This document shows positions 1-64,000 of a DNA stretch of 64,000 nt, in pieces. Numbering within the stretch: position 1 is the stretch's first letter; every line of letters starts with the position of its first letter. The notes below the pieces were generated by a model. The model did not search any database. It was given only the letters and a program-made list of their open reading frames with translations, and was not told the DNA's origin. Made by a program: the position numbers and the translations under genes. The DNA lies in assembly GCA_002069785.1 (NCBI GenBank), contig MWCA01000001.1, positions 124,001 through 188,000 on the forward strand. The letters run 5' to 3'. This DNA is from Lentisphaerae bacterium ADurb.Bin242. GTDB lineage: Bacteria > Verrucomicrobiota > Lentisphaeria > Victivallales > UBA1829.

Positions 1-221
1 ACGCTTTGGTCCGCCGCCAGGAGCCATTGGACCCTGTTGGCTGTTCCTTCGTTGATGTAGGCCGACCGCTGAAGCTCCACGTGGGCGCGCACATCGAAGG
101 TGGCGATGCGCGAGAGGGTGAGAACGACCCCTGTAAGCATCCCCGCAATGAAGATCAGGCAAAGGGCGGCCATCAGAGCCGATCCCTTTTCGCCGTTGGG
201 TCTGTGGACAGGTGGTTTCAT
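1..221 (-). CDS. gspK: Type II secretion minor pseudopilin GspK, N-terminal part (cut by window edge)
   Basis: The first 73 codons are present and the rest lies beyond the left edge. A basic N-terminus with the run GEKGSALMAALCLI is followed by a hydrophobic helix, the usual look of GspK, whose leader is not the F-T-L-I-E type and which caps the pseudopilus with GspI and GspJ. Its ATG (221-219) overlaps the TGA of the upstream gspJ gene as ATGA, so the two are translationally coupled. Last visible gene of the T2SS operon. The assignment rests on position and the N-terminal signature; the catalogue-size periplasmic domain cannot be seen. Confidence 0.75.
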   Translation of the reverse strand, partial: MKPPVHRPNGEKGSALMAALCLIFIAGMLTGVVLTLSRIATFDVRAHVELQRSAYINEGTANRVQWLLAADQS

Positions 222-1159
222 GGGGATGAAGACCTTCCGCTTGAAGTCCGGGCAGCGCCGCCGGAGCCACCGCCGCCGGTGCGGGTTGCACCTCCGCCGG
301 AATTCCCGCCTCCCGAGCTGCGGTTTATGCCGCCGCCCGTTCCGCTGCCGGAACCACCGCCACCCGTGCGGCTTGTGCCACCGCCGGAGCCACCGCCACC
401 GGTGCGATTTCCGCCGCCTCCAGACCCTCCGCCCGTGCGGTTTCCACCGCCTCCGGTTGCACGTCGGATATTACTGGAGGAATCGGAAGAAGAAGTGACG
501 GGCAGGCCCCTGCCGGAACCGAAGCGGGAATGCATGGATACGCCCGCGGTCCGCCGGAGCCAGACTTCCTTTCTTCCATCCTTCCACTCGACGGTCATCT
601 GAATTGCAAGCGGGACCAGGAGGATGTCCGAAGAATTTTCCGGGACAGCGGCTGAATCGTAATCCTCCCATTCATCGTTCCAGACGACTTCGGTGTCTTC
701 GAGGGAGGCATACAGAAATGAAATGGATTGAATCTGATCGGCGATCACTTCACGGACGATCTCGTATTTGCCCTCCTCATCCCACGGGAGCCGGGGATAG
801 GGATGATATTCCGCGATCAGTTTTTCCTCCTCCAGTTTGAGGCGGATGAAAAGGAACGGGCTTTTGTCCCCCTTGTAAACACGGCGGAGCGAGGTAAAGA
901 AAATGGAGTCGTATTTTCCTTCGAAGACGATTTTTTCCTCATTGTCCTCGTTCTTCCAGGTGAAGGGGATGATATTGCGGACGCAGGAGTCCATGATCCG
1001 GTCGATCGACTGATAGACCTTGAGGCGGCTGCTGATCCGCTCGGAGCGCTTCCATGCGTTGTAGAAAGTCATGGACGCCGTGGCGATGATCAAGGCGACA
1101 AAGATCATCACCGCCATGGCCGCGACCAGCTCCACGAGTGTGAAAAACCGTCTATTCAT
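218..1159 (-). CDS. gspJ: Type II secretion minor pseudopilin GspJ with a long Gly-rich tail
   Basis: A 313-residue protein with a prepilin leader (MNRRFFTLVELVAAM) and an N-terminal transmembrane helix, then a GspJ-like globular part to about residue 215. The last ~95 residues are almost only G, S, R, T and N in units such as GGGGNRTGGGSGG, absent from ordinary GspJ. The start at 1159 was chosen over an in-frame ATG 24 bases upstream because it puts the leader in the normal place and overlaps the gspI stop by 8 bases. The residue before the cleavage-site Phe is Phe, not Gly. Role: minor pseudopilin at the tip of the periplasmic pseudopilus. The tail may be a surface or cell-wall linker, or simple repeat expansion. 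Confidence 0.85.
   Translation of the reverse strand: MNRRFFTLVELVAAMAVMIFVALIIATASMTFYNAWKRSERISSRLKVYQSIDRIMDSCVRNIIPFTWKNEDNEEKIVFEGKYDSIFFTSLRRVYKGDKSPFLFIRLKLEEEKLIAEYHPYPRLPWDEEGKYEIVREVIADQIQSISFLYASLEDTEVVWNDEWEDYDSAAVPENSSDILLVPLAIQMTVEWKDGRKEVWLRRTAGVSMHSRFGSGRGLPVTSSSDSSSNIRRATGGGGNRTGGGSGGGGNRTGGGGSGGGTSRTGGGGSGSGTGGGINRSSGGGNSGGGATRTGGGGSGGAARTSSGRSSSP
240..465. repeat. GC-rich degenerate minisatellite inside gspJ
   Basis: The stretch repeats units of 9-18 bases built from ccgccgccggt, ccaccgcc and gtgcggtt blocks. It encodes the Gly/Ser/Arg/Thr tail of the GspJ-like protein. Unit length varies in multiples of three, so the frame is kept throughout. Such a tract is prone to slippage, so strains probably differ in its length. 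Confidence 0.75.
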
Positions 1160-1571
1160 TTGTCGAGCCCGCGGTCGTCTCATACGAAATCCTGTCGATG
1201 GTAAGTTTGTCCACGGTCTGCTCGTCGCTCAAACGACGGAGTTCCAGCACCATGGCTTTGAGGGGAAGCTGTCCGACCAGATTGCTGTACTCCTCGGGCA
1301 GATTGTCGATTTCCTCGTAGGAGCAGTCGACACGGAAATCGCTGTAAGGGAAGATGTTTTCCGGGACCCGGGGAGGATCTTCCTGCGGCATCAGCATATA
1401 ATACTCCGCCGCCTGCGACAGCATGTGCATCCGCATCCAGGCGTCGTGACTCTTGACGATCCTGGATTGTGCGGCGATCAGGAGCTGGAGGAATCCGGTG
1501 ATGCTGATCGTCAGGATCGCGAGTGCCACGACCACTTCCACAAGGGTGAATCTGGACAGTTTCCGCTTCAT
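1152..1571 (-). CDS. gspI: Type II secretion minor pseudopilin GspI
   Basis: 139 residues, the usual GspI length. The leader and helix run from SRFTLVEVVVALAILTIS, followed by a short globular domain. GspI nucleates the pseudopilus tip with GspJ and GspK. Arg, not Gly, precedes the cleavage-site Phe. The start overlaps the gspH stop as ATGA at 1568-1571, and its stop overlaps the gspJ start by 8 bases, so translation is coupled on both sides. Confidence 0.85.
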   Translation of the reverse strand: MKRKLSRFTLVEVVVALAILTISITGFLQLLIAAQSRIVKSHDAWMRMHMLSQAAEYYMLMPQEDPPRVPENIFPYSDFRVDCSYEEIDNLPEEYSNLVGQLPLKAMVLELRRLSDEQTVDKLTIDRISYETTAGSTNE

Positions 1572-2164
1572 TTTTCGGATTCGTCCCCATCGGTTTTCGT
1601 GACCCTTCCCGTCAGCGTGGAAATCTCGAAGGTCCGCAGGAGATCCCCGTAGCGGAATTCCAGTTTCCGTTTTCCGGAGGCGCTGCCGTCGGGAAAGAAG
1701 CGGAAGAGCTCCACCGTGCCGTCGTCGGCTATTTCTTCTCCCAGTTGATCGAGGTTTTCGCCGAAGGAGAAGTTTTCAGGCAGCGTCCATTCGATTTCGG
1801 CGGGTTTTGAACCGTCGTCCGTGAAAACCTCTTCGCCTTCCTTCGGCTGGAACTCCTCCGGGATCTTCATCCGGAAGACCCGGGTTTCAGGCGAGATCAC
1901 CACCAGCCGGTCCTCTCCCGATTCGAGCGCCTGGAAGCGGACCCTTGCACAGAACTCCTCGAATTCGAGACCCGCCTTTTCGATTTTTCTCGCGGGGGAC
2001 TCGCCCCGGAAGACCGCTACGGCCATCGAGGCGGCGAGGACCATGACCGTCATAACCACGATCAATTCCAGCAGAGTGAACCTTTTCCCCGCGGGAAGCG
2101 GGAAAGGGACCGGTGCGGATGCCGTTCCGCATTCCGGATTCGGATGGAAGGAAAACTGGTTCAT
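1568..2164 (-). CDS. gspH: Type II secretion pseudopilin GspH
   Basis: 198 residues. An unusually long 28-residue leader (NQFSFHPNPECG...) precedes KRFTLLELIVVMTVMVLA and the transmembrane helix. The remainder fits the GspH/FimT beta domain by size and position between gspG and gspI. A shorter leader could be read only from a non-ATG codon. Arg precedes the cleavage-site Phe. Role: minor pseudopilin joining the tip complex to the GspG shaft. It is separated from gspG by 120 bases that hold a strong stem-loop. Confidence 0.8.
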   Translation of the reverse strand: MNQFSFHPNPECGTASAPVPFPLPAGKRFTLLELIVVMTVMVLAASMAVAVFRGESPARKIEKAGLEFEEFCARVRFQALESGEDRLVVISPETRVFRMKIPEEFQPKEGEEVFTDDGSKPAEIEWTLPENFSFGENLDQLGEEIADDGTVELFRFFPDGSASGKRKLEFRYGDLLRTFEISTLTGRVTKTDGDESEK

Positions 2165-2216
2165 GATCTGCCTGCGACTTGAAAATGCTGTCTGTCGTTT
2201 CCGCGAAATGAAACGC

Positions 2217-2254
2217 CGCCGGAGGACGGGAAATGCGTTCGCCGCCCTCCGGCG
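2217..2254 (-). other. Intercistronic stem-loop between gspG and gspH
   Basis: The 120-base gap between gspG and gspH contains a 9-bp perfect stem (CGCCGGAGG at 2217-2225 with CCTCCGGCG at 2246-2254) and a 20-base loop. No T-run follows on the minus strand, so it is not a typical terminator. A likely role, by inference, is protection or processing of the gspG message so that the major pseudopilin is made in excess over the minor ones. Confidence 0.55.
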
Positions 2255-2284
2255 ACACGATTCCGCTTTTTTATCCGCACGGGG

Positions 2285-2719
2285 TTATTCACCCCAGCTG
2301 GTGATATCGGCGTTCTCGCCGGTGCCGCCGGCCTGGCCGTCCGCCCCGTAGCTCACGAGATCGTAGTCTCCGTGCTCGCCGGGAATGGTGTAGACGTACT
2401 CATTGCCCCAGGGGTCCTTGGGCACGGCGGGGGGCTGGAGATAGGGGCCGTCCCATTTGGCGTTCTGATCGAAGTTTTCAACCAGAGCGCGAAGCCCGTG
2501 GGAAGAGTCCGGATAGGAACCGACGTCCAGTTTGTATCCGGTGAGCGCTTCCTGCAGAAGCTTGAGCTGGGTTTTGGCCGCTCCGACATTGGCCTTCTTG
2601 ACATAGTTGAGGTAAACCGGCGTCGCCACCGAAGCGAGGGTGACCAGGATGATGATCACCACGACGACTTCGATCAGCGTGAAACCGGCTGCGCGCATTT
2701 TTCTTTTTTGCTTTCTCAT
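2285..2719 (-). CDS. gspG: Type II secretion major pseudopilin GspG
   Basis: 144 residues, typical of GspG. The leader MRKQKRKMRAAG is followed by FTLIEVVVVIIILVTLASV. This is the only prepilin-like protein in the window that keeps the canonical Gly before the cleavage-site Phe. The C-terminal half carries the GspG signature: DPWGNEY near residue 110 and a late Asp-rich calcium loop (DYDLVSYGADGQAGG). It polymerises into the pseudopilus that pushes substrates through the secretin. The true ATG at 2719 overlaps the gspF stop as ATGA; a longer open frame upstream is out-of-frame gspF sequence. Confidence 0.95.
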   Translation of the reverse strand: MRKQKRKMRAAGFTLIEVVVVIIILVTLASVATPVYLNYVKKANVGAAKTQLKLLQEALTGYKLDVGSYPDSSHGLRALVENFDQNAKWDGPYLQPPAVPKDPWGNEYVYTIPGEHGDYDLVSYGADGQAGGTGENADITSWGE

Positions 2720-3933
2720 ATTTTGGGTCCTCCTTGATTGATTGCGTTCAAATCCATCATCGCCACGAAAATCGAAACCACTACAATTAACACCATGATT
2801 GCCAGAAATACAATCACCGCCGGCTCGAAAAGGCTTAAAAGACGCTTGATTTTCAGCCGGGTGTCGTTTTCCAGATGGGAGGCGATCCGGGAGAGCATCT
2901 CGCCGACGGTGCCCGACTCCTCGCCCACCCGCAGCATCGGCACCATGCTGGCCGGGATGTAACGGTTGTCCGCCAGCGCCGCCGAAAGTTTGGCGCCGCC
3001 CTTGAGCTTCCGGGCGATGTCGGTGAAAGCGGCGGCGATCACCGGATTGCCGATGATCTTTCCGGAAATCCGGACCGTGCGGATGATCTCCACATGGTTG
3101 CCGATCAGGATCGAAAGCGTGCGGATGTATTTGCACATTTCCAGGTCGACGATGATTCTTCCGGCCAGGGGAAGTTTCAGCAGGAAAGTCCAGACGTGTC
3201 TGCGAAGCTGTTCCCTGCCCAGATTCCGTTCCAGAAGAATCCATGTGCCGGCCAGCGCAAGGGGAACCAGCCACCAGGCCCAGGAGGCGATGGCGCTCAC
3301 CGTCAGAAGGAACTCCATGGAAGGCGGCATGGCCCGGCCCATGTCCACGAAGATTCTTGCGAAACGCGGAACGAATACGGTGAACAGCAGGATCGTGACC
3401 AGCAGCGTGATCGAAAGGATCACCAGCGGATAGATCGAACTGGAAATGATGAAATCCCGGAATTCCTTGCTCTGGTCCATGAATTTGTAGAGCTGGTTGA
3501 CCACCTCCGGCAGACATCCCGTTTCCTCGCCGCTCTCGATGAGATTGGCGTAATAACTCGGGAAAACCGGGCCGTGGGAACGAACCAGTTCCGAGAATTT
3601 TTTTCCTTCGTGGAGCCCCTGGCGGAGAGAATTGACAAACTCCTTCTGCTCTTTTTCGAAGGTTCCTTCGGCGATGATCGCCAGCGCGCGTTCCAGGGGG
3701 ATGTAGGATTCCAGCAGAGGCGCCAGCTGACGGGTGAACGCATAGGCGTCGATTTTGGAACGATGAAGGGAAAACCCCTTCCGCTTTCCGACGGATGTCT
3801 CGCCGAAAAAACGAATGGGCGTCACATGGCGGCTGCGGAGCTTGTCCAGAGCTTCCCTTTCGTTGTCCGCCTCGATGAGAATCTCCTGCGGAGTCTCGCC
3901 TTTGGGGACGGCAAGGTATTTATACAACGCCAT
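2716..3933 (-). CDS. gspF: Type II secretion inner-membrane platform protein GspF
   Basis: 405 residues with the two T2SSF domains of the family. After MALYKYLAVPKG the first domain holds FTRQLAPLLESYIPLERAL and the second MCKYIRTLSILIGNHVEII. Transmembrane segments lie near residues 165-190, 215-235 and 370-395. GspF links the cytoplasmic ATPase GspE to pseudopilus assembly. The start at 3933 was chosen because the preceding 63 codons of the open frame look like non-coding shadow and do not fit the family. Fifty-five bases separate it from the upstream gspE stop. Confidence 0.93.
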   Translation of the reverse strand: MALYKYLAVPKGETPQEILIEADNEREALDKLRSRHVTPIRFFGETSVGKRKGFSLHRSKIDAYAFTRQLAPLLESYIPLERALAIIAEGTFEKEQKEFVNSLRQGLHEGKKFSELVRSHGPVFPSYYANLIESGEETGCLPEVVNQLYKFMDQSKEFRDFIISSSIYPLVILSITLLVTILLFTVFVPRFARIFVDMGRAMPPSMEFLLTVSAIASWAWWLVPLALAGTWILLERNLGREQLRRHVWTFLLKLPLAGRIIVDLEMCKYIRTLSILIGNHVEIIRTVRISGKIIGNPVIAAAFTDIARKLKGGAKLSAALADNRYIPASMVPMLRVGEESGTVGEMLSRIASHLENDTRLKIKRLLSLFEPAVIVFLAIMVLIVVVSIFVAMMDLNAINQGGPKI

Positions 3934-3988
3934 TTTCCATATCCTCGGATGTTTTTCCGGTCCGTCCCGGAGTTTTATTCCCGTCCTT

Positions 3989-5587
3989 CTAGAGTTCCGC
4001 CGTGGAGCGCCGGACTTCTTCCGCCGTGGTGATACCGGCCGCCACCTTGGCGGCGGCGTCCTGCTGAAGCGTGACCATGCCGTGCCGCACGGCGATGACC
4101 TCGAGTTCGGAGCTGGAGGCATTCTTATTGACAGCGGAGCGAAGCTCGTCGTTCATGAAAAGCAGTTCGAAAATGCCGGTCCGTCCTTTGAAACCGCTTC
4201 CGTTGCACCGGCGGCACCTGGAGCCGTCGGCGGGCGGGACTCCGCGGCAGATGTTGCAGATTTTCCGGACGAGGCGCTGGGAAAGGACGCCGTAGAGAGC
4301 GGAGGAGACCAGGAAATTTTCCACCCCCATATCCAGCAGACGCGTCACCGCGCCGACCGCGTCGTTGGTGTGGAGCGTGCTCAGCACGAGGTGTCCGGTA
4401 AGCGCGGCGTTGATGGCGATGTCGGCGGTTTCACGGTCGCGGATTTCGCCCACCAGAATGATGTCGGGGTCCTGGCGGACGATGCTTCGGAGTCCGGTCG
4501 CGAAGGTGACGCCGATTTTGGGGTTGACTTGCATCTGGCAAAGCCCCTCGGTCTTGTATTCCACCGGGTCCTCGATGGTGATGATCTTTTTGCGGTTGTC
4601 GTTGAGCTGGCTGATGACGCTGTAAAGGGTGGTCGTTTTTCCGCTTCCGGTGGGACCGACCACAAGGATGATTCCGTGCGGGATCTGGATCAGGCGTTCG
4701 AACTGCTTGAGGTGTCCGGGCGACATTCCCAGCGTTTTCAGGTCGAAAGTGATGGTCTCCTGGTTCAGGAGCCGCAGCACGATGCTCTCCCCGGTCAGGA
4801 TGGGGATCGTGCTGATGCGCATATCGAGTTCCAGGCGGCCGAGATGGACGTTGGTACGGCCGTCCTGCGGGAGACGGCTTTCCGCGATGTTCAGTCCGCC
4901 GATCAGCTTGATGCGGGAGGCGATGGCGGGGAACTGGTTCAGCGGACAGGAGATGATTTCGGAGAGGACGCCGTCGATCCGGCAGCGGACGGAGACGCGG
5001 TCTTCGCCCGGTTCGATGTGAATATCGCTGGCGCCCAGTTCGATGGCCTGCGTGAAAATATCATTGACCAGACGGACGATGCGGGCTTCTCCGGCCATGG
5101 TGCGCAGCGTGTTTTCATCTTCCGTGTCCTGAAGGCCCCTGTCCTCCTCGTTTTCGGTGTTCTGAACTTTGCTGAGGAGGCGTTCCAGAAAGGTGCGGCG
5201 GACAAACCGGAATTCCATGCCGAGATTCCAGGTCTTGCGGACCAAGAACGAAAGCTGGTCCAGGCCGTAAGGGTCGGCTGCCAGGAACGTGATCTTGTCG
5301 CTGTCCCACTCGAAGGGGAGGCAGAGATTCGCATTGAAGAACTCGTTCTGCGCGCCGGGATAGGGTTCCGGCGTCTGGAGCTCGTCCTCGTCCAGCGGTT
5401 CGATGGAAAAGGCTTTGCAGTAAAGCTGGGTCAGTTCCGCCTCGGAAAAAACGCCGTTCTGAACGAGCAGACGATCGTTTTCACGGGTCTGCGCGGGGGT
5501 TTTTCCCGGAACGTAATCGGGCGCTTTTTCCCGGATCAGCGCCAGCAGCTTCTGCCGGGAATCCTTATTTTGCCATGATGGTTCCAT
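3989..5587 (-). CDS. gspE: Type II secretion ATPase GspE
   Basis: 532 residues. An N-terminal GspE_N-like region is followed by the ATPase core: Walker A GPTGSGKTTTLYS near residue 305, Asp box HIEPGEDRVSVRCRIDG, Walker B IILVGEIRDRE and the His box STLHTNDAVGAVTRL. A four-Cys metal-binding loop (CNIC...CRRC) near residue 460 is typical of GspE. It powers pseudopilus extension from the cytoplasm. The start MEPSWQNK at 5587 overlaps the end of gspD by 23 bases; longer open-frame starts run deeper into gspD and were rejected. Confidence 0.95.
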   Translation of the reverse strand: MEPSWQNKDSRQKLLALIREKAPDYVPGKTPAQTRENDRLLVQNGVFSEAELTQLYCKAFSIEPLDEDELQTPEPYPGAQNEFFNANLCLPFEWDSDKITFLAADPYGLDQLSFLVRKTWNLGMEFRFVRRTFLERLLSKVQNTENEEDRGLQDTEDENTLRTMAGEARIVRLVNDIFTQAIELGASDIHIEPGEDRVSVRCRIDGVLSEIISCPLNQFPAIASRIKLIGGLNIAESRLPQDGRTNVHLGRLELDMRISTIPILTGESIVLRLLNQETITFDLKTLGMSPGHLKQFERLIQIPHGIILVVGPTGSGKTTTLYSVISQLNDNRKKIITIEDPVEYKTEGLCQMQVNPKIGVTFATGLRSIVRQDPDIILVGEIRDRETADIAINAALTGHLVLSTLHTNDAVGAVTRLLDMGVENFLVSSALYGVLSQRLVRKICNICRGVPPADGSRCRRCNGSGFKGRTGIFELLFMNDELRSAVNKNASSSELEVIAVRHGMVTLQQDAAAKVAAGITTAEEVRRSTAEL

Positions 5588-7967
5588 CTGTCCAGAAGTC
5601 CTTGTCGCCGAGGATGTTCGGTTGAGATTTCCTGGCCTGGTCGCCCAGGCTTTCATCGAATTTGTTCAGAGACTTGAGGGCCTCGTTGTAGCGGCGGATC
5701 ATTTCTTCGAGTTTGCTGCGTTCGGTGACGATATAGCCGGTGATCATCACCAGGATCTCGCTTCGCTCCATGGAGGCCACGGTGGAGCCGGTCAGGCGGT
5801 TGAGGATGGGAATCTTGTTGATGATCGGGATGGAGGAGAGGTCGTCCTTGACCTTTTCCTGAATCAGTCCGCCGATGATCATCGAGCGGCCGTTGGCGAT
5901 GGTCATGGCGGTGTCGACCACGCGCTGATTGATGTAGGGGTTGGCGATGTCCGGGTTCGGGTTTGTGGTGACATCGGAAAGTTCCTGCCTGACTTTCAGA
6001 GAGATCAGGTCGGTGCTGGTCACCTGCGGCGTGAGGGTCAGGATGATGCCGGTGTCCTCATATTGATAGGTCTGGTTGAGGTCGCCGGAAGAGGAGGTGT
6101 TGGTGATGGCGCTGGTGATGACGGGCACTTTGGTGCCGACCGTGATGTTCGCCTCCGTATGGCTGGTCACCAGCAGCTGCGGACTGGAAATGACCTTGAT
6201 GGCGTTGTTTCCGGCCAGCGCTTTGATGTAGCCGAAGCGGGTTGCGGGATTGTTGGGATCTTCCGTGAGCAGGCTGAATCCGGACCCGTCCACGGTGCCG
6301 CTGCCGGTGGTCTCCGGCTTCGTGATGTTGGAATAATTGGTTCCGAGCAATGTATTCGAGGTGTTTCCGTTGGAGCTGAGCGCGGAGAACTCCAGCCCGA
6401 ACTGGGTGGTTTCCGTCAGGGTAACTTCCACCACCAGCACCTGGAGGAGGACCTGTGCCGGAACGATGTCCAGACGGTCGAGCAGCGCCTTGATGGAGGC
6501 ATAGGTGCGCGGGGTGGTCCGGACGGCAAGGCGGTTCAGGACGCCGTCGGCAAAAACGCGGACGGGATTGCTGAATACGCTGGAGGTGCGGTCCGTGGCA
6601 GTGGTGTCGGAGGTGGTCGTGGCGACTTGCTGGCCGGCATTTGTGGCGGCGGTACGTGTGGCGGCAGTCCGTGTGGTCGCGGTCGAGCTGATGACGTCGG
6701 TACGGCTGTTACCGGTGTTGGTGTCGATGGTGAGGCTGGACCCCTGCACGTCATAAATGATGGCGAGAGCTCTGAGCAGGTCGGTCGCCTTGCTGTGGCG
6801 GACCTTGTAGACGAAGACCCGTTCCTGATCCAGCGAGTCGGAACTGTCCAGCAGCTCCACCCATTGTTCGATTTCCTTGATGGCTTCCTCCGTGGCGGCC
6901 GCCACAATGACGATCTGGAGGCGGTCCACTCCGGTCAACTGGATGGAACCGGGCTGTTCCGTGCGTTCGGTTTTCTGATAGACATTGAAACCGAGGACCG
7001 GCAGGATGGTCACGAGTTCCTCCGTGAGCTTTCTCGGGAGAATGTTCCGGCAGAAAATCACTTTGCGTTTCCAGGTGCCTTTGCCGCTCATGTCGATGTA
7101 TTCGAGGACCTGTTTGACCTTCGGCATGTTGGCGCGGTCGTCCGCGATCATGAGCGCGTTGGGACGGGTCAGTTCCACACAGGTGGCGCCAAGTCCCAGG
7201 AACGGCCGGATTTGAGCCACGGCGTCTTTCGCGGTGGTGTTTTTCAGCGGGAAATAGAGCAGTTCGCCGGAGCCGTCCTTGGAGAAGCGCGAATCCGTTA
7301 CGCGCGAAATCTTCGAGAGGGCCATGATCCGGAGCAGGGTGCCGTCGACCACTACGCCCGCTCCGGCGAGATTCAGCATGCGGTCGAAAGTGTTCCACAG
7401 TTCCTTGCGGGTCATTTTCTGATCGATGTTCAGCGTGATGACTCCCCTCAGATCGCTGTCGGCCAGGAAGTTGAAGCCGAGGGCGTCGGCGAAGGAAGGC
7501 AGAACGTCCAGCAGGGGGGCGCTGTTGAAGACCAGGTTCACCTGGATTTCCTCGTCGCCGTTCAGGATGGTGAAGTCGTCATAGAAATGAAGAGGGGCCT
7601 TGGGGATGTCCAGCTTCGGCTGAATGGCGCTGCCGGGAATCTTATCAATTCGGCTCTGGAGCTTTTTTTCGTCCGTATTCGATTCGAACATGATCTGCTC
7701 CTGAGAAAGAGTTTCCGAGGTGGAATCCGGCTTTCTCGGTATTCGCTGCTCTTCTCTGCGCAGAAATGCGAACCGTTCATTTTCCAGTTCCTCGGGAGTT
7801 TTTTCTTTTTCTTCCTGTTTTTTCTTTTCCGGATCCTTGTCATCCTCCCCGTGCCAGAGACCATCCCAGGAAGAACAGGAACCCAGGAACATTGTACCGG
7901 GCACAAGAACCGCGCTCCAGAAGAACTTGCGGAGCAGTCGCATCAACCGTAGCGTTTTCAGATTCAT
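5565..7967 (-). CDS. gspD: Type II secretion outer-membrane secretin GspD
   Basis: About 800 residues. The N-terminus has a basic and hydrophobic stretch ending in FLGSC, which fits a lipoprotein signal. N-domain repeats follow (LDVLPSFADALGFNF; VYKVRHSKATDLLRAL). The secretin beta barrel shows VISSPQLLVTSHTEANI, the KVPV segment and MIIGGLIQEK. A Thr/Ala-rich loop near residue 450 (TATTRTAATRTAATNAG) interrupts an N domain. It forms the gated outer-membrane channel. The ATG at 7967 is given; a TTG four codons upstream is possible and sits closer to an AGGA. It overlaps gspE by 23 bases. Confidence 0.95.
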   Translation of the reverse strand: MNLKTLRLMRLLRKFFWSAVLVPGTMFLGSCSSWDGLWHGEDDKDPEKKKQEEKEKTPEELENERFAFLRREEQRIPRKPDSTSETLSQEQIMFESNTDEKKLQSRIDKIPGSAIQPKLDIPKAPLHFYDDFTILNGDEEIQVNLVFNSAPLLDVLPSFADALGFNFLADSDLRGVITLNIDQKMTRKELWNTFDRMLNLAGAGVVVDGTLLRIMALSKISRVTDSRFSKDGSGELLYFPLKNTTAKDAVAQIRPFLGLGATCVELTRPNALMIADDRANMPKVKQVLEYIDMSGKGTWKRKVIFCRNILPRKLTEELVTILPVLGFNVYQKTERTEQPGSIQLTGVDRLQIVIVAAATEEAIKEIEQWVELLDSSDSLDQERVFVYKVRHSKATDLLRALAIIYDVQGSSLTIDTNTGNSRTDVISSTATTRTAATRTAATNAGQQVATTTSDTTATDRTSSVFSNPVRVFADGVLNRLAVRTTPRTYASIKALLDRLDIVPAQVLLQVLVVEVTLTETTQFGLEFSALSSNGNTSNTLLGTNYSNITKPETTGSGTVDGSGFSLLTEDPNNPATRFGYIKALAGNNAIKVISSPQLLVTSHTEANITVGTKVPVITSAITNTSSSGDLNQTYQYEDTGIILTLTPQVTSTDLISLKVRQELSDVTTNPNPDIANPYINQRVVDTAMTIANGRSMIIGGLIQEKVKDDLSSIPIINKIPILNRLTGSTVASMERSEILVMITGYIVTERSKLEEMIRRYNEALKSLNKFDESLGDQARKSQPNILGDKDFWTDGTIMAK

Positions 7968-8004
7968 TTTCTTTTTCAACCTATCCTGCTATTGTTCTGT
8001 TTGT

Positions 8005-8979
8005 TCATCTTCTGGGGCGCGCGGCGGTGCCGCTCCGTCCGCCGCCCTGGGACGACGGCTGTGCTTCCTGCGGTCCCGGCTGCTGTCCCTGCTGTCCCAT
8101 GCGCATCATCTGGAATCCCTGGATCATCTGCATCTGCTGCATTTGCTGCATGCTGTTCAGCATCTGCTGCATGACCTGCGTCTGGTTGGGGGTGGCGGTT
8201 CTTGCCGCGCCCGAGGACTGCGGCTGGTTCTTGGACGCATCCGCCAGTTCCAGCTCCAGTTTATCGCTTCCGCGCGTCAGGACAACCCGGCTGCGGTTCA
8301 CTTCGACCAGTTTATATCCGTTGCTGAGTGTTTCGCCGACCCGGACGTATTGTTTGTAGGTTCTCTGCTGTGCGGCGGCGCCCTGCGCCGTTCCCTGCGG
8401 GTTCATGCCTTGCATGAAGGAGCCCATTCCGCCGCGGTTGAACTGCGTGTTCCGGGCGCCTCCCGTCTGGCGGCGGGAACCGCCCGTTCCCTGACTTTGA
8501 CCCTGGGTCGGGCCCGTGCTTCCACCCATGCCGCCCCGCTGCCCGATTCCCATCTGTCTTTGCTGTCCCTGCTGTCCCTGGTTCATCATCCAGGGCATGA
8601 AAGGCATTTCGCGCGTCTGGGCTTTCTGCAGAATGATCGCTCCGGAAGTATTCCCGATCACGAAGGTGCCGACCAGGGTCATTTCCACGCGCGCGCTTCC
8701 GAAAACGCCCGAGTTCGGACAGCGTTCCTGATTGAAAATATTGGTTTTGATGATGTTCTCCACCAGGCTGGAAAGCGGAAGGACGGATTCCGTTCCGGTC
8801 GCGGCGGGAGTTTCCGGCGGGGTTTCTTTCTTCACTGTTTTGACGGCTCCGGGGACCCGTTTTTTCACGGTAAAACCCGCCTCCGGCTTGGCGGAACGGA
8901 GGTTGCGGAAAAATCCCACTCCGCCCCAGACCAGGACTGCGGCAAGAATCAAATTCAAGGCGATCAGCAGTGTTTTCAT
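8005..8979 (-). CDS. GspC-like inner-membrane T2SS coupling protein, Gln/Gly/Met-rich
   Basis: 324 residues. One N-terminal transmembrane helix (LLIALNLILAAVLVWGG) is followed by a periplasmic part with LVENIIKTNIFN and VEMTLVGTFVIGNTSGAIIL, resembling the HR domain of GspC/PilP proteins that contact the secretin. A second half-repeat (YVRVGETLSNGYKLVEVNRS) completes the fold. Between and after these lie low-complexity runs rich in Q, G and M (for example MNQGQQGQQRQMG and MQQMQQMQM), which normal GspC lacks; no PDZ domain is seen. Its start overlaps the upstream gene as ATGA. The GspC call is inferred from topology, motif and position. Confidence 0.7.
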   Translation of the reverse strand: MKTLLIALNLILAAVLVWGGVGFFRNLRSAKPEAGFTVKKRVPGAVKTVKKETPPETPAATGTESVLPLSSLVENIIKTNIFNQERCPNSGVFGSARVEMTLVGTFVIGNTSGAIILQKAQTREMPFMPWMMNQGQQGQQRQMGIGQRGGMGGSTGPTQGQSQGTGGSRRQTGGARNTQFNRGGMGSFMQGMNPQGTAQGAAAQQRTYKQYVRVGETLSNGYKLVEVNRSRVVLTRGSDKLELELADASKNQPQSSGAARTATPNQTQVMQQMLNSMQQMQQMQMIQGFQMMRMGQQGQQPGPQEAQPSSQGGGRSGTAARPRR

Positions 8980-9794
8980 TGTGCGGTTTCCTCCTTGGCT
9001 GGCGGCGGTTCATTCACGGGGTTCACGGAGGGGGGCGGCGGAGGCGGACCGGGTGCAGGACCGGGGCCGGAATTTTCGGGCACCGGCTGAGGTTTGGCGG
9101 AAGGTGTGCCGGTTTCGCCGGGAGTGTCGCTTTTCTCCTTTTTCTGGGCATCCTTCTGCGCGGAGGAACCATCGTCATAAACAACGACACGCAAATTGCC
9201 GCTGAAAATCAGTGTCGTTTCGGAAATGTTTCCCGCCGAGGCATTGGTGACGGTCTGCGACGGAGTGTTGGGTCTCGGCCGCTGGAACATGAGATTGGCG
9301 GAAAGACGCCGCCAGGAGATCACGGGTTTGATCTCCTGGATTTTTGCGATGAATTTGATGATCGTTTCAAAGGGGGCGTTCGCGGAGATGTCCAGTTCGG
9401 CAAAGTAGAAATCCTGTGTGATGCGGGTGATCCGCACCGTGCCGATGCTGTTCAATTTGAGTTCGCACTCCTTGGCGGCGCTTTCGATTTTCTGGCGCAG
9501 GACCAGTTCCGGGTCGCCGTCGCGGACCGGCTGCCAGCTGCTCTCGATCAGGTTCTTGTGGCGCTTCTTGACCTTATCCGCGTCTTTGAATTTGACCTCC
9601 TGGGACTGGACTTCGGAACGAAGGCGGCGTATCTCCTGTTTCACCGTGTTTTTCCGTTTTTCGCTGGGCAGGGCGAGCGAGGTCGAACCGCTGAAGTTCC
9701 ACAACAGGAAAATCCAGCTTACGATCATGGCGATCAGAGCGATGAAGAGTTTCCCCCTGGGAGTCCTGACAAACTCTTTGAACCGGTTGTTCAT
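8976..9794 (-). CDS. GspM/PilO-like T2SS assembly protein
   Basis: 272 residues: a transmembrane helix at about 17-35 (FIALIAMIVSWIFLLW), a charged coiled-coil (KRKNTVKQEIRRLRSEVQ), then a ferredoxin-like periplasmic domain resembling PilO/GspM (FYFAELDISANAPFETIIKFI). The tail from about 210 is Pro/Glu/Lys rich. Such proteins pair with GspL to form the inner-membrane assembly ring. It is coupled by ATGA overlaps to gspL upstream and the gspC-like gene downstream. PilO and GspM cannot be told apart from sequence alone here. Confidence 0.75.
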   Translation of the reverse strand: MNNRFKEFVRTPRGKLFIALIAMIVSWIFLLWNFSGSTSLALPSEKRKNTVKQEIRRLRSEVQSQEVKFKDADKVKKRHKNLIESSWQPVRDGDPELVLRQKIESAAKECELKLNSIGTVRITRITQDFYFAELDISANAPFETIIKFIAKIQEIKPVISWRRLSANLMFQRPRPNTPSQTVTNASAGNISETTLIFSGNLRVVVYDDGSSAQKDAQKKEKSDTPGETGTPSAKPQPVPENSGPGPAPGPPPPPPSVNPVNEPPPAKEETAQ

Positions 9795-11029
9795 GGAGTG
9801 TCTCCTTCCCCGGCGGGGATCAGTTTCAGGGTGATTGTGGAGGCGGCCTCATTGTTCCGGCTGCGCTGCTGAAGCTGGGAGATTTTCCAATACTTCAACG
9901 GACGGAGCACTTCGGGCATATTCAGGTTTTCCGCCTCGCTCCGGAGGGTAAGGTCCACGGCGGAATCGCTCCACCGCAGACTCTGGACCATCACGTTGGA
10001 AGGCAGCACCCGGGAGAAATCGGCCAGTTTTCCGATGATGTCTTCCTCCCCGGGGTCCTGATTGAGGACCCGGTTGAGTTCCTTGAGTTCGCGTTCCATG
10101 GTCTTGAGTTTCTGCTTTCCCCGGCGGATCTGGTTTTCCAGATTGTTCTGTTCGGCTTCCAGACGGGAAAGTTCGCGGCTTTCGCGGAGGAGCTGTCCGC
10201 CTTTTTCCCAGAAAAGCCCGCCCAGAAGCAGCGTAATCAGGAGGATGGTGATCCTCAACTGGGTGCGCATCCGGCTCGGCAGAATTCTTCCCGGGAGGAC
10301 ATTGAGACCGTAATGGCTGCTCCTGAAATCCTCGGAGGCGACCAGGCGTGCGGTCAGGAGGCAGCCGAAGTAATCCTGGACAAAGGACCGGGGCGTGTCC
10401 GGGAGAAGGAACCAGTTTTTGAATTCCGCCTCCCACCATTCCAGCCAGTTGTCGTCCAGGGTCTCCAGCGGACGCCATTGTCCGGCATCGAAATAAAAAT
10501 CCGGTTCCGCTTCAGGAACGAAGGCCGCCCCGTCCGTATCGCGGAGGGCCAGGAAGGGATAAATGAAGAAATCCACTTTCCGGAGGCTCTGGGAAATGTA
10601 GGCGGTCAGTTTTTCAAGATCGGATGAAGTGAAGGCATACACATTCAGCGAAATTTCCTTGTTTTCGGCGTCGGAGTTTTCGCCGGACTTGACGAATTGG
10701 AAAAGATCGTTTTCCGTATCGCGGAGCAGCCCCTGCGGGAGTTCGAAAAGGAGCGCCTCCTTCTGTGCTTTTGGCGGCAGGTCCGGAACGGTTGTACGGA
10801 AAAAGACTCCATTCTTCATGGAGCCGGAAAAGATCAGCGGACAATCCCGTCCGAATCCGAGCTCCTGCCGGAGTTTTTTCCAGGCGTCGGCCGGATCGTT
10901 CGGCTCCACGGGAAAAGCGGCGAAAGCCTTGAGCTCAAAATGCCCCGCTCTTCTCCGAAACAGGCAGCCTTTTGCCTGTTTTTCGGAGAAGAGCAGAATG
11001 GCGAATTCTTTGTAAGCAGATAACTTCAT
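9791..11029 (-). CDS. GspL-like (PilM/PilN fusion-like) T2SS protein
   Basis: 412 residues. The N-terminal ~240 residues are cytoplasmic and fit the actin-like domain of GspL/PilM (YKEFAILLFSEKQAKG). A single transmembrane helix follows (ITILLITLLLGGLFW, about 262-278), then a coiled-coil (LSRLEAEQNNLENQIRRGKQ) and a small PilN-like periplasmic domain. GspL recruits the ATPase GspE to the membrane. Its start lies 18 bases after the stop of the secreted repeat protein, so both probably share a transcript. Confidence 0.78.
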   Translation of the reverse strand: MKLSAYKEFAILLFSEKQAKGCLFRRRAGHFELKAFAAFPVEPNDPADAWKKLRQELGFGRDCPLIFSGSMKNGVFFRTTVPDLPPKAQKEALLFELPQGLLRDTENDLFQFVKSGENSDAENKEISLNVYAFTSSDLEKLTAYISQSLRKVDFFIYPFLALRDTDGAAFVPEAEPDFYFDAGQWRPLETLDDNWLEWWEAEFKNWFLLPDTPRSFVQDYFGCLLTARLVASEDFRSSHYGLNVLPGRILPSRMRTQLRITILLITLLLGGLFWEKGGQLLRESRELSRLEAEQNNLENQIRRGKQKLKTMERELKELNRVLNQDPGEEDIIGKLADFSRVLPSNVMVQSLRWSDSAVDLTLRSEAENLNMPEVLRPLKYWKISQLQQRSRNNEAASTITLKLIPAGEGDTP

Positions 11030-11047
11030 CCTTCTTTCCGGTTATGG

Positions 11048-11959
11048 TTATTTCCCCTTTGCCGTTTCAGCGTCATACTTCGCAACCAGAGCCTGGAGCT
11101 GTTTGCGGTATTCTTCCGGATTGTCACGGCGGAGGGCCTGGATTTTTGCAAATTCTTCCGGGTATTTCTGGCGGACCTGGTTCAGTTTTTCCATGGGATT
11201 GGCGCGCTGTGCCGGCGTCTGCGCGGCGGGTTCATTCGTCATGCCTCTTCCCATTGCCGCGGGACTGAAATCGAGCCCTTCTTTCTGATAGATTTCACGG
11301 GTTCTTTCCATGGCGGCGCGGAGATCGGTTTCACGAAGCTTGTCGATTTCGGCAAATTCCGTTTTGTATTTTTCCCGGATCGCAGTCATCTTGGCGCGGA
11401 TGGTTTCCATGGATTCCGGCAGTTTCAGATCGGCTTTCTTGGCAAGCTCCTGGAGTTTTTCTTCGGTTGTCACGCGAAGTTTTTCCACTTCGGCATATTC
11501 GGCAGGATAGAGCTTCTTGATCTGTTCTTCCACGGTCGTCCGCGGATTCTGCCTGGCGCCGAAGCCGCCCTGGCCGCCGCGATCGCCGCCGAAGCCGCCC
11601 GGACGGAATCCTTCGCCGCGGTCACCGCCGCCGAAGCCGCCCTGACCGCCGCGGGCAAATCCTTCACGTCCGCCTCTGCCGGGGGTTGGAAGGGTCACAT
11701 TGTTTTCCCGTGCCAGGGTACGCATTTTTTCCAAGGCCGCGAAGAGGTTGGTTTTCTGGAGTTTCTCGATTTCCGCAAATTTTTCGGGATATTTCTGTTT
11801 CAGCTGGGCTTGTGCTTCTTCCCATTTCTTCAGGGTTTCCGCCGCGGTCTGCGGGGTGCCGCGTTCCGTGTTTCCTCCGCGTCTTCGTTCGCCCTGGGCA
11901 AACAGTGTCGTACCGACGAATGCGGCCGCCAGCAAAAGAACGAGAGTGCTCTTTTTCAT
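11048..11959 (-). CDS. Secreted protein with four KYPEEFAEI-type repeats, first gene of the T2SS operon
   Basis: 303 residues, no family recognised. A clear signal peptide (MKKSTLVLLLAAAFVGTTLF, cleavage after AQG or nearby) is followed by four helical repeats of about 40 residues: KYPEKFAEIEKLQ, LYPAEYAEVEKLR, KYKTEFAEIDKLR and KYPEEFAKIQALR. Repeats 1 and 2 are separated by a Gly/Arg/Phe-rich linker (GGDRGEGFRPGGFGG). The start at 11959 follows AAGGAG at good spacing; an upstream in-frame codon lacks one. Being first in the T2SS operon, it could be a dedicated substrate, a periplasmic chaperone or a scaffold for the machine; the sequence does not decide. Confidence 0.75.
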   Translation of the reverse strand: MKKSTLVLLLAAAFVGTTLFAQGERRRGGNTERGTPQTAAETLKKWEEAQAQLKQKYPEKFAEIEKLQKTNLFAALEKMRTLARENNVTLPTPGRGGREGFARGGQGGFGGGDRGEGFRPGGFGGDRGGQGGFGARQNPRTTVEEQIKKLYPAEYAEVEKLRVTTEEKLQELAKKADLKLPESMETIRAKMTAIREKYKTEFAEIDKLRETDLRAAMERTREIYQKEGLDFSPAAMGRGMTNEPAAQTPAQRANPMEKLNQVRQKYPEEFAKIQALRRDNPEEYRKQLQALVAKYDAETAKGK

Positions 11960-12047
11960 TTTCGTTTTCTCCTTGATCGTGGGTTTTGGTTTTGCCGCGC
12001 AAGAAACGTCTATTGTTACTCCGGATAAACGCCCGGACCGCATCCTT

Positions 12048-12068
12048 TATTGTTCAAATATTGTTCAA
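12048..12068. repeat. 11-bp tandem repeat at the T2SS transcription start
   Basis: TATTGTTCAA occurs twice, at 12048-12057 and 12059-12068, one helical turn apart (TTGAACAATA on the minus strand). The pair sits at about +1 to +20 of the predicted T2SS promoter, a position suited to a repressor operator. No cognate regulator can be named. Confidence 0.5.
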
Positions 12069-12094
12069 CATACTTAAAAAGTTACTTTTTGCAA
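12067..12094 (-). promoter_or_regulatory. Predicted sigma70-type promoter of the T2SS operon
   Basis: On the minus strand TTGCAA (12094-12089) and TATGTT (12072-12067) are separated by 16 bases. Transcription would start near 12060 and give a ~100-base leader to the secreted repeat protein at 11959. No other promoter of comparable quality was noticed upstream of the operon. Confidence 0.5.
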
Positions 12095-12112
12095 GAAGAA
12101 ATCGTGAAACTC

Positions 12113-12140
12113 TTGATTTTTTTTTCATGCGTGCTAGGGT
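12113..12140 (+). promoter_or_regulatory. Predicted promoter upstream of the ligA leader
   Basis: TTGATT (12113-12118) and TAGGGT (12135-12140) are 16 bases apart, facing ligA. It is arranged back to back with the T2SS promoter. Transcription would begin near 12147, about 355 bases before the ligA start. Confidence 0.4.
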
Positions 12141-12503
12141 ACCCCCTTATCGGGGTGAAGCCCATCGGAAACAGGTCGGTCATGGATTCGGAAACGAGGT
12201 CGGAATGAATTTTGAAGCAGGCATGAAAACTCATTGCGGGACGATTCCCGTGCGGAACCTCAAGAGGTGCTGGCGTCGGATGGGACGTCGAGACGACTTC
12301 CTGGGGAAGCGGGAATTGTGCAAGGTCTATGATTTTGCCATGCGCCCCAGGGAAGGGGCCGCCCGTCTTGGGCCGCCGAGCCGCGGAGGAAAGCCGGCCG
12401 GCATTTTCCGCTGCGATCCGCTTTTCCGCAGGGGGGCGGAAACTTCCGGCCTGATCCCGGACCCGCGGATGGCCGTATTCTTTAACGACGGGGAGACTTC
12501 CTC
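12141..12503 (+). ncRNA. Possible structured RNA or long 5' leader of ligA (unassigned)
   Basis: No recognised gene occupies this stretch. It begins with a hairpin (ACCCC...GGGGT near 12140-12156), then a direct repeat of GGAAAC followed by GGTCGG (about 12168 and 12191), a CGGGA/TCCCG hairpin near 12240, and a long near-perfect stem at 12396-12451 (GGCCGG...TTCCGC with GCGGAA...CCGGCC) enclosing CTGCG/CGCAG. I compared it by eye with RNase P, tmRNA, SRP, 6S and cobalamin elements and found no convincing match. An Arg-rich open frame (12205-12507) ends in an ATGA overlap with ligA, so a ~100-residue protein is the alternative reading. Confidence 0.35.
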
Positions 12504-14402
12504 ATGATCGATTCCTCGGAGCTTCTTGCCATGGACGAGGCGCATCTGGCCTCTCTGATCAAATACCACAACCGGAAATACTGGGTGGAGGCCGATCCGG
12601 AGATCTCCGATGAGGAATACGATCTCCTCGTGCGGCGTCTGGAAGAATTGAATCCGGACCATCCCCTGCTTTCCCAGGTCAATGCGCCCATCGTCGCCAG
12701 TTCGGGAAAGGTGGTTCACCGCGACCCGATGCTTTCCCTCGATAAGGCGTATTCGCTGGACGCTCTCCTGGAGTGGGTTGCCAAGTATGCGCGTTCGGGA
12801 CAGGAAATCTTTCTGGTCCAGCCCAAGTACGACGGCGTTTCGGCTATCTGGTCCGGCGAAGTCCTGGCTACGCGCGGCGACGGCGAGACCGGGGAGAACA
12901 TCACGGACAAGGTTCCCCTCATCGAACTGGAACATCCCTCCGGAACCTTTCCGCTGGAGACTTTCCGCGGACAGGCCCGCGGCGAGATCGTCATCCGCGG
13001 CGACGACTTCAAGACTCTCTACGCCGGAATCCGCAACAAGAACGGCCGCCTGTACAAGAATTCGCGCAACGCGGTCGCCGGGATCATGGGGCTCAAGAAC
13101 ATCGCCCTGATGAAGCTCCAGCACGCAAAGCTGACCTTCGTCGATTATTCCCTTCATTCCTGGGAGACCTCTTCCCGCGACTTCCGCGCCGACTGGCCCT
13201 CCCTCCTGGAGAAGGTCGAATCGCTTCCCTATCCGATGGATGGAGTCGTGGTCAAGCTCAAGGACGAAGCGTATTCGCGTTCCCTCGGCACCACGGCGCA
13301 CCATCCGCGGGGCCAGATCGCCTTCAAGTTCAGCGGCGTCCGGCAAAAATCGCGTCTGCTTTCCGTGGTGTGGAGCTTCGGCAAGACCGCCCTCACTCCG
13401 GTGGCGGAAATCGAGCCGGTGGACATCAGCGGGACGACCATCCGCCATGTGAGCCTTCACAATCTCCAGAACATTCTCGACCGCGACATTCAGATCGGCG
13501 ACACGGTGACGGTCGAACGCGCGGGGGACGTGATTCCCTACATCGTGGAATCCGAGCCCGGCGAATCGCGGAAATCCTGCGTGATCGAGCATTGCCCCTC
13601 CTGCGGGGCGGCGCTGGTCCGCGACCTTCCGGAGCTGCGCTGCGTGAATCCGGACTGTCCCGAAACCCGCCTCATGCGCCTCCTTGCCGCGGTCCGCAAC
13701 ATCGGGATCGAGCGTCTGGGCGAACCCAACCTCCGGCGGATGACCGCCGTCCTGGGAGTGAAGACCCTGCGCGACATCTTCAACCTGACGGTTTCCGACC
13801 TCCGGAAGCTGGAGGGGTTCCAGGAGCTTTCCGCCAACAATCTCTACCGCGAAATCCAGGCCGCGCGGAACGTTCCGGACTGGCAGCTCCTTGCGTCCCT
13901 CAACATCAAGGGAATCGGCCCCACCCTGGCAAAATCCATTCTCCGGAACCATACGCTTTCCGAACTGGAAGCCTTGAACAGCGAACAGCTTGCGGAAATC
14001 GACGGGATCGGTCCGGAACGGGCCGGCGTCATCGAATCGGAATTGCGGAGCCGGAAAGAGGAGATCGATTCGCTGATCTCCTGCGTGAATTTGCGTTCGA
14101 CGAAAAACGGCGGGACTTCCGGGAAGCCGACCATCTGTTTCACCGGGAAAATGCCGGAGAAACGTTCCTGGTATGAGAAGCTTGCCATGGACCACGGTTA
14201 TGAGCCGGTCGACTCGGTCACCGGCTCCCTTTCCCTTCTGGTTTCCGCCGGAGAGGACGCCGGTTCTTCCAAAGCGCAGAAGGCGGCCAAGCTCGGCGTC
14301 CGGACCGTTTCCCTGGAGGAATGGCTCTCCTCCCTGAAGTCTGAAAAATCGCCGGAATCCTCTTCCGGGGACGGCGATCTTTTCTCCGGAAGGAATGTTT
14401 AG
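12504..14402 (+). CDS. ligA: NAD-dependent DNA ligase LigA (divergent, compact)
   Basis: 632 residues, slightly short of the usual ~670. It joins nicked DNA using NAD+. The N-terminal Ia region has ISDEEYDLLVRRLEEL; the adenylation domain has HRDPMLSLDKAYSLD, the nucleophile Lys motif QPKYDGVSA and ATRGDGETGENIT. The OB fold includes GDTVTVERAGDVIPY. A four-Cys zinc finger (CPSC...CVNPDC), helix-hairpin-helix repeats (IKGIGPTLAKS; IDGIGPERAG) and a C-terminal BRCT domain (KPTICFTGKM) follow. Several positions differ from the family consensus, for example NSRNAVAGIMG in place of the usual N-T-A-A-G-S-L-R. GGGGAG precedes the ATG. It is likely the replicative ligase. Confidence 0.93.
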   Translation: MIDSSELLAMDEAHLASLIKYHNRKYWVEADPEISDEEYDLLVRRLEELNPDHPLLSQVNAPIVASSGKVVHRDPMLSLDKAYSLDALLEWVAKYARSGQEIFLVQPKYDGVSAIWSGEVLATRGDGETGENITDKVPLIELEHPSGTFPLETFRGQARGEIVIRGDDFKTLYAGIRNKNGRLYKNSRNAVAGIMGLKNIALMKLQHAKLTFVDYSLHSWETSSRDFRADWPSLLEKVESLPYPMDGVVVKLKDEAYSRSLGTTAHHPRGQIAFKFSGVRQKSRLLSVVWSFGKTALTPVAEIEPVDISGTTIRHVSLHNLQNILDRDIQIGDTVTVERAGDVIPYIVESEPGESRKSCVIEHCPSCGAALVRDLPELRCVNPDCPETRLMRLLAAVRNIGIERLGEPNLRRMTAVLGVKTLRDIFNLTVSDLRKLEGFQELSANNLYREIQAARNVPDWQLLASLNIKGIGPTLAKSILRNHTLSELEALNSEQLAEIDGIGPERAGVIESELRSRKEEIDSLISCVNLRSTKNGGTSGKPTICFTGKMPEKRSWYEKLAMDHGYEPVDSVTGSLSLLVSAGEDAGSSKAQKAAKLGVRTVSLEEWLSSLKSEKSPESSSGDGDLFSGRNV

Positions 14403-14448
14403 AAGGCGAATAATTTAAAAAAAAAAGAATTTCGGAGGCGTAACAGGT

Positions 14449-14477
14449 TTGAATTAATGCTTCCAATAGTGTATACT
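14449..14477 (+). promoter_or_regulatory. Strong predicted sigma70 promoter for the TolC-like gene
   Basis: TTGAAT (14449-14454), exactly 17 bases, then TATACT (14472-14477). Initiation would fall near 14484, right at an ATG at 14485. That makes 14485 an unlikely translation start and favours the ATG at 14554. Confidence 0.7.
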
Positions 14478-14553
14478 ATAAGATATGACTTTTTACATGG
14501 ATGCGAAACGGGAATCTTCCTGTTCGATGAATTTTGCGGAAGGGTTTTTGGAG

Positions 14554-15972
14554 ATGAATGGAAAAATTTGTTTTAGAGGAGTATTGGCATTACTTGGTTT
14601 GCTGGTTATGAACGGATGCACCTCCTATGATCCGCCGCCGAAAGCCGTGACCCAAAGCACCTTTACCAGCGTTCCGGGCGAAGAACACCAGAAACTTTCC
14701 GTCCCGAGCCGGAAACTGCTGACGCTGGAAGATGCCCAGAGCGTGGCGGTTCAGAACAATCCCAATTTCAAGACGAAATACTTTGCGATCGTGGCCGCCC
14801 GCGCCGGATACTACGGCGCGTTCGCTCCGTATATGCCGACGATCACGCTCGGATATCAGATTCAGCAGAGTTTCAACGAACCGAACAACGTCTATGGCAA
14901 TATCGCGAACGGGTCCCGTAATTTTCAGAATACGCCGAGCGCCTCCGCCAACTGGCTGCTCTTCGACTCGTTTGTGCGGGAAATGAACCTCCTCGCCGCC
15001 AAGCACAGCTGGAAACAGAGCGAAGCCCTGGAACTGGATGCGCGCCGTCTGCTGGTCCGCAGCGTGGCGTTTGCCTACAACGATATCCTTCTGGCAATGG
15101 CCAAGATCAGGATTGCCAAGGAGGATATGAAATTCCAGAACTCGCAGCTCAAGGAAAACGAACTCAAGTTCGAGGTCGGGGCAGTTCCCCTCAGCGATGT
15201 GCTCAACTTCAAAGCCTACTACAACACCGCCGAATCTTCCCTCTACACGGCGGAATACAACCTGGCGGCCGCCAAGTATTCCCTGGCCAAGCTGATGGGA
15301 CTGACCGAAGGCACGATTCCGGATGACGTCGAATTTCCCGGCGTTCCCTCCACGGACGGCGAAATGCTCGCCGGCCTGTCCGTCTATCTGGATTCCGCCC
15401 TGGCCAACCGGCCCGACCTGAAGGCCTACCGGGAAGCGCTCGAGATTTCCAAATACAACTACTGGTCTTCCATCTGCTCTTTCGGGCCGACGGTTTACTT
15501 CAATTCGAGCGTCGGCTATACCGTCGGGCAGACCCGCGTGAAGGCGTACGACGGAACCGGCAGCTACACGAACAAATACGAAACCTTCACCTTCAACTAC
15601 GGCGGAACGGCTTCCTGGGAGATTTTCAGCGGCGGCAAGACGTTCTTCAACATGCGTTCCAAACAGGCCGCCATGTTCCAGAGCGACTATACGCTGGCGG
15701 ACAACTGGATCTCCATCATCACCGAAGTCCGCACGGCCTACGACAACTATCTCACCTCCCTCAAACAGGCCAAGCTTTCCGAGAAAAGCCTTGAACTTTA
15801 CAGAAAGATCCGGGACCTGGTGGAAGAAGAATACCGGGCCGGAAACACGGAACTGACCCGTTTGAACGAGGCGCAGAGGGACCTGGTCGACGCGGAAACC
15901 ACGCTTGCCAATTATGTGATCAATATGCAGAACGCCCGGGCGCAGCTCACCGCGGCCACCGGCGGATATTGA
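14554..15972 (+). CDS. TolC-family outer-membrane efflux protein
   Basis: About 472 residues. A hydrophobic signal ends at LLVMNGCTSY, lipobox-like but imperfect, so the protein is lipid-anchored or simply exported. Two repeats of the outer-membrane efflux family follow: LTLEDAQSVAVQNNPNFK near residue 50, AYNDILLAMAKIRIA, and the second half with RPDLKAYREALEISKYNYW and RAGNTELTRLNEAQRDLVDAE. It should form the trimeric outer-membrane duct of an efflux pump or type I exporter. No membrane-fusion or pump gene is adjacent, so its partners are encoded elsewhere. Start chosen from the promoter position and an AAGGG upstream. Confidence 0.88.
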   Translation: MNGKICFRGVLALLGLLVMNGCTSYDPPPKAVTQSTFTSVPGEEHQKLSVPSRKLLTLEDAQSVAVQNNPNFKTKYFAIVAARAGYYGAFAPYMPTITLGYQIQQSFNEPNNVYGNIANGSRNFQNTPSASANWLLFDSFVREMNLLAAKHSWKQSEALELDARRLLVRSVAFAYNDILLAMAKIRIAKEDMKFQNSQLKENELKFEVGAVPLSDVLNFKAYYNTAESSLYTAEYNLAAAKYSLAKLMGLTEGTIPDDVEFPGVPSTDGEMLAGLSVYLDSALANRPDLKAYREALEISKYNYWSSICSFGPTVYFNSSVGYTVGQTRVKAYDGTGSYTNKYETFTFNYGGTASWEIFSGGKTFFNMRSKQAAMFQSDYTLADNWISIITEVRTAYDNYLTSLKQAKLSEKSLELYRKIRDLVEEEYRAGNTELTRLNEAQRDLVDAETTLANYVINMQNARAQLTAATGGY

Positions 15973-16007
15973 CTTCGCTGAGATCATTTGACAGAAACAG
16001 TATCCGT

Positions 16008-16032
16008 TTTGCGCAAGCTTCCCTTGCGCAAA
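16008..16032 (+). terminator. Hairpin between the TolC-like gene and gltX
   Basis: A 10-bp perfect stem, TTTGCGCAAG (16008-16017) and CTTGCGCAAA (16023-16032), with a 5-base loop. Only a weak pyrimidine run follows (CTTTCATC), and the gltX ribosome site begins 13 bases later. It may act as a partial terminator or as an attenuating structure ahead of gltX. Confidence 0.45.
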
Positions 16033-16058
16033 CTTTCATCATGCAAGGAGACAGGATC

Positions 16059-17648
16059 ATGGATTTCAGGGCCAGATTCGCGCCGTCCCCCACGGGACAG
16101 GTCCATATCGGCAATATCAGAACCGCTATCTTCAACTGGCTTTATACCCGTCACTCGGGAGGGGAATTTCTGCTCCGCATCGAGGACACCGACCTGGAGC
16201 GTTCCACAAAGCAGGCCATCGACGCGCTGTTCGACTGTATGAACTGGCTCGGGCTCGACTATGACGGCGAACCCATGTATCAGACCTCCCAGAGCGAAGT
16301 CCACCGCGAAGCGGCCCGGACGCTGATCCGGGCGGGATACGCCTACAGACTGAACCCGGCGGAGGAAGCCTCGCCCGTTCTTTTCCGTCTCCCCTTCGAC
16401 TGCGACTCCTTTCCCTTCGTCCGGACCATCGGAGAAGTCCGGATCGATACCGCGCCGGGACAGCCGGTTTCCATCTCCCGGGCGGGGCTTGTCTGGTCGG
16501 TTGTCAATCACAAGGGCACCACGGTGGAATGCGCTGCCGGTCTGGCCGGATTCAAAAACCTGAAAGTCTTCGCGGCGGACAATTCTCTGCTTTTCGCGCT
16601 GGACGCTTCCCGTCTGGAAGAGCTCTCCGCCCGGATCGAACCGGAAATTCTGGAAAACGCGGCTTCGTTCACCTTCACCCGCCGGGAGGTTTTTTTCCAC
16701 GATCTGGTCAAGGGCGAGCTTTCCAAGCCGCTGGACAGCATCAAGGACTTCATCATCATCCGCAGCGACTCCAGCCCGGTCTTCCACCTGGCGAACGTCT
16801 GCGACGACGTAACCCAGAAGATCACCCACATCGTCCGCGGCGACGACCACGTGGAAAATACCTACCGTCACCTGTTCCTTTTTCAGGCGCTGGGCTTCCC
16901 GGTCCCGGCCTACGCCCATCTGCCGATGCTCGTCAACGCTTCCGGCAAACCCTACAGCAAACGCGACGGGGATGCCTTCGTCGGGGATTACCGTGAAAAG
17001 GGGTTTCTCCCGGAAGCCTTCTTCAACTATCTTTCCCTTCTCGGCTGGTCGCCGGGCGACAACCGGGAAAAGATGTCCCGCGCCGAACTGATCGAAGCCT
17101 TTTCCATCGACCGCGCCCAGCGTTCGCCCGCCCAGTTCGACCTTGCGAAGCTCGTGAACCTCAATGGTCTCTACATCGCGGAAATGCCGCCGGAACAGTT
17201 CGAAGCCGCCGTATGGGATTTCGCCGCCCGCTGGCCGTGGCGCGCCAAAGCGTCGCGCGAGCTCTTCAAAAAGGTCGCCGCGCTCATGCAATCCCGGACA
17301 AAGACCACCATGGACGCCCAGGCGTGGGAATATTTCTTTGTCGATGACTTCCCCCGCGATCCGAAGGCTTCCGGCAAATTCCTGAAGGAGGCGAACGTAC
17401 GCAAAGCTCTTACGGACCTGGCGGACCTTTTTGAAAAGGAAGCGCCGGCTTCGGCCGTCGAGATCGAATTCGCAATCCGCTCGGTGGAAACCGTTTATGG
17501 AATTGCACAGGGCAAACTCAATCAACCGTTCCGGGTGGCCCTGACCGGAATCACAGTCGGGGCGGGCATGTATGAGACCGCCGAACTGCTGGGCGCGGCG
17601 AAGTGCTGTGCCCGGATCCGGCGCGCGCTGGCGGAACCGGGCGCATAA
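16059..17648 (+). CDS. gltX: Glutamyl-tRNA synthetase with an unusual insertion
   Basis: 529 residues, longer than the usual 465-490. It charges tRNA with glutamate. The class I signatures are present: PTGQVHIGN at residues 11-19 and YSKRDG at about 299-304 (KMSKS motif), with THIVRGDDHVENT between. Residues ~112-208 are a block without recognisable similarity to GltX, and the region that in many GltX proteins carries Cys-rich motifs and the arginine-rich loop is not seen. The start at 16059 follows AAGGAG by eight bases; the open frame extends 30 codons upstream without support. Confidence 0.9.
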   Translation: MDFRARFAPSPTGQVHIGNIRTAIFNWLYTRHSGGEFLLRIEDTDLERSTKQAIDALFDCMNWLGLDYDGEPMYQTSQSEVHREAARTLIRAGYAYRLNPAEEASPVLFRLPFDCDSFPFVRTIGEVRIDTAPGQPVSISRAGLVWSVVNHKGTTVECAAGLAGFKNLKVFAADNSLLFALDASRLEELSARIEPEILENAASFTFTRREVFFHDLVKGELSKPLDSIKDFIIIRSDSSPVFHLANVCDDVTQKITHIVRGDDHVENTYRHLFLFQALGFPVPAYAHLPMLVNASGKPYSKRDGDAFVGDYREKGFLPEAFFNYLSLLGWSPGDNREKMSRAELIEAFSIDRAQRSPAQFDLAKLVNLNGLYIAEMPPEQFEAAVWDFAARWPWRAKASRELFKKVAALMQSRTKTTMDAQAWEYFFVDDFPRDPKASGKFLKEANVRKALTDLADLFEKEAPASAVEIEFAIRSVETVYGIAQGKLNQPFRVALTGITVGAGMYETAELLGAAKCCARIRRALAEPGA

Positions 17649-17672
17649 CGATACGAAAGGAACCGGAATTCG

Positions 17673-18269
17673 ATGTTGATGGGCAAACGGAAAATCGCGG
17701 TAGTGAAGGTCCTCGGGGAGGCATGCCTTCACCAGAAAGCGAAACCTGTGGAAAAGATCACGGAAGAAATCCGCGGTCTGGGGGCGCGGCTGGTGGAGGC
17801 CATGTACAAATATGACGGAGTCGGGCTTGCCGCCACGCAGATCGGGGTCCCGCTGCGCATGGTCGCCCTGCATGTCGATCTGCCGAAAGACGCCTCTTTG
17901 CCGCTCTCCCCGGGTCAGCGGGAGCTTTGTCCGAAGATGCCGGTGGTGCTGGTGAACCCGAAAATCGAGTCCTTGTCCTCCGTCACCGAGAGTTTCGAGG
18001 AAGGTTGCCTGAGCGTTCCCGGCGTCTATGCCCCGGTGGAACGGCCGGTGTCGATGGTGCTTACGGCCCGGCTTCTGGACGGTCCGGCGTTTACGCTGGA
18101 CTGCGGCGGTTTTCTGGCCCGCGCCGTTCAGCACGAGCTGGATCATCTGGAGGGAATCGTTTTCGTCCAGCGGGTCAAAAGTCCCTTTTTCGAGGAGATT
18201 CTGCCCGAGTTGAAAAAGATCATTAAAAAAGCCGGTGCAAAAAATTATCAAATCAAGAGGATTGTTTGA
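17673..18269 (+). CDS. def: Peptide deformylase
   Basis: 198 residues. All three deformylase motifs are visible: GVGLAATQIG near residue 50, EEGCLSVPG near 110 and QHELDHLEG near 150. These hold the metal ligands Cys and two His and the catalytic Glu. It removes the formyl group from nascent proteins. It lies 24 bases after gltX and is preceded by AAAGGAA. The downstream membrane gene starts about five bases after its stop. Confidence 0.96.
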   Translation: MLMGKRKIAVVKVLGEACLHQKAKPVEKITEEIRGLGARLVEAMYKYDGVGLAATQIGVPLRMVALHVDLPKDASLPLSPGQRELCPKMPVVLVNPKIESLSSVTESFEEGCLSVPGVYAPVERPVSMVLTARLLDGPAFTLDCGGFLARAVQHELDHLEGIVFVQRVKSPFFEEILPELKKIIKKAGAKNYQIKRIV

Positions 18270-18273
18270 AACA

Positions 18274-19203
18274 ATGGGTTTCTTTTCAACCGTTTTCCAG
18301 GTTTGTTCGGGAACAACCGTTTTCATTCAGCTGATGGAACGCCGTTTCCTGCGGGCGCTCTTTCATTTTTTCCTGCTGGTGATTCTCCTGGCCCTGATCC
18401 TGGCGACGGCCCATTCCTGTATTTACGTGCCCTCCATCCGGAATATCTGCAACAATCTTTTCGAGCAGATCGGAGGACTCCGTTTCTCCAATGTCGAGGG
18501 AGTCCGCACGGTGAAAACGCCCCTTGAAAAGAAAAGTTATCTGCTGAACGACAGGCTGCGTTTCGACTATTGTCCGGGAGATACCCTGAAGGAAGAGGAA
18601 ATTCAAAAGTGGAGCACCCCCTTCGGCGTTCTCTGTCTGGACCGCGGTTTCCTGTTCTGGGCGGAAAATTACGCGGATACCGGAAAAGGCAAATTCCTGG
18701 TGATCCCGATGGCCATGGATTTCCGCCAGGCGCGGGAGGAAACTTTTCAGTCGGGGTTGTCCGGAAAAGAACTGCGGGAATATGCGGAAAGCCGTTTTAC
18801 GCTGAAAAAAGGCCAGACATTGTCTTTGCCGGAACGCGTGGAATCCGCGACGGGGCTTTCGGACCAGCTGATTGTGGCGCTCTGGCTGGTGATTTTCAGC
18901 GGTTCCTTTCTGGGGATGTTCGGGCTGGGCTTCCTGATGATATTCTTTTTCGGCGTGATGCAGCATTTCTGGAGCGGACTGGATGAACGCAAGCTGACGT
19001 TCTCCCAGATTCTGGTGGTTCTGATCTATACGTCGTTTCCGCCGATGCTGATCGCCGCGCTGTATTCATTTTTCATGATTCCCGTCCTTTCTCCCCAGAT
19101 GATGTTTTTCATTGCATTTTTTATTTATTACATCGCGGTTTTCCGGAAGATTCGCAATTCCCTGAATCCTCCCCGCGACCCAGATACCAATGACTATTTT
19201 TAA
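18274..19203 (+). CDS. DUF1189-like integral membrane protein
   Basis: About 309 residues. One transmembrane helix lies near residues 25-45 (FLLVILLALILATAHSCI), followed by a soluble loop of ~140 residues and three to four helices in the C-terminal third (ALWLVIFSGSFLGMFGLGFLMIF onward). The layout resembles the DUF1189 family, which has no firm function. The start MGFFSTVFQ at 18274 was preferred over an ATG at 18235 that overlaps def, because AAGAGG lies upstream and the family tends to begin in this manner. It is probably cotranscribed with def and the ATP-grasp gene. Confidence 0.6.
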   Translation: MGFFSTVFQVCSGTTVFIQLMERRFLRALFHFFLLVILLALILATAHSCIYVPSIRNICNNLFEQIGGLRFSNVEGVRTVKTPLEKKSYLLNDRLRFDYCPGDTLKEEEIQKWSTPFGVLCLDRGFLFWAENYADTGKGKFLVIPMAMDFRQAREETFQSGLSGKELREYAESRFTLKKGQTLSLPERVESATGLSDQLIVALWLVIFSGSFLGMFGLGFLMIFFFGVMQHFWSGLDERKLTFSQILVVLIYTSFPPMLIAALYSFFMIPVLSPQMMFFIAFFIYYIAVFRKIRNSLNPPRDPDTNDYF

Positions 19204-19221
19204 TGAAACACGAGGTGATTG

Positions 19222-19953
19222 ATGAGCAGTTCCGATACGGAAGTCCACGGCGGTTTTAAAATACAGAATTGGTATCCGAAGCTTACTGAGCACAGTTTTC
19301 CGGCGGTGTTCGTGCTTCTGGAGGAATCGGAAAAACAGGCGCTGACCGCGGACGAGCCGGACGCGAAAGTCGTCGGGGGGCTTCTCCTGAGGCTCCAGCC
19401 GGCGCTCAAGCAGTTTTCGGGTCCGCGCTTCATTTCCGTGGATACGGTTTCTCCGACCGACACGGAGCGTTTTCAGTCCAAGCGCGGCGCGGTGCATTCC
19501 GCCGAAAGCGCCTGGCGGATTCTGAGGGAGAGCCAAAAAGTGCGGGAGGCAGCCGGAGAAGGAAAGGTTTCCTGTATTTGCGTGCGTCCCTTCCGCCGGA
19601 TGCAGCCGGCCCGGGAGTTCCGGCTGTTTGTGAAGAACGGCCGGTTGTCGGGCATGAGCCAGTACTGGCTGATCCGCCATTTCCGCCGTCTTCAGGGGCG
19701 TCTCGACTTCTACTGGACGCAGGCGGCCGATTTCATCGACGACGTCAGCGGACATCTGCCCGTGAAAGACGCCGCGGTCGACATCTACTTCACTTCCGGC
19801 GGCAAGATTCTGATCGTCGACATCAATCCCTGGGGGGCTCCGACGAACCCCCTGATGCTGGATACCTGGGATCGCGACTGGGGAACCCCGAGCGGATGTG
19901 TGATCGTTCCTCCGCCGCATGTGGTTTCGGGAGATGTGAACGTTTCATTTTAA
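19222..19953 (+). CDS. Cdc123/D123-type ATP-grasp protein
   Basis: 243 residues with clear relation to eukaryotic Cdc123, a divergent ATP-grasp protein that in eukaryotes helps assemble translation factor eIF2. Shared landmarks in order: WYPKL near residue 17, VSPTDTERFQ near 75, PAREFRLFVKNGRLSGMSQ near 130, and DIYFTSGGKILIVDINPWG near 190, the last with metal-binding acidic residues. Bacterial members are thought to modify proteins or peptides, but no substrate is established. GAGGTG precedes the ATG at a good distance. It sits between a membrane gene and mcsA-mcsB, which suggests, by inference, a link to protein quality control or modification. Confidence 0.82.
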   Translation: MSSSDTEVHGGFKIQNWYPKLTEHSFPAVFVLLEESEKQALTADEPDAKVVGGLLLRLQPALKQFSGPRFISVDTVSPTDTERFQSKRGAVHSAESAWRILRESQKVREAAGEGKVSCICVRPFRRMQPAREFRLFVKNGRLSGMSQYWLIRHFRRLQGRLDFYWTQAADFIDDVSGHLPVKDAAVDIYFTSGGKILIVDINPWGAPTNPLMLDTWDRDWGTPSGCVIVPPPHVVSGDVNVSF

Positions 19954-19983
19954 ACGGGGCGCGTCCCCGGCGGGGAGGTTACG

Positions 19984-20529
19984 ATGCTTTGCCAGAACTG
20001 CAAGAAGAACGAAGCGACGATCCATGTCCAGCAGATTGTGGAGGGGCAGGAAAAATCTTTCCATCTTTGCCCCGCCTGTGCCGCGAAGAAAGCGGAAACG
20101 GAGCCGGAACTTCAAAGCTTCAATCTGGCGGAGATGCTTTTCGATCTTGCCGACAAGGTGGCGTCCACGGTCGGGAAGGAGGATTCGGCCGCCGGGAAAA
20201 ACATGGTCTGTCCGCATTGCGGCTGGGATATGGAGCGTTTCCGGAAAACAGGGTATCTGGGATGTCCCGAATGCTACAAGACGTTTTCCTCGTTCCTCTC
20301 CGGGGTCCTGAAAAATATGCACCGGGGCTGCTCCCATGAGGGGAAGACGCCCTGTCCCGCCATGAATTCGCGGCCTTCCAAAGAAATTGCCGCCCTCCGC
20401 CACGAACTCACGAATCTGCGGAAAGAGCTGGCCCTCCGGGTGAAAAACGAGGAATATGAAGAGGCGGCCCAGATCCGGGATAAAATCCAGTCGCTGACCG
20501 TGAAACTCGAAGAAAACGAGAAAAAATGA
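19984..20529 (+). CDS. mcsA: McsA-like zinc-finger activator of the arginine kinase
   Basis: 181 residues. Four CxxC pairs (CQNC, CPAC, CPHC, CPEC) form two treble-clef-like zinc sites in the first 110 residues. A C-terminal UVR motif (NEEYEEAAQIRDKIQSL) of the kind found in UvrB/UvrC and McsA follows. McsA activates McsB and helps deliver phospho-arginine proteins to ClpC. Its stop overlaps the mcsB start as ATGA, the usual pairing. A GGGGAGG site precedes the ATG. Confidence 0.9.
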   Translation: MLCQNCKKNEATIHVQQIVEGQEKSFHLCPACAAKKAETEPELQSFNLAEMLFDLADKVASTVGKEDSAAGKNMVCPHCGWDMERFRKTGYLGCPECYKTFSSFLSGVLKNMHRGCSHEGKTPCPAMNSRPSKEIAALRHELTNLRKELALRVKNEEYEEAAQIRDKIQSLTVKLEENEKK

Positions 20530-21593
20530 CGCAGGAAGAACAGATCAATCAGCTTTTCCGCCAGCGGGTCTGCTGGATTACCGACAGCGGCCCCGAGGAC
20601 GACATTGCCATCAGTTCCCGGATCCGTTTCGCCCGGAACGTGGCCGGGGAACAGTTTCCGATCCGGGCGGACGATGAAACTCTCTGCCGGATTCGTTCCG
20701 AAGTGCTGGAGGGCATCCGCAACGTTTCCGCCGCGGAGTCGTTCCACGTCTGCGAGTTCGAGGTGGACTCGCTTTCCCAGTTGGACCGCCTTTTCCTGTT
20801 GGAACGCCATCTGATCAGCCGGGAGTTCATGAATCCCCGGCACGGCGCCGCGCTGGTCACCAACCGGGAGCAGGGGGCCTTTGTCATGGTCAACGAGGAG
20901 GATCACCTCCGCATCCAGGTGCTTGCGCCCGGATTCCAGCTGAAAGCCCTCTGGGACCGGATCGACCGTTTTGACGATCGGCTGTCCGGGCATATCCCTT
21001 TCGCGTTCGATTCCCAGTACGGATACCTGACGGCCTGTCCCACGAATCTGGGGACCGGGATGCGGGCGTCGGTGATGCTCCACCTGCCGGGGCTGGTCCT
21101 GTCGGGGCAGATCCAGGCGGTTCTCCAGGGGGTCGGAAAGCTGGGACTGGCCGCGCGCGGCTTTTACGGGGAGGGCAGCCAGACGCTCGGAAACCTGTAC
21201 CAGATCTCCAACCAGAGTTCCCTGGGCGAGAGCGAAGCCCAGATTCTCGAACGGATCTGCGCGGTGATCTCCCAGATCATCGCCCATGAAAAGAAGGCGC
21301 GCATGCTTCTGCTTTCCAACCGGCGCGATTTCCTGCTGGACCATGTCGGGCGCGCCTACGGACTTCTGAAGCATTCATACCTCATCACGGGGGAGGAGTC
21401 TTTGAACGCCCTTTCCGCCCTCCGGCTCGGGGTCGACATGAAAATGTTCAAGACGGTCGGTATCCACACGGTGAATGAATTGTTCCTCCTGGTGCAGAGC
21501 GCGCACCTCCAGAAATACGCCGGCCGGGAGCTGGAGCAGGAGGAACGGGACGCGGTGCGGGCGGCTCTTCTCCGGAAATATTTCCAGGAGTGA
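20526..21593 (+). CDS. mcsB: Protein-arginine kinase McsB
   Basis: 355 residues, the standard length. The phosphagen-kinase fold shows SSRIRFARNV near residue 37, VMVNEEDHLRIQ near 125, MRASVMLHLPGL near 180 and RGFYGEGSQTLGNLYQISN near 215. It phosphorylates arginines on damaged proteins, marking them for ClpCP in bacteria that have this system. Translationally coupled to mcsA. No ctsR or clpC gene lies beside it in this window, unlike the Firmicutes operon. Confidence 0.95.
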   Translation: MTQEEQINQLFRQRVCWITDSGPEDDIAISSRIRFARNVAGEQFPIRADDETLCRIRSEVLEGIRNVSAAESFHVCEFEVDSLSQLDRLFLLERHLISREFMNPRHGAALVTNREQGAFVMVNEEDHLRIQVLAPGFQLKALWDRIDRFDDRLSGHIPFAFDSQYGYLTACPTNLGTGMRASVMLHLPGLVLSGQIQAVLQGVGKLGLAARGFYGEGSQTLGNLYQISNQSSLGESEAQILERICAVISQIIAHEKKARMLLLSNRRDFLLDHVGRAYGLLKHSYLITGEESLNALSALRLGVDMKMFKTVGIHTVNELFLLVQSAHLQKYAGRELEQEERDAVRAALLRKYFQE

Positions 21594-21634
21594 AAAGCGG
21601 TTCAACGGATTGTTGAGGCAAAGGGGAAACGGCG

Positions 21635-23557
21635 GTGGAAATCTTTTACGGCTATTGTCTGACCATTCTGGAGATGACGTTCATTCTCGTCGGCCTCCTG
21701 ATTCTTCACGGTCTCCGCCGGATTCTCGGGAACAACCCCTTCTACATCGCCCTGGGCGTATTGCTGATCTTCTCCCAGATCGCCGGGGCCGCCGGACTGA
21801 TGCTGACGCTCGGGTATCCGGGACTGGATTATCCGCTTTCCTCGTCCGTGCTGAACCTGCCGTTCCTGGCGATCCTGATCGTGGTCTATGTCACGGACGG
21901 CACGCTTGCGGCGCAGCGGATCATCATCGGCGTGATGGCCGCGCTGGGATTTTACGTGTATCTGATCTCCATGACGCTGCTGCAATGCACCTGGCCCGGA
22001 TACACCATTTCGCAGGGGCCCGGCTCCGAGGCGCTGGCGTTCCTTCTGAACACCAGCATGCGGCTGATGGCGGCCACGGTGGTCTCCCTTTCGGCGGACC
22101 TTTTTCTGGTGCCGATCCTGTTCCAGCGCCTGACCAACCTCAAATGCCGTCTTTTCATCAACGTGCTGGGGTCCCTGATCCTGGTTCAGCTCATCGACCA
22201 CCTGGTATTCGTCACGATCGCCTACTGGGGGTCGCCGCAGTGGTGGACGTCCCTGACCTCCTCTTATCTGACGCGGGCCTTCTTCGTGGCCATCATGAGC
22301 ATTCCCACCACGATCTATCTTTCCCGGATCCAGTATGAGAATCCGGGAGAGTCGCGCCGGACACTGGACGTGATCCTGGCGTTCTTCGGCGCGTACGGCA
22401 AGACCCTCAAGCTGGAACAGACTCTCCGGGAATCCCAGGAACGGTACCGTCTGCTGGTCCAGAACGCCAGCGACATGATCGTCGTCATGAACGTGGACGG
22501 GCAGGTGATCGACGCCAACCGCGCCGCGCTCCGGATGCTTCACCTCCAGACTTTTCCCGAGATCATCAACAAGCCCTTTGAAGAACTGTCCGGACTGAAA
22601 CCCGAGGTATGGCGGCCGCTCCTGGAGCATCATTCCCAGGAGAACACCACGGTGTCCTGCCCGCTGACCATTCCCGGCGCGGGCACGGAGATCGATCTGT
22701 CCGTCACCGTGATCCCCTTTGAAAATTCCTCCCTGCTGATCACCTTCGGACGGGACGTTACCGAGCGGCGCAAACTGGAAAGGGAACGGGAGGCGTGGAA
22801 CATCCAGGCGTCGCACCGCCAGCGGCTCGAAGCCATCGGACGCCTTGCGGGCGGAATCGCGCACGACTTCAACAATTACATCCACGCCATTCAAGGGCAT
22901 CTGGACATCATTCTTCTGATGCACGAAGTGAAGGACGAGGCGATCCGGCGGAACCTCGGAAAGATCGACCACATCACCGAACTGGCCAGCACGCTGACCT
23001 CCCAGATGCTCAGCTTTGCCCGGAAAGGAAACTATCAGCGGGAAGCGGTGAGCGTGAACACACTGGTAGAGAAATGCGCCGAACTGTTTCCCCCGAGCTC
23101 CCAGTCCGGGATCGCTTTCCGGATCGAGAAAGACCCCCGGAATCCGGTGGTGGAGGGCGATCCGATCCAGCTTCAGCAGACCCTGATGAACCTGATGATC
23201 AACGCCAAGGATGCCATGCAGAACGTTCCGGAATCCGAACGCTCGCTGATCATCCGGGTCGGAGACCCCGCGCAGCTGAACGTCAAGCTGAACCCGCCCG
23301 GCGAGATCGTGACTTCGCTGGACCGCGCCTTCTGCGTCATCCGGGTGGAAGACAGCGGTCCCGGGGTCGATCCGTCCATCCTTCCGCGGATTTTCGAGCC
23401 GTTCTTCACGACCAAGCCGGTCGGAGAGGGAACGGGAATGGGGCTGGCCATGGCCTACGGCACGGTCACCGCCCACAACGGCTGGATTCAGGTCACCAAT
23501 CTGCCCGAGCGCGGCGCCGCGTTCGATGTGATTCTTCCGCTCAGGGAGAAGGGCTAA
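21635..23557 (+). CDS. Membrane-bound PAS sensor histidine kinase (orphan)
   Basis: 640 residues starting at a GTG preceded by AAGGGG. About seven or eight transmembrane helices fill residues 1-235. A PAS domain follows (RYRLLVQNASDMIVVMNVDG), then the phosphoacceptor His in GGIAHDFNNYIHAIQGH, and an ATPase domain with NLMINAKDAM, DSGPGVDPS and GTGMGLAMAYG. The H-D-F-N-N form belongs to hybrid-type kinases that often act with a separate or fused receiver, but none is encoded nearby. The signal sensed is unknown. It converges with recX, overlapping by four bases. Confidence 0.9.
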   Translation: MEIFYGYCLTILEMTFILVGLLILHGLRRILGNNPFYIALGVLLIFSQIAGAAGLMLTLGYPGLDYPLSSSVLNLPFLAILIVVYVTDGTLAAQRIIIGVMAALGFYVYLISMTLLQCTWPGYTISQGPGSEALAFLLNTSMRLMAATVVSLSADLFLVPILFQRLTNLKCRLFINVLGSLILVQLIDHLVFVTIAYWGSPQWWTSLTSSYLTRAFFVAIMSIPTTIYLSRIQYENPGESRRTLDVILAFFGAYGKTLKLEQTLRESQERYRLLVQNASDMIVVMNVDGQVIDANRAALRMLHLQTFPEIINKPFEELSGLKPEVWRPLLEHHSQENTTVSCPLTIPGAGTEIDLSVTVIPFENSSLLITFGRDVTERRKLEREREAWNIQASHRQRLEAIGRLAGGIAHDFNNYIHAIQGHLDIILLMHEVKDEAIRRNLGKIDHITELASTLTSQMLSFARKGNYQREAVSVNTLVEKCAELFPPSSQSGIAFRIEKDPRNPVVEGDPIQLQQTLMNLMINAKDAMQNVPESERSLIIRVGDPAQLNVKLNPPGEIVTSLDRAFCVIRVEDSGPGVDPSILPRIFEPFFTTKPVGEGTGMGLAMAYGTVTAHNGWIQVTNLPERGAAFDVILPLREKG

Positions 23558-24030
23558 TCCGGACGCCCGCCGGACAACCGGTTCCAGGCGGCGTAGACAG
23601 CCGCGGCGGAGAAGCCGCGCCCGGCCAGAAAACGAAGCGCTTTTTCCTTCCGTTTCCGTTCGTCCGGCTCCCGTCGGAGCGAGGGCATTTTCCGCGACAG
23701 CGCGGCGACCGCCGATTCTTCTTCCGGAAGGTCTTCTTCGTGTTTCTCCAACACCTCTTTCAGAAGAGTGTTGTCGATTCCCTTGGTCCGGAGCCGGGAA
23801 AAAATTTTCCGTTTTCCGTTGCCCCGGGCGGAGAGATTGGCGCAGAGAGACTCGGCGAAAAGGGCGTCGTTGAGGTAGCCCAGCCGGGTGAACTCCGCAA
23901 TGACTTCCTCGATCTCGCGTTTGGAATACTCTTTTTTGCGGAGCTTGATGCGGAGTTCGCCGGTCGAATGGGCGCGGATTCCAAGAATCCGCGCGGCATA
24001 TTCGAAAGCGGTTTTCCGGGCCGGACTCAT
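23554..24030 (-). CDS. recX: Regulatory protein RecX
   Basis: 158 residues of three-helix repeats typical of RecX: ILGIRAHSTGELRIKLRKKEYS, VIAEFTRLGYLNDALFAESL and a C-terminal KEKALRFLAGRGFSAAAVY. It binds RecA filaments and limits recombination. recA is not in the window. Its start overlaps the stop of the small membrane gene as ATGA. The opposite-strand kinase gene overlaps its end. Confidence 0.88.
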   Translation of the reverse strand: MSPARKTAFEYAARILGIRAHSTGELRIKLRKKEYSKREIEEVIAEFTRLGYLNDALFAESLCANLSARGNGKRKIFSRLRTKGIDNTLLKEVLEKHEEDLPEEESAVAALSRKMPSLRREPDERKRKEKALRFLAGRGFSAAAVYAAWNRLSGGRPD

Positions 24031-24344
24031 TTCAGGATGCCGGCAAGGTATTTAATCAGGAACTTGCTGAAAAATCCGATCGCCCAGGACAGCAGGACGA
24101 TCACCACGCTGTCCGGAAAGAGCTTGGCGCCGGAAAATTTCAGGAGCAGCAGAAACATGGACACCAGGGAGAGGATCAGGCCCCATGGCTCCTTGTAAAA
24201 CCCCAGCAGGGAACAGACGAACGCAATGAGGAGCATTCCGACGAAATCCCCCTTGATCTTGGTGATTTTCATTCCGCACCAGAGCCCGCCCGCGGTGAAA
24301 AGCACCTGGACGGCAAATCCGAGAATCAGATCCAGCATCTCCAT
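24027..24344 (-). CDS. Small membrane protein of unknown function
   Basis: 105 residues, mostly three transmembrane helices (LILGFAVQVLFTAGGLWCG; GMLLIAFVCSLLGFY; LILSLVSMFLLLLKF) plus a C-terminal hydrophobic stretch. The start MEMLDL follows GAAGGA; earlier in-frame codons overlap the upstream gene. I do not recognise the family. It is coupled to recX by ATGA and lies 13 bases after the His-rich gene, so all three are probably one transcript. Confidence 0.65.
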   Translation of the reverse strand: MEMLDLILGFAVQVLFTAGGLWCGMKITKIKGDFVGMLLIAFVCSLLGFYKEPWGLILSLVSMFLLLLKFSGAKLFPDSVVIVLLSWAIGFFSKFLIKYLAGILK

Positions 24345-24357
24345 GATTTCATGTCCT

Positions 24358-25959
24358 TCAGTTGAATTGTTCTTCAAAAACATCCCAGGCGTCTTCGATG
24401 TCACCGACGCGAAGTTCCAGCAGGTCATATTCGGAGCCCTCCGGAAGCGCGCTGTCCGCGTTGAGGAGCCCGAGCGTGTTCAGAAGCTGCGCATGGAAAT
24501 GTTTCATCCGGCGGACGATTTCCTTCGGGATCTCCGCGGAGGAATATTCTTCCAGCAGGACGCGGGAACGCTCGATGCGCTTGAGGTTCAGCTCCAGCAG
24601 ACGCGTCCGCAGAGGAGTTTTGGGTTCTTCCGTGACCGGATTGAAACGGCCGGCGGCGTCCTCCCAGCAGTCTTCGATAAAGTTCCAGAAGACGGCTTCC
24701 TGCGCGTCGTCGGCGAATTTCACGCCCATGAAGTCGATCAGTTTGGAGACAAACACCTCGGAGGATTCCTGTCCGTTGACAAGATCATCGAGGATCATGG
24801 CGTAGATCTCTGTATAGTCCAGCGGGGCGTTGACGTCTTCCAGCAGGGCGTCGAGGGAACCGATTTTTCCGGCGGACGCGGAGAGGTCTTCCGCCCGCAG
24901 CGGATTTTTTTCCTTCGGGCCGGAACTGTCCGGCTCCGTTCCGGACTCCGGTTCGTGATCGTGTCCGTGATCGTGTCCGCAAGTGCATTCATGGATGTGG
25001 AAGTCCTCTTCCTCCTCTTCAAAGACCTCGGATGCGGCCGTTTCGTCGACGGGCGCCAGAGTCCAGTCCGGACCGTCGCGGTGAATGGCGACGTCCCGCA
25101 TGAGCGCGGGGTATTCGTCCAGCGAAAGGACCGGACGCTTCCGGAGGTCCTTGCCGGCCAGAAAGGCACAGAGATAGGCATGGGCGATCTGATCGGCCAG
25201 TTCGAGATAGGCGCCGTATTCCTCATACGACTGGATGATGCCCTCCTCGAAGTCGGTCAGAAAGGCTTCCCGTTCGGACGCCCCCGGAAGAGAAGCCTTC
25301 GGGACGTATTCGAGGGAGAACTGTCCGCATTTCCAGTCTTCGACGGTGGCGATGAGGGCGTCGCCCTCCGAGAAGGAATGTTTCCGGAAGAAAGACTCGA
25401 GGTTGAACGCGGTCAGGGAGATGCAGGCTTTTTCCGGGGAACTGGCCTGTTTCAACGCCTTGTAATTGTCGTCCGATTCGGCCACGATGCAGTCGATGAT
25501 GGCGGAACGCCCGAGCATCTGGAAGATCCGGGCGACCTGTCCGAACTGAACCGGACAGGCGACCGGCTGGAATCGGGTCTTGGCGCCCCGGGCGCGGAGG
25601 AGGTATTCATCGGGGAAAACTTCATCGGAACAGAAGGGCGCAAAGCGGGCTCCGTAGAAGAGAATTCCTTCCTTGATTTCCAGCTTGGCGGGAACGATCT
25701 TGAAGCAGGTCCCTTTGAAGAAGGCGGCGCGGTTGTAACACGTATCCGAACCGCTGCGGTAGAAAAGATCGATCCGTCCTTCGAGGATCAGTTCGACGTC
25801 CCGCTCCAGACATTTTTTCTCCTCGTCGTTTCCGGGTTTCAAGGCGGCGGCGACAAAATCGACCGCGTCCTTCACGGAAAAGGAGGGCGCCCCGTCATGC
25901 GAGGCGGTGAATGTTTCCAGGAGTTGTTCGGGAGATACGGCTTGACGGTTGTTTTTCAT
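24358..25959 (-). CDS. Unrecognised acidic cytoplasmic protein with a His/Cys metal-binding linker
   Basis: 533 residues, no signal peptide, no transmembrane helix and no family I can name. The N-terminal ~310 residues look like one globular alpha/beta region with several Cys residues (DTCYNRAAFFKGTCFK). An acidic run EVFEEEEEDFHIHECTCG is followed at once by HDHGHDHEPE near residue 330, a plausible zinc or nickel site. A Pro/Ser/Glu linker leads to a helical C-terminal domain of ~170 residues (MKHFHAQLLNTLGLL). GGGAGGAG precedes the ATG. It follows truB by 15 bases, so it is attached to the nusA-infB operon. Confidence 0.75.
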   Translation of the reverse strand: MKNNRQAVSPEQLLETFTASHDGAPSFSVKDAVDFVAAALKPGNDEEKKCLERDVELILEGRIDLFYRSGSDTCYNRAAFFKGTCFKIVPAKLEIKEGILFYGARFAPFCSDEVFPDEYLLRARGAKTRFQPVACPVQFGQVARIFQMLGRSAIIDCIVAESDDNYKALKQASSPEKACISLTAFNLESFFRKHSFSEGDALIATVEDWKCGQFSLEYVPKASLPGASEREAFLTDFEEGIIQSYEEYGAYLELADQIAHAYLCAFLAGKDLRKRPVLSLDEYPALMRDVAIHRDGPDWTLAPVDETAASEVFEEEEEDFHIHECTCGHDHGHDHEPESGTEPDSSGPKEKNPLRAEDLSASAGKIGSLDALLEDVNAPLDYTEIYAMILDDLVNGQESSEVFVSKLIDFMGVKFADDAQEAVFWNFIEDCWEDAAGRFNPVTEEPKTPLRTRLLELNLKRIERSRVLLEEYSSAEIPKEIVRRMKHFHAQLLNTLGLLNADSALPEGSEYDLLELRVGDIEDAWDVFEEQFN

Positions 25960-25974
25960 CGGCTCCTCCCTCGG

Positions 25975-26736
25975 TCAGAATTTGGAAAAATGATTCATTT
26001 TAGCAAGACGTCCGTGAAGAAAAGTTGAAATCCAGGCATCCAGATCGTCCTGTGTCCATTGCCGGACGGTTTCGATGTCGACCGCGTCCGCCAGCTGGAA
26101 TTCTCCGCTGCGGATGCGGTTGAGCCGGTACAGCGAGGCCCCGCAGCCGAGCGCCGCGCCGACATCCGCACAGAGGGTGCGGATATAGGTGCCCTTCGAG
26201 CATTCCACCGTGAAGTCGGCATACGGCAGTTCGACACGGCTGACGCGGATCGAACGGATCGTAATCTGTTTGGGTTCGCGTTCGATCTCCTGTCCTTTGC
26301 GGGCGAGTTCATAGAGGCGTTCGCCGCCCTTCTTGACCGCGGAGACCATCGGCGGAATCTGCTCGATGTCCCCAACGAACGAGGCAAAGGCGTCGCGAAG
26401 CGTGTCTTCCGTGACCTTCGACCAGTCGCCTTGGCGTGTGATGTTGCCGTCCATGTCCTGCGAATCGGTCTCCGTGCCGAGGAGGATCGTCCCCTCGTAG
26501 GCCTTGTCCTCGCCGCTGAATTTCTGGCTGAGCTTGGTGAACTTCCCGAGAACGATGACGAGCAGCCCGGTCGCCGCCGGATCGAGCGTGCCGCAGTGTC
26601 CGCATTTCGGAACATTGAAACGGGAACGGATGAACGCCACCACGTCATGGCTGGTCCATTCCGGGGGTTTGTTGATCAGCAGTACGCCGCTTCGGTCATA
26701 CATCGGAAGGCTGTTTCGCTCAGGCCTGTTTCTCAT
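25975..26736 (-). CDS. truB: tRNA pseudouridine-55 synthase TruB
   Basis: 253 residues. The catalytic Asp lies in GHCGTLDPAATGLLVI near residue 50, followed by KAYEGTILLGTETDSQD. The C-terminal part has CSKGTYIRTLCADVG, the usual TruB signature. It makes pseudouridine 55 in tRNA. Two starts are possible: 26736, which overlaps nrnA by 17 bases and has GGAG upstream, and MYDRSGVLL at 26703. Last member of the nusA-infB-rbfA-nrnA-truB set. Confidence 0.95.
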   Translation of the reverse strand: MRNRPERNSLPMYDRSGVLLINKPPEWTSHDVVAFIRSRFNVPKCGHCGTLDPAATGLLVIVLGKFTKLSQKFSGEDKAYEGTILLGTETDSQDMDGNITRQGDWSKVTEDTLRDAFASFVGDIEQIPPMVSAVKKGGERLYELARKGQEIEREPKQITIRSIRVSRVELPYADFTVECSKGTYIRTLCADVGAALGCGASLYRLNRIRSGEFQLADAVDIETVRQWTQDDLDAWISTFLHGRLAKMNHFSKF

Positions 26737-27727
26737 TCAGTTCCATCTCCACGTGATTGACAAGTATCGCCTCAGCCTCTTCGACGGAAGAAGCCGTGAT
26801 CGTGCAGCCGGACGCCATTTCGTGTCCGCCTCCGCCCAGGGAACGGGCGATCCGGCCGACGGAATAATGTTTTTCCTTGGAGCGCAGGGAACACTTGAAG
26901 CCGCCGTTTTCCAGACGGATCACCCCGACGATGACCGGCCCCGAAATGGAGCGCAGGATTTCGATGACCTGTTCCGTATTGCGCAGCTCGATTTTGTATT
27001 TGGCCAGCAGTTCCGGCGTGAAATATGCGTACATGAACTTGCCTCCGCAGGCTTTTTTCATACCCGTGCAGAGCAGCTCCGCCTCGAAAAGCGCCATGTT
27101 TTCGGATTTGGAGAAGAAACAGGTGTTCATGATGCGGGTGTAGTCCCCTCCGGCGTCCATCAGGGCGGCCGCCGCGCGGAGCGTCCGGGCGGAGGTGTTG
27201 GTGAAGCGGAAGGCCCCCGTGTCCGTCAGAATCCCGATCAGGAGATGAGTCGCCGCCTCTCCGCCGATTTTCCAGCGGGCCGCGTCCGCCAGCGCATAGA
27301 GAATTTCGGCGGTGGCGGATGCGGCCGGAACCAGGTGGTTGAGGTCGCAATACCCGGAATTGTCCGGATGATGATCGATGCCGATGCTTTGCGGGAGCGG
27401 CCCGGGCTTCTTGAAGAAGTCCGCGCTGACCCGGTCCCGCGTGGCGGAGTCCAGCACGATCATCAGAGCGTATATTTGAAGTTCCTCCGCAGACGGCTCC
27501 GCGGTGATCAGTCCTTTTTCCGGAAGAAGCGGCCGGTAGTAATCCGGCACGCTGCCCGGGAGGAGGGCGGCGGCGTCGAACCCGTTTTCAAGAAGGATCA
27601 GCAGGAGCCCGCAAAGGGACCCGAGTGCGTCGCCGTCCGGCCGGACATGAGTGGCAAGCAGGATTTTTCTGTCGCTGCGGAATCCCTGAAGGAAAGCTGC
27701 CAGTTCTTGAGTGGAAAGGTTCGTCAT
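26720..27727 (-). CDS. DHH-family oligoribonuclease/pAp phosphatase NrnA-like
   Basis: 335 residues. The DHH phosphoesterase motifs are seen: THVRPDGDALGSL near residue 26, VLDSATRDR, GIDHHPDNSG near 118 and TDTGAFRFTNT. The DHHA1 domain ends with SLGGGGHEMASGCTI. NrnA-type enzymes degrade short RNA and pAp. Its start overlaps the rbfA stop as ATGA, matching the common order infB-rbfA-nrnA-truB. Confidence 0.9.
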   Translation of the reverse strand: MTNLSTQELAAFLQGFRSDRKILLATHVRPDGDALGSLCGLLLILLENGFDAAALLPGSVPDYYRPLLPEKGLITAEPSAEELQIYALMIVLDSATRDRVSADFFKKPGPLPQSIGIDHHPDNSGYCDLNHLVPAASATAEILYALADAARWKIGGEAATHLLIGILTDTGAFRFTNTSARTLRAAAALMDAGGDYTRIMNTCFFSKSENMALFEAELLCTGMKKACGGKFMYAYFTPELLAKYKIELRNTEQVIEILRSISGPVIVGVIRLENGGFKCSLRSKEKHYSVGRIARSLGGGGHEMASGCTITASSVEEAEAILVNHVEMELNEKQA

Positions 27728-28077
27728 TTCTCTTCCAGTTCCCGGAGAATGGAAAGAACACGGTCCCCGGTTTCGAGGTTGTTGTCCCGGACGAAATGGA
27801 GGACGGGCGTATATTTGAGAATCACGTGCCGGGAGACGATATGCTGGATCTCCGGCCGGAGCCTGACCAGTTTTTTGAGGATCTCCTCCCCTTTTTTTAC
27901 ATCGGCTCCGAAGATGCTGACATACACCGTGGCGTTGTGGAGACATTCCGAGGCATGCACCTTCGTAATGGAAACCAGGGCGCCTTTTTCGCTCAGGGAA
28001 TATTTTTCGATGAGGTCCGCGATCTCCCGTTTGAGGATTTCATTGACGCGGGCAATTCGGTCATTCGATCGTGCCAT
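27724..28077 (-). CDS. rbfA: Ribosome-binding factor A
   Basis: 117 residues. It opens with RIARVNEILKREIADLIE and continues with VSITKVHASECLHNATVYVSIFG, both typical of RbfA. This KH-like protein assists maturation of the 30S subunit. It lies 45 bases after infB and overlaps nrnA, in the conserved translation operon. Confidence 0.93.
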   Translation of the reverse strand: MARSNDRIARVNEILKREIADLIEKYSLSEKGALVSITKVHASECLHNATVYVSIFGADVKKGEEILKKLVRLRPEIQHIVSRHVILKYTPVLHFVRDNNLETGDRVLSILRELEEK

Positions 28078-28122
28078 TAGGACACCTCCGTTTTCGAGAA
28101 TTGAAGATCGGACGGACGGCCG

Positions 28123-30135
28123 TCAGAGGGTGGCCTTTTTCAATTCGATCTCATAGAATTGAATCACGTCGCCTTCGACAAAATCCAGGAAGTTGTCCAG
28201 CCGTATGCCGCACTCCATGCCCTGGCGGACCTCCTTGACATCGTCCTGGAAACGCCGGAGCGAACGAACCTCCCCGTTGAAGATGAGCTCGCCTTTCCGG
28301 AATACCCGGGACTTGCTGCCGACCTTGACAATTCCTTTGTCCACCATGCATCCGCAGATTTTCGGTCCTTTGGAAAGCAGGAAGATTTTCAGAATATGCG
28401 CGGTGCCGAGCTCCTTTTCCCGTTTGTCCGGTTCCAGGCGGCCCGCCATGGCATCCTTGATGTCTTCCAGCAGCTCGTAGATGATGCTGTAAAGGCGGAT
28501 TTCCACATTTTCCTTCTTGGCCAGCTCGTTGACGCCCGGATTGACGCGGACGTGGAAGCCGACCACCAGCGCGCCGGTGGAGGAAGCCAGGAGAACGTCG
28601 TTTTCCGTGATGGCTCCGATCCCCGCGTGAAGAACCTCGATGGAGATCTTGTCGGAAAGAATCTTCTTGAGGGATTCCACAATCGCTTCCATGGAACCGC
28701 AGACGTCCGCCTTCAACACGATGCGGAGCGTGTTTTTCTTTCCCGTCTCCATCTGGGAGAACAGGTCGTCCAGGCTCATGCCGCCGCTCTTGCCGGTCAG
28801 CGTCTCGACCCGCTTGTTGACGCCGCGGGATTCCGCGATTTCCTTGGCTTCTTTCTCGCTGGTGCAAACGGCCAGTTTCGCTCCGGCGTCGGGCACCCCG
28901 CTGAGGCCGACAATCTTGACCGGCATGCTGGAACCCGCGGATTTGACGCGCTGCCCTTTGTAATCGATCAATCCCTTGACCTTGCCGTAATACTCGCCGC
29001 AGATGATGGGGTCCCCCAGATGCAGCGTGCCGTTTTTGACAATGATGTTTGCGGTCGGCCCCAGGCCCTGTTCCAGCTGGGATTCCAGCACGTATGCGGA
29101 CGCCGGCCGCTTCGGATTCGCGCGGAGCTCCAGCATTTCCGCCTCCAGCAGGATGCGTTCCAGAAGCGCGTCGATGCCTTGTCCGGTCTTGGCGGAGACG
29201 CGGACCACGCCGCAGGTGCCGCCCCATTCTTCGGAGGTCAGTTCGTTCTGCTGCATGTTCAGGAGAACCTTGTCCGGATTGGCGTTCGGCAGGTCGATCT
29301 TGTTGATGGCCACGATGATGGGAACGCCGGCCGCCCGGGCGTGGTTGAGCGCTTCCACAGTCTGCGGCATGAAGCCGTCGTCCGCGGCCACGACCAGCAC
29401 CACGATGTCCGTGACGTTGGCGCCGCGGGCGCGCATGGCCGTGAAGGCTTCGTGTCCGGGGGTGTCGACAAACGTGATGGCCTTCTTGCCGCTGTAGGCG
29501 ACCGATGCGCCGATGCTCTGCGTGATTCCGCCGGCTTCTCCGGCCGCCACGTGGGTTTTCCGGATCGTGTCCTGAAGCGATGTCTTGCCGTGGTCGACAT
29601 GCCCCATAAAGGTTACGATGGGAATGCGGGGAACCAGATCGCCGGGCTTGTCGTCATATCCTTTTTCCTCCGGAACCGGTTCCTTTTTCGCCTCCGCCTT
29701 CGGCGCATGCTCTTCCTTCTCGCGCTTGTCCACGACCAGATTCACGTTCATTCTGGCGGCCAGCTCCACGGCGACCGCGGGTTCGATCATCTGGTTGATG
29801 CTGGCCAGGACGTTCATCATCATCAGATTCGTGATGATCTCGTTGGGCTTTTTCCCGAGGACTTCGGCCAGGTTTTTGACGATGATCGGCGATTTGATGT
29901 GGACTTCCGTTCCCCGGGAAGGGACGGGCGGGCCTTTTCCCGCATTTTCAGCGGATTCTTTTTTTTTGCGGAGACCGTCGAAATGAGCCAGCAGGAGGTC
30001 CAGCGAGGCGTCGGGGATCATGGACTGCGGTTTCATTCCGGGAAAGCCTTGAGCCTCCAGCTCCGCAATCACTTCCTTTGCGGAAAGTCCGTAGCGCTCG
30101 GACAGGTTTTTAATATTCATGCTTCTTTTTGCCAT
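28123..30135 (-). CDS. infB: Translation initiation factor IF-2
   Basis: 670 residues, short because the variable N-terminal region is compact. Two IF2_N modules are visible ([39 protein letters not shown]). The GTPase shows [10 protein letters not shown] near residue 178, DTPGHEAF and NKIDLP. Domains II to IV follow, ending in the fMet-tRNA-binding barrel ([18 protein letters not shown]). It brings initiator tRNA to the ribosome. It sits between nusA and rbfA. Confidence 0.97.
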
Positions 30136-30198
30136 TCAAACCTCTTTGACTTTCCATAAATAAATAATTCCAAAAAATGAAATGAGGCCGATCCGTCG

Positions 30199-31461
30199 TC
30201 ACTCCGCGGGAGAATTCGTGTTTTTCGTGAACCTCGCAAGGCTTTCGGAGATTGCCTGAATCGTTGCGTTGTCCAGTCCCGGAATGGCGGAAATATCATC
30301 CATTCCGGCGGTCTTGAGCCCTTCCATGCTCAGATATCCGTTGTTGACCAGCAGTTCCGTTTTTTCCGGCGGGATGCCCAGTTCAGCGGAGAGCTGCTTG
30401 ACGATGTTCGCCTTTTTCTCTTCAAAGGATTCCTTTTCCCCTTCGTCGATCACGAAGTTGATGTTCCAGCCGATCAGCTTCTGGGCCAGCCGGACGTTCT
30501 GGGCTTTTTTGCCGAACGCGAGACGGGAGTTCTCCTGGTTGACATGGATCGTCAGCATCCGGCGCTCTTCGTCCACTTCGATGGATTCGAGCTTGGCCGG
30601 ATGCAGCGCGTTGGCCGCATACGCCTTGATGTCGTTCTCATAACGGATGATGTCCACGCGCTCGTTGCCGAGCTCGCTGGTGATGTTGCGGACCCGCATG
30701 CCGCGCATTCCGACGCACGCTCCGACCGGGTCGATCCGGGGGTCGTTGCTCCGGACGGCGATCTTGGTGCGCATCCCCGCTTCCCGCGCGATCCCGGCCA
30801 CTTCCACCACGCCGTCGTGCATTTCGGACACTTCGCGTTCGAACAGCTTTTTGACGAATCCGGCATTGGAGCGCGAAAGGATCAGGCTCGGACCGGAAAC
30901 CACCGTGTCCACCTTCAGGAGAATGGCGTTGATCCGCTCTCCGACCATGTACTGTTCGCCGGGGACCTTGTCCTTGGGGCCGATGATGCCTTCGGACTTC
31001 TGGAGATCCACGATGATGGAACCCGCTTCCGTGCGCTTCACGGTGCCGTTGACGATCTCGCCGATCTTGTCCTCGTATTCCTCCCGGACGATTTCCTTTT
31101 CCGCCTTCCGGAGCTGCTGGAGGATTGCCTGGCGCGCGGTCTGCGCGGCGATGCGTCCGAAATTCTTGGGAGTGACTTCCCAGTCGATGACTTCTCCGAG
31201 GGCGACGTCCGGAAACGTCTCGCGCGCCTTTTCGATCGTGATCTGGTCGTTGTTCGGGAACGTGTCGACCACTTCCAGCTTCGCCCACGCGCGGATTTCG
31301 CCGGTCTTGCGGTCCAGTTTCACCACTAGGTTGGAGGCCGGATGAATGCTCTTCCGGGAGGCGGTCAGGATGGCTTTTTCGACGGCTTCCACCAACTGCT
31401 CTTTGCTGATCCCACGCTCCTGCTCGATATACTCAAGGGTTGCCAGAAGTTCGTTATTCAC
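30199..31461 (-). CDS. nusA: Transcription elongation factor NusA
   Basis: 420 residues: N-terminal RNA-polymerase-binding domain, S1 domain (EIVNGTVKRTEAGSIIVDL), then the two KH domains with GACVGMRGMRVRNITSELG and KKAQNVRLAQKLIGW. One C-terminal helix-hairpin-helix-like repeat (LKTAGMDDISAIPGLDNATI) follows. NusA controls pausing, termination and antitermination. It is first in the operon; rimP, often upstream, is absent. A 120-base leader with a terminator-like hairpin precedes it. Confidence 0.96.
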   Translation of the reverse strand: MNNELLATLEYIEQERGISKEQLVEAVEKAILTASRKSIHPASNLVVKLDRKTGEIRAWAKLEVVDTFPNNDQITIEKARETFPDVALGEVIDWEVTPKNFGRIAAQTARQAILQQLRKAEKEIVREEYEDKIGEIVNGTVKRTEAGSIIVDLQKSEGIIGPKDKVPGEQYMVGERINAILLKVDTVVSGPSLILSRSNAGFVKKLFEREVSEMHDGVVEVAGIAREAGMRTKIAVRSNDPRIDPVGACVGMRGMRVRNITSELGNERVDIIRYENDIKAYAANALHPAKLESIEVDEERRMLTIHVNQENSRLAFGKKAQNVRLAQKLIGWNINFVIDEGEKESFEEKKANIVKQLSAELGIPPEKTELLVNNGYLSMEGLKTAGMDDISAIPGLDNATIQAISESLARFTKNTNSPAE

Positions 31462-31499
31462 CGTTTTGCCTCCGCGCTTTTTTCAAATTATTGTCAACG

Positions 31500-31536
31500 C
31501 CGCCCAAAAAAGAAGGCGGGCCACCATGAACCCGCC
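31500..31536 (-). terminator. Terminator-like hairpin in the nusA leader
   Basis: On the minus strand GGCGGG (31536-31531) pairs with CCCGCC (31520-31515), followed by TTCTTTTTT. A second GGGCGG lies just after the T-run (31505-31500) and could pair with five bases of the same CCCGCC arm, giving a competing fold. The element lies inside the transcribed leader, 38 bases before the nusA start. The same hairpin also carries a T-run on the plus strand. Confidence 0.6.
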
Positions 31537-31591
31537 TGTTTTTCCCGGCCATACCGGCGGGGAGCAGGCAACTATTCCATTCATACTTTGT

Positions 31592-31620
31592 ACTTTACAG
31601 CTTTATATGCGAATCGTCAA
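31592..31620 (-). promoter_or_regulatory. Predicted sigma70 promoter of the nusA-infB operon
   Basis: TTGACG (31620-31615) and TAAAGT (31597-31592) on the minus strand are 17 bases apart. Transcription would start near 31585, giving a ~124-base leader that contains the terminator-like hairpin. Confidence 0.6.
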
Positions 31621-31880
31621 GCTCTTTTCCGCTTAAATCGCAAAAAAGTTTCCGGCAAAAGACGTGCGGAAAAGAATATACAAAACTTTTTCATGGGATT
31701 TTCCGCAGACGACATGCTTCGATCGCCGCCGCAGGAATCTTTTTCCATATTCGATTTGCATTTTCCAATTCCGGCAGTAAATTACGACCTTGTCCGTTGT
31801 TTGAACAGGAACAACGGACAAGGTTTTTTTCATATTGACAGCGTTGGCGCCGCCTTGTCCTGTTTATGGCGGAAGTCTCG

Positions 31881-31977
31881 TGCTTTTTCAGCGTTTGGAC
31901 AGATGTGCGTAGATTCCAGCGGGGAACCGGCGGGCGGAATCCGCCTCGGGGATGACCATTCCCCGGATTCAAAAAGG
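31881..31977 (-). pseudogene. Decayed copy of the 3' end of the downstream methyltransferase gene
   Basis: This block aligns with 33622-33719, the last ~30 codons of the methyltransferase plus 7 bases past its stop. By eye I count about 12 mismatches and one single-base gap over 97 bases. Read with the gap restored it still says MVIPEADSARRFPAGIYA ending in HLSKR and a stop, close to the intact gene's end; the lost T breaks the frame. Both copies point the same way and enclose the PadR/DUF1700 pair. The rest of 31640-32060 shows no gene that I can support. Confidence 0.75.
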
Positions 31978-32062
31978 TGACGAAGGCATGGCCGGAATGA
32001 TTCCGTTGCAGAAGGCGTCTTGGCGCTGTTGTACATTTCATGTTCTTTTACAGACCGGCAGC

Positions 32063-32093
32063 TTGACTCTTTATACTATGCGTAATATAGTAT
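32063..32093 (+). promoter_or_regulatory. Promoter with overlapping palindrome, likely PadR operator
   Basis: TTGACT (32063-32068), 17 bases, TATAGT (32086-32091). A perfect inverted repeat, ATACTAT (32073-32079) and ATAGTAT (32087-32093) separated by 7 bases, covers the spacer and the -10 box. A dimeric repressor bound here would block transcription. PadR regulators commonly repress their own operon, so the downstream PadR protein is the natural candidate. Confidence 0.65.
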
Positions 32094-32109
32094 CGGGGAG
32101 GGAATCAAA

Positions 32110-32427
32110 TTGGACTTGCAATTAAGACGGGCGTTATTGGAAGTTTCCGTGCTGACAGTATTGCAGCGGCGCGATTCCTATGGGTATCAAATTATTAAGG
32201 ATGTATCGCAGTATATTGACATTTCCGAATCGACGCTGTATCCGATTCTGCGGCGCCTCGAGGCGGATAAAATGCTCGAATGCTATTCCGTGACGCATCA
32301 GGGACGCCTGCGTAAATATTATCGGATAACCGCGAAAGGCGGGCGGCGCGTGACCGAATTCGCCGCGGATATGAGCGAAGCGCAAAAAGTGCTGGATTTC
32401 ATCATCGGAGGGAACCAAAATGACTGA
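32110..32427 (+). CDS. PadR-family transcriptional regulator
   Basis: 105 residues starting at TTG, with GGGAGG nine bases upstream. The winged helix is clear: ALLEVSVLTVLQRRDSYGYQ, then ISESTLYPILRRLEADKML and YSVTHQGRLRKYYRITAKG. In Firmicutes such short PadR proteins are typically paired with a DUF1700 membrane protein, exactly as here. It overlaps the next gene by 8 bases. Base composition and codon use look less GC-rich than the neighbours, in line with transfer. Confidence 0.92.
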   Translation: MDLQLRRALLEVSVLTVLQRRDSYGYQIIKDVSQYIDISESTLYPILRRLEADKMLECYSVTHQGRLRKYYRITAKGGRRVTEFAADMSEAQKVLDFIIGGNQND

Positions 32428-33580
32428 ACGCGAATTTCTCGAACGTCTGCGGAGCGGGTTAAACCATTTGGAGCCCGAAGAACTCAAAAGCACTCTGGAT
32501 TTCTATCGCGAAGCCATTGCCGACCGCATGGAAGAAGGTTTTTCAGAAGCGGAGGCGGTAAACAATCTCGGCGATGTCGAAGCCATTGCCGCAAGTCTTC
32601 GGAAAAGTCCTTCCACTCTGTTTGCCGGAAACCGGAAAATCCCCTGCAACATTCATACCGGCGCTTGTTCGGTGTGGCTGATTATGGGGGTGATCATACC
32701 AGTCGTTCTGATTCTGGTCGGAGGCATCCTGTTTTCGGTGGCGCTTACTGCCGGGATCGTTCTTCTGCTCATGATACTGGTTGCCGTAATCGCGCCGCTG
32801 GGCGTATTTATGGCCTGGATCTTTCGCCGCCGCATCGGTTTTTGCCGCATTGAAAATGGCTGCGCCGGAGTTCCGGTTCAAAAAACCTTTGATGCTGCAA
32901 TCCCTGCGATTGATTTTGCCGATGCAAATGCCCATGTGGAGTTGTCGGCTTCCCCGGATGATAAAATTCATCTCAAATATCGGGAGTTTGCGGTCAATGG
33001 ATATACCATCGGTGAAGCCGACGGGATACTGTATATAAAAGGAAAAAACAATCGGACGCTCAACGCTCCCGGCAAATTTGAAATCATGGTTCCATCCGGA
33101 TTTCACGGCAGCCTGGGAATTTGCGCGGAGAATGGCAAGGTGTCCGGCGGCGCTGTCACCGGACTTGGTTCAGTCGAAGTGAAGTTGGCGAACGGTAAAA
33201 TGGATCTTGCGGATCTGAATACGGCCGGTTCCCTGACCGTCAGGACCGCAAATGGCAAAGTCGCTCTGTATAAGATTCATTGTGCCGGGGATATGAGCAT
33301 TACGGGTTCCAACGGCAGAATCGATCTGACAGAAACTTGCGCCGATGGCCGGCTGGAAGTCATTTTCAAGAATATCAGGCTTGGCGTTGATCGTATTTCC
33401 GCAGGAAAGTCGATCCGGCTTCGCGCCAATGTCGGCTTGATTGCGGGAACATTGGCGGGCTGTGCCGCCGCTTACGAAGCTCCGGCGCAAATCGTTTCTT
33501 CCGGTGAGTGGAGCACTTCGGAAAAGCATCTGGAGATTGGCCTCGACGTAGGCAAAATAAACCTTGAATTCGAGGGGTGA
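32420..33580 (+). CDS. DUF1700/DUF4097 membrane protein, partner of PadR
   Basis: 386 residues. The N-terminal DUF1700 part (MTEREFLERLRSGLNHLEPEE) with an amphipathic helical region is followed by two transmembrane helices near residues 84-135 (VIIPVVLILVGGILF; GIVLLLMILVAVIAPLGVF). The C-terminal half repeats short beta-strand units (SVEVKLANGKMDLADL; SLTVRTANGKVALYKI) of the DUF4097 beta-helix type. Its role is unknown; PadR-DUF1700-DUF4097 sets are usually linked to envelope-stress or antimicrobial responses by context only. Overlap with padR implies coupling. Confidence 0.85.
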   Translation: MTEREFLERLRSGLNHLEPEELKSTLDFYREAIADRMEEGFSEAEAVNNLGDVEAIAASLRKSPSTLFAGNRKIPCNIHTGACSVWLIMGVIIPVVLILVGGILFSVALTAGIVLLLMILVAVIAPLGVFMAWIFRRRIGFCRIENGCAGVPVQKTFDAAIPAIDFADANAHVELSASPDDKIHLKYREFAVNGYTIGEADGILYIKGKNNRTLNAPGKFEIMVPSGFHGSLGICAENGKVSGGAVTGLGSVEVKLANGKMDLADLNTAGSLTVRTANGKVALYKIHCAGDMSITGSNGRIDLTETCADGRLEVIFKNIRLGVDRISAGKSIRLRANVGLIAGTLAGCAAAYEAPAQIVSSGEWSTSEKHLEIGLDVGKINLEFEG

Positions 33581-33628
33581 ATCCGGCAATATCGGATTCG
33601 ATGCCGGACCGGTGTTCTGCGCGCTTTC

Positions 33629-34498
33629 TCAGCGCTTGAACAAACGGGCGTAGATTCCGGCGGGGAGCCGGCGGGCGGAATCCGCCTCAGGGATGACCAT
33701 TTCCCCGGATTCGAGAAGGGCGGCGTCCTCCGGAAAGACTTCCGCGAGACAGCGTCCGAGCGAGAGCGGGGAGAATCCCTGCGAGTGGCAACTCAGGAGA
33801 ATGAAATAAGGCTGGGAGGTGTCGAGAATCCGGCGGCAGCTTTCCAGCATGGAACGGATGCTGTCCTCGATCTTCCAGACCTGTCCCTGGGCGCCGCGTC
33901 CGAAGCTGGGCGGGTCCAGGACGATTCCGTTGTAAAGGGCGCCCCGGCGCTGTTCCCGGGCGACGAACTTCATGGCGTCGTCGCAGATCCAGCGGATGCG
34001 CCCTTCGGTTTCCGGACAGAGCGACTGATTCTTCTTGGCCCACTCGATGATGCCGTTGGAGGCGTCCAGATGACAGGTTTCCGCGCCCGCGGACGCCATG
34101 GCGAGGGTGGCCCCTCCGGAGTAGGCGAACAGGTTCAGGGTCTTCCGGCGGGGCTCCATCTGCCGCAGACAGTCCCGCAGCCACTCCCAGTTGACCGCCT
34201 GTTCCGCAAAAAAACCGAGGTGTCCGAAGTGGGTCGGTTTGACATGGAGGGAAAGCCCGCCCCAGGAGAGGGTCCATTCCCGCGGAGGCTGTTTGTTTTT
34301 CCAGTTCCAGACGCCGCCTCCGCCGCCGGATTCGCGTTTGAACTCAGCGTCGGCCTTGTTCCATTCGCTCTCCGGGAGGGAGGGCTGCCAGAAGGCGTTG
34401 AGGGCGGGACGGATCACCCGGTAATCGCCGGCTTGTTCGAGTCGTCTGCCGCCGCCCGAATCGAGCAGGAAGTAGGGCTTCGGGGAAGGATTTTTCAT
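33629..34498 (-). CDS. RlmI/RlmK-like class I SAM methyltransferase
   Basis: 289 residues. The SAM site is NLFAYSGGATLAMASAGA near residue 122 with DASNGIIEWAKKN after it, and the catalytic LDPPSFGRGAQGQVWK near 193. This belongs to the family that methylates 23S rRNA or similar substrates; the N-terminal PUA-type domain of full RlmI is missing or replaced by ~75 residues. Its ATG overlaps the nagA-like stop as ATGA. Its 3' end is duplicated at 31881-31977. Confidence 0.88.
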   Translation of the reverse strand: MKNPSPKPYFLLDSGGGRRLEQAGDYRVIRPALNAFWQPSLPESEWNKADAEFKRESGGGGGVWNWKNKQPPREWTLSWGGLSLHVKPTHFGHLGFFAEQAVNWEWLRDCLRQMEPRRKTLNLFAYSGGATLAMASAGAETCHLDASNGIIEWAKKNQSLCPETEGRIRWICDDAMKFVAREQRRGALYNGIVLDPPSFGRGAQGQVWKIEDSIRSMLESCRRILDTSQPYFILLSCHSQGFSPLSLGRCLAEVFPEDAALLESGEMVIPEADSARRLPAGIYARLFKR

Positions 34499-35664
34499 TG
34501 AGGCTCTGCCGCCTTGTAGACCATGATTCCGTTGGAAATGGTCATGCTGACCTGATTGGTCGCGGAATCGAAAAAGGTGATGTCGGCGCGTTTTCCGGGA
34601 GAAAGCTCGCCGCGCGTGATCAGTCCCAGGTCCAGTGCCGGATTGCTGGTGAAACAGGCGGCGGCCAGATTGCCCGGCATGCGGGAATAGGTCCGCAGGT
34701 GTATCCAGCCGGTATCCAGCGTCATGGCGGTGCCGGCCATGATTCCTCCCGCGGTGTATATCTTGCCGTCCCGGGAAAAGAGGTTCGGATTCTGCCCTTC
34801 CTCGAACTGGATGGAGTTGCTGACTCCGATCACCTTGTCATTCGGCTTGATCCGTGCGGTGATGTCGACGATCCGGGGTTCCAGATGGGCGCCGTCGAGG
34901 ATGACTTCCACGGAAACGTCGTTGCGGGAGAGGACCACGTCCGTGATGCTGGAGATGCGGTGGTGGAAGGGAGGAAAGCCGTTGAACAAGTGGGTGCAGC
35001 GTCTTGCACCGGCGTCGATCGCCCGCAAGGCATCCTCGGCGTTCGCCAGGGTGTGTCCCATGGACGGGATGATTCCGTTGTCGAGCATGATTCCGATCAG
35101 TTTTTCGGAGTTTTCGAGTTCCGGGGCGAACGTGACGATCTTGATTTTGCCGCCGCCGGCGTCGATCAGCTCCTGGAAGTATCCGAAATCGATGTCGACG
35201 CAGGCGTCCGGGTTCTGGGAGCCGCACTTGTGGACGTTGATGAAGGGACCCTCCAGATGAAGTCCGCACGGGACGGCGCCGGGCATGGGCTGTCCCATCA
35301 TTTCCACAAGGCGCGCCACGGTCTTGACCATGGCGCTGCGCGGCATGGAGACCAGGGTGGGAAGAAACGACGTGACGCCGCGCGAAGCCAAATGGGCGCT
35401 CAGGTTTTTCAGGTCCTGTCCGGGCAGTAGGGCCAGTTCGGTGTCGAAGGAGCCGCCTCCGTGGATATGACTGTCGATCAGGCCGGGAATCGCGTAAGAG
35501 TCGGTAACGTCAATGACCTCCAGACCGGGTTCGTCCAGCGAGAAAGCCGACGCTCCCCCGATGCCGATGATTTTGGACTCTTCGCAGAGGATTCCCGCGT
35601 TCGGAATATTCACGTGCGGAGTCAGGCAATAATCCGCCAGATACAGTTTTCTGTTTTTCCCCAT
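34495..35664 (-). CDS. N-acetylglucosamine-6-phosphate deacetylase-like protein (catalytic Asp replaced)
   Basis: 389 residues with the amidohydrolase fold of NagA: metal motif DSHIHGG near residue 64, GLHLEGPFIN near 134, GHTLANAEDAL near 203, CTHLFNGFPPFHHR near 223 and DGAHLEP near 258. The late strand that in NagA reads T/S-D-A here reads VSNS, so residue 283 is Asn where the catalytic Asp is expected. NagA frees glucosamine-6-phosphate from GlcNAc-6-phosphate. With the substitution, activity may be reduced or the substrate different. Preceded by its own promoter. Confidence 0.85.
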   Translation of the reverse strand: MGKNRKLYLADYCLTPHVNIPNAGILCEESKIIGIGGASAFSLDEPGLEVIDVTDSYAIPGLIDSHIHGGGSFDTELALLPGQDLKNLSAHLASRGVTSFLPTLVSMPRSAMVKTVARLVEMMGQPMPGAVPCGLHLEGPFINVHKCGSQNPDACVDIDFGYFQELIDAGGGKIKIVTFAPELENSEKLIGIMLDNGIIPSMGHTLANAEDALRAIDAGARRCTHLFNGFPPFHHRISSITDVVLSRNDVSVEVILDGAHLEPRIVDITARIKPNDKVIGVSNSIQFEEGQNPNLFSRDGKIYTAGGIMAGTAMTLDTGWIHLRTYSRMPGNLAAACFTSNPALDLGLITRGELSPGKRADITFFDSATNQVSMTISNGIMVYKAAEPQ

Positions 35665-35702
35665 GATCCACCTGCCGTTGAAACGATTCTTCAGTCAAAC
35701 GG

Positions 35703-35732
35703 ATAATATGCCGCAAAGATGTCCGATTTCAA
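35703..35732 (-). promoter_or_regulatory. Predicted promoter of the nagA-like and methyltransferase genes
   Basis: On the minus strand TTGAAA (35732-35727), 18 bases, TATTAT (35708-35703). The start would be near 35696, about 30 bases before the ATG. AGGTGG serves as ribosome site. Confidence 0.5.
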
Positions 35733-35864
35733 TAGGGGAACCGGACAAATCCCCGAAATTTATCGTCGGGAACAATCCGGAAACATCCTCCGGAATCCCG
35801 ATTGCGGAAAGGCGGAAAGGTTTGGTTTCAACCCGGCTGCACGGCTGGAAACGTTTCAAAAGTC

Positions 35865-36497
35865 TCAGAGGTTCGGATTTTTCCAGCGGGAGACTTCATA
35901 CGTGTAATAACTGTGCCGGGTGAAGTCGTATTTCTGGAGTTTTTCCGTATGCCCGTCCGCAAAGCCGGTTACGAATCCGGTATGCCGGTCGAAATTCACC
36001 GGCTCGGTGTCCTGCGTGTAATTGTCGTGATCGCAGTCGGTTGTGGAAAACATCTTTGTCGGGCTTTCCTCAATGAGGATGATGCTGGACGCGCCGATTT
36101 TCGAGCGGGAGAACTCCTTGTCGTACCAGGAGCCGAAATTCTTGTTGTTGCGGACATAGACTTCCGCGCAGTTCAGGGAATATGAAAATTCGCGGCGGTC
36201 GTCCTTGGAGCATTTGAAGATTTTTTTCTGGGCGTTGCAGACCATGCGGAGGTTGTTGGTCCAGCCTTCCGTGTCGCCCCAGACCGGATCGCAGACGGCC
36301 GGCGCGTAGCGTCCGTCGTATTGATCGGCATACTGGATCGCCATCAAACCGATCTGTTTGAGGTTTCCGATGCAGTTGCTGCCGGCCGCCATGTCCCGTG
36401 CCTTGCTGAGGGCCGGAAGGAGCAAGCCGGCAAGAATGGCAATGATCGCAGCGACGATCAGCAGTTCCACCAGAGTGAAAACCGGATTGTTTTTCAT
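35865..36497 (-). CDS. Stand-alone prepilin-like protein
   Basis: 210 residues. A short leader MKNNPV, then [29 protein letters not shown], is the N-terminal methylation and cleavage signature. The body has the conserved [18 protein letters not shown] stretch, and near the end [16 protein letters not shown], the H-plus-DG signature of a family abundant in Lentisphaerota and Planctomycetota. Val precedes the cleavage-site Phe. Substrate or surface role is unknown. Its start overlaps the ORF6N gene stop as ATGA, so the two are coupled. Confidence 0.88.
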
Positions 36498-37108
36498 GAT
36501 TTCTTTTCAATCCTTTCCCGTGACGATATATGACTTGTTTTGCCTTTTTCTTTGTCCGGCTCGAAGCCGATCTTCTTTTTTTCGGGCTTCGTGAATTCCC
36601 GGGCCGGAGGCAAAGACTTTTCCGCAAAAAGAATCTGACTGATCAAGTGAATGATCTCGTCATGACGCCCATACTTCTTGTCCAGTTCGGCGACCTTGTC
36701 GGCAAGCGCCTTGAGATCAACGGTCATCCGGCGCATGGCGACGAACGCACGGACAACATAAATACTCATTTCCACGGCTCGCGGAGAATTCAGGACATTG
36801 GCCGCCTGGAGCGCACCATGCTCTGTAAATGCATACGGTAGAACAGAGGTGTGTTTCTGTGTTTCGAACCGGTCACAATTTGTGATCAGTTCCTCGAATT
36901 CACTCTTCGTCAGCTGAAATACAAAATCTTTCGGAAAGCGGTCTATATTGCGCTTTACAGCCTGATTGAAAACCCTCGTTTCCACTCCGAACAACTTCGC
37001 AAGATCCAGGGCGAGAATCACTTTTTCGCCTCGAACCGTCAATATGATGTCTTTCAGATGGTCCGGCTGAAGCATTTTATCCATTCCAGAAGATTCTATA
37101 TCTGTCAT
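36494..37108 (-). CDS. ORF6N-domain protein
   Basis: 204 residues. The N-terminal ORF6N domain, a DNA-binding module common in phage antirepressors, has [39 protein letters not shown] and [19 protein letters not shown] short helical region and a Lys/Glu-rich tail follow. Start options are TTG 37123, ATG 37108 or later Met codons; none has a strong ribosome site. It is translationally coupled to the prepilin-like gene, an odd pairing. Remnants of related genes lie just upstream. Confidence 0.85.
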
Positions 37109-37143
37109 TTTAATTGCAACCAATTGGTTATAAGGATGTTCTT

Positions 37144-37345
37144 ACCGATTTGAACTGGTCGCAAATTGTCTAAGCTCCTGATTATTAAGCTGAAACATGA
37201 AATCGGGAAGGAATCGATCCAGATTTCGTTTTACCTGTTCGTTCAAGCGTTTTGTTTCCATTTCGAACAGCTTCGCAATATCCGGTGCGAGGATTACTTT
37301 CTCACCGATTTGAACTGGTCGCAGCTTGCGACCAGTTCATTCAGG
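37144..37345 (-). pseudogene. Decayed ORF6N gene fragments
   Basis: Read on the minus strand, 37303-37150 encodes GEKVILAPDIAKLFEMETK and then VKRNLDRF, PDFMFQL and FATSS, close to the intact ORF6N protein next door, but with no start and an early stop. Just upstream, in another frame, KRLNELVASCDQFKS repeats a further ORF6N piece. A 20-base direct repeat, accgatttgaactggtcgca, marks both junctions (37144-37163 and 37304-37323, 160 bases apart). The remainder of 37346-37484 shows no gene. Confidence 0.7.
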
Positions 37346-37484
37346 CGTTTCACAATCTCCGGAATAATATCATAGTTATGAGGAAAATTCAAGCCGGAAA
37401 CAAAAAAAGTTCCATTCCTGAATTCGTTTTCGGAACAGGAGGCATGAAACTCTTTCCGGATGCAGAACCGATGAAAAAAGAATT

Positions 37485-38486
37485 TCAACAGGCGGCCGAA
37501 TCGGCCAGTTTCTGCAATTCGAGCGCCTGACGCGTCCGTTTCAGGACGACGGCCGTGTTCAGTTCCGGAGCCGCGCCGTCGATGTCCGACAGGAAGCTGT
37601 CCAGATAATTGGGACCGGCATAGGGAGCCGGAAGAATGGTTTGCGGCTCCTTTTCGCCGTTGATGTATGCGGTGATCTTCTTTTCGATGCAGTTGAATTC
37701 GATGATCCCCTTCGTTCCCCAGACGGTGAAACGCCAGTATTGCGGATTCCTGTAGCCGAGGGAATCCGGGACGGCGTAGGAAACGTCGCCGAGGACGCCG
37801 CAGCCGTTGTCCATCTCCAGCATGAACTGGGCGGCGTCGTTGAAGCCGTCGTTGTCCGTGTCGAACGCTTTCCAGGTGCGCGCCGCCAGGAAGCTTTTGA
37901 ATTCCGCTCCGGTCAGCCATGGAATGTAGTCGATGGCGTGGATGGCGATGTCATTAATGGTCCCGCCGTGTTTGCCCGGTTCAAAATACCAGCCCGGACG
38001 AGTGGCCCGGAGCAGGGGATGCTGTCCGCCGAACTGGATCTGCGTGATCTTTCCGAGTCTGCCGGAGCGGACGATCTCCCGCGCCGCGGCAAAGGTGTCG
38101 CCGGTGCGGAGGTCCAGCATGCAGCCGACTTTGAGGCCGGATGCTGCGGCGAGTTGTTCGATTGCGGCGAGTTCCTCCAGCGAGGTGCAGAGCGGCTTGT
38201 CTGCGACCACGTGTTTTCCCGCGCGGAGCGCCCGGATTGCAAGGGAGCCGCGTTTCGCGTAGTAATCCCCGATGGCGACGATGTCGCACGGCGTTCCGGC
38301 GAGCATGGCGTCGAAGGAAGTATTCGTGATCGCGATGTTCGGATTGGACTTTTTCAGGTTTTCCGCTGTTTGGGCGTCTTCCTCGCAGGCGCCGGCGATC
38401 TCCAGTTTCGGAGAGGAGGCCGCCGCATCGTAGAGACCAAGGATGTGACCGTGTCTGAATCCGGCAAATACGATTTTCTTTTTCAT
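37485..38486 (-). CDS. Gfo/Idh/MocA-family oxidoreductase (first of a pair)
   Basis: 333 residues. The Rossmann N-terminus is atypical in that it begins KIVFAGFRHGHILGLYDAA rather than with the usual GxGxxG. AGKHVVADKPLCTSLEELAA near residue 88 is the family EKP-type motif, and GGTINDIAIHAIDYIPWLTG near 180 carries the catalytic D-x-x-x-H. Such enzymes oxidise or reduce sugars and inositols with NAD(P). It follows the second family member after 16 bases, suggesting one pathway. The substrate is unknown. Confidence 0.88.
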   Translation of the reverse strand: MKKKIVFAGFRHGHILGLYDAAASSPKLEIAGACEEDAQTAENLKKSNPNIAITNTSFDAMLAGTPCDIVAIGDYYAKRGSLAIRALRAGKHVVADKPLCTSLEELAAIEQLAAASGLKVGCMLDLRTGDTFAAAREIVRSGRLGKITQIQFGGQHPLLRATRPGWYFEPGKHGGTINDIAIHAIDYIPWLTGAEFKSFLAARTWKAFDTDNDGFNDAAQFMLEMDNGCGVLGDVSYAVPDSLGYRNPQYWRFTVWGTKGIIEFNCIEKKITAYINGEKEPQTILPAPYAGPNYLDSFLSDIDGAAPELNTAVVLKRTRQALELQKLADSAAC

Positions 38487-38502
38487 GCGTGTTTCCTTGC
38501 GT

Positions 38503-39606
38503 TTATTTTGAACTGTTCTTGATCAGCTGCTGAAGCCGGGCGTTGTATTCGGCGGAATCGATCGGAAGCGTCACGCTTTGTCCTTTGAGGTGGGAAAGAA
38601 GCATGGCGTTGCCGATTTCCAGTCCGCGGATGCCTTCCGCCGCGGGAGCGATCAGGGGAACGCCTTTGAGGATTGCATCGGCGAAGTTTTCGATGATGAT
38701 CCGGTGAATGGAAGGCGGCGTCGGCCCGAACGGGATGTCGGCGGTCCAGACCGGCGGCACGCCGCAGGTCGTCCTGGATTCGTTTCTGAATTTGGAAACC
38801 GGGATTTCGTTCCGGAAGAAGGTCAGCTTTCCGTTTTCCAGCACCAGTTTTCCCTGTTCGCCCGCGATCTCCAGACGGTTGGTTCCGGGAGTCTCTCCGG
38901 TGGAGGCCACAAAGACGGCGGTTTTGCCGTCGGGATATTCCAGGATGGCGGTCACTTCGTCTTCGACCTCGATCCGGTGGTATTTTCCGAAGGTGAGCTG
39001 GGTCGTCACCCGCGAAGGCATTCCGAAAAACCATTGCATCAGGTCCAGCTGGTGGGGACACTGGTTCAGCAGGACGCCCCCTCCTTCGCCGCGCCAGGTG
39101 GCGCGCCATGTTCCCGAATCATAATAGGCCTGGGTGCGGAACCAGTCCGTGATGATCCAGTTGAACCGGAGGATTTTGCCGAGTTCTCCGCTGTCGATCA
39201 GCTGTTTGACTTTGCCGAACATGGGGATCGTGCGGCAGCAGAACATGGCGCTCATGACGAGTTCCGGATGCTCCTGCGCCGCCTTGACCAGCCGTTCGGC
39301 GTCCTGCTTCTCCACGGCGACCGGTTTTTCCACCAGCACGTGAATTCCCCGTTTCACCGCCTCGAGCGCCAGGGGGACGTGGGAATAGTGCGGCGTGGCG
39401 ATGATCACGGCATCCACGTTGGCCTTTTTGAAGAAGACATCCGGGTTCGTGTAAAACTCCGCGCCGGAGTCTTTCCAGCGTTCCAGCGCCGATTTTTTGA
39501 GGTCGCAAAGGGCGGCAAGGGTACAGTTCCCGAGGGTGGACGCATTGTCCGCGTGGCTGCTGCCCATGACCCCGACTCCGAGGATTCCGATTCTGACTTT
39601 CTCCAT
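38503..39606 (-). CDS. Gfo/Idh/MocA-family oxidoreductase (second of a pair)
   Basis: 367 residues with a canonical NAD-binding start (IGILGVGVMGSSHADNA), EKPVAVEKQDAERLV near residue 93 and GGGVLLNQCPHQLDLMQWFFG near 177, where N-Q-x-x-H-x-x-D corresponds to the catalytic set. First gene of the operon, transcribed from the predicted promoter at 39665-39693. The divergent AraC gene is the likely regulator. Probably acts on a host- or diet-derived sugar, by analogy with family neighbours. Confidence 0.92.
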   Translation of the reverse strand: MEKVRIGILGVGVMGSSHADNASTLGNCTLAALCDLKKSALERWKDSGAEFYTNPDVFFKKANVDAVIIATPHYSHVPLALEAVKRGIHVLVEKPVAVEKQDAERLVKAAQEHPELVMSAMFCCRTIPMFGKVKQLIDSGELGKILRFNWIITDWFRTQAYYDSGTWRATWRGEGGGVLLNQCPHQLDLMQWFFGMPSRVTTQLTFGKYHRIEVEDEVTAILEYPDGKTAVFVASTGETPGTNRLEIAGEQGKLVLENGKLTFFRNEIPVSKFRNESRTTCGVPPVWTADIPFGPTPPSIHRIIIENFADAILKGVPLIAPAAEGIRGLEIGNAMLLSHLKGQSVTLPIDSAEYNARLQQLIKNSSK

Positions 39607-39664
39607 AGTGAGATATTCCTGTTTCCGGTTTTTCTGAATTTGCTTTTTTCCCGCGCAACCCTAT

Positions 39665-39693
39665 ATTATATCACAGAAAAATCGTTAAAACAA
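39665..39693 (-). promoter_or_regulatory. Predicted promoter of the dehydrogenase pair
   Basis: On the minus strand TTGTTT (39693-39688), 17 bases, TATAAT (39670-39665). It faces the two dehydrogenase genes and lies in the 113-base divergent gap before the AraC gene at 39720, where an activator site would be expected. Confidence 0.55.
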
Positions 39694-39719
39694 CAACATA
39701 AAGTGTCAATTTTTTAACA

Positions 39720-40649
39720 ATGATATTCACCACACTCACCCGACAGGCCAGGCGGCTGATGCCGTCCGGCGGTTTTTTCCCTCTCCGGACAAACGGATAC
39801 GACTTCGACCTGCCGGACAATATCCTGATTTTTTCGCGCGGCGGACTCTCTCCGGTCGACGGACGCGCGTCGATCCACCACCGGCATCTGCTGAATCTGA
39901 ATCTGGGGGCGCCCTGTTTTCTTCTTCTGAACGGACAGCGTTTCCGGCTCGAAACCGGCAGCTGTTTCCTGATCTATCCGTATGAAAACCATCTTTTCAT
40001 GCACACGGACCCGGGGATTTTCCGTCTGATGATCACTTTTGAAGTCAAACGCGCCGACATCCTGCCGAAACGTCATTCCGCGACTCTCCTCACGCACGAA
40101 ACCCATGAGCTGGCCTCCCGGCTTCTGAAAGCCTATTCCCGCAAGGCCTCTCCCTGGGAGCTGACGCTCCTTCTGACGCTCCTCCTGAACAAGCTCCGGG
40201 AAGAATCCGCCGAAAACAAGCTGCCCGGCGGCAACCTTCTGCCCGATTCGTCCGTCTCCTCCGAGATCGCCAAATACATTCTGGCGCATTTGAACCGGAC
40301 CCTTTCCCTGGAGCGGATCGCCGGGATTTTTCATTTCTCGGTCAGCAGTCTCCGCCGGAAGTTCCTGGCCGAAACCGGGATCACGCCGGGCGAATACATC
40401 GTGCGGAGCCGGATCAGCCGGGCCATGGACGAATTGTCCCGCAATGAGAGATCCATCGGGGAGATCGCCGAATACTGCGGCTACTCTTCCATCCAGGCGT
40501 TCAGCCGTGCCTTCCGGGAGAAGGTCGAGATGACCCCGCTCTCCTATCGCCGCCGCCGGCAGCTGATGAACTCCCCCGCCGGCAAGCCCGGACGCATTTT
40601 CCGGGGGGCTCCCGTCCGTTCCGGAAAACCGGAAGGCTGTTTCACTTGA
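39720..40649 (+). CDS. AraC-family transcriptional regulator
   Basis: 309 residues: an N-terminal cupin-like ligand domain (PCFFLLLNGQRFRLETGSCF) and a C-terminal pair of helix-turn-helix motifs (LERIAGIFHFSVSSLRRKF; IGEIAEYCGYSSIQAFSRAF). Divergent from the dehydrogenase pair and likely its regulator. The ATG at 39720 has no ribosome site; MPSGGFF at 39759, after AGGCGG, is an alternative start. Its end overlaps the convergent FAD gene by 8 bases. Confidence 0.92.
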   Translation: MIFTTLTRQARRLMPSGGFFPLRTNGYDFDLPDNILIFSRGGLSPVDGRASIHHRHLLNLNLGAPCFLLLNGQRFRLETGSCFLIYPYENHLFMHTDPGIFRLMITFEVKRADILPKRHSATLLTHETHELASRLLKAYSRKASPWELTLLLTLLLNKLREESAENKLPGGNLLPDSSVSSEIAKYILAHLNRTLSLERIAGIFHFSVSSLRRKFLAETGITPGEYIVRSRISRAMDELSRNERSIGEIAEYCGYSSIQAFSRAFREKVEMTPLSYRRRRQLMNSPAGKPGRIFRGAPVRSGKPEGCFT

Positions 40650-42006
40650 CGATGGAGCCGCCTTCGGCCAGCGCTCCGCGGACATGTGCCGGAGAAACTT
40701 CCGGGAGGGCGCATTTTTCCCGGACCGCCAATGCGGCGGTGACTCCGGCCGCTTCTCCGCACTGGTTCAGGTTCACCATCACCCGGACCGCGCCGAATGC
40801 CTCCGGGTCCGCGTCGATCATCCGTCCGGCGGCTATGAAGTTGAGTGCGCGGTCGGGGAGCAGGGCGCTCAGCGGGATCTGGTAATAGGGAAGGGATTCG
40901 CCTTCCGGGAGCCACCGGCGCTGTTCGGCCGCTCTGCCTCCCCGGTAGACGGTCTCAAAACCGGAGAGAAACCGGAAAGTGATGCTGTCGTCCTTGTCGC
41001 TGTGAATGTCCACGGGATACGTGCCGTTGGCAATAGCGTCGGGTTTGGGGGCGCGGTTCAGCAGCGCCGACCCGGTGAGCTGCCGAATGGACCGGATGTG
41101 GAGACCGTCGCGGATTCCGATCATGGACGGCAGGGCTTGCAAACTCAATTCTGCTTCCGGAAAATGGTCCCGCAGCAGGGCGTCCAGCGCGCGCACCTGG
41201 CGGCGCGATTCCAGTTCCGCCGCCGTGATGGAACGGGTGTCGATCGTGTTTCCGTGAAGGATCCGGGTTCCCGCGAGCATGTACAATTTCGAACCGTGCG
41301 AATACATTCCCCAGTTGTACCCGCACGGAAGATCGGGATATTTCTCCCGGGATTGTTCGATGAGGTCCCTCAGTGCCGTCGAGGAAAACTCTCCCAGCCT
41401 GTCCCAGTTGATGAAACGCATGCAGGCGGTCGCGGGCTGGGGCGACGGGTGGCGATACATTCCGGTTCCCGCCGAACGGCAGAGGAAACCATCGCCGGTG
41501 GCGTCGATGAAGTAGTCGGCGCGGATGGCGAACCGCTCCCCGCGTCCTTCCAGCACGATTGCCTCGATTTCTCCCGGGGCGCGCATCGCCGCCGAGGAAA
41601 ACGCGGTGTGGAAATAGACCGTGAGATTCGGGGTCTCTCGGACCATTTCGTCCAGTTCCAGCGCCAGGTATTCCGGATTGAGGCGGACCCCGCTCATACT
41701 GTCTTCCGGGTCGCGGAAGTTGGAAACGGCGCCGTATTTTTCCAGCCGTTCGCAGGTCTCATATGTCAGTCCTTTGATGATCTGCTCCTTCTGGTCCGTA
41801 TCGAAAAAGGTATGCCACATTCCGACCAGTCCGAGAGTTGCAACCCCGCCGAACCGGTTCTGGCGTTCCACCAGCACGGTTTTCACGCCCATCCGGGCGG
41901 CGCGGAGTGCAGCGAACACGCCGGTGCAGCTTCCTCCGACGACACACAATTCGGCATTTTCGAATACGGGCACTTTCTCCGCCGGAACATCCATGAATTC
42001 CTTCAT
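40642..42006 (-). CDS. FAD-dependent oxidoreductase
   Basis: 454 residues of the FAD_oxidored type. ELCVVGGSCTGVFAALRAARMG near residue 18 is the dinucleotide fold, FGGVATLGLVGMWHTF follows, and the C-terminal flavin-contact stretch is FIAAGRMIDADPEAFGAVRVM with NQCGEAAGVTAALAV. Such proteins often accompany sugar-degradation loci; the substrate is unknown. The ATG at 42006 has AAGGAG nine bases upstream; an ATG at 42015 would lie directly against it. Divergent from the PocR-AraC gene. Confidence 0.9.
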   Translation of the reverse strand: MKEFMDVPAEKVPVFENAELCVVGGSCTGVFAALRAARMGVKTVLVERQNRFGGVATLGLVGMWHTFFDTDQKEQIIKGLTYETCERLEKYGAVSNFRDPEDSMSGVRLNPEYLALELDEMVRETPNLTVYFHTAFSSAAMRAPGEIEAIVLEGRGERFAIRADYFIDATGDGFLCRSAGTGMYRHPSPQPATACMRFINWDRLGEFSSTALRDLIEQSREKYPDLPCGYNWGMYSHGSKLYMLAGTRILHGNTIDTRSITAAELESRRQVRALDALLRDHFPEAELSLQALPSMIGIRDGLHIRSIRQLTGSALLNRAPKPDAIANGTYPVDIHSDKDDSITFRFLSGFETVYRGGRAAEQRRWLPEGESLPYYQIPLSALLPDRALNFIAAGRMIDADPEAFGAVRVMVNLNQCGEAAGVTAALAVREKCALPEVSPAHVRGALAEGGSIVK

Positions 42007-42050
42007 AATCGTCATCTCCTTCAGAAATGGTTTGCATCTTTCCTGTTTCC

Positions 42051-42118
42051 ATTATACACCGTTTCCGTACATTATTCTTGTCTCCGATGGTTGTTTTATT
42101 GGAAGATCATGCTATATT
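42051..42118. promoter_or_regulatory. Divergent promoters between the FAD oxidoreductase and PocR-AraC genes
   Basis: Plus strand: TTGTTT (42091-42096), 16 bases, TATATT (42113-42118) facing the regulator. Minus strand: a TATAAT box (42056-42051) facing the oxidoreductase without a good -35 box, as expected for a promoter that needs an activator. Confidence 0.5.
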
Positions 42119-42145
42119 CGACATTAAAATTATATTTTTAGGAAT

Positions 42146-42973
42146 ATGAAAGAGATTGAAAACATTTTTGACGCGATTCGGGAACTGACCTCCCTTCCGG
42201 TGTTATGGAAAGGAGTCGGAGCCAAGGCCGCCGAGTGCGGATTGGATTTCGAGCACACGCTTCACTGCAATCCGTTCTGCGCATCCGTGAAACGGGACTC
42301 CATGCGGCTGAACCAATGCTGTTCGCATGACAACTGTTTTCTGGTCGCGGAGGCGGAAAAGCGCCGGGAACCGTTCGTCGGGACATGCCATGCCGGGTGT
42401 TCCGAGATCGTGGTTCCCGTTTTTCAGCAGGGAAAGTGCATCGAGATCGTCTGCGCGGGACCGTTCCGGAGGGCCGGGAGCGTCTGCGCGTATCCGTCCC
42501 TGAAAGAGAAGTTCGGGCGTCTGCCGCGGCTGGACGGTTCCCGGATTGCGAAGACACAATCCCTGCTGGCTTCGATTGTCCCGCTGGCTTCGGATGCGAA
42601 GCGCCGCCTTCAGCTGGCCGGCATGACTGAAAACGTGAAGGATTCGCGCATTGTCGCCGTAATCGATCTTCTGCGGCGGCGCATCGACCGGAAAATCGAG
42701 GTTGCGCCGCTGGCGGCGGCCGTGTGCCTCAGCCCGTCGCGCCTGATCCATGTTTTCAAAAAAGAGATGAATTGCTCCATCTCGGAATACGCGATATCCC
42801 TGCGGATCGAAAAGGCGAAAACGCTTCTGGCGGAAACCTCTCTGCCGATGAACGAGGTCATGCGGGAATCCGGGCTGGACGATCCCAGCCGGTTCTGCAT
42901 GGTCTTCAAGCGGGAAACGGGCCGCACGCCTCTTCAATACCGCCGCCGGTTCAAAGTCTCGCGCAACGCATAG
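42146..42973 (+). CDS. PocR-domain AraC-family regulator
   Basis: 275 residues. The N-terminal ~150 residues match the PocR sensory domain, with its Cys-rich core (NPFCASVKRD, CCSHDNC, GTCHAGCSEIVVPV), known to bind small hydrocarbons or a metal-linked ligand. The C-terminal AraC region has LAAAVCLSPSRLIHVFKKE and MNEVMRESGLDDPSRFC. AGGA lies close to the ATG. Divergently placed with the FAD oxidoreductase, its probable target. Confidence 0.9.
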   Translation: MKEIENIFDAIRELTSLPVLWKGVGAKAAECGLDFEHTLHCNPFCASVKRDSMRLNQCCSHDNCFLVAEAEKRREPFVGTCHAGCSEIVVPVFQQGKCIEIVCAGPFRRAGSVCAYPSLKEKFGRLPRLDGSRIAKTQSLLASIVPLASDAKRRLQLAGMTENVKDSRIVAVIDLLRRRIDRKIEVAPLAAAVCLSPSRLIHVFKKEMNCSISEYAISLRIEKAKTLLAETSLPMNEVMRESGLDDPSRFCMVFKRETGRTPLQYRRRFKVSRNA

Positions 42974-42994
42974 GGGAAAACAGCCGTTTTCCGG

Positions 42995-43924
42995 TCAGCT
43001 GACGGCCATCTTCTTCCATGTTTTTCCGGAAACGGCGATTCCGCCCAGCACCAGAAGGATTCCGATGATTTTGAACGGGGTGAGATGCTCTCCAAGGATG
43101 GCAAACGCCATCAGCATCGTCAGGATCGGGGTCAGATACTGCATGATGGTGACGATGTTGATGCTGATCCGGCTGAGCGCCGCGTTCCACGCGTAAAACC
43201 CGAGGGCCGTCGGAAAGACCGCCAGATAGAGGACCAGTCCCCAGGTCGTCCCGTCGGACGGCAGCACGCGGGCGCTTCCCAGGCAGCCGTCGATCACGAG
43301 CAGGGAGCACGAGGCGAACAGCATGGACCACGCGGTGACCGCCATGTCGTTTCCCGTCGTGACGATGCGTTTTGCATAGATGGCCGCAATCGCCCAGCTC
43401 AGGACCGCGATGAACGCCAGCAGGTCCCCGATCCCGAAGGCGGTGATATCGAGTCCTTGCGGCGTGATGACTTCGAGCACCATCATGCACCCGAGGGTGC
43501 TGATCAGCATGCCGCCCCACTGGAACAGCCCGATTCTCTCAAGGAAAAGGGCGCTCAGAAGCATGGTCAGCACCGGGGAAAAGGCCATGATCATGGAAGC
43601 GTTGATTGCGCTTGTGTAGCATTGTCCCCAGAAAAGAAACACGCTCATGATCGTGGAGGAAAACTGTCCCAGCAGCGCAATCCGGAGATAATCCCTCCGG
43701 GAGAATGAGAACATTCCTTTCGGGTCCTTCAGGATGCAGACCAGAAAAAGAATCGCGCCTCCCAGCGAAAAGCGCATCAGGGACAGCGAAACGGGGTCGA
43801 TCTTTGTTTTCTCGCCGCCCATCAGCCAGCGGACCGCCACATACACGGTGGCCCACAGGAACGCGGACAGAAACGAGAAGATCACGCCGGAAACAGTTTT
43901 CCGGTCGGCTCCGGAGGCGTTCAT
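42995..43924 (-). CDS. EamA/DMT-family transporter
   Basis: 309 residues with ten predicted transmembrane helices in two EamA halves (FLSAFLWATVYVAVRWLMGG; IGDLLAFIAVLSWAIAAIYAKR). Exporters of this family move amino acids or other metabolites. It starts in an ATGA overlap with the Lrp-type regulator gene, and Lrp family members often control a neighbouring exporter, so an amino acid is the likely cargo. Confidence 0.9.
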   Translation of the reverse strand: MNASGADRKTVSGVIFSFLSAFLWATVYVAVRWLMGGEKTKIDPVSLSLMRFSLGGAILFLVCILKDPKGMFSFSRRDYLRIALLGQFSSTIMSVFLFWGQCYTSAINASMIMAFSPVLTMLLSALFLERIGLFQWGGMLISTLGCMMVLEVITPQGLDITAFGIGDLLAFIAVLSWAIAAIYAKRIVTTGNDMAVTAWSMLFASCSLLVIDGCLGSARVLPSDGTTWGLVLYLAVFPTALGFYAWNAALSRISINIVTIMQYLTPILTMLMAFAILGEHLTPFKIIGILLVLGGIAVSGKTWKKMAVS

Positions 43925-44379
43925 TTGGCAGGAGCCTCCATCTGAAAGGTGTTTTTCAGGGTTTCGAGGATCAGCAGAGTGTAGCAGTCGCGCACGCCCA
44001 GTTCTCCGAGCTTCCGGATGAACTTCGCATGGGACTTGGAATCCCGTTCGCAGACCTTCACCAGATAATAGAAGTCGGCAGCCATGAAATGGACTTCCTG
44101 GACTTCGGGCATGGCGGCGATCTTTTTCCCGATCCCGACCGTGCCGGGTTTTTCATCCGTATGCACCTTGATGTAGCATTCCATCCCCAGCCCGAGCGAC
44201 GACGGATCGACCTTCGTCTCGTACCCGAGAATGACCTTTTCTTCTTCGAGCCGCCGGATGCGCTTGAGAATGGCGGAAGGCGCGATTTTCAGCTTCCGCG
44301 CGATTTCGGCATTCGGGATGCGGGCGTCCTTCTGGAGAAGCTTCAGGATTTTCAGATCGGTCGGATCAAGCGTTTTCAT
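43921..44379 (-). CDS. Lrp/AsnC-family transcriptional regulator
   Basis: 152 residues. The winged helix MKTLDPTDLKILKLLQKDAR and NAEIARKLKIAPSAILKRI is followed by the RAM effector domain (GLGMECYIKVHTDEKPGTVG; VHFMAADFYYLVKVCERD). The ATG at 44379 has AAGG seven bases upstream; an in-frame ATG 15 bases earlier lacks one. Coupled to the exporter gene and preceded by a palindromic operator. Confidence 0.93.
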   Translation of the reverse strand: MKTLDPTDLKILKLLQKDARIPNAEIARKLKIAPSAILKRIRRLEEEKVILGYETKVDPSSLGLGMECYIKVHTDEKPGTVGIGKKIAAMPEVQEVHFMAADFYYLVKVCERDSKSHAKFIRKLGELGVRDCYTLLILETLKNTFQMEAPAK

Positions 44380-44400
44380 TCTTTGCCTTTTCATTCCTGT

Positions 44401-44456
44401 GAAATATTATTCTCAAAAAAATATATTTACTATAATAATATTTCTGAAAAATGCAA
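44401..44456 (-). promoter_or_regulatory. Promoter and long palindrome upstream of the Lrp-type gene
   Basis: On the minus strand TTGCAT (44456-44451), 16 bases, TATAGT (44434-44429). A perfect 11-bp inverted repeat lies across it: GAAATATTATT at 44401-44411 and AATAATATTTC at 44434-44444, with centres 33 bp (three helical turns) apart. One arm is in the promoter spacer and the other just past the start site, which fits autoregulation by the Lrp-type protein. Confidence 0.65.
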
Positions 44457-44501
44457 GAAAAAATCCGATTGTTCTCCAAAATCATGTTATTTCTGCGGAA
44501 T

Positions 44502-45503
44502 TTATTCCATTTTCCATTCCTTGTGACGCTTGAAAGGCTTGTAGAACTTATGGGTGAGCTTTCCCTGGGCTTCCAGATGGGCGTAACAGGCGCGGAGACA
44601 GCCGCGTCCGCCTTCGATGGCGGGATTGTTCCGCACGTGCATGATCTGGGGACAAGGGCCGTCCGTGCAGCGGCGTTCTCCATAATATTTTTTGGAAAGA
44701 TATTCATCCATGAAACGGTTGTCCTCCATCTTGAAATCGGGATTCCAGAACGGGTTGAACTCCCTGACCGCGCCGCTGTAGGCGTTGGAGCATTTTGCCA
44801 GATCGAGGTCGGCGTGTTCGATCTCCATTCCGTTGATTTTCAGCTTGACGCTTCTGTCCGCGGGAATGGCCTGTCCGGTGCACATCCGGGCGCAGAGCTT
44901 GCAGCGGTCGCAGAGAGTCCCGGGTGGAATGGGTTTGTCGTATTCCAGTTCGGCCTCGGTAAGGATGAAAACGCAGCGGACGAACGGTCCGAATTCGGGC
45001 GTGAGGATCATTTTGCTCCAGCCGATTTCGCCGAGGTTGGACACCACGGCCGCCGCCCGGACGCTGACGGCGACGTCGGGCGCCGGTTTGTCCGGAGAAA
45101 CGGGGCGGCTGTGAAAGGGTTTGACCCAATCTTTCGGTGCGGCATAGTCGGTGGACTTGTTGTAGGCGAAGGCGTCCCAGTTCGGAAGCGGGACCGCCTC
45201 ATAGCCGCGGTCCTCGATGTAGCAGACGATCTGCCGCAGGACGTGCGGCATATAGCGCCAGTTCATTCCCGAGTAGCCCATGAACTCGTACACCGAGAAA
45301 AAGGTTCCTTCCTCGATTCCCCGCAAATAGCCGCGCGGAATGCGGAAGCCCAGCCCGATGATGCTTTTCGCATCCGGGAAAATGTAGCGGGGGTCCATCT
45401 GTTTCGGGGCGCCCTCGAAGCCGCTCATGGCGCCGATCCGGCAGATGTCCGCACCGCAGGCTTTTGCAAACTTTTTCAGTTCAGTTGTCTTGAATTTTTC
45501 CAC
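44502..45503 (-). CDS. QueG-like 4Fe-4S protein
   Basis: 333 residues resembling epoxyqueuosine reductase and related cobalamin-dependent reductases in the second half. The first cluster motif is complete (CDRCKLCARMCTG near residue 200); the second is partial (GPCPQ and GCLRACY near 290). DAKSIIGLGFRIPRGY near 45 and VSVRAAAVVSNLGEIGWSKM near 147 match the family. The HEAT-repeat tail of full QueG is missing. True QueG makes queuosine; this shorter relative may act on another substrate. Divergent from an AraC gene. Confidence 0.75.
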   Translation of the reverse strand: MEKFKTTELKKFAKACGADICRIGAMSGFEGAPKQMDPRYIFPDAKSIIGLGFRIPRGYLRGIEEGTFFSVYEFMGYSGMNWRYMPHVLRQIVCYIEDRGYEAVPLPNWDAFAYNKSTDYAAPKDWVKPFHSRPVSPDKPAPDVAVSVRAAAVVSNLGEIGWSKMILTPEFGPFVRCVFILTEAELEYDKPIPPGTLCDRCKLCARMCTGQAIPADRSVKLKINGMEIEHADLDLAKCSNAYSGAVREFNPFWNPDFKMEDNRFMDEYLSKKYYGERRCTDGPCPQIMHVRNNPAIEGGRGCLRACYAHLEAQGKLTHKFYKPFKRHKEWKME

Positions 45504-45599
45504 TTCAAACCTCCGTTTTTTTTATCTGCGAATAATTTCACACGGAAAGGTTTCGGATGAAATGGCAAAAAAAATCATTTTTTTGTCATTTTCATACCC

Positions 45600-45628
45600 T
45601 TGAACTTTTTGTACGAAGGCTGTATCTT
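45600..45628 (+). promoter_or_regulatory. Predicted sigma70 promoter of the AraC gene
   Basis: TTGAAC (45600-45605), 17 bases, TATCTT (45623-45628). Initiation near 45635 leaves a ~12-base leader containing the ribosome site and supports translation from 45647 rather than the upstream in-frame ATG at 45557. Confidence 0.55.
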
Positions 45629-45646
45629 GTCGCCGAGGGAGAGGGA

Positions 45647-46519
45647 ATGATGAAAAAAGAACCGCTGATACGGTTGCAGCAACTTCCGGTTCGGACGCCG
45701 CTGAATTATTTTTCCGGCGGAATCTCGACCCCCCTTCCCGTGGTTCCGGAAAATGTGATCGCCTGGTCCGGAAAAATCGGACGGGAGAAGCGGCGCGACT
45801 ACCTCCATCAGAGAATGGTTCTGAAGGTGATTCTGACGGGAACCGCCGTCAATTTCATCGAAGGAATTCCTTTCCGCACGGAAGCGGGAAAGGCCAGTCT
45901 TTTTTTCCCGTACGAGCTTCATTTTTCCATCAATGAGGGCAAGGAAGAGTGTACCTATCTTGCGGTCACGTTCACCCTGAACGATCCGGCCGGATACTCT
46001 TTTCTTTCACCGCTCCGGAACAAACTCATCGATATTACGGAAAAGGACAGTGTCCTACTTGCAAAAGTGGTGTCCGCCTGCCGGAAGGACGGCGGCGTTT
46101 CCCCGGCCGCGGGGATTGCGGCGCTGATGGAGTTTCTGGCAGGGAAACGGGAGAAGGCCGAAGTCCGGCCGAACACTCTGCCGCAGCCGGGCTCCGTTCC
46201 GGAGCTGTTTTCGCGGATCGTCGCATACATCTGCCGGAATTTTCACAAGGGAATCTCGCTGAAGACGGTCTCTTCGGATTTCCATGTAAGCGAACAGACG
46301 GTGCGCCGTATTTTTCTCCGGAGCGGGTGCGGATGCACGCCCGGTTTCCTGATTCAGGAATTGAGGCTGTCCCGGGCGCAGGAACTGCTCCGGAACACCA
46401 CTCTCTCCATTGCCGGAATCGCCGGGAAATGCGGATTCGGCGATTTGTATGTTTTCAGCAAGGCGTTCAAACGGAGAATGAAGATTGCGCCGCTGCGCTA
46501 CCGGAGGAACGGAAAATGA
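45647..46519 (+). CDS. AraC-family transcriptional regulator
   Basis: 290 residues. A cupin-like N-terminus (GKASLFFPYELHFSINEG) precedes the two C-terminal helix-turn-helix motifs (LKTVSSDFHVSEQTVRRIF; IAGIAGKCGFGDLYVFSKAF). GAGGGAGAGGG lies just before the ATG; a second ATG follows at once. It is divergent from the QueG-like gene and may regulate it. Confidence 0.9.
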   Translation: MMKKEPLIRLQQLPVRTPLNYFSGGISTPLPVVPENVIAWSGKIGREKRRDYLHQRMVLKVILTGTAVNFIEGIPFRTEAGKASLFFPYELHFSINEGKEECTYLAVTFTLNDPAGYSFLSPLRNKLIDITEKDSVLLAKVVSACRKDGGVSPAAGIAALMEFLAGKREKAEVRPNTLPQPGSVPELFSRIVAYICRNFHKGISLKTVSSDFHVSEQTVRRIFLRSGCGCTPGFLIQELRLSRAQELLRNTTLSIAGIAGKCGFGDLYVFSKAFKRRMKIAPLRYRRNGK

Positions 46520-46600
46520 TGAATTATTTTTTTCAGTCGACCCGGAATTCCGCATTCCCAGGGCGGGGCTGCGGACCATTTGAATTTTTAGGTATTTTCA

Positions 46601-46710
46601 TGCGTAATTGTTCTTTTTTTATAAAAAAAATATTTCATATGCATAATTTTGGTTTTTCCGGACGAATTAGTAGACGGAACATTGAATATTTTTTAGTCAA
46701 AATGCGTAAG
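46601..46710. repeat. Three ATGCRTAA repeats upstream of the LexA-like gene
   Basis: In the 271-base gap before the LexA-like gene, ATGCGTAATT (46601), ATGCATAATT (46639) and ATGCGTAAG (46702) occur in the same orientation within AT-rich DNA. The spacings are 38 and 63 bases. They may be operator half-sites of the LexA-like protein. No convincing promoter hexamers were found here. Confidence 0.35.
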
Positions 46711-46790
46711 CCGTAAAAACGGGAATATGTCGACGCGGCATGGGTTCGTTTTTGAGGATGGGCGCATGAAACGCAAACTGGAGGTGACCT

Positions 46791-47396
46791 ATGAAGGGGT
46801 TGACGGACAAACAGCGCAACATCCTGAACTTTATCGGGGATTTCATGGATGTGAATCTCATGGCGCCGACCGTGTACGAAATCGCCGAACACTTTCATAT
46901 CAAAACCTCCACTGTTTTTGCGCATCTGCGCTCCCTTCAGAGAAAGGATTTCATATCGCGGAGTTCCAAGGCCAGGAGCATCAGCCTGAGCAAGCCCCGT
47001 GCGAAGACACGCCGCCCGAACGGGGTCTGCTCCATTCCTTTTTATGAAAAGAACGGGCAGAAAGCCAAGAAGGAATTCTATTACGACTCTTCGGTAATGA
47101 AGGATGTCCTCGATTCCAGAAAACTGTTCGCCGTCCGGATCCAGAACAGCTCCATGCATTCGGCCGGGATCCTGGACGGAGATATCGCGATTCTCAGGAA
47201 ATTCAGCAACAACGTGAAAAACGGAGACATCGTGCTGGTCGAAGTCGACGGAAATTCCGAACTCCGCACATTCCGCCGGCTGGATGACGACACCATCGAA
47301 CTGGCCCCGTCTTCCGACAGCGTCGAATCACTGACCTGTTCAAAAGAGGATGTCTCCATTCGCGGGGTGCTGATCGGGATTCAAAGAAGTCTTTAA
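46791..47396 (+). CDS. LexA-like regulator, probably not self-cleaving
   Basis: 201 residues: a LexA-type winged helix (TDKQRNILNFIGDFMD; VYEIAEHFHIKTSTVFAHLR) and a C-terminal S24-peptidase-like domain. The serine of the catalytic dyad is kept (NSSMHSAGILDGD, Ser121). The lysine partner appears to be Arg159 (SELRTFRRL), and no Ala-Gly cleavage site is seen between the domains (RPNGVCSIPF there). It may repress without the usual RecA-triggered cleavage or answer a different signal. GGAGGTGA five bases before the ATG is a strong ribosome site. A terminator follows. Confidence 0.82.
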   Translation: MKGLTDKQRNILNFIGDFMDVNLMAPTVYEIAEHFHIKTSTVFAHLRSLQRKDFISRSSKARSISLSKPRAKTRRPNGVCSIPFYEKNGQKAKKEFYYDSSVMKDVLDSRKLFAVRIQNSSMHSAGILDGDIAILRKFSNNVKNGDIVLVEVDGNSELRTFRRLDDDTIELAPSSDSVESLTCSKEDVSIRGVLIGIQRSL

Positions 47397-47526
47397 TCCT
47401 GACGGACTGCGGGATGGCCGCCGGAAAGGGGGAGGGAACGGAATCATAAACCGTTCCCGACAGGGGGGCGGCGGCCCATTCCGGAAGGCCTGTCAAAAAA
47501 ACGGTCGATCCGTAGGAGACTTCTTT

Positions 47527-47568
47527 CTCCGGGAGATGCCGGCAGTGGCATCCCCCGGAGTCTTTTTT
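47527..47568 (+). terminator. Rho-independent terminator after the LexA-like gene
   Basis: A ~14-bp stem (CTCCGGG-GATGCC with GGCATC-CCCGGAG) at 47527-47560 with a 6-base loop is followed by TCTTTTTT. It sits 130 bases after the LexA-like stop. The intervening 47397-47526 shows no gene. Confidence 0.85.
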
Positions 47569-47585
47569 ATCCCGGGACACACATC

Positions 47586-47628
47586 CAAAAAGGAAGGCGA
47601 TTCCCCTTTTTCAGGAAATCTGCCTTCC
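47586..47628 (-). terminator. Rho-independent terminator after adhE
   Basis: On the minus strand a stem of GGAAGGC plus GATTTCC paired with GGGAATC plus GCCTTCC (47628-47592) is followed by TTTTTGG. It lies about 40 bases past the adhE stop. Confidence 0.8.
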
Positions 47629-47668
47629 CTTCGGTTGAACCTGGAATCCGTTTTCACGGTTCCGCTTC

Positions 47669-50290
47669 TCATTTTCCGTAGTAGGCGCGGAGATACATTT
47701 CCTTGATTTCGGTGATCAGCGGATACCGGGGATTCGCCCCGGTGCACTGGTCGTCGAAGGCCATTTCGGAAAGTTCATCCAGTTGCGCGAGGAACTCTTT
47801 TTCGGGAACCCCGGCCTCCCGGATAGTCTTCGGAATCGCAAGGCGGTCCTTGAGCGCTTCGACCGCGGCGATGAGCTTTTCAACCTTTTCCTCTTCGGTC
47901 TTGCCGCCGAGCTGGAGGAAATCCGCCAGGTTCGCATACCGTTCGACCGCCTCCGGGCATTTGTACTGGGAGAACGTGCCCTGCTTGGTCGGCTTGCGCG
48001 TGGCGTTGAAGCGGATCACTTCGGTGATCAGCAGCGCGTTGGCGAGGCCGTGCGGCATGTGGAACGCGGCTCCGAGCTTGTGCGCCATGGAGTGGCAGAC
48101 GCCCAGGAACGCATTGGCAAACGCCATTCCGGCGATGGTCGAAGCATGGTGGACCTTCTCCCGCGCCTTTTCATCCTTGAGCCCGTTTTCATAGGCGGCG
48201 GGCAGATATTTGAAGAGCAGGCGGGCGGCTTCGCGCGCCATGCCGTTGGTGAATTCCGAGGCGAGGATGGAGACCCGGGCTTCCAGCGCGTGGGCCAGGG
48301 CGTCGATGCCGGAATGGGCGGTCAGCTTTTTGGGCATGTTCATGACCAGTTGCGTGTCGATGATCGCCATATCGGGCGTGAGTTCGTAATCCGCAAGCGG
48401 ATACTTGACTCCGGTTTTCTCATCCGTGATCACGGCGAACGGCGTGACTTCGCTTCCCGTGCCCGACGTGGTCGGAATGGCCACCAGCGTGGCCTTGGTT
48501 CCCAGTTTCGGGAATCGGAACACCCGTTTGCGGATGTCCATGAAGCGCATCGCGATGTCTTCAAAATGAATGTCCGGATGTTCATACATCAGCCACATGA
48601 TCTTGGCCGCATCCATCGGGGAGCCTCCGCCGATGGCGACGATGGTGTCGGGGTGGAACTGGTTCATGCGTTCCACTCCGCGCCGGGCGCAGTCGAGGGT
48701 CGGGTCCGGAGCGACATCGGAAAACACTTCCGTTTTCATGCCCAGTTCCTCGAGGGTGTCGATGGCGCCCTGCAGCATCCCGCTCTCGTCGAGGAAGCGG
48801 TCGGTGACGACAAACGCGCGTTTGCGGCCGTCTTCCTTGAGGTCGCGAAGAGCCTCGCGGAGGCATCCGTATTTGAAGTAGACTTTTTCCGGCACGCGGA
48901 ACCACAGCATGTTTTCTCTCCGTTTTGCAATCGTTTTGATGTTCAGAAGGTGTTTCGGGGCGACGTTCTGGCTGACCGAGTTTCCGCCCCAGCTTCCGCA
49001 TCCGAGCGTCAGCGACGGATCGAGCTTGAAGTTGAAGACATCTCCGATTGCGCCCTGGCTCGAAGGCATGTTGATCAGGGTGCGTGCCGTGTTCATCCGC
49101 CGCCCGAACTCCGCAATGCGCTCCTTGTTGGTCGGATCGGTGTAAAGCACGCTGGTGTGTCCCAGTCCGCCGTAGTTCAGCAGGGCTTCCGCGTTTTCCA
49201 GCGCCTCCTTGTAATCCTTGACTTTGTAGAGGGCCAGGACGGGCGAAAGTTTTTCGCGGCTGAAAGGATGATCCAGCCCGACGCCTTTGGTTTCCGCGAT
49301 CAGCACCTTGGTGTGCTCCGGAACCTTCAGCCCGGCCATCTCGGCGATCTTGTCGGCGCTCTGCCCGACGATCTTGCCGTTGAGCTTGCCGTCGATCTGG
49401 ATGACGTCGCCGAGGGTCTTGGCCTCCTTGGCGTTCAGGATGACGGCGCCGCGCTCGACGAACTCCTTTTTGACCGCGTCATAGATCGATTCCACCACCG
49501 TGACCGACTGTTCCGAAGCGCAGATCATGCCGTTGTCGAAGGTTTTGCTCTGGAGGACCGAGCTGACCGCCATCTGGATGTCGCAGGTCTCGTCCATGAT
49601 GACCGGGGTGTTTCCCGCGCCCACGCCCACGGCCGGCGTTCCGCTCGAATAGGCCGCCTTGACCATGCCCGGCCCGCCGGTCGCAAGGATCAGGCTGATG
49701 TCCGGGTGGCTCATCAGGTGCTGGCTCATGGAGACGGTCGGATTGTCGATCCAGCCGATGATGTTTTCCGGTGCGCCGGCTTTGACCGCAGCCTCCAGGA
49801 CGATCCGGGCCGCTTCGATCGTGCTCTTTTTCGCACGGGGATGCGGGCTGAAGATGATCCCGTTCCGGGTCTTCAGCACGATCAGCGACTTGAAGATCGC
49901 CGTCGAGGTCGGGTTGGTGGTCGGCACGATCCCGGCGATCACGCCCAGCGGTTCGGCGACTTTCACGATTCCGAACGCTTCGTCCTCTTCGATGACCCCG
50001 CAGGTCCTGTAGTTGCGGTATTTATTGTAGATCGATTCCGATGCGAAGTGGTTTTTGATGACCTTGTCTTCCACGACCCCCATGCCGGATTCGGCCACGG
50101 CCATTTGCGCAAGGGGGATTCGCGCGTTGTTGGCGGCCAGTGCGGCGGCGCGGAAAATGGCATCCACCTGCTCCTGGGAGTAATCCGCATAAATCTCCTG
50201 GGCCGCCTTGACTTTCGCTACGATCTGATCCAGCTCCCGGCGTTCGAGTTCCTCCTGGGGCACATCCGGTTTCAGGTTTTTCTCATTCAT
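47669..50290 (-). CDS. adhE: Bifunctional aldehyde/alcohol dehydrogenase AdhE
   Basis: 873 residues, the normal length. The N-terminal aldehyde dehydrogenase half has the catalytic Cys in FDNGMICASEQSV near residue 247 and AGNTPVIMDE. The C-terminal iron-dependent alcohol dehydrogenase half shows GGGSPMDAAKIMWL, the TSGTGSEVTPFAVITDE segment and the metal ligand region GVCHSMAHKLGAAFHMPHG. It reduces acetyl-CoA to ethanol, recycling NADH in fermentation. AAAGGAGG lies seven bases before the ATG. Single gene with its own terminator. Confidence 0.97.
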   Translation of the reverse strand: MNEKNLKPDVPQEELERRELDQIVAKVKAAQEIYADYSQEQVDAIFRAAALAANNARIPLAQMAVAESGMGVVEDKVIKNHFASESIYNKYRNYRTCGVIEEDEAFGIVKVAEPLGVIAGIVPTTNPTSTAIFKSLIVLKTRNGIIFSPHPRAKKSTIEAARIVLEAAVKAGAPENIIGWIDNPTVSMSQHLMSHPDISLILATGGPGMVKAAYSSGTPAVGVGAGNTPVIMDETCDIQMAVSSVLQSKTFDNGMICASEQSVTVVESIYDAVKKEFVERGAVILNAKEAKTLGDVIQIDGKLNGKIVGQSADKIAEMAGLKVPEHTKVLIAETKGVGLDHPFSREKLSPVLALYKVKDYKEALENAEALLNYGGLGHTSVLYTDPTNKERIAEFGRRMNTARTLINMPSSQGAIGDVFNFKLDPSLTLGCGSWGGNSVSQNVAPKHLLNIKTIAKRRENMLWFRVPEKVYFKYGCLREALRDLKEDGRKRAFVVTDRFLDESGMLQGAIDTLEELGMKTEVFSDVAPDPTLDCARRGVERMNQFHPDTIVAIGGGSPMDAAKIMWLMYEHPDIHFEDIAMRFMDIRKRVFRFPKLGTKATLVAIPTTSGTGSEVTPFAVITDEKTGVKYPLADYELTPDMAIIDTQLVMNMPKKLTAHSGIDALAHALEARVSILASEFTNGMAREAARLLFKYLPAAYENGLKDEKAREKVHHASTIAGMAFANAFLGVCHSMAHKLGAAFHMPHGLANALLITEVIRFNATRKPTKQGTFSQYKCPEAVERYANLADFLQLGGKTEEEKVEKLIAAVEALKDRLAIPKTIREAGVPEKEFLAQLDELSEMAFDDQCTGANPRYPLITEIKEMYLRAYYGK

Positions 50291-50647
50291 GTCGATCCTC
50301 CTTTGTTTGAGTTCCTTCCTTGGGAACCTTGAATCAATATTTTAATATAGATATTTTTTTATCTAAGTTTAATATGCCACTCTTTTTTGTTTTTTCAAAC
50401 CGGAAAAGAAAAATTTTTTGATTTTTTTTCCGCGCGCAGCGTTACACTCATTTTCGCCTTCGGCGTCCGGACTCCGCGGCCGGAGGAAGAGTCCTGCACA
50501 ATAATTTTTAAAAGATAAAAAATGAGGCTGTATTTTTTTCGAAGTGCGGGAGATTCTCCTCCTCCGCCCCCTGCAACCAACTCATTTTCCCTTTTGCCGC
50601 CGCGATGTCCTGTTTGAAATTTTTTGCGAAAAAAAAGGGAAAACCAT
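50291..50647. other. Divergent intergenic region between adhE and mraZ
   Basis: No gene found. Nearest adhE is an AT-rich stretch with an inverted repeat TAGATA (50348-50353) and TATCTA (50360-50365) separated by six T; it may mark a redox-regulator or other operator, but it is not a match to the Rex consensus. The middle (50440-50620) has moderate GC and short runs without structure that I can assign. Confidence 0.4.
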
Positions 50648-50687
50648 TTGACTTTGGAAAAAAATGGAATATAATGGTATAAATTGG
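50648..50687 (+). promoter_or_regulatory. mraZ promoter with four in-phase TGG repeats (likely MraZ operator)
   Basis: TTGACT (50648-50653), 16 bases, TATAAT (50670-50675). TGG triplets, three followed by A and one by T, occur at 50655, 50665, 50675 and 50685, exactly 10 bases apart. MraZ proteins bind direct repeats of the TGGGN type with 10-base period at their own promoters, so this is very likely an autoregulatory site. The repeats cover the spacer and the start site. Confidence 0.75.
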
Positions 50688-50700
50688 AATAGGAGCGGCC

Positions 50701-51180
50701 ATGCTGGCTTTCTGCGGTATTGACAGATGTCTCCTGGATGCAAACGGAAGATTGAAGTTCAGTCCGCGTGTTCTGGAGGATTTTGCCCGGTGCGGCAGTG
50801 AGGTTGTTTTACACTGTCTGCCCGAGGGTGCGATTGCCGTATACCCGGAAGAGTTTTACCGCCAGATGCGTTCCGCGGAACCCAATCCGGCGGAAAAGGT
50901 TTCGCAGAGCATGCTTTACCGCAGCAGTCTCCGGCGTTTCGGCGCCTGGAGCCGTTCCGAGAAGATTTCGGCGCAGGGACGGATCACGATTCCCCAGGAG
51001 TACCGGGAACAGGCGGGGCTGAAAAACGGCGCCGTAGTGGTCGTGGGGGTGGAAGTGGGCGTGGAAATCTGGGACCGGGAGCGCTGGATGGAAGAACAGC
51101 GGACAGGCATGGAGCACGCCCGTGAAAAAGGCGAGCGGGAAATGGCGTCCGACCTGATGGTTCAAGAGCAGAAAAATTGA
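50701..51180 (+). CDS. mraZ: MraZ transcriptional regulator
   Basis: 159 residues with two AbrB-type half-barrels: DANGRLKFSPRVL near residue 13 and ISAQGRITIPQEYREQAGL near 88. The second has the usual MraZ form; the first lacks some consensus residues. MraZ heads the division and cell-wall cluster in most bacteria and represses it. AGGAG lies six bases before the ATG. The usual next gene, rsmH, is not present; instead a small membrane protein follows. Confidence 0.92.
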   Translation: MLAFCGIDRCLLDANGRLKFSPRVLEDFARCGSEVVLHCLPEGAIAVYPEEFYRQMRSAEPNPAEKVSQSMLYRSSLRRFGAWSRSEKISAQGRITIPQEYREQAGLKNGAVVVVGVEVGVEIWDRERWMEEQRTGMEHAREKGEREMASDLMVQEQKN

Positions 51181-51225
51181 TTGTCGGCGAATACGAAACG
51201 GAAATTTGAGATCAGGAGGTGAAAG

Positions 51226-51507
51226 ATGAACGCATTCCGAAAAATGGACCCGCGCATGCGCTACGCGTTTGCCGCAATGCTGGTTGCGGTGTCCTTTCTC
51301 CTTCTGGGCGCGGGTCGGCTCGGAGAAGGTTTTTCCACCCGGAGCGAAGCGAATGCCAGGGCGAAAGAGGAATGGCGCGAGGCGGCCGGGAAGTTGTGTG
51401 CCGGGGGTGTTTCCAGAGAAAAAGGAGATTGGGAACGCATTGTGAAGTCCCATCCGGAAATCCTGCTGAAAGCATTTCACAGTGACCTGAAGGTTCAGCA
51501 GGAGTAA
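51226..51507 (+). CDS. Small bitopic membrane protein at the FtsL position
   Basis: 93 residues. A basic N-terminus, one transmembrane helix (AFAAMLVAVSFLLLGAG, about 14-30) and a short charged external part. This is the location and topology of FtsL, but there is no leucine-zipper pattern long enough to call it that. AGGAGGTG precedes the ATG. It is probably part of the same transcript as the PBP-pedestal and FtsW/RodA genes. Confidence 0.6.
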   Translation: MNAFRKMDPRMRYAFAAMLVAVSFLLLGAGRLGEGFSTRSEANARAKEEWREAAGKLCAGGVSREKGDWERIVKSHPEILLKAFHSDLKVQQE

Positions 51508-51526
51508 TAGCGGAACGGGCAGGAAC

Positions 51527-52225
51527 ATGTCTGCCGACACCTTCAAAATTAAAACATTGATGATCCTTTCTTTCCTGTTGATATGGGCGGTCGTTGCGGC
51601 CGCCCATGTCTTTTCCTATGCGGTTTACCGGCAGGACGACCTGCTGAAGGCCTCCCGTGCGATCGCCTGGCGCGAGGCCCGGATTCCGGCGGTCCGGGGA
51701 CGCCTGCTGGACCGGGAAGGGGTCCCTCTGGCGGTTTCTTCCATCCGCAGCGACCTGGTCCTGGAAACCTTTCCGGAAAAGGCCGGACGCCGGGACGCCC
51801 TGGCCCGGCTTCTCCGGGAAGTTTTTCCGGACCGTGCAGCGGACTGGGAAAAGGAATCGTTTCCGCTGGTTCTCCGGAAAAACATCTCCCCGGAAGAGGT
51901 GGTTTTGTATTCACGCCGGTTCCGGAGATTTCCGGAACTGCGGGTCGTCAGCCGCCTGGAGCGGATCGTTCACGGCAGCCCGGAGGTGCGGCGGCGGGTC
52001 GGCGCCGCCGCGCTGAACAATGTGAATGAACTGGTGGGCGTATCGGGATTGGAACGGGAACATGACCTGGCGCTTTCGGGGAAGGCGGGGACTCTGGTGG
52101 TCATGCTGGACCGCAACGGTTCCTGGCTCTACAACACTCTCCGCATCACAAAGCAGCCGGAAAACGGACGGGATGTCCGCACGGATATTTCCTTGAAGGA
52201 ACTGGGGGAAGACCATGAAAAATGA
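51527..52225 (+). CDS. FtsI/PBP2-like pedestal protein without a transpeptidase domain
   Basis: 232 residues. A transmembrane helix at about 12-30 (MILSFLLIWAVVAAAHVF) is followed by the class B PBP dimerisation or pedestal region: RIPAVRGRLLDREGVPLAV near residue 53 and VSGLEREHDLALSGKAGTL near 180. Then VVMLDRNGSWLYN matches the strand just before the catalytic domain. The protein ends there; no S-x-x-K, S-x-N or K-T-G motif exists. The stop lies inside the overlap with the next gene, so this is not truncation by sequencing error nearby. In FtsI the pedestal activates FtsW. Confidence 0.8.
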   Translation: MSADTFKIKTLMILSFLLIWAVVAAAHVFSYAVYRQDDLLKASRAIAWREARIPAVRGRLLDREGVPLAVSSIRSDLVLETFPEKAGRRDALARLLREVFPDRAADWEKESFPLVLRKNISPEEVVLYSRRFRRFPELRVVSRLERIVHGSPEVRRRVGAAALNNVNELVGVSGLEREHDLALSGKAGTLVVMLDRNGSWLYNTLRITKQPENGRDVRTDISLKELGEDHEK

Positions 52226-53327
52226 TCCCGTGACATCCTCCTGGTTCCGTTCGTTTTCCTCCCGGAAGAAACTGTTTCCCATGGGAGCGGCGCTGATCCT
52301 CGTGGTCGCCGGATTGTTCGGGTGCCTGGCGATTTACAGCTCGCGCACCTTGTCGGATCAGCCGTTGTTTTTTGTATTCAAGCAGATGCTCTGGCTCTTC
52401 CCGGGGATTGCCGTTTTTCTCGCGGCGGCGGCGGTTCCGTTCCGCTTTTACCGGAGGGTTGCCCCGTGGTGGTTTCTCCTGAGCGTGATTTCCCTGATTG
52501 CGGTCTATCTGTTCGGACATGAGATCAACCACATGCGGGGCTGGTTCTCCCTGGGACACGTCCACTTCCAGCCGTCCGAATTCGCAAAATGCTCCCTTCT
52601 GCTGTATCTGTGCGTCTATTGCGGAGCCCGGAAGGAACTCTCCTTTCTCCGGCTGGCCTACCTCTTTCTGGTGAGCTTCGGGAGCATGATCCTCATCATG
52701 CTGGAACCCGACTTCGGAGGCGCACTGATGTTCTTCGTGGCGTTCATTCTGGTGATTTTTCTGCGGGGAGTCCGCTTTCACTACATTCTGGCCGCATTCG
52801 GATTCCTGGCGGTCAGCGCGGCCGTTTTCATCCTTTTCAACGAATACGCGCTGATGCGGATTCTGGGGTATCTGAATCCGGACGGCATTTTCAGCGCCAG
52901 CGCCTGGCACATCAAGCAGTTCCAATATACGATGGCACACGGCGGCTGGACCGGTTCCGACTGGGGAAACGCCCTCTGGTCCGGGGCTTTCCTGCCGTAT
53001 CCCCACACGGATTCGCTGTTCGCCTCGATCGTGGAATCGACCGGGTTTGCGGGCGGCCTCATCGTGATCGCCGGATTCGTGGCGATGGGAATCGGATTCT
53101 GCGTGCTTTCATGGGACATCCGTTCCGGAGATGACACCCGCCGCTTCTACGTGTTTTCCGCGGGAGCCCTGTACCTGATCCAGGCGCTGATCCATATCGG
53201 CGTAAACAGCGTGCTCCTGCCGCCGACCGGGGTCACTCTCCCCATTCTCAGCTACGGCGGCAGCTCGCTGTTTTCCGTAATGCTCGCCTTCGGGATCGCC
53301 TTCAGCGCCGCGAATGCGAAGGAATGA
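52215..53327 (+). CDS. SEDS-family peptidoglycan polymerase (FtsW/RodA)
   Basis: 370 residues, ten transmembrane helices. The SEDS signatures are present: HFQPSEFAKCSLLLYLC near residue 118, MLEPDFGGALMFF near 160 with the catalytic Asp, and GVTLPILSYGGSSLFSVML near 340. It polymerises glycan strands together with a class B PBP. FtsW and RodA cannot be told apart by eye; the mraZ context favours FtsW. It overlaps the PBP-pedestal gene by 11 bases, so the two products are probably made in fixed ratio. Confidence 0.92.
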   Translation: MKNDPVTSSWFRSFSSRKKLFPMGAALILVVAGLFGCLAIYSSRTLSDQPLFFVFKQMLWLFPGIAVFLAAAAVPFRFYRRVAPWWFLLSVISLIAVYLFGHEINHMRGWFSLGHVHFQPSEFAKCSLLLYLCVYCGARKELSFLRLAYLFLVSFGSMILIMLEPDFGGALMFFVAFILVIFLRGVRFHYILAAFGFLAVSAAVFILFNEYALMRILGYLNPDGIFSASAWHIKQFQYTMAHGGWTGSDWGNALWSGAFLPYPHTDSLFASIVESTGFAGGLIVIAGFVAMGIGFCVLSWDIRSGDDTRRFYVFSAGALYLIQALIHIGVNSVLLPPTGVTLPILSYGGSSLFSVMLAFGIAFSAANAKE

Positions 53328-53339
53328 AGCTCCGCGGTT

Positions 53340-54875
53340 TCAGCGCGCGGAGGAGAAATCCGATTCCTTGAAGACAATCGCCTCGAAGACCGTGAAGGAG
53401 GCGTCCGGCGACTTCCAGGCATCCGGCGACAGGCCCGCTTTCCGCGCAAGATGAGTCAGCGTTTCCTCCAGATTCCAGCCCTGTTCCGGCGCCACCTGGG
53501 GGAGAAACACCGCGGACCGTCCGTCTTTGGTGAGGGTCATGCCGTGTTTTCCGATGACGATATCCTTGTAGGAGTTGACAGGTTTCGCGGGAGTCAGCGC
53601 CGAGATTTCCACCTCGACCGAACGGAGTTCTTCCGGGGTGAGAGGGCGGAACCGGATGTCCCGGAAAGCGGAATCCACCGCCCGCGCCATGACCGCGCGG
53701 TAAAGCTCGCGGAACGGCTGGATTTCGCCGATGCAGCCGCGCAGCTCGTCATCGATCTTGAGGGTCACGAAACAGCCCATTTTCTTTTTCATGTGTTCTG
53801 TGATCCGGGCGTCGAAGTGATCGGATGGAACCGTTTTGCGGTTCTGGAATACATAGTCGATGGATTCGCGGGCGATGGCAAGGAGCGTTTTCTTCTCGGC
53901 GTTGGAAAGAAAATCGTTTTCATTGAGTTTCGCGGCGGGCTCCCATTTTCCGTCGACACAAGCGGAAAGGTAGCTGACCGAATGGGAGTAATCTCCGGTC
54001 GCTTCGGCGGAGGTCGCATATTTCAGGAGACGCACCTCCGCATTGTCCGGCAGCATTTCAAGCAGCACCCGGATAGGGGCTTCCCCGCAGATCGTCGCCC
54101 CGGTATCCGCAATGTACTTCGTGAATTTGTCGCAATTCTTGTTCCGGATCAGCTCAAATGCGCCGAGGTCGAGTTGGCGAAGCCGTTCCGGTATTTTATC
54201 CTGGAACGGCACATAGTCGAAGTTTCGTCCGAAGTGCGTGAAATCCGAGCTTGCGACCACAAGCGTGGAAGGCGTCAGGTTGGCGGCAAGAGCCCGGGCG
54301 ACTTTCTTCGCATATTCGGCGTCCAGTTGTCCCACCACGATCGGAACGATCTTGAACCCTTCCGCCAGCGCCGCCTGAAGGAACGGCAGCTGGATCTGTA
54401 CGCTGTGTTCTCCCTGATGGACCCGGTCGTCGCTCTGAACAAAGGAGAATTTCCGGAGTTCCCCGGCGAAAGCTTGATCGATTTCGAGCGTTCCCAGAGG
54501 CGTGCGCATTCCGTCGGCTTGCGGCAGGCAGACCGTATTTTTCAGATAGACCCGGTGCGTGGGGCCGAGAATGACCACCCGGTCGTATTTCCTTCCCGCG
54601 ACCGCTTTCGCTCCGAAGGCGGCCACCGGGCCGGAATACATATATCCGGCGTGCGGCTGAATCAGCGCGATCGGTCCGAACGGACTTCCATCGGGAGGCA
54701 GTGCCGCCTTCCCCATCCATTCGCCGATCTGTTTGCGGAGAAGTGCCGGATTGGCTTCATACCAGGAGCCCGCAAGAGTGCTTTCCAGAATTTTCGCATC
54801 CGGCCCCAGAGCGTTGACGCTGATGCACGAACTGGCCAGGCCAATTCCGGCGAAGACAAGATTCTTTTTGTTCAT
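53340..54875 (-). CDS. MEMO-AMMECR1 fusion protein with signal peptide (AmmeMemoRadiSam B+A)
   Basis: About 511 residues. A signal peptide MNKKNLVFAGIGLASSC runs to VNALG. The MEMO domain follows (ALIQPHAGYMYSGPVAAFG; VVILGPTHRVYL; GEHSVQIQLPFLQAAL; VVASSDFTHFGRNFDYVPF), with its metal-binding His residues. The C-terminal half is AMMECR1 (GCFVTLKIDDELRGCIGEIQ; VEVEISALTPAKP). These two plus a radical-SAM enzyme form the uncharacterised AmmeMemoRadiSam system; the radical SAM partner is not in the window. An exported location is unexpected for this family. Start chosen to give the signal peptide; 34 bases after the kinase. Confidence 0.88.
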   Translation of the reverse strand: MNKKNLVFAGIGLASSCISVNALGPDAKILESTLAGSWYEANPALLRKQIGEWMGKAALPPDGSPFGPIALIQPHAGYMYSGPVAAFGAKAVAGRKYDRVVILGPTHRVYLKNTVCLPQADGMRTPLGTLEIDQAFAGELRKFSFVQSDDRVHQGEHSVQIQLPFLQAALAEGFKIVPIVVGQLDAEYAKKVARALAANLTPSTLVVASSDFTHFGRNFDYVPFQDKIPERLRQLDLGAFELIRNKNCDKFTKYIADTGATICGEAPIRVLLEMLPDNAEVRLLKYATSAEATGDYSHSVSYLSACVDGKWEPAAKLNENDFLSNAEKKTLLAIARESIDYVFQNRKTVPSDHFDARITEHMKKKMGCFVTLKIDDELRGCIGEIQPFRELYRAVMARAVDSAFRDIRFRPLTPEELRSVEVEISALTPAKPVNSYKDIVIGKHGMTLTKDGRSAVFLPQVAPEQGWNLEETLTHLARKAGLSPDAWKSPDASFTVFEAIVFKESDFSSAR

Positions 54876-54909
54876 GGTGTCCTGTCCTTTCCTGTGGAAG
54901 AGAGAATGA

Positions 54910-57474
54910 TTATTTCTTTTGCGGAGCCGGGTTCGGCTTCGGAGGCGGTTTCGGGGCTGGTGCCGGGGGTTTCGGGGCTGGCGCCGGGGGTTTCGGTGCC
55001 GGCTTCGGCACCAGACGCTGATACTCGGGAAGGAACCCGAATTTCTGCTCGACTTTTGCTTTTTCCGCGGCACTCTGGGTCAGGGCGACTTTCAGATAAT
55101 CCGTCAGGAACGCGGAAAAACGGGCCTCCAGCTGGGGCGTGTCCTCGGAAGCGGTTTTGGCCGCTCTGTATTCGCCGAGCCAGAAGAAGTAGTATGGAAG
55201 AGACGGGAGTTTCTTCAGTTTGGCCGCCGCGTTGGTGGAGAAAACACGGAACGGCCGGGTCGTCACAATCTGTTTCACCGGGATCGACAGCTCCTTGCCG
55301 AACGGGGTTTCCCCATAGATCACGCCTTCACGGATGGCTTTCACTTTGCAGAGGTTGAAACGGATTTCGATCGTAAGCCCGACAATCTCCGGATTCCCGT
55401 TCGTAAAGACATCATTCAGCTCCCAGGCGCCCTTCATGGTGGCATACAGTTGATTGGAATAGTTGACGAAATCGCGGGCGTATCCGGCCAGATGGGGTTT
55501 GGCCGTTTTCATTTCGGCGGCGTTCTTCTCGAACAGGGCCCGGAGCCCGGCTTCGTCGTCCTTCTCGGAAAAACGAACCAGGTTCAGGACGGTTTCCCGC
55601 TGCATCCCGGCGATCCGGTTCTTGTAGTTCGTGATCTCGCGTTCCTTTTCGCGCTGCTGGGCTTCCGCGGCGCGCCGCTTCTCTTCCTCCGCTTTCCGCT
55701 TCACTTCCTCTTCCGCGCGCCGCTTCTCTTCTTCCACTTTCCGTTTCGCCTCTTCCGCGGCGGCCTGACGCTTTGCCGCGAGTTCCGCTTCATACTTTTT
55801 CAGTTCTTCCACCCGGGCGAGCTCCACCTTCTCCTCATCCAGCGGCGAATAGTATTCCAGGATTTCGCGGAAGAGCTTTTTTTCCTCATCGTTCGAAGGC
55901 AGGAGCGATTTTCCAAGGAACGCGTCGCACAGGGACAACGTTCCGGCCTTGTCCGTGACGCCCGCTTTGCGGATGGCTTCCAGAAGCGGAACCGCCTCTT
56001 TCATGAAGGGAGAAGGTCCCTGGACGGTAACCGCCTTCTGTACTTCAGCCCTGGCCTTTGTGAAGAACTCCTTCCAGTTCACTTTCTTGACGAAATGCAG
56101 ATAAGCTCCCGTCCCGGCGAGCGCCAGGACAAGCAGCAGAAAGAGGGACGAAAGCAATTTTCCCAGACGGAAAGAACGGGTCCCGGCGTCCTTGGGCTTT
56201 TTCGTTTTTTTCGGAGGCTCCGGCTTGGGCACCGATTCCGTTGCCGGCGCTTTTTCCGGCGACGGAGGCGGCGTTGCCGCCGGGGGCGTTTTGGGAGTGA
56301 TGGCGGGCGCCGGCTTTTTCTCTTTCGGCTGGAGCCGCGGAGATGCTTTTTTCGCGGCTTCCGCGAAAGAGACGTTTTCCGGAACGGTTTCAGTCCCGGT
56401 GAAGGCGGGCTTTGAAACATTCTGCTGCTGCGCGGCGCCGCGGAGTCTCAGCTTCGGGGGCACCGGCTTCGATCCGGCCTCGATCCGGTTGGAATTCTTC
56501 ACTTTGATCAGCGCGGAATAGGTGGCTACCATGGGTTTCCGTCCGCGTTTGATCAGCCCCAGGTCTTCGGCGAGAAGGGACGCGTCCTGATACCGGAGAT
56601 TCGGGTCTTTGGCCATCATCTTTTCCACTACCCAGGAGACATCGGGCGGAATGTTCGGATTGACTTCGCACGGGGGGATCAGCGTCCCGAAAAGATGCTG
56701 CCGGGTGATTTCGAGCGCCGTGGTGCCCTCATAGGGGAAACGCCCCGTCAGAAAGTGGTAGAAGGTGGCGCCGAGACTATAAATATCGGTCCGGTTGTCG
56801 AGGGGGTCCCCGGTCAGTTGTTCGGGGCTGATGTACTGCGGAGTCCCCATGACTTCCTCGGTTTCGTTGTTTTCCGCATCGTCCCCGACTTTGGCAAGAC
56901 CGAGGTCGGCGAGCTTGGCGCGCCCGCTGGACGTCAGCATGATGTTGTCCGGCTTGATGTCGCGGTGAATCAGTTTTTCTTCTTTCCAGGCGTAGTCCAG
57001 CGCCTCCGCGATCTGCTGGATGATGTTGATGGCCTGGTCGATCGGGATCACTTCTTCGCGCTTGAGGATGTTCTTCATCGTTTCGCCGTCGATGTGCTCC
57101 ATGGCGAAGTAGAAGATGCCTTCGTCGTCCCCGACCGCGTACGCCTGGACGATGTTGGGATGGTTCAGCTTGGCCGCCGCGCGGGCCTCCTTGATGAAGC
57201 CGACCACGAATTCGGTGTTGCTGGCATAATTGGCGGCCAGCACCTTCACGGCGGCCGGGCGGTCGAGCGAAATCTGATGGGCGAGATACACGATCCCCAT
57301 GCCGCCGCGGCCCAGTTCGCGCATGATGATGAAGTCGCCGATCACAGTGCCGGACGCGATGCGGGACGAAGGAACCACTACGGGTTTATTGCAGTGCCCG
57401 CATTGAACATTTGCTCCCATATCCGAGTTGTCCACGGACACGATGCCCTTGCAGAATGGACATTGAAAACGCAT
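54910..57474 (-). CDS. Transmembrane Ser/Thr protein kinase with zinc ribbon
   Basis: 854 residues. An N-terminal CPFC...CGHC ribbon (residues 5-29) precedes a Hanks-type kinase: GRGGMGIVY near 56, AAVKVL, HRDIKPDNIML near 170, LADLGLAK and GTPQYISPEQLTGD. After a Pro/Lys linker a single transmembrane helix (LLSSLFLLLVLALAGTGAY, about 450-468) leads to a periplasmic or external part with a long charged coiled-coil (EEEKRRAEEEVKRKAEEE) and a Pro/Ala/Lys tail ending in repeated PKPPAPA. Such kinases are expanded in PVC bacteria. The signal and substrates are unknown; the downstream MEMO fusion shares the strand. Confidence 0.9.
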   Translation of the reverse strand: MRFQCPFCKGIVSVDNSDMGANVQCGHCNKPVVVPSSRIASGTVIGDFIIMRELGRGGMGIVYLAHQISLDRPAAVKVLAANYASNTEFVVGFIKEARAAAKLNHPNIVQAYAVGDDEGIFYFAMEHIDGETMKNILKREEVIPIDQAINIIQQIAEALDYAWKEEKLIHRDIKPDNIMLTSSGRAKLADLGLAKVGDDAENNETEEVMGTPQYISPEQLTGDPLDNRTDIYSLGATFYHFLTGRFPYEGTTALEITRQHLFGTLIPPCEVNPNIPPDVSWVVEKMMAKDPNLRYQDASLLAEDLGLIKRGRKPMVATYSALIKVKNSNRIEAGSKPVPPKLRLRGAAQQQNVSKPAFTGTETVPENVSFAEAAKKASPRLQPKEKKPAPAITPKTPPAATPPPSPEKAPATESVPKPEPPKKTKKPKDAGTRSFRLGKLLSSLFLLLVLALAGTGAYLHFVKKVNWKEFFTKARAEVQKAVTVQGPSPFMKEAVPLLEAIRKAGVTDKAGTLSLCDAFLGKSLLPSNDEEKKLFREILEYYSPLDEEKVELARVEELKKYEAELAAKRQAAAEEAKRKVEEEKRRAEEEVKRKAEEEKRRAAEAQQREKEREITNYKNRIAGMQRETVLNLVRFSEKDDEAGLRALFEKNAAEMKTAKPHLAGYARDFVNYSNQLYATMKGAWELNDVFTNGNPEIVGLTIEIRFNLCKVKAIREGVIYGETPFGKELSIPVKQIVTTRPFRVFSTNAAAKLKKLPSLPYYFFWLGEYRAAKTASEDTPQLEARFSAFLTDYLKVALTQSAAEKAKVEQKFGFLPEYQRLVPKPAPKPPAPAPKPPAPAPKPPPKPNPAPQKK

Positions 57475-57842
57475 TCAGTTTCTATTCTCCCGTCAAAAAA
57501 TTCACCTTTCTATGCTCAAGGGAACAATATATAAGGCTTTTTGTGGATTTCAACACTTCATGTACAAGTTTTTTCAATATCGGTAAATCCGGAATGCGGC
57601 GATAAAAAAGGCTTTCCGGCTTGGATTTCCGGAAAGCTCAAAAACTCGTTGAGAAAAAGGGACCGGGCCGGGATCGGCTGCGGAATGTTTTTTATGGCTT
57701 CACAAGCATGCTCCATACTGCGATACAGCCGATCGATCCTTCTTTTTCAGACGGGAAGATGACAAATCACCGTGTTCATCCCGGGAAAAGCGGGAAGTCT
57801 TCTTTCGCTATTCCGGGGAACCGTGATTATTTTCCCCTGCTT
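57475..57842. other. Intergenic region before the kinase gene
   Basis: No gene found. It holds the terminator of the glycosidase operon (57604-57637) and presumably the kinase promoter. Several short open frames occur on the plus strand, but none has a ribosome site or recognisable product. Confidence 0.6.
57604..57637 (-). terminator. Rho-independent terminator of the glycosidase operon
   Basis: On the minus strand a perfect 9-bp stem GCTTTCCGG/CCGGAAAGC (57637-57611) with a 9-base loop is followed by CTTTTTTATC. It lies about 205 bases past the stop of the glycosidase-like gene. Confidence 0.8.
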
Positions 57843-60506
57843 TTATTCAAGGATCAATGTTGAAAACGAATCAGGGTCCTGCCCGCCGGCCAAACCTTCT
57901 TTCAAGGCAAGGTAGTGTTTGGCTGACGGATTGGCTGTATCGTTATTGTCGAAAACGACCATATTGAAACCGAAGATCCGTCCTTTTCCAACTTTGGAAA
58001 GCCCGAATTCGCTCCAGGGGACCGCGACTTCATACACCGTCAAATCGCCATTCCGTGCGATTGTGCACGGATAGCTGAGAAGCGTCCCTTCCCTTTTGCC
58101 CGAGGCGAAACGATAAAGAGCAGCGCCGTTGGAGCCCAGCCCCATGACAAAATTCCATACGCCTTCGCCGAAGCCCCGGACGGAACGGAGAGTGTTGGCG
58201 GTTAAATCGGGAATAACGGCAAATTGTACAGAATCGTCCATCCACATTTCCGCGCCGTTGTGCCGCTGAATGTGCATCCGGTCGCGAACCTTGACGGCCA
58301 GATAGAGATTGGCGGCGTCCCACCCGGCAAACACTTCCGCTTCGACATCTTTTCCGTCGTACTTCAGCAGTCCGTACTCCGGAATAATGAATTTTTTCGG
58401 GAAGACATTTGCCGGCGATGTCAATTTCGCAACCGCCGCCGGATATTTCGTCAGATTGCCGTTCACAGCAAAGTCCCGTACAGAATGGATTCCGGTCGGA
58501 ACGGGCGGCAGCGGAATGTCATACACTTGCTGTCCGGCGGTCAAGCGCAGATTCTTTTCTCCGGCGGAGAAATGGACTGTTTCGCTGTTTTCTTCCAATG
58601 GTTTCAGGGAAAAAACCTGTTTGCCGCAAGCCACGGACAAGGATTCGCCGGTACGGTTCCGGAGATGAAGAATCGCGGAATCCAGCCCGGTTCGCGTCAC
58701 TTTTGTTTCCAGAACGGAACCCCCTGAGAATTTGCCGTCACCCAGAAGTTTCCGCAATTCTTTCGGGGTAATTTTCGCAGAAAGAAAAACCGGCGAACCC
58801 GAAATCGGAAGAGTTACGGCACCGGGCGGAAGTTTTTTCTCCCGCATCATAAGATCGGAGAAATCCATTTCCGTGCTGCTTTGAAATGTCAGGGAAACCG
58901 GTTCGCCGGTCGTCCAGACGGCACAGACAACACTGCCCTCTTTCCTGAAAAGGTAAGCCAGCGTATGATGGGCCAGACGGGCCGGATTGCCACGGACCGG
59001 CTCGGCAAAAGCCAGTTTTTTCGCGACCGTTGCAAACGATACGGCGGACAATCTTGGAATATAGGTAAAGGATGCTTTTGCCGGCGGCAGAGACGAGGTG
59101 AAATTCGATTTGGCCTTTGGAGCAAGAATCCATAGCGTTCCGTCGTCGAAGTCGCTTTTTGCCTTGAGGTTATCCAGGAATTTCTGGCTTCCCTCGATAC
59201 TTCCATAATGGAAAGAGTAATAGACAATTCCGGGAGTGCCTTTCACAATGATCAGGGAACGTGCGTTCAGGTCGGCGAACAATTTTGCCGACGGACCGGC
59301 AAGCGGATCGCTGTGCTTCTGGTAATATCCGCGTTCGGTGTTATAAACGATTCCTTCTTTGCCCAGTTCCTTCTGGAGGGTGATGGAAGCCCGCAAATAT
59401 TCGGGCAGGCCCCCTTCCTCGGGCGGTGTCGGCGGCGCCTGTGTGCTCCAGTTGCCCGAATATGCGTGAATGCTCATGGCGTCATGATAATTCAACAAGT
59501 CTTCCAGCAGCATCCGCGAAACCCGCATGGGCGGATTGCCGTGGAAAAAATCTCCTCCGCATATTCCCAGCACGGAAACCACCGCATTCGGGTCTTTGGC
59601 TTTGATCGCCTCATAGAAATTCCTCGAAGCAAGGACGAAGTTGGCCAATTCCACCGTGGCAAATCCGCTGCCCGAATTTTTCGCATCGGCAATGTGAGCG
59701 TCGATTTCCGCCTCGGCTGACCATATTTTGATTTTCCCGTTGAAAAGTTCATATACGGCGGTCGCATGATCCCGTATGTGTTTGTAAGCTTCATCCGGAT
59801 AGGCATACAACGCTTGACGGTCGCTTCTCTTCATGCTGATTTCCCGATATCCGTGTTTTTTGCCCGGCCACGCACTATTGCGTCGCGGAAACGCGGTACA
59901 GAGAATTCCCACGAAACGATACTCATCCTTCTCCGCTGCCCGAAGAAGCTGCTGGACATGGAGATTGGAAGCCAGTTTCGCTTTGTAGTCCTCATACGTC
60001 TCCTTTTCGGGATACAGGAAACTTATGAAAGGAAATCCGAACTCCACAGACCCGAATCCGATCTTCTTGTAATCATCAAGAAGCCGGTATCCCAGTGTGG
60101 AACAGGAGACTCCGAAGAAGGGATCGCGACGTTCAAATGCCGGAAGCACCGCGATGGCGCATTCAGCTGAAAAATCATGTTTCCCCGACAGGAAAACCTT
60201 TCCGTGGAAATACCCATTCTCCGCCGGAGCTGTCCAGTTCCATTGATGTACTGCCGTTCCCTTTGCCGGAAGGGTCAATGGAAAGGAGAAGCGGGCCGCA
60301 TCCCGTCCGCCGTATTGTGTCATGACAATCAGGATGTCGGCTTTTACCTCCTTTGCATCGGAATTAGAAACTTCCAGCGTCAGATTCACCGGATCGCCCG
60401 GCTGGAAAATTCCGTTGCAGTCAGCATAAAAGGCGCGAACGGTTATCTCTGCCTGAAGCAGCGGGCCGACGATCAGACTCAATAAAACAATCAACCACTT
60501 TCTCAT
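57843..60506 (-). CDS. Secreted glycoside hydrolase-like protein with C-terminal CBM9-like domain
   Basis: 887 residues. A signal peptide MRKWLIVLLSLIVGPLLQA is followed by a beta domain (~25-120), then a TIM-barrel-like region with DPFFGVSCSTLGYRL, IKIWSAEAEIDAHI (possible acid Glu), and GIVYNTERGYYQKHS (possible nucleophile Glu) near 400, a pattern like clan A glycosidases. The C-terminal ~170 residues (VFAGWDAANLYLAVKVRDR; MWMDDSVQFAVIPD; VYEVAVPWSEFGL) look like a CBM9 or DOMON-type sugar-binding domain. Substrate not deducible. GAAGGAG lies within the previous gene's end. Last of the GntR-led operon. Confidence 0.75.
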   Translation of the reverse strand: MRKWLIVLLSLIVGPLLQAEITVRAFYADCNGIFQPGDPVNLTLEVSNSDAKEVKADILIVMTQYGGRDAARFSFPLTLPAKGTAVHQWNWTAPAENGYFHGKVFLSGKHDFSAECAIAVLPAFERRDPFFGVSCSTLGYRLLDDYKKIGFGSVEFGFPFISFLYPEKETYEDYKAKLASNLHVQQLLRAAEKDEYRFVGILCTAFPRRNSAWPGKKHGYREISMKRSDRQALYAYPDEAYKHIRDHATAVYELFNGKIKIWSAEAEIDAHIADAKNSGSGFATVELANFVLASRNFYEAIKAKDPNAVVSVLGICGGDFFHGNPPMRVSRMLLEDLLNYHDAMSIHAYSGNWSTQAPPTPPEEGGLPEYLRASITLQKELGKEGIVYNTERGYYQKHSDPLAGPSAKLFADLNARSLIIVKGTPGIVYYSFHYGSIEGSQKFLDNLKAKSDFDDGTLWILAPKAKSNFTSSLPPAKASFTYIPRLSAVSFATVAKKLAFAEPVRGNPARLAHHTLAYLFRKEGSVVCAVWTTGEPVSLTFQSSTEMDFSDLMMREKKLPPGAVTLPISGSPVFLSAKITPKELRKLLGDGKFSGGSVLETKVTRTGLDSAILHLRNRTGESLSVACGKQVFSLKPLEENSETVHFSAGEKNLRLTAGQQVYDIPLPPVPTGIHSVRDFAVNGNLTKYPAAVAKLTSPANVFPKKFIIPEYGLLKYDGKDVEAEVFAGWDAANLYLAVKVRDRMHIQRHNGAEMWMDDSVQFAVIPDLTANTLRSVRGFGEGVWNFVMGLGSNGAALYRFASGKREGTLLSYPCTIARNGDLTVYEVAVPWSEFGLSKVGKGRIFGFNMVVFDNNDTANPSAKHYLALKEGLAGGQDPDSFSTLILE

Positions 60507-60509
60507 GGC

Positions 60510-61055
60510 TTATTCTCCTTCCGGATAAAGTTCAATCCCGGTCAACTCAAGCGGCGTGTTCTCCGGACCGAATCCGGCGATTTCGAGCATGCATTCCTTC
60601 ATTTCCTGCGGCGCCGTCAGACTCATGTAGAGCTTGAACCAGCCTGGATTTTTCGCGTCGGGTTTGAATTTCTGCTTTTCTACCCAGCTGCTGCCAAGTC
60701 TGTTGGTTTTTCCGTCTTTATGGGTAGCCAGGGAAACCCAGAACGCGCGGATATTGCCGCGGTAACAGACGGACATTTCATATTTTCCGGGTTTGAGTTC
60801 AGGAAGTTTCTGATAAATGGTTCCGCGGCATTCCCCGCCGGATTCTTTCAGTTTCTGCACAAGAGTGATTTTCAATATATTCCCCCTGACCCCATTCTTC
60901 TCCACCGTCCATTTGCCGACTCCGTAAATGCTCCAGCTTGCCAATTGCCCTTTGTCGGTGAGCTTGGCAAAATCGGCATTGGAGATAAGGTTCTCCTGAG
61001 CGGTCAAGGTGAAAACAGCCATTGTAAGAACGAACAAATACATTTTCTTCTTCAT
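60510..61055 (-). CDS. Secreted carbohydrate-binding-like protein
   Basis: 181 residues. A signal peptide (MKKKMYLFVLTMAVFTLTAQ) is followed by a single beta-sandwich starting NLISNADFAKLTDKGQLASW, the usual opening of CBM4/9/22-type modules, with VCYRGNIRAFWVSLATH and a C-terminal strand ELTGIELYPEG. It may present sugars to the next gene's glycosidase or act alone. Three bases separate it from that gene. Confidence 0.75.
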   Translation of the reverse strand: MKKKMYLFVLTMAVFTLTAQENLISNADFAKLTDKGQLASWSIYGVGKWTVEKNGVRGNILKITLVQKLKESGGECRGTIYQKLPELKPGKYEMSVCYRGNIRAFWVSLATHKDGKTNRLGSSWVEKQKFKPDAKNPGWFKLYMSLTAPQEMKECMLEIAGFGPENTPLELTGIELYPEGE

Positions 61056-61102
61056 AGGGCACCTTCTTTCTTTTTTTCTGTCATCTCATGTTCCATAATA
61101 GC

Positions 61103-61894
61103 TTATTGTGTGTAATTTCCGAAACGGCTACTTCTAAGCCAATAGGCATCGAAAAGATAGTACCTGCCGCTGGTGTCATAGGAATATCCGCGAATCAAGT
61201 CCGGCCCGCGAATCGCTTCGACATGCCCGTCGGCAAGGGTGAAATTCCCCCGCTGTGCATGAAGCATGGCCGGGAGACTTTGCATATTCCCATAATTGTT
61301 TTCCGACATGACAACACTGCTGTACCATTTGTCTTTCAGGTCATTTGCCGATCCGGTATACAACCGGGAATCTCCCAGCAGAATAAACTTCGATATCTGG
61401 ATATTGGTTTTGGCCGTATAGTTGACTTCTCCTTTGAATTCATAACCGGGCCAGGAAGCATAATATCCCTGAACATTGGAACCCTTGAAACGCCACCCGA
61501 CCGCCGGGTACTGCTGATACCCGCGCATCCCATATCCTGTCCGGAAATTGTCTGTCATGCCGGGAAGAGATTCCGGGCATTCGAAAACAAGGCTTTTCCG
61601 CGTGGTTTTATTTCTCCCCTGAATATACCCATAATAATTCAGTATCAGCGCATAAGAGCGTCTCCATTCCACCCAGGAATCGGTCCCAAGGCCATAAGGG
61701 GTCCATTCCCCTTTGTCGTCATTCGCATATTGCCTCAGGCCGAAATAAACCTGCTTGAGCTGGGAAATGCACTGGATCGAACGCGCCTTTTCGCGGGTTT
61801 TATTCAATGCGGGAAGGAGCATTCCGGTGAGAATCGCGATGATTGAAATTACAATCAGAAGTTCTATCAGTGTGAATTGATCTTTGTTCCGCAT
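61103..61894 (-). CDS. Stand-alone prepilin-like protein in the glycosidase operon
   Basis: 263 residues. MRNKDQ then [32 protein letters not shown] is the prepilin signature, with SQLKQVYFGLRQYANDDKG and a late GNFTLADGHVEAIRGPDL of the H/DG family. Gln precedes the cleavage-site Phe. The start at 61894 has AAAGGAG in the right place; the open frame extends upstream into the regulator. It lies two bases past the regulator stop and 47 bases ahead of the carbohydrate-binding gene. Confidence 0.9.
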   Translation of the reverse strand: MRNKDQFTLIELLIVISIIAILTGMLLPALNKTREKARSIQCISQLKQVYFGLRQYANDDKGEWTPYGLGTDSWVEWRRSYALILNYYGYIQGRNKTTRKSLVFECPESLPGMTDNFRTGYGMRGYQQYPAVGWRFKGSNVQGYYASWPGYEFKGEVNYTAKTNIQISKFILLGDSRLYTGSANDLKDKWYSSVVMSENNYGNMQSLPAMLHAQRGNFTLADGHVEAIRGPDLIRGYSYDTSGRYYLFDAYWLRSSRFGNYTQ

Positions 61895-61896
61895 GA

Positions 61897-63006
61897 TTAA
61901 TCTCCTTTCGTTCTGACGGTTGTCGTATAACTGGCACTTCTGCGCATCACAAAATGGGTCGGCACTTTCACAATAAAACGGCAGAGACTTCTGTTTCTCA
62001 CAATTTGAAGCAGAAGCCGGCATGCCTCTTGTGCCATCAGTTCCTTGGGCAGATCCACAGAAGCGATTAACGGAGTGTCGCTGTCCGGAAGCTGATATCC
62101 ATATTCTTCCTGGTTCCCGATGCTGACCAGACGGTAATCTCTCCCCGCGATCATTCCCTCATCATACAGGGCGCTGATCAAAATGGAGGCAAGGTCATCG
62201 TCTCCGGCAAAAATGAACTTGCCCTTGAATTTTTTATAATGAACCCGGATCAGCCGGAAACAAATGATATCATGCTGTTGGTACGGCATCTCATACAGGG
62301 TGACCGCCTCGTTTTTGAATCCCGCCTTCTCCAGATGTTTGAGATACAGTTGTTTGGCGGAATTTCCGTTCGGGGTATTTTCCACGACAATGACCGGTGA
62401 TTCCGAAGAAGGCAGGCTTATTTCATGAAAGACTTCATCGATTCCGCTGTTAACGTCATAACATACCTGTGAAAAAGGAATGTCATATTCAACCTCTCCG
62501 CGGTAAATCACCGTCGGGAGACCGCTTTCGAGAAGAGTCCGGATGGTAGCGGGGTCAAGATAATTGTGGGTTATCAGCAAAGCATCGAAATTCCGGGAAA
62601 GCCCTCCGTTGGACCGCATGTTTTCCAGTTCGGGATAAGAAAAAGTTCTGGCTTCACAGGAAAACCGGGAGAAACTGTTTAATGCATATTCGATGTGCTT
62701 GTTCCAGATTTTCTGCATTCCCACACTCAAATCCGGGATGATCGAATCACCGATGCCGACCCGTAGAACCGCATCTTCCGGATGGGAATTGAAAAAAGTC
62801 CCGCTGCCGCGCACGCGGTAGAGAAGCCCTTCCCGCACCAGGAGGTTGATCGCATTGTGCGCCGTCGGCACGGAAACCTCGAACTGTTCGGCGATTTCGC
62901 TGGCGGATGCGGTGGGCGTTCCCTTTTTCGCGTGAAGCGTCCTGAATTCCTCGCGCATCGCATCCGCAATCCGGCGGCTCTTGCTGATTTTTGCCCGTGT
63001 GATCAT
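61897..63006 (-). CDS. GntR/LacI-type transcriptional regulator
   Basis: 369 residues. An N-terminal winged helix of GntR type (ASEIAEQFEVSVPTAHNAINLLVRE; LYRVRGSGTFF) is joined to a periplasmic-binding-protein-like sugar domain of LacI type (VGIGDSIIPDLS; FIFAGDDDLASILISALYDEG; RDYRLVSIGNQEEYG). It should sense a sugar and control the operon it heads. AAGGAA lies six bases before the ATG at 63006; a longer open frame begins before the promoter and was rejected. Confidence 0.92.
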   Translation of the reverse strand: MITRAKISKSRRIADAMREEFRTLHAKKGTPTASASEIAEQFEVSVPTAHNAINLLVREGLLYRVRGSGTFFNSHPEDAVLRVGIGDSIIPDLSVGMQKIWNKHIEYALNSFSRFSCEARTFSYPELENMRSNGGLSRNFDALLITHNYLDPATIRTLLESGLPTVIYRGEVEYDIPFSQVCYDVNSGIDEVFHEISLPSSESPVIVVENTPNGNSAKQLYLKHLEKAGFKNEAVTLYEMPYQQHDIICFRLIRVHYKKFKGKFIFAGDDDLASILISALYDEGMIAGRDYRLVSIGNQEEYGYQLPDSDTPLIASVDLPKELMAQEACRLLLQIVRNRSLCRFIVKVPTHFVMRRSASYTTTVRTKGD

Positions 63007-63034
63007 TCGCGTTCCTTTTGAAGTGTATATAAAT

Positions 63035-63063
63035 ATTATAAGGGATAGTCGGGCATTTGCCAA
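63035..63063 (-). promoter_or_regulatory. Predicted sigma70 promoter of the GntR-led glycosidase operon
   Basis: On the minus strand TTGGCA (63063-63058), 17 bases, TATAAT (63040-63035), a near-consensus pair. Initiation near 63028 gives a ~20-base leader. An AT palindrome-like TATATAAATATTATA overlaps the -10 box. Confidence 0.7.
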
Positions 63064-63148
63064 TGAAAGAATCCGTAAAAAATGAAAAATTCTGTATTTT
63101 GAGGCGAAAAAATTCGTTCACGGAAAAACAGAGTGTATATGAAGTTAT

Positions 63149-63186
63149 AAAAAATATTGTCCGGGAATTTTCTTTTCCCGGACAAT
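63149..63186 (-). terminator. Rho-independent terminator of the right-edge prepilin-like gene
   Basis: On the minus strand a perfect 12-bp stem ATTGTCCGGGAA/TTCCCGGACAAT (63186-63156) with a 7-base loop is followed by ATTTTTTATA. It lies ~37 bases past the stop at 63223. Confidence 0.9.
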
Positions 63187-63222
63187 GAGAGGAAGCATGG
63201 TTCGTTTTTCGGAAAGGAAATC

Positions 63223-63993
63223 TTACGGCCGGACTCCGGCGCGGTTCCAGTAGTTTTTGTAGGTCTGGTTGGCGGCGGTGATGTTGCCCAGTTCCACATA
63301 GGGGTCCAGCGGATTTGCGACTTTTACGGAAGACGCATGGCCGTCCGCCCAGCCGACGTTGATGATGTGGTTGTGTTTTCCGTAGGCGGCGTTGGAGGGA
63401 TTGGTCCGGTAGGAGACCACATTGCAGGCGCCGGTGTTGAGATTGAGGTTCCATGCCTCCACGAAGAAGATGGTTTTTCCCGGCTGTTTGACTTCCGTGT
63501 CCTTGGCCGGAATGTCCGCCCAGTTGGCGGGGCGGTTGGGTTCCATGTTCGAGGTGGCCAGATGAGCGTAGTTGATTCCGTAGTTGATGGCGGTGGTTCC
63601 GATGCCGGTTCCGCCGACCCGGGCCACCTTGGAAATGGAGGAAGGACAGTAGAAAACGGCGTCGCTCCGGTTGACGTAGTTGTTGCGGAAGAAGACGCAC
63701 CATGCCGAGCCGTCGGGCGTATAGATGGCTGCGGGCGGATAGTAAAAACCGTGATCGGAGATGTAGCAGAGCCCCGCCAGGTTCAGCTGCTTGAGATTGT
63801 TCACGCACTGAATGTTCTTTGCATTTTCACGGGCTTTGTTCAGCGCGGGCAGCAGCATCGAGGCCAGGATCGCGATGATGGCCGCCACGACGAGGAGTTC
63901 GATCAAAGTAAAAATCCGTTTTTCCTTTCCGTTTCCGGGAGCGTTCCGGTCTCCGGCGGAAAGCCCGCGGATGGGGAGCGCGGGCGCGGACAA
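63223..63993 (-). CDS. Stand-alone prepilin-like protein (5' end uncertain at window edge)
   Basis: At least 256 residues. [32 protein letters not shown] is the prepilin signature, with [20 protein letters not shown] and a late [18 protein letters not shown] of the H/DG family. Ile precedes the cleavage-site Phe. No ATG precedes the leader inside the window; the only start is a TTG at 63993 that abuts AGGAGGG, so the true start is probably beyond the right edge. A strong terminator follows. Confidence 0.85.
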
Positions 63994-64000
63994 CCCTCCT

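Follow-up and report, generated by a model that had tools for sequence, protein, structure and literature searches.

What does a class B penicillin-binding protein (bPBP) do beside a SEDS gene if it stops short of its transpeptidase domain? That a SEDS protein is switched on by the pedestal of its bPBP rather than by the transpeptidase is an idea drawn from mutants and structures in a few model species. The window analyzed here, a 64,000-nucleotide stretch of the 5.97 Mb draft genome of Lentisphaerae bacterium ADurb.Bin242, carries such a gene, and all coordinates are positions in this window. Four genes transcribed in the same direction, coding for a MraZ-family protein (MraZ2), a bitopic protein, a pedestal-only protein and a SEDS protein (SEDS3), form a cassette that with its operator spans 50655-53327 (Table 1). 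The pedestal and SEDS3 genes overlap by 11 bases in different frames; a previous sequence-only reading of this DNA had placed the four open reading frames and the overlap in the same way, and its coordinates and lengths are reproduced. We note that an AdhE-like gene, read as coding for an 873-residue bifunctional aldehyde-alcohol dehydrogenase (47669-50290, minus strand), ends beside the cassette but is not a conserved neighbor of it.

Table 1. Features of the cassette, in window coordinates.
Feature	Position	Strand	Basis
Sigma-70-like promoter (predicted function), TTGACT - 16 bp - TATAAT	50648..50675	+	Read from sequence
MraZ operator, four boxes, TGGAA-N5-TGGAA-N5-TGGTA-N5-TGGAA, period 10	50655..50689	+	Array search
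mraZ2, MraZ-family regulator, paralogue of the dcw mraZ, 159 aa	50701..51180	+	Pfam PF02381
Bitopic membrane protein, 93 aa, conserved family of unknown function	51226..51507	+	Alignment
Pedestal-only class B PBP homologue, 232 aa: one TM helix and PBP_dimer, without transpeptidase domain	51527..52225	+	
SEDS3, third SEDS-family polymerase (predicted), 370 aa, putative catalytic Asp266	52215..53327	+	PF01098

The pedestal protein matches the PBP_dimer domain over residues 53-200 (Pfam PF03717, 3.4e-10, 41 bits against a cut-off of 24.4). There is no Pfam match to the transpeptidase domain PF00905 in the gene and no S-x-x-K in the translation, and the protein does end without a transpeptidase domain, as had been proposed. 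As predicted from its sequence it has the transmembrane helix and PBP_dimer domain of a class B PBP and lacks the SxxK, SxN and KTG motifs of the transpeptidase, and since that domain is missing we do not file it as a transpeptidase. The AlphaFold2 model (mean pLDDT 92.5) consists of a helix at residues 3-34 followed by the pedestal domain; Foldseek ranks PBP2 from the RodA-PBP2 complex (6pl5_B) first, and the alignment to PBP3 covers residues 53-229 of that protein (Z 13.3). The family profile matches P. aeruginosa FtsI (residues 14-225, E 6e-21) and ends where the transpeptidase domain starts. An Ala-Trp-Arg motif is conserved in the family at the segment that matches the FtsW-activating helix of FtsI, which lies at S61-L62 in E. 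coli (PMC8998562), a correspondence that is our own transfer of residue numbers.

An assembly error or a decaying gene is one possible account of a truncated protein, and the absent transpeptidase domain is all that speaks for it. Intact pedestals with the same boundary and with lengths of 195-262 aa are present in 34 relatives from independent assemblies, two of which are single-contig genomes (G036 and strain zth2, CP071032.1/G187). In close pairs with unsaturated dS, dN/dS is 0.10-0.26 for the pedestal and 0.09-0.20 for SEDS3, values that indicate purifying selection on both. No transpeptidase remnant lies downstream, because the SEDS start falls inside the pedestal gene. The conserved length, the dN/dS values and the single-contig occurrences therefore rule out frameshift or decay, and we regard this explanation as extremely improbable. 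The sequence-only reading had named two observations that would tell against its own proposal: a downstream frameshift that restores a transpeptidase, which the conserved length in independent assemblies rules out, and a full-length version of the gene in relatives, which did not occur. Its view that the gene is maintained holds on the dN/dS values, on the conservation of the gene pair throughout the order, and on the joint loss with SEDS3 described below.

The same reading placed the cassette in the position of the division cluster, and this part of it does not stand. Gene calling by codon scoring in this GC-rich genome locates mraZ1-rsmH-ftsL-ftsI on contig C40, ftsW-murG on C23, rodA on C89, and mreC-mreD-PBP2 on C1 just upstream of the window. 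None of rsmH, ftsL, ftsI or the mur genes is linked to the cassette, those genes being located on C40 and C23. The full-length FtsI that was to be looked for elsewhere in the genome is the 650-aa product on C40, with a complete transpeptidase. Replacement of FtsI or of the dcw cluster by the cassette is thus rejected, and since FtsI, PBP2, FtsW and RodA are all present elsewhere, the cassette is an extra, third system. In total the genome has three SEDS genes against two full class B PBPs, with the pedestal protein as the third partner.

A search of the 61 nearest genomes recovers pedestal-only open reading frames in most of them; the gene recurs across the order Victivallales and, within the class Lentisphaeria, in most of the families sampled. 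Among 388 genomes of the phylum, strong matches in short frames are confined to Lentisphaeria; outside the class the pedestal matches are weak and lie within full-length PBPs. The four-gene order is the same at 21 loci (counting the window) with different surrounding genes, so that both gene order and length, which the earlier reading had put forward for comparison among relatives, are conserved; the pedestal-SEDS3 pair is adjacent or overlapping throughout the order, and mraZ-(bitopic)-pedestal-SEDS is still present in more distant families of the class. In quick trees built without bootstrap, a single branch separates SEDS3 from the FtsW and RodA proteins of the same genomes (SH-aLRT 100), and likewise the pedestals from FtsI and PBP2 (SH-aLRT 98).

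The two genes also tend to be present or absent together. Three SEDS genes are present in 10 of 12 pedestal-bearing genomes and at most two in all 13 tested genomes without a short pedestal, in which the best SEDS score is 236 bits, compared with at least 454 for the SEDS3 proteins of the order. Pedestal and SEDS3 have been lost jointly at least four separate times: in genus g5, in family f8, and in parts of g13 and f5. A different arrangement is seen in family f9 (G096, G165 and G348; loci L219, L220 and L221) and in G196 (L222), which have mraZ2-bitopic-pedestal without an adjacent SEDS gene, and the G096 genome has a single SEDS gene in total; the pairing is therefore not absolute. Elsewhere in the class, two genomes that probably belong to Lentisphaera (f11 g59; L282 and L283 in G246 and G230) code for a RodA-type SEDS of 482 aa, with an insertion of about 100 residues in the ECL4 region just after the R246 motif, and as a result the Pfam match to this one gene is in two pieces.

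SEDS3 is a member of the SEDS family by both profile and fold. It matches FTSW_RODA_SPOVE (Pfam PF01098, 3.5e-63), its best PDB sequence match is P. aeruginosa FtsW (E 6e-65), and its model (pLDDT 87.1) matches FtsW 8bh1_A in Foldseek with a TMq of 0.78, together with a weak match to the O-antigen ligase WaaL (7tpg). It scores below the NCBIfam cut-offs for FtsW (TIGR02614, 215.9 bits against 337.5) and RodA (TIGR02210, 215.1 bits against 336.7) and falls outside both clades; by cut-off and clade the predicted protein is an orthologue of neither. Among positions essential in E. coli FtsW (PMC8765783; E. coli numbering is used here), W138, Q147, P196, G199, Y242, R246, D297, G371, Y379, G380 and G381 are kept in 30-32 of 32 SEDS3 sequences. 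Glu150 and Asp197 are kept as well; the putative catalytic Asp297, D266 in the window protein, is kept in 30 of the 32. Four changes are a signature of the family, A135 to M, R137 to G, R243 to an aliphatic residue and F298 to S, and the second Glu of the E-E motif is replaced by A or S. Arg137 and Arg243 are both needed for E. coli FtsW (PMC8765783). The FtsW and RodA proteins of the same organisms have A135, F298 and E-E intact, and their RodA is already variable at 137 and 243. As a separate observation, Lentisphaeria FtsW proteins (L189-L198) have Lys or Arg at Pro196, which is conserved in other SEDS, and residue 242 is often not Tyr.

The regulator at the head of the cassette matches the MraZ domain (PF02381, 4e-14, 52.8 bits against a cut-off of 23) but falls short of the equivalog cut-off of TIGR00242 (33.6 against 98.35), and its orthologues in the order are 52-71% identical and lie beside the same genes. 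The TGGAA-type array is unique in the window, where 0.01 would be expected by chance, and the promoter overlaps the boxes as in an autoregulated operator. Known MraZ systems likewise combine an MraZ-family protein with direct repeats of period 10 at the promoter of its gene; in E. coli the canonical box is TGGGN with 5-nt spacers. Arrays of three to five period-10 TGG boxes, mostly TGGAA, lie directly upstream of 25 of the 26 cassette mraZ genes, whereas the dcw mraZ1 genes of the same organisms have mostly AGGGG-type arrays, and this difference suggests that the two MraZ paralogues probably run separate circuits. In four genomes (G041, G045, G187 and G052) mraZ2 and the bitopic gene lie together at another site and no boxes precede the pedestal-SEDS pair, which refutes the notion that MraZ boxes precede every such pair. 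The proposal that the cassette is MraZ-controlled thus fits the window, with its perfect MraZ operator, but does not extend to those lineages; MraZ control, as read from the operators, would be common and not obligatory. We also note that in two genomes of family f8 (G042 and G054; L286 and L287) mraZ2 remains although the bitopic protein, pedestal and SEDS3 were not found, and that G042 mraZ2 still has four TGGAA-type boxes. This survival without the rest of the cassette suggests that MraZ2 may have other targets.

The bitopic protein has an invariant G28 and P77 in an alignment of 23 sequences and no NCBIfam match. Comparison of its profile with FtsL of the same organisms gives an hhalign probability of 1% over 10 columns, with no homology found, and its identification as FtsL is rejected; a bitopic topology is all that the two have in common.

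The wider set of glycan polymerases in these organisms is small. GT51, the glycosyltransferase of class A PBPs, is absent from 19 of 27 Lentisphaeria genomes and is represented by one gene of 730-822 aa in the other eight; the GT51 enzyme of the window genome is PBP1C-like. It follows that SEDS proteins are probably the main or only glycan polymerases where GT51 is absent, and an additional SEDS protein may be of greater importance in these organisms than in E. coli. Compensation by SEDS3 for absent class A PBPs is rejected, since cassette presence is not correlated with GT51 absence: GT51 occurs in 3 of 14 genomes with the pedestal and in 5 of 13 without it, these five all belonging to one genus.

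We rate the cassette as a variant of the SEDS-bPBP synthase and not as a separate kind. Like the FtsW-FtsI divisome synthase it joins a SEDS protein to a single-pass pedestal protein, its best PDB sequence matches are P. aeruginosa FtsW and FtsI, and here too mraZ lies upstream; unlike it, the cassette is without a transpeptidase domain, is outside the dcw cluster, and has a SEDS and a pedestal in clades of their own, the SEDS below the FtsW cut-off. It resembles the RodA-PBP2 elongasome synthase in the top structural match of the pedestal model and in a Thr at the K370 site of SEDS3, and differs from it in the missing transpeptidase domain, in not being beside mreC and mreD, and in a SEDS below the RodA cut-off. 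The partners of extra SEDS paralogues, such as in SpoVE-SpoVD, are full transpeptidases, unlike the cassette pedestal. A third SEDS with its own partner and a specialized role is nevertheless a likeness to SpoVE-SpoVD and to the multiple FtsW/RodA proteins of Listeria (PMC6686043). A survey of dcw clusters in the PVC group records only the conservation of dcw genes in Lentisphaerota (PMC12283558), and no description of a pedestal-only bPBP was found in the portion of the literature searched, whose coverage takes in few subscription papers and preprints.

We think it moderately probable that the cassette encodes a dedicated third peptidoglycan glycan polymerase, kept active by a pedestal that has no transpeptidase and regulated independently of division. 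SEDS3 would polymerize lipid II, a putative glycosyltransferase activity for which the conserved SEDS catalytic residues and fold argue. The pedestal protein would bind the ECL4 and transmembrane region of SEDS3, as the pedestals of FtsI and PBP2 do with their partners, and hold it in the active state. Because no transpeptidase is tethered to SEDS3, its strands would either stay free of cross-links or acquire them at a later time or another place through FtsI, PBP2 or other enzymes. The operon in the window would be autoregulated by its own MraZ paralogue through the TGGAA boxes and, being separate from the AGGGG circuit of the dcw MraZ, could be turned on or off independently of division. In vitro, FtsW is still activated by FtsI that is catalytically inactive (PMC8998562), so that the transpeptidase is not needed for activation and a transpeptidase-less activator is plausible. 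The third-polymerase reading draws on the intact and confident pedestal fold, the profile that ends at the FtsI transpeptidase boundary, adjacency, joint loss, the parallel third clades, purifying selection, the SEDS residues kept and the operators; against it are the changes at Arg137, Arg243 and the second Glu of E-E, and the f9 and G196 pedestals without an adjacent SEDS.

Those last observations could also be taken to mean that the pedestal is a regulator or decoy for the canonical synthases: it would compete with FtsI or PBP2 for access to FtsW or RodA and so dampen their activity, and SEDS3 would be an inactive partner, a scaffold or a sink for lipid II. Division genes are known targets of the MraZ family, which would suit such a role, as would the loss of two arginines essential in FtsW. 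We consider this unlikely, since pedestal and SEDS3 are adjacent in the order and lost together, the pedestal clade is distant from FtsI and PBP2, and SEDS3 is under purifying selection with its catalytic Asp nearly always kept. The active-site and ECL4 changes (A135M, R137G, R243 to aliphatic, F298S), mostly absent from FtsW and RodA of the same organisms, could instead reflect a substrate that is not standard lipid II but another lipid-linked precursor, for example one for an exopolymer or for a modified glycan that never undergoes cross-linking, and hence no transpeptidase would have been kept. WaaL, too, has the SEDS fold. The core SEDS residues are kept, however, and no precursor-synthesis genes recur beside the cassette, whose flanks vary between genomes, and a different substrate seems to us improbable.

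A split synthase is a further alternative, in which FtsI, PBP2 or, where present, the PBP1C-like enzyme docks on SEDS3-pedestal and supplies the transpeptidase in trans, so that the complex is not a non-cross-linking one. Transpeptidase domains in full-length proteins were found in all 61 relatives searched, and GT51 enzymes in the eight genomes above would be available as well. The pedestal would already occupy the bPBP binding site, though, and the cassette is not linked to any separate gene for a transpeptidase, which makes this arrangement very unlikely.

The dedicated third polymerase can be put in a broader form, as a class-wide third type of SEDS synthase in which polymerization is permanently uncoupled from transpeptidation, the pedestal is a dedicated activator, the MraZ circuit is insulated, and most hosts are without class A PBPs; this we hold tentatively, and put a little short of an even chance. 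The cassette offers a minimal SEDS-plus-pedestal complex for structural work, and mraZ1 and mraZ2 are an example of MraZ regulators that were duplicated and whose operators have diverged. It also gives a way to ask what purpose uncross-linked or later cross-linked glycan serves. Nature seems here to have run the transpeptidase deletion and to have kept the product across a bacterial class, and the pedestal-SEDS3 cassette suggests that the making of wall strands and their cross-linking can be run separately.
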